In this document: in pieces, positions 1 to 8,054 of the stretch | Layout of the letters: every line of letters starts with the position of its first letter | Numbering within the stretch: position 1 is the stretch's first letter | Source of the DNA: Lachnospiraceae bacterium | GTDB lineage: Bacteria; Bacillota_A; Clostridia; Lachnospirales; Lachnospiraceae | Direction of reading: 5' to 3' | DNA: 8,054 bases | Assembly: GCA_028694115.1 (NCBI GenBank) | Contig: JAQUUB010000153.1 | Location: forward strand, 1-8,054 | Notes under the pieces: model-generated | What the model was told of the DNA's origin: nothing | The model's input: only the letters and a program-made list of their open reading frames with translations | Database searches by the model: none | Translations under genes and position numbers: made by a program

Positions 1-136
1 TTTCTAATTCAGAACATGATTTTTGCAAAGAATAGATTCCTTTTTCTTTTTGAAACAATCTTCCTTCTGAAATTTCCTTTTTCAGCAAGTGATCACTGCC
101 ATACTTCTCTATACAATCTTTATAGGTTAATACCAT
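1..136 (-). CDS. AbiEi-like antitoxin / transcriptional regulator, N-terminus only
   Basis: Only the first 45 codons are in the window; the gene runs off the left edge. The start is ATG at 134-136, with TGGAG at 146-150 nine bases upstream. The peptide begins MVLTYKDCIEKYG and continues with KKEISEGRLFQKEKGIYS. This matches the N-terminal winged-helix segment of AbiEi-type antitoxins, where a 'KYG...h.KGhYS' pattern is characteristic (family knowledge recalled, no search run). Such proteins repress their own operon and neutralise a nucleotidyltransferase toxin encoded just downstream, which here would lie outside the window. The upstream promoter bracketed by two palindromes fits autorepression. 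It could instead be another short winged-helix regulator, since the rest of the protein cannot be seen. Confidence 0.72.
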   Translation of the reverse strand, partial: MVLTYKDCIEKYGSDHLLKKEISEGRLFQKEKGIYSLQKSCSELE

Positions 137-153
137 AATAATCAGCTCCATTT

Positions 154-197
154 AAGTGTTTATACACACATACTGTATTTTGTGTGTATATTTACTT
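154..197. promoter_or_regulatory. Operator palindrome 1, over the transcription start
   Basis: The arms are 154-170 and 181-197. The inner ten bases, TATACACACA (161-170) and TGTGTGTATA (181-190), are perfect inverted copies around a 10-base spacer. The full 17-base arms agree at 14 positions. The site begins just downstream of the -10 box and covers the predicted start of transcription, so a bound protein would block initiation. The natural candidate is the antitoxin encoded downstream. Confidence 0.75.
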
Positions 198-199
198 TA

Positions 200-228
200 A
201 TAATAACTATAAATCTGCGTCTAGTCAA
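200..228 (-). promoter_or_regulatory. Sigma-A promoter of the left-edge antitoxin gene
   Basis: On the minus strand a -35 box TTGACT (223-228) is separated by 17 bases from a -10 box TATTAT (200-205). Each box differs from consensus at one position and the spacing is ideal. Transcription would start near 193, giving a leader of about 57 bases before the ATG at 136. The core promoter lies exactly in the gap between two copies of an operator palindrome. Confidence 0.8.
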
Positions 229-238
229 TCACAAAATC

Positions 239-282
239 AAGTAAAAGTACACACCATTTACATTTCGTGTGTATATTTACTT
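239..282. promoter_or_regulatory. Operator palindrome 2, upstream of the -35 box
   Basis: The arms are 239-254 and 267-282 (AAGTAAAAGTACACAC and GTGTGTATATTTACTT), inverted with 14 of 16 matches around a 12-base spacer. The right arm is an exact direct repeat of 182-197 in operator 1, so the two sites share one half-site. Their centres are about 85 bp apart, close to eight helical turns, so both would face the same side of the DNA. Confidence 0.75.
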
Positions 283-747
283 GGTTTTTAATTGATTATA
301 CCGATATTATCTGCAATATTCTTTTATCTATACCTGCCTATTGCTCTACTAACCTTCGCGAATTATTTTTTATACAAAAAGTCCTCAGAAACTTTTATCG
401 TTCCCAAGGGATTCCCTATTTGTAGAAACAACTATACAAGCTCAAGCTAATAGTAAATCTCACTTGTTTCTTGGAGAAATCCCTGAACTCGATCTTCTCC
501 TTCTAACTCCTTTTCTTCTAACAATACATCTACGATTTCCTTATATATCATAGTTCTGTAATTAGTGTCTGCTTGTTAACAGTCCCGTTTTTCTGTTCAA
601 CCTTTGATTGTATCTATGGCATTTCCATAATGCCCACTTTTAATTCAATTAATACCACTTTTATATTAATCACTGCCTATGTCTCTATTTTTTGAAACTG
701 CAACGATAACCAATATGCTTAATACTATATCCTACACAATACCCAGA
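283..747. other. Gene-free stretch, possible decayed coding sequence
   Basis: No intact gene is seen over about 465 bases. On the minus strand the frame starting at ATG 551 runs 34 codons to TAG at 447-449 (MIYKEIVDVLLEEKELEGED onward). It is rich in charged residues and looks like real protein, but lacks a Shine-Dalgarno site. The same frame continues upstream with stops inside, including a piece reading GHYGNAIDTIKG. This fits a decayed gene end, though chance cannot be excluded. No terminator is visible after the stop at 748, so the operon above it may end by another mechanism. Confidence 0.35.
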
Positions 748-1584
748 TTATCCCTTTATCCTTTTCCAATCATCCTCATGCGTTTTCAAACCACCTGCCC
801 TATTCCTAATTCCGAAATCACCACAGTGAGCCAATGCATATATTCTTATTGATTTATCTTCGATTTTGGCAACTTCATATGGATTATTTTGATTCCTCAT
901 ACTATCCAAATAATCCATGTATTTTCCGTTATATGGAAGTTTTTCGTCTGATAATGCCTTATGTACACAATCAAAGGTAGTTTGACCTAAGCACAAAATA
1001 TTATCTGGTTTCAAAATATTACATAATGTATTGAAATACTTTGTATCTTCCTTCATACGCGGATTATTCATTCCGCCAGAGATCCTTCCTGTACGATACC
1101 CTAGACAAAAATTGGTAAAGAACAATTCATTATATCGCTCACTTCTTATATCATATTTCTTATCCAGAATTTTAAATAACTCTGCAAGATTTGAATCCGT
1201 ATCATTTTCTTTTGGCTTAAGGCCATCTAAATACTGAATACTTGAATTGGTATTCATCTGTATAATATTTTTCATTATTTGTGATTCAAAATTAAAGGGA
1301 TTTCCCCAATCCTGACCAACGACTAAATACTTAATAGCAGGAGTTTTCTTTTCATATCCTAGTCCCTGCCAATATGTCCAAAGATTTATTTCATGGCATA
1401 TGTTTATTCCCTTGTCATCAATTACGATTTCTCCTTGTTTGTTCACAAATGTATGAATATTACACCATGCAGGTGCTACATCATTCTTTTTATTAGAACG
1501 CGTAGTATAAGCTTCTACTACATCGGCTACCAATTTTTTATAATCATCACTTTTTTTCTGTGAGAATTCCTTCGGACATTCCAT
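748..1584 (-). CDS. Uracil-DNA glycosylase superfamily-like protein
   Basis: 278 residues. Several segments match the uracil-DNA glycosylase fold in order: a first-strand motif VVGQDWGNP at 88-96, equivalent to the water-activating GQDPY loop of family 1 with D92 as the likely catalytic acid; FFTNFCLGYR at 155-164; a central strand LKPDNILCLGQ at 191-201; and LAHCGDFGIRNR at 251-262, in the place of the HPS DNA-intercalation motif, with H253 the candidate active histidine. The enzyme would excise a base from DNA, or act on a nucleotide-like substrate, in the cytoplasm. It differs from housekeeping UDGs in both motifs, so the substrate is unknown. The ATG at 1584 abuts the TAA of the WYL gene, and GGGGAGG lies just before it inside that gene, so translation is probably coupled. 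It is the last gene of the four-gene operon. Fold assignment is fairly secure; activity is inference. Confidence 0.72.
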   Translation of the reverse strand: MECPKEFSQKKSDDYKKLVADVVEAYTTRSNKKNDVAPAWCNIHTFVNKQGEIVIDDKGINICHEINLWTYWQGLGYEKKTPAIKYLVVGQDWGNPFNFESQIMKNIIQMNTNSSIQYLDGLKPKENDTDSNLAELFKILDKKYDIRSERYNELFFTNFCLGYRTGRISGGMNNPRMKEDTKYFNTLCNILKPDNILCLGQTTFDCVHKALSDEKLPYNGKYMDYLDSMRNQNNPYEVAKIEDKSIRIYALAHCGDFGIRNRAGGLKTHEDDWKRIKG

Positions 1585-2577
1585 TTATCTTTCCTCCCCA
1601 TATTTTTTCTGCATCTCATTAATTGCTTCCTGAATCTCAGTTCTCAGCTGCAAGGGTTCCAAAATTTCCACAAATGGTCCATACTGCAATGCCCAATAGT
1701 ACATAGCTCTTTCATTACAGCGAAGCGTGATAAGGTATTCTTCTTCCTTCTCACCCAAAATTTTGAAATCTTTTCCAAACCAATCAATTAGTTCGTTCAT
1801 TTGGCTCTTCTTTGCCAGAAGTTTTATTTGTACTGATTCTCCGCTAAACATATAAATATGTTCAGCCATATGTTTGGGAAGAGAAAACCCATTCTCCATT
1901 CCCTTAATCTGACTTATTCGTTTTGCTTTCTCTGGGAGTATTTCTACATCAGTCATTCGATCAATCCGATAATGAGAAATATCATCGTACTTGTCATAAT
2001 TTCCAATCAGGTAATAGCGGCCATTGTTTGCAACCATTTGATAAGGATTTACTATATATTTTCCTTCTCTTTTATGATGAAGTTTGAAGTCTGGTCCATA
2101 ATCGTTATAGTCAAAAGAAATCTTCTTTTTCTGACTAATTGCATCATTGATATCATTCAGAGCATACATAACCTGCTTATTGTCTGCATGAAATAGTTCC
2201 GGCAGGTTTGCAACATGAGAAACCTTTACATTAAAATACTTGTTTGCCTGCGCTCGTAGCTTATCGATTAAGATCTTCGCCTGTCCGGAAGTAATATTTT
2301 TTGAAAAGAGAACACTGTCAATTAGAAGTCTTAGTTCCACTTCCTCAAACTCTCGTTCCACAAGGTAGCATCGTTTCTCCATTGAGATGTCATATCCCAT
2401 TTCCTTTAAAGACAAAATATTGCTTTTAACAGATCTCCTATCGCATTCCATCCCATAGTTCTGGTACAGAAGCTTTATAATTTCTTGTTGCGTCAAACGA
2501 TGATTCTCATCTGAATACTCTTGCAAAATTTCAAGAATCAACATATTTAGCATCTTTTTATTACCGGTAGCATACAT
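1585..2577 (-). CDS. WYL-domain transcriptional regulator
   Basis: 330 residues, the usual length for this family. An N-terminal winged helix-turn-helix spans about 5-75, with LTQQEIIKLLYQNYGMECDR as its core and RRSVKSNILSLKEMGYDI as recognition helix and wing entry. A WYL domain follows at about 135-215: YIVNPYQMVANNGRYYLIGN (174-193), in which YYL replaces the eponymous WYL triplet, then SHYRIDRM (201-208). A WCX extension lies at about 245-325, with PFVEILEP (301-308). WYL domains are known to sense nucleic acids or nucleotides and commonly control phage-defence operons. The ATG at 2577 has GGAG ten bases upstream. It starts 32 nt after the 136-residue gene and ends base-to-base with the glycosylase-like gene, so it probably regulates this operon, though no matching operator is obvious. 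Confidence 0.92.
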   Translation of the reverse strand: MYATGNKKMLNMLILEILQEYSDENHRLTQQEIIKLLYQNYGMECDRRSVKSNILSLKEMGYDISMEKRCYLVEREFEEVELRLLIDSVLFSKNITSGQAKILIDKLRAQANKYFNVKVSHVANLPELFHADNKQVMYALNDINDAISQKKKISFDYNDYGPDFKLHHKREGKYIVNPYQMVANNGRYYLIGNYDKYDDISHYRIDRMTDVEILPEKAKRISQIKGMENGFSLPKHMAEHIYMFSGESVQIKLLAKKSQMNELIDWFGKDFKILGEKEEEYLITLRCNERAMYYWALQYGPFVEILEPLQLRTEIQEAINEMQKKYGEER

Positions 2578-2609
2578 AATATTTCATCTCCATATAATCC
2601 ACTACAAAA

Positions 2610-3020
2610 TCATTGTTCAAACCCAATCAGGCAATAATACTCTTGCTTCGAAAGATATTCATCAAGATTGTTTAAACTCACTTCTTGTTTAGAATCTCTA
2701 AACAATATCTTTGGATTTTTTATTGATGATTTTGCATAGCACTCATATCTAAGTTCAAATTTTGGTACAATATCCTTTTCAGCATAAAAATCCTTCAAAT
2801 AGCTTACCAATCCCTTTCTTCCAAATAACACGCATGCATAACCGCTAAAATACTTTACGCTACACATTGCTCCTAGTCCATTTGAACTCATCAATTCATG
2901 AAAAAGCTTATCGCTGTCAGGCAATGGATTTGTCAAAATACGTCCGTGTTTATCCTCTCCTCCAATAGCCCAATTCACGCCTTCCCTCATCTCTGCAATA
3001 TAAACATCCAAAAATGACAT
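2610..3020 (-). CDS. Hypothetical protein of 136 residues, macrodomain partner
   Basis: I do not recognise this family. The protein is small and soluble, with no signal peptide, membrane segment or cysteine cluster. It looks like a compact alpha/beta domain: an N-terminal helix (MSFLDVYIAEMREGVNWAIGG), a central beta region GAMCSVKYFSGYACVLFGRKG (50-70), a helix LVSYLKDFYAEKD (71-83), a strand pair around KFELRYECYAKSS, and a C-terminal ending EYYCLIGFEQ. The start is well supported: AGGAGG at 3027-3032 is six bases before the ATG and shares its last base with the TAA stop of the macrodomain gene, so translation is almost certainly coupled. That suggests it works with the macrodomain protein, perhaps as a binding partner or substrate-specificity subunit. 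This role is inferred from position only. Confidence 0.8.
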   Translation of the reverse strand: MSFLDVYIAEMREGVNWAIGGEDKHGRILTNPLPDSDKLFHELMSSNGLGAMCSVKYFSGYACVLFGRKGLVSYLKDFYAEKDIVPKFELRYECYAKSSIKNPKILFRDSKQEVSLNNLDEYLSKQEYYCLIGFEQ

Positions 3021-3031
3021 ATCCTACCTCC

Positions 3032-4393
3032 TTAAAATTTGACTTCAAATATTTTCTCATCATCCAAGAATGGAATAAAGGTAAATGGAACAGTGTTTCT
3101 ATATTTTCCAGGCTCTTCTAACACAATATTGCAAGCAACTATTGGATTACCATTGATATCTAGTGCTGTAAACAGTTCTATGTTGTCGCTATCTTTTTCA
3201 AATTCTACCACTTTGTTAAATACAATTAAATCTAAAACCTCTTTCGCAGCTTCACCATCGTCATTGAATTCAAATAAAGTCAGATTTTTTACCAAAACTG
3301 AATTTCTCCAATTTTCTTCATAGGTTTCCTCTACTTGCATATCTCCCAATGAGTCAAGCACATCAAGTCCATCTGTTGAAACAACAAAAATCAAGCTCGT
3401 TTCATTTGTAACTATGTCATTGAATAACTCCGCGAAAAAGACTTTCCCTGACGATAAATATCCCTGAATATATCCTACATCACCTGTTTTCTGCTTGGAG
3501 AAATCCATTTGAAGCATAGGGATCGAATCCCTTGTACTCACACACCATCCCTCTCTCCTTGCAAAGTGATAAGTCCCATTATCAATAACATTTTCAAAAG
3601 CCTCAAAATTACTTTTACTTTTGTATACCGCAAAAACAATTCTTTTAAACTTCATTACGTATCTTTCATCTATTAGCACGGAACGAAAATCCTCTGCCAC
3701 TTCGCTTGGATCATTTCCGAATGCTCCACATCCCCATGCGCCAAGAACAAGTGAATTATAGCCTTCTCTCATAGCAACAAGCGTAAGATTTCTTATCTTG
3801 TTTCTTCGTTCCGCAGACAATTCTTCTTTCGTTTTACCAGCTGCTCTGCCGTTCACATTAGGAGCTGCAACTGTTACTACAGAAGTCAGAAATGAATCTT
3901 CTAAAAATTCATGATTTTCATCCCTAAAAACTTCTACTTTCTTCGACAATAGCATATAATCCGTATCAAACTCATCTCTGTCAACTTCCGCATTTGCTCT
4001 ATACATTTCCTTTGCATTGTCAGAAGCAAGCGATGAAAACAATGTACTTGCCCTGCACAATGATTCCTCCTGTGCACTAGCACCATTTAAATATCCGCCA
4101 CCCGGATGTCTTGCATTAGCAAAATTCATAACTAAAACCTTATCACCATTTTGAGAAATGCTTTTTGCTACAGCAAAACTGTCCATATCCACAACATCAA
4201 TAGCAACTTCTCCATAATTCTCATATAAATCAGGATTTATTTCTTCAAATTCATCTGGTCTGCAAATAGTAACTTCACGTATTTCATTCTGTGATAATTT
4301 CATTTGAATACGTTTTCCATTTAAATCATAATATCCACTTTTTGAAATTCTTCCGTTTTCAATTGCAATTTCTCTACGATTTTCTCTTGTCAT
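3032..4393 (-). CDS. TIGR02452-type PARG-like macrodomain protein with unknown C-terminal domain
   Basis: 453 residues. Residues 1-270 form a microbial PARG-type (TIGR02452/DUF2263-like) macrodomain: VLVMNFANARHPGGGYLNGA (87-106) and QEES (108-111) give the PARG signature GGG-X7-QEE, with E109/E110 as the catalytic glutamates; AAPNV (176-180); and the second ribose-binding loop LGAWGCGAFGND (217-228). Such enzymes hydrolyse ADP-ribose from modified proteins, nucleic acids or poly-ADP-ribose. The catalytic residues are intact, so it is probably active. Typical family members stop near 270-290 residues. Here about 175 further residues follow, seemingly strand-rich (SLIFVVST, NPIVACNIVL, TVPFTFIPF), which I cannot assign. 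ATG 4393 has AGGAAG about eight bases upstream. First gene of the operon, with an 11-nt gap to the next. The reversed ADP-ribosylation is not evident from the window; no ADP-ribosyltransferase is recognised nearby. Confidence 0.88.
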   Translation of the reverse strand: MTRENRREIAIENGRISKSGYYDLNGKRIQMKLSQNEIREVTICRPDEFEEINPDLYENYGEVAIDVVDMDSFAVAKSISQNGDKVLVMNFANARHPGGGYLNGASAQEESLCRASTLFSSLASDNAKEMYRANAEVDRDEFDTDYMLLSKKVEVFRDENHEFLEDSFLTSVVTVAAPNVNGRAAGKTKEELSAERRNKIRNLTLVAMREGYNSLVLGAWGCGAFGNDPSEVAEDFRSVLIDERYVMKFKRIVFAVYKSKSNFEAFENVIDNGTYHFARREGWCVSTRDSIPMLQMDFSKQKTGDVGYIQGYLSSGKVFFAELFNDIVTNETSLIFVVSTDGLDVLDSLGDMQVEETYEENWRNSVLVKNLTLFEFNDDGEAAKEVLDLIVFNKVVEFEKDSDNIELFTALDINGNPIVACNIVLEEPGKYRNTVPFTFIPFLDDEKIFEVKF

Positions 4394-4499
4394 AAGAATC
4401 TTCCTTTCTTCGTTCAGGTCATTTCCTCTTCGTTACAAGATAAGTATATAATACTCGATATACATTTTTTTGCACATTTGTATTTATTGTTTTAAATCG

Positions 4500-4513
4500 T
4501 TGAAGCGCTTTCA
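4500..4513 (-). promoter_or_regulatory. cre-like catabolite-repression site, tentative
   Basis: On the minus strand TGAAAGCGCTTCAA matches 13 of 14 positions of the Gram-positive catabolite-responsive element (TGWAARCGYTWNCW), missing only the C at position 13. It lies in the 5' leader of the macrodomain operon, about 20-35 bases downstream of the tentative transcription start, where CcpA can act as a roadblock. One near-match may be chance. Confidence 0.3.
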
Positions 4514-4541
4514 CCCCGTTTTCACCCCTTGAGTAAAGTTT

Positions 4542-4547
4542 ATTGTA
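4542..4547 (-). promoter_or_regulatory. Possible extended -10 promoter of the macrodomain operon
   Basis: TGGTACAAT on the minus strand is an extended -10 (TGn plus TACAAT) with no good -35 box; the nearest candidate is 20 bases away. It sits just downstream of the preceding terminator and would give a leader of about 140 bases. That leader contains two copies of GGGGTGAAA (within 4511-4530) and the cre-like site. A second weaker candidate, TATTAT, lies nearer the gene within 'GAGTATTATATAC'. Confidence 0.4.
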
Positions 4548-4580
4548 CCATATTTTTCCATATAAAACGACAATAATACC

Positions 4581-4614
4581 AAAGAAAAGCAACCGAAGAT
4601 TTCTCCTCGATTGC
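4581..4614 (-). terminator. Rho-independent terminator after the winged-helix regulator gene
   Basis: The hairpin at 4589-4614 has an 11-bp stem (two G-U pairs) closed by a GAAA tetraloop. On the minus strand it is followed directly by TTTTCTTT (4588-4581). It lies about 80 bases after the stop of the regulator gene and separates that transcript from the macrodomain operon. Confidence 0.88.
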
Positions 4615-4694
4615 CTCTGCAATAGCCTTCGTTAAATTAATTATCTGTATATTTCAATCATTCAACTGATTACCTCTTCTGATTTCTAATCCCT

Positions 4695-5642
4695 TTACCA
4701 TACGTACTCCTTGAGCATTTCATCAATTGAAAGTTTTACTCTATCATCTGCTTTTTCTTCATCACTGAGTGATAAAAAAACTGTCAATGGATCTACTAAA
4801 TTCCTCTTTTGAAAATTAATATAATATCCAAGTTCTTGAATAACACAACCCTTTTCCTCTCCTTTTGGGACAAGCTGCTTTTTCTTTATCTGCAATTTTT
4901 GTATTTCCTTCTTTGTAATTGCATAGGTTGGAAACGGATTATCTTCCAGCAGAGAATATTCGCAAAGAGCAGACATTCCGGCTTTTACGTCAAGTTTCAA
5001 ATCCTCTGTTATTTCAAAAGTTGTGATAACAGGATTTCTTAAAATCGAATGAATTTCTTTCCATTGTTCTTTTGGATCTCCATTCATGCTGATCACGCGC
5101 GACTTTCCCTTCATTGCAAGCACTGGCATTTCGAGATACTCTAATTCGTCAAAACACCTAGTAACTGACATTTTTGTCACATCTAAACACTCTGCAATCT
5201 TCGTTACGGACATGTCTTTCCAATTTTCATACAATGCCATTAGCAGAATTCTTTGTGTCAAATAGGAAATTTGACTAATCGGTGTCAATGTTCTATCTGC
5301 TTCACCAATTAATAATACTCCTGTAAATGGAAGATAAATCTGCTTTCCTTCTACCACAAATGGAATCCCCTCATTCAACATAACATCTTTAGAATAACTG
5401 TTTAAATTTTTAAGATATAATGCACAATTCATACCTGTCAGTTTCTCTAACTGTCTCTGATGCTTCCGCATAGATGCCAATCCGATTTTCTCTTTTGGCT
5501 CAGCCATAAGCCACTGGATACCATCCATTTTTACAGAATATAAATAATATAAACCAGAATATAAAAGTGGCAACGACTTATTCTTCTCAAATTCAGTCAT
5601 TTCAACCTTTCTTCTCAAACATTGTTCTAAATACTCTTTCAT
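4695..5642 (-). CDS. Winged-helix regulator, antitoxin-like, without adjacent toxin
   Basis: 315 residues. The middle holds a MarR-like winged helix: LTQRILLMALYENW (128-141), then MSVTKIAECLDVTKMSVTRC (144-163) as helix-turn-helix with recognition helix about 156-168, then the wing LAMKGKSRVISM (175-186). The N-terminal 120 residues and the C-terminal 110 are not assigned. The C-terminus (VDPLTVFLSLSD, then DDRVKLSIDEMLKE) resembles the end of the partial gene at 7947-8054 (VDPVSLVCSFTQ, then DERIEMCIEELLEE). The two are therefore probably one family of AbiEii-linked regulators. Unlike that copy, this one has no nucleotidyltransferase behind it; a terminator follows instead. The start is ATG 5640-5642 with AGGCGG five bases upstream. 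A perfect palindrome over the promoter suggests autoregulation. It may be a solitary antitoxin or a regulator recruited to the island. Confidence 0.78.
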   Translation of the reverse strand: MKEYLEQCLRRKVEMTEFEKNKSLPLLYSGLYYLYSVKMDGIQWLMAEPKEKIGLASMRKHQRQLEKLTGMNCALYLKNLNSYSKDVMLNEGIPFVVEGKQIYLPFTGVLLIGEADRTLTPISQISYLTQRILLMALYENWKDMSVTKIAECLDVTKMSVTRCFDELEYLEMPVLAMKGKSRVISMNGDPKEQWKEIHSILRNPVITTFEITEDLKLDVKAGMSALCEYSLLEDNPFPTYAITKKEIQKLQIKKKQLVPKGEEKGCVIQELGYYINFQKRNLVDPLTVFLSLSDEEKADDRVKLSIDEMLKEYVW

Positions 5643-5652
5643 AAAAACCGCC

Positions 5653-5689
5653 TTTTTAATTGTAACTTATTTTATGTTACAATTAAAAA
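5653..5689. promoter_or_regulatory. Operator: perfect 14-bp inverted repeat upstream of the winged-helix gene
   Basis: TTTTTAATTGTAAC (5653-5666) and GTTACAATTAAAAA (5676-5689) are perfect inverted copies around a 9-base spacer. The site overlaps the last bases of the proposed -10 box and the transcription start and ends 11 bases before the ATG, so a bound protein would block transcription. The TTGTAAC half-site is unlike the one at 154-282, implying a different regulator, most simply the protein encoded directly downstream. Confidence 0.82.
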
Positions 5690-5714
5690 TATCATATTTT
5701 CATATTTTATTCAA
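5686..5714 (-). promoter_or_regulatory. Promoter of the winged-helix regulator gene
   Basis: The -35 box TTGAAT (5709-5714) is 17 bases from the -10 box TATTTT (5686-5691), which is preceded by TGA to give an extended -10. The boxes are imperfect (4 of 6 each), but spacing, extension and overlap with the operator support the call. Confidence 0.55.
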
Positions 5715-5800
5715 TAGGTTTTTGGTCTAAATTATTTCCACCATTCTTTGAATATCTTATCTGCCTGTCACCAATTCAGTGAAAAATTTACTCTTATCTA

Positions 5801-6820
5801 TTATTCTTCAATCTTTAAAATATACCTGCACTTTGGAAAACCAGAACATCCATAAAACTGCTCTCCTACGTTATTTCCTTTTTTCGCAGTCCTGAGAACA
5901 AGACTCGCACCACACTTCGGACAAAGCAAATTGTCTTTTGTATCAATCATGGTTTGCTCTTCACTTACAGATTTGGCCTCAGTTTCAACCACTGTCTGTT
6001 CTTCGCACTCAGGTACCCTTTCGGTTTTAACAACCGTCTGATTCTCACTCCCGGGGACAATTTCGATTTCTTTCACTAACTCCTCATATTTTGTAAAGTA
6101 ATCTTTTCGCTCATCCTTATTTTTTGCAAGCAGTCTTTCAGCCATAAACATCATATCCTTTTTGGATGATGATATCTCCTTTGAATCCGATACCATCTTT
6201 CGGATTACCTTGATAAGCTGATCTGCTCTCAAAACCTGTTCCTTGATTTCTTTCTTAGCATATTTATCATTAACAACTGTCTTTGGATTTGCAAGAACCA
6301 CCAGTGATTTATAAAATATATCAAAAGTCTTTCTTACCATAGCCGCCATCAGCATGTTCCTATCCTCTGATTTACATTCCTTCAATACAGTCATATGCCG
6401 CTCATTCTGAGTAATAGGCGAATATATTCCTTCTTTATATTTTCTGCCTCCATACTCCATGGTACGAACGAAATTTCCTTTTGAATCAATTTCAATATTT
6501 CCAAAAAGATTTTTGCATTCAATAACAAAATTTAATTTTGAAGTCACTACCACAAAATCAATTTGTGCCCCCAATCCATCTTTGGTTTCCACGTAGATAT
6601 CACGTAATACCACCATGTTCATATTGCTGTTTTTTAGTTCAAAAAGAATATTCTCTTCTCCTACGATACCGGCTTTGGTTATAGCGATTTCTTTCTGGAT
6701 TTTTTCTTTTATGTCTTTATTCGCCCTCAGAAGTAATTCTTCAAGCTTTTTTAAATATGTATCCGCATCACTTGTTTCTTTTAAAATAATAACTTCTGCC
6801 TTTGAAAATAACCCCATCAT
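5801..6820 (-). CDS. NERD-domain nuclease-like protein with topoisomerase-type zinc finger
   Basis: 339 residues from the first ATG. A NERD domain spans about 48-150: GEE (54-56), AQIDFVVV (85-92), FVIECKN (98-104) and a downstream Q138/H142 pair. These correspond to the E, D and ExK active-site pattern of the PD-(D/E)xK-like nuclease fold, all present. A helical segment (155-250) follows. Then come three degenerate repeats of about 14 residues at 255-295 (NQTVVKTE, EQTVVETE, EQTMIDTK) forming an acidic linker. A C4 zinc finger ends the protein: CPKC at 300-303, with C325 and C331, as in the DNA-binding tail of topoisomerase I. It probably binds and cuts or processes DNA in the cytoplasm; proof of cleavage is lacking for most NERD proteins. 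AAGGGAG lies only 1-2 bases from the first ATG but is well placed for the second at 6817, so the true start is probably 6817. It is transcribed separately from its neighbours. Confidence 0.88.
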   Translation of the reverse strand: MMGLFSKAEVIILKETSDADTYLKKLEELLLRANKDIKEKIQKEIAITKAGIVGEENILFELKNSNMNMVVLRDIYVETKDGLGAQIDFVVVTSKLNFVIECKNLFGNIEIDSKGNFVRTMEYGGRKYKEGIYSPITQNERHMTVLKECKSEDRNMLMAAMVRKTFDIFYKSLVVLANPKTVVNDKYAKKEIKEQVLRADQLIKVIRKMVSDSKEISSSKKDMMFMAERLLAKNKDERKDYFTKYEELVKEIEIVPGSENQTVVKTERVPECEEQTVVETEAKSVSEEQTMIDTKDNLLCPKCGASLVLRTAKKGNNVGEQFYGCSGFPKCRYILKIEE

Positions 6821-6885
6821 TCTCCCTTATTCTTGAAATATTTCTGATAATAATAAGTAACTAATTTTCTTTATCTGCTCAGTAT

Positions 6886-6914
6886 ATTATCCCCTTATAC
6901 TCCTCCCATGTCCA
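6886..6914 (-). promoter_or_regulatory. Sigma-A promoter of the NERD gene
   Basis: On the minus strand TGGACA (6909-6914) is 17 bases from GATAAT (6886-6891); each box differs from consensus at one position. The -35 box lies inside the last codons of the upstream 60-residue reading frame. The predicted start near 6879 gives a leader of about 60 bases. Confidence 0.7.
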
Positions 6915-7077
6915 CATAATAATTCTCAAGATCCTCTTTCATTTGCTTGCGAATTCTGTTCCAGTCTTCCTTCCTCATTTTAGAAAAAAGCGCGTGATTC
7001 ATTGAAATTGTATTCAAATCTTTGGAATAATACAAAAATCTCTTTCGTTCCAGTTTTTCAAAAGGATTTGCCAGCAT
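6895..7077 (-). pseudogene. 60-residue orphan fragment, probably the C-terminal end of a lost gene
   Basis: The open frame has convincing coding character (PFEKLERKRFLYYSKDLNTI, then a charged helix MRKEDWNRIRKQMKEDLENYY) and ends in TAG with a terminal GGV. The ATG at 7077 has no Shine-Dalgarno site. The frame stays open for another 33 bases upstream to 7110 (IPIKVIRSS precedes the Met), where it meets TGA and the end of a transposase-like remnant. This suggests the 3' end of a larger gene whose front was lost in a rearrangement. I do not recognise the family. It could alternatively be a genuine small protein. The NERD promoter overlaps its last codons. Confidence 0.5.
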
Positions 7078-7091
7078 GCTGCTTCTGATTA

Positions 7092-7175
7092 CTTTGATAG
7101 GGATGGACGTTCATTATCCATTAAATACATAAATCTGATATTTACTTTACAACTGTCTTCAAGTTCGCGAAGTCT
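7092..7175 (-). pseudogene. IS1182-like transposase remnant
   Basis: Minus-strand translation gives RLRELEDSCKVNIRFMYLMD followed by NERPS, then stops at TAA 7089-7091. This resembles the N-terminal domain of IS1182-family transposases, where an 'LR.LE..C..dIrFMYLm...P.f' pattern occurs (recalled, not searched). Similarity ceases after NERPS, at about 7101, and the segment is preceded by TAG at 7176-7178. Fewer than 30 codons remain and no terminal inverted repeats are seen, so it is a dead fragment marking an old insertion and deletion. Confidence 0.5.
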
Positions 7176-7193
7176 CTACAATAATTCTATGAA

Positions 7194-7946
7194 CTATAAA
7201 TATATTTCCTTCAAAAGTTCCACACCTTGATTTCTATCAAAAGGTAAACCCATTTGGATGAGCCTTACTTCGCTTTCATCTACAGCACTGATTTCTTCAA
7301 TAAATCTATGTATGCTTTCCGTAACAAGTCCCATCGAAGCCACTTTCGTTCCATCAGTAACTATTTGAAGTAATCGAAAAACATCATATTTGTGTTTCTT
7401 TAAATCTTTTTCATTCACATGCTCGCCCGCTCTTTTACGATCTAAAAGATTGATCCAAGCATACATCTTAAAAGGAATTAAATGCTCTTCTCCTAATACG
7501 CCTATACCATTCACTACCTTTCGACCTACCATCATGAACTGGTAGAAATCATCATTTAGAAGAATAGCCGAGAGACTAGAGGTGTCATCATCAATATGTA
7601 TTGGAATAATTCCTTCCTCAATTTCAAGATGATATCCTGGCTTTCTGGAAAACAATTCAATCATCGTTGGATATCCAGATTTACCTTCTGTAAATCGATA
7701 GAAATGCATGTTTTCTTCATTCTTCCAACCACATTTGTATCCACCTTCTTTTATGTACTCCCAGAAAACAGTAGCAAACTCTGGAAAGTTGTCCTCCATG
7801 ATTAAAATCATGTCTATATCTTTTGTTGCTCTAAATGTCATATCAGCTTCTGTAAGTAAAATGTCGCAAGCCGTTCCTCCAATAATAGTATAAAAATCCG
7901 TATAGTCTCTGAATTTATCTCTAAAAGAATCTATTCCTAATACCAT
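7194..7946 (-). CDS. AbiEii/AbiGii-type nucleotidyltransferase toxin
   Basis: 250 residues of the minimal nucleotidyltransferase fold. The motif GGTACDIL (23-30) is followed by TKDIDMIL (41-48), the hG[G/S]...DxD pattern in which D43 and D45 bind metal. A third acid is offered by E97 in MIELFS. A helical C-terminal part follows with IPFKMYAWINLLDRK (157-171) and the conserved KDLKKHKYDVFRLL (180-193), typical of the AbiEii and MenT type IV toxin group. Studied members transfer nucleotides onto tRNA 3' ends and stop translation; the target here is unknown. All catalytic residues look intact. The ATG at 7944-7946 follows the TAG of the upstream gene with no gap, and GGAGG lies within that gene eight bases before, the standard coupled antitoxin-toxin arrangement. 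The gene is followed by the transposase scar rather than a clear terminator. Confidence 0.9.
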   Translation of the reverse strand: MVLGIDSFRDKFRDYTDFYTIIGGTACDILLTEADMTFRATKDIDMILIMEDNFPEFATVFWEYIKEGGYKCGWKNEENMHFYRFTEGKSGYPTMIELFSRKPGYHLEIEEGIIPIHIDDDTSSLSAILLNDDFYQFMMVGRKVVNGIGVLGEEHLIPFKMYAWINLLDRKRAGEHVNEKDLKKHKYDVFRLLQIVTDGTKVASMGLVTESIHRFIEEISAVDESEVRLIQMGLPFDRNQGVELLKEIYL

Positions 7947-8054
7947 CTATAATTCCTCCAACAGTTCTTCAATACACATCTCTATACGTTCATCTTCATT
8001 CTGGGTAAAGCTACACACAAGGGATACTGGATCAACTGCTCCATTCTTTGCAAA
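7947..8054 (-). CDS. Winged-helix antitoxin/regulator, C-terminus only
   Basis: Only the last 35 codons and the TAG stop are in the window: FAKNGAVDPVSLVCSFTQNE, then DERIEMCIEELLEEL. The stop touches the start of the nucleotidyltransferase gene, so the pair is transcribed and translated together. The tail resembles that of the 315-residue winged-helix protein at 4695-5642 (VDP, then D-R-h-x-h-x-I-x-E-h-L-x-E), so a MarR-like winged helix is expected in the unseen part. By position it should be the antitoxin and repressor of the AbiEii-like toxin. The DNA-binding part and the promoter are outside the window. Confidence 0.75.
   Translation of the reverse strand, partial: FAKNGAVDPVSLVCSFTQNEDERIEMCIEELLEEL

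Follow-up and report, generated by a model that had tools for sequence, protein, structure and literature searches.

Results

A four-gene operon and its surroundings

The window, by which we mean the whole 8,054-nt stretch of DNA analysed here (Lachnospiraceae bacterium, contig JAQUUB010000153.1) and to which all window counts refer, carries an operon of four minus-strand open reading frames running from position 4393 to 748. It begins with gene 1 (3032..4393, minus strand; 453 aa), which encodes a PARG macrodomain followed by a further domain, the CTD, and continues with gene 2 (2610..3020, minus strand; 136 aa), an orphan protein, gene 3 (1585..2577, minus strand; 330 aa), a WYL/WCX transcription regulator, and gene 4 (748..1584, minus strand; 278 aa), a uracil-DNA-glycosylase (UDG)-superfamily-like protein. 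The ORF coordinates bear out a preliminary description of this DNA as a one-strand block with junction gaps of 11, 32 and 0 nt, and the G+C content of the genes is even (0.33-0.36). Shine-Dalgarno (SD)-like sequences precede the starts of gene 1 (AAAGGAAG), gene 2 (TAAGGAGG, overlapping the gene 1 stop), gene 3 (GGAGATGA, within the 32-nt gap) and gene 4 (GGGGAGGA, within the end of gene 3). Since the gene 3 site lies in the gap, the earlier placement of these sites inside the preceding gene is true only of gene 4 and, at the stop, of gene 2.

The terminator described as isolating the operon from the upstream gene is recovered as a terminator-like hairpin between that gene and gene 1 (4585..4618, minus strand; 15 pairs, -19.5 kcal/mol, z -4.7, with none of 200 shuffles as good); the terminator pattern scan of the whole window, taken alone, gave 4 sites against 2.7 expected. 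Further upstream, all on the minus strand, lie an HTH protein (4695..5642; 29% identity, E 3e-31, to L078_13, the gene before an AbiEii-like gene in locus L078), a protein joining a NERD nuclease-related domain to a Top1-type zinc ribbon (5801..6820; Pfam NERD E 7.9e-16, Zn_ribbon_Top1 E 2.6e-12), and a protein weakly assigned as an AbiEii-like nucleotidyltransferase (7194..7946; PADLOC AbiEii E 0.0033) that is 45% identical to L078_12, which adjoins a WYL orthologue. The 8 window proteins scanned (8 kb) gave no match to an ADP-ribosyltransferase (ART; DarT included), a sirtuin or the PF03747 ARG domain.

PARG, small protein and WYL regulator

Gene 1 is a microbial PARG (TIGR02452/DUF2263) that carries the catalytic motif. 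It matches PARG_cat_microb (E 3.6e-32) and TIGR02452 (E 2.5e-58; 197.7 bits against a cut-off of 50) as well as PDB entry 3sig (E 1.9e-39), and its AlphaFold model (pLDDT 85.2, pTM 0.62) finds 3sih by Foldseek (E 2.9e-24). The microbial-type macrodomain spans approximately residues 1-270, and its GGG...QEE motif (G98-G100, Q108 E109 E110) is invariant among 40 aligned homologues (alignment A2). The CTD (approximately residues 285-453; 3032..3541, minus strand) has no family match in family profile scans; its profile matches L067_10 (E 2e-42) and L068_4 (E 1e-40), in both of which it lacks a macrodomain and precedes genes for a small protein and a WYL orthologue. Beyond the known cases, a search of 165 relatives of genome G136 found the CTD in G136 itself only. 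In 397 Lachnospiraceae-family genomes, PARGs with a profile match running through the CTD occur in G001, G273 and G193, one of the three adjoining gene 4.

Family profile scans found no family for gene 2, which has one homologue (89% identical) and a weak phrog match (E 0.037). BLASTP and hhalign detected no kinship with the small proteins in the same position in L067 and L068, a weak test with two near-identical rows.

Gene 3 matches WYL (E 2e-15) and WCX (E 2.4e-6) and has 15 close relatives (44-65% identity, E <=3.3e-89) in the 397 genomes. The sub-block of CTD, small protein and WYL regulator (53-54% identical) recurs in two Lachnospiraceae genomes (L067, L068), and in L068 the position after the WYL gene, held here by gene 4, is taken by a GIY-YIG nuclease. 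A neighbourhood survey shows that the gene 3 family adjoins defence genes in several loci, in agreement with the association of WYL regulators with defence proposed earlier; L089_8 we take to be Cas1, and GmrSD is an enzyme acting on modified DNA. Several relatives have no evident defence genes nearby, for example L099 and, read by eye, L080 (in which L080_3 is presumably a sugar kinase), L081 and L083. At L076 a PARG lies 6.8 kb from the WYL orthologue; L076_3, beside that orthologue, was read by eye as UDG-like, a candidate that hhalign did not support.

A UDG-like protein in gene 4

Gene 4 itself matches no family above cut-off in family profile scans, PF03167 included. Its homologues come closer to that family: P0105 scores 26.1 bits against a cut-off of 24.3, L003_12 falls just below (23.8), and precomputed annotation assigns PF03167 to 5 of the 120 homologues listed for gene 4. 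The predicted structure has a UDG fold, and the motifs GQD (90-92), Asn (N158) and His (H253), which we take to be those of UDGs, are kept in the family as motif 1 (GQD/GEA), the Asn motif and the His motif, with one of 36 sequences (P0085, alignment A1) lacking the last. Homologues, predicted fold and motifs together assign gene 4 as a putative glycosylase with a predicted UDG fold and conserved active-site-type residues. In E. coli UDG the catalytic residue is D64, according to PMC13160076. The assignments first made for the operon thus stand, PARG and WYL by family profiles and UDG-like by these three lines of evidence.

The A1 profile has no PDB sequence match at E up to 1. Homologues are patchy, occurring in 7 of the 397 Lachnospiraceae-family genomes and, in another order, in 4 of 394, and at the search sensitivity used none was matched in phage and plasmid collections or viral contigs; P0121 likewise has no match in viral contigs. 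Neighbours or fusions of the family include OGG1 (L022), a PF05014 nucleoside deoxyribosyltransferase domain (P0005) and, below cut-off, a YfbR-like match (L014). L009_6/L002_4, read by eye as a second UDG-like protein, gave a weak result with hhalign and was rejected.

The gene 4 family lies near ADP-ribose hydrolases

The gene 4 family occurs near ADP-ribose hydrolases far above chance, and these are of three kinds, macro, PARG and ARH; the link between the two enzymes in the preliminary description is thereby supported. A hydrolase lies within 5 kb of gene 4 in 10 of 39 genomes against 0.43 expected, the expectation ignoring contig ends; with one related cluster merged the count is 5 of 34, a figure in which other related copies (e.g. 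G409/G413/G425, 91-94% alike) are still counted. The NUDIX control, over the same 5-kb distance, gave at least 1 of 39 (G003) against 0.99 expected. P0132 is a natural fusion of a UDG-like protein with PARG, and L001 is an independent case of PARG-glycosylase adjacency. ARH alone is not significant after cluster merging (1/34, P 0.14), and 29 of the 39 glycosylase genomes, many with short contigs, have no such hydrolase within 5 kb. In G425 a macro gene lies 12 kb from gene 4 and was left out of the count. Genome-level co-occurrence of PARG in particular with gene 4 is weak: of the 397 genomes, PARG is present in 57, gene 4 in 7 and both in 3 (G001, G168, G275) against 1.0 expected, adjacent in G001 only.

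The full four-gene set is found at this locus only. No WYL gene lies within 5 kb of gene 4 in any of the 39 glycosylase genomes, and a gene 4-type glycosylase is absent from all 31 WYL-neighbourhood loci examined, so that conservation of the four genes as one system, as first envisaged, is rejected. Sub-blocks recur more than chance. The preliminary description would have read rare adjacency of the homologues in other genomes as chance assembly; because conservation extends to the two halves but not to the four genes together, that argument holds for the whole and not for the halves.

Discussion

We read the operon as a probable variant of immune or repair modules already known to deal with chemically modified nucleic acid. 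In the literature searched we found no described system with the exact four-gene set, as had been claimed, although its components have been met in related company: operons of an ADP-ribose hydrolase with WYL are included in the ARG-centric counter-ADP-ribosylation systems, themselves a prediction (PMC9503650), and ADP-ribosyl glycohydrolases have been reported as neighbours of Brig glycosylases (PMC11078745, PMC13160076). According to PMC9503650, ARG-centric systems have a WYL or Nudix regulator in over 42% of cases and share with this operon a hydrolase without a coupled ADP-ribosyltransferase, a small accessory protein and a variable nucleic-acid effector; their SseB and Macro partners also accompany the gene 4 family. 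Unlike them, the operon has PARG rather than PF03747 and a UDG-like glycosylase rather than a restriction-type nuclease. ARG-centric systems also include a peptide-binding chaperone gene; gene 2 and the CTD match no family in profile scans. The words glycosylase, UDG, PARG and DUF2263 are absent from the main text of PMC9503650. With PARG in place of PF03747, we would say that the operon works like an ARG-centric system, not that it is one.

The resemblance to Brig1, and to Brig3 with BapA, lies in a UDG-superfamily glycosylase, an operonic hydrolase trimming base decoration (Brig3-BapA) and a predicted ADP-ribosyl glycohydrolase nearby, Brig being likened by description and not by sequence. 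In those studies the defence came from the glycosylase alone, joined by BapA where the DNA was glucosylated, and the gene for the glycohydrolase was left aside (PMC11078745, PMC13160076). BapA is a glucosyl hydrolase, whereas gene 1 is a PARG. Brig1 has E147 in its pocket, at a position that is often Asn in UDGs; in gene 4 the motif that presumably corresponds carries Asn. With DarTG and DarT-NADAR the common theme is reversal of nucleic-acid ADP-ribosylation; unlike these, the window has no recognised DarT-type toxin, and PARG and a UDG-like protein stand instead of DarG and NADAR. Gene 3 is likened by family to the BrxR/CapW-type WYL repressors that lie beside varied defence systems (PMC9122601; see also PMC9122588).

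The account we favour, tentatively and a little short of an even call, is that the operon is an accessory, WYL-controlled conflict (defence-type) module built around ADP-ribose, with a putative base-excising glycosylase as its nucleic-acid effector. In this scheme the WYL protein would hold the operon repressed until infection or attack brings a nucleotide-like ligand; PARG would then clear nucleic acid or protein of ADP-ribose or a decoration like it, and gene 4 may flip out and excise a modified pyrimidine. The resulting abasic site could block the invader's DNA or start repair. The order of trimming before excision is modelled on Brig3-BapA, and the CTD and gene 2 may serve as accessory (binding or adaptor) parts. 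Removal of ADP-ribosylated bases by the putative glycosylase is possible. This account is weakened by the single occurrence of the four-gene set and the 0/39 result for WYL near gene 4, by the 29 of 39 genomes in which the glycosylase has no hydrolase within 5 kb, by the absence of phage, plasmid and viral-contig matches for gene 4, and by the several WYL relatives in loci without evident defence genes. OGG1 (L022) and the sub-cut-off YfbR-like match (L014) also weaken it, as they suggest housekeeping repair or pool cleaning. Two reported results weigh in the same direction: defence by Brig1 and Brig3 came without the glycohydrolase, and the PARGs tested in print remove O-linked ADP-ribose and are inactive on ADP-ribosyl-uracil (PMC11833690, PMC13036486).

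The same substrate limit enters an alternative that we consider rather unlikely, namely repair of, or immunity to, damage by competitors' ART toxins, in which PARG would clear O-linked ADP-ribose (2'-OH, phosphate ends) and gene 4 would excise the N-linked-adduct bases that PARG cannot remove. A second enzyme would then be complementary, given the inactivity of PARGs on ADP-ribosyl-uracil (PMC13036486); the macro, PARG and ARH folds found near gene 4 have ADP-ribose in common, and PARGs of bacteria are reported to shield E. coli against the RhsP2 ART toxin and to clean up phosphate ends (PMC11833690). Against this alternative, excision of ADP-ribosylated bases is not known for any of the glycosylases considered, the scan of the window genes recognised no ART, and the WYL link is equally indicative of phage defence. 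That gene 4 instead sanitises bases or the nucleotide pool, acting on damaged pyrimidines as a repair glycosylase or as a nucleotide N-glycosidase, beside hydrolases that recycle NAD-derived damage, with no defence role, would fit the OGG1, PF05014 and sub-threshold YfbR-like neighbours or fusions; we judge it quite doubtful, in view of the very patchy distribution of gene 4 (7/397 and 4/394 genomes) and the defence-rich surroundings of the WYL relatives. Chance neighbours, that is, a CTD/PARG-small protein-WYL block and an unrelated glycosylase accidentally brought together in a defence island, appear improbable. The set of four was not met again and the window abounds in separate genes of AbiE-like and NERD type, but against accident stand the 0-nt junction with an SD within gene 3, the independent adjacency in L001, the P0132 fusion and a hydrolase link far above chance (10/39 against 0.43).

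A broader form of the favoured account, which we regard as unlikely in full, is that an undescribed UDG-superfamily clade and PARG/macrodomain/ARH hydrolases would form an ADP-ribose-linked base-excision pathway, the hydrolase trimming and the glycosylase excising pyrimidines that are ADP-ribosylated or carry an ADP-ribose-like hypermodification, and that this pathway would serve as immunity induced through a WYL switch. If true, the operon would join antiviral DNA glycosylases (Brig) to immune reversal of ADP-ribosylation. Predicted ADP-ribosyl glycohydrolases lie beside Brig1 and Brig3, a link that those reports leave unexplained; an independent glycosylase clade associated with ADP-ribose hydrolases of three kinds, in one case within a single polypeptide, would let that link be tested using defined substrates and small proteins.

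Operon layout and an unclassified PARG extension

The four-gene layout claimed in the preliminary description is borne out by the window sequence: genes, gaps, Shine-Dalgarno-like sites and upstream hairpin are all real. On the minus strand, genes 1 (PARG macrodomain protein, 4393-3032), 2 (136-residue orphan, 3020-2610), 3 (WYL/WCX regulator, 2577-1585) and 4 (uracil-DNA glycosylase (UDG)-like protein, 1584-748) are separated by 11, 32 and 0 nt. They form a real operon, for which we infer a function below; the genome relatives identified are mostly Clostridia.

Gene 1 encodes a PARG with a conserved GGG...QEE motif. It matches the TIGR02452 profile at E 2.5e-58, the PARG_cat_microb profile at E 3.6e-32, and the Thermomonospora curvata PARG in sequence (E 1.9e-39) and fold (E 2.9e-24). 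Its C-terminal domain (CTD, ~170 residues) has no match in Pfam or NCBIfam. Many of the 120 gene 1 homologues listed align over at least 90% of the query, and therefore the CTD is common to many of them; it is also a stand-alone protein in loci L067 and L068. A single frame joins PARG to an ADP-ribosylglycohydrolase-like domain in P0181 (precomputed Pfam) and, by eye, at L064 7748-9874, L065 108-2222 and L066 7946-10024. In P0189 and similar homologues, PARG is fused with an ADP-ribosyltransferase-type domain (PF03496, E 3.3e-8), placing writer-like and eraser domains within one protein.

Gene 4 is linked to ADP-ribose hydrolases

The gene 4 family, with a predicted UDG fold and motifs, is statistically linked to ADP-ribose hydrolases. 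Across 39 genomes with gene 4, we located macrodomain (62 matches), ADP-ribosyl glycohydrolase (ARH, 43) and PARG (8) proteins. In 10 genomes, gene 4 has at least one of these no more than 5 kb away (expected 0.43, P 9e-12); in 29 of the 39, none was found at this distance. The neighbours are macrodomains in G404, G003, G405, G408, G008, G326, G411, G004 and G409, with ARH in addition in G004, G008 and G326, and PARG in G001. Six of the ten carry a single related cluster, in which the gene 4 copies are 68-100% alike; merging this cluster, with other related copies counted separately, leaves 5/34 (expected 0.37, P 3e-5), and ARH taken alone is then not significant (1/34, P 0.14). The NUDIX control gave at least 1/39 among the matches listed (expected 0.99).

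Gene 4-type domains are also fused to ARH (P0059, L003_12), SseB (P0044), HTH_26 (P0069) and PF05014 (P0005). In the single protein P0132, PARG is preceded by a UDG-like domain, which matches PF03167 at E 4.8e-6 and, by hhalign, gene 4 (95.7%, E 9e-9); the match of P0132 to gene 1 spans 94% of the latter. In Catonella morbi (L001), a PARG with the CTD adjoins, and apparently overlaps, the gene 4 copy closest to the window's (46%) among 15 genome copies compared. Separately, an operon in L009 and L047 encodes a gene 4 homologue, a macro+HTH protein, an unclassified protein and an ARH+SseB protein, the first and last identical between the two loci; in L012, L016, L023 and L033, gene 4 homologues share a frame with a short chain dehydrogenase-looking part, by eye.

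WYL neighbourhoods and conservation of the set

Gene 3 WYL relatives occur in 197 of 397 Lachnospiraceae-family genomes (E <=1e-30), 15 matches being close (44-65%, E <=3.3e-89), and the family leans to defence. Among the 31 loci examined, the selected neighbours that were scanned (partly overlapping sets of 20 and 10 proteins) included GIY-YIG (L068), PDDEXK_4 (L072), Mrr_cat (L074), GmrSD with ZacB (L077), two GmrSD copies (L088), Cas9 (L089, with clustering placing homologues in L094 and L097), UvrD with PDDEXK nucleases (L096), HipA (L098) and an AbiEii-like gene whose match falls below the AbiEii cut-off (L078). No evident defence gene was seen near the WYL relative in L099 or, by eye, in L080, L081 and L083. 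In both L067 and L068 the CTD is followed by a small protein and then by WYL (with gaps of -26 and 69 nt; 259 and 71 nt), the small proteins having no detectable kinship with gene 2; the L068 GIY-YIG gene begins 1 nt past the WYL gene, and the L067 contig ends inside its WYL gene. A protein beside a WYL orthologue in L076 (1823-2635, minus) looks UDG-like by eye, and hhalign gave no support.

The suggestion that all four genes constitute one recurring system was not upheld: gene 4 occurs in 0/31 WYL loci, and 0/39 genomes with gene 4, many with short contigs, have a WYL gene within 5 kb of it.

Possible mechanism and genomic setting

PMC9503650 predicts operons in which an ADP-ribosyl glycohydrolase (ARG) is joined by WYL or Nudix regulators and by further partners including nucleases, Macro, NADAR and chaperones, SseB among them. 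The window follows this overall plan, with PARG standing where ARG would be and a glycosylase where a nuclease would be; because the central ARG domain is absent, we do not class it as a member. Our literature searches found no report combining a macrodomain or ADP-ribosylglycohydrolase with a DNA glycosylase in such a sense.

We propose that the WYL protein would hold the operon repressed until a ligand arrives, whereupon PARG might remove ADP-ribose or a similar group and gene 4 could then excise a modified pyrimidine. This order is patterned on Brig3-BapA, in which, according to PMC13160076, BapA deglucosylates and Brig3 excises afterwards. Against such a mechanism, however, the Brig studies describe the glycohydrolase neighbouring Brig glycosylases as dispensable, and PMC11833690 and PMC13036486 report bacterial PARGs to be inactive on ADP-ribosyl-uracil, acting instead on ADP-ribose linked via 2'-OH or phosphate.

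On its upstream side the operon is flanked by genes for an HTH protein, a nuclease-like protein with a NERD domain and a nucleotidyltransferase resembling AbiEii; in L078, homologues of the HTH and AbiEii-like proteins adjoin each other and the WYL orthologue, an arrangement that, with the upstream genes, suggests a defence island. The ending of a partial upstream ORF (7947-8054, minus) resembles, through a VDP.S motif, that of the HTH protein encoded at 4695-5642, and therefore the AbiEii-like gene (7194-7946, minus) is probably paired with an HTH gene of its own, the arrangement seen in L078. An ORF start at 2-136 (minus) resembles, by eye, an AbiEi-type antitoxin N-terminus. Between it and the operon, downstream of the latter in an AT-rich gap, a 35-nt direct repeat (163-197 and 248-282, 80% identical, with inverted arms) is a possible operator, and a 17-nt inverted repeat just upstream of the HTH gene (5653-5689, 94% complementary, 3-nt loop) may be an autoregulatory one.
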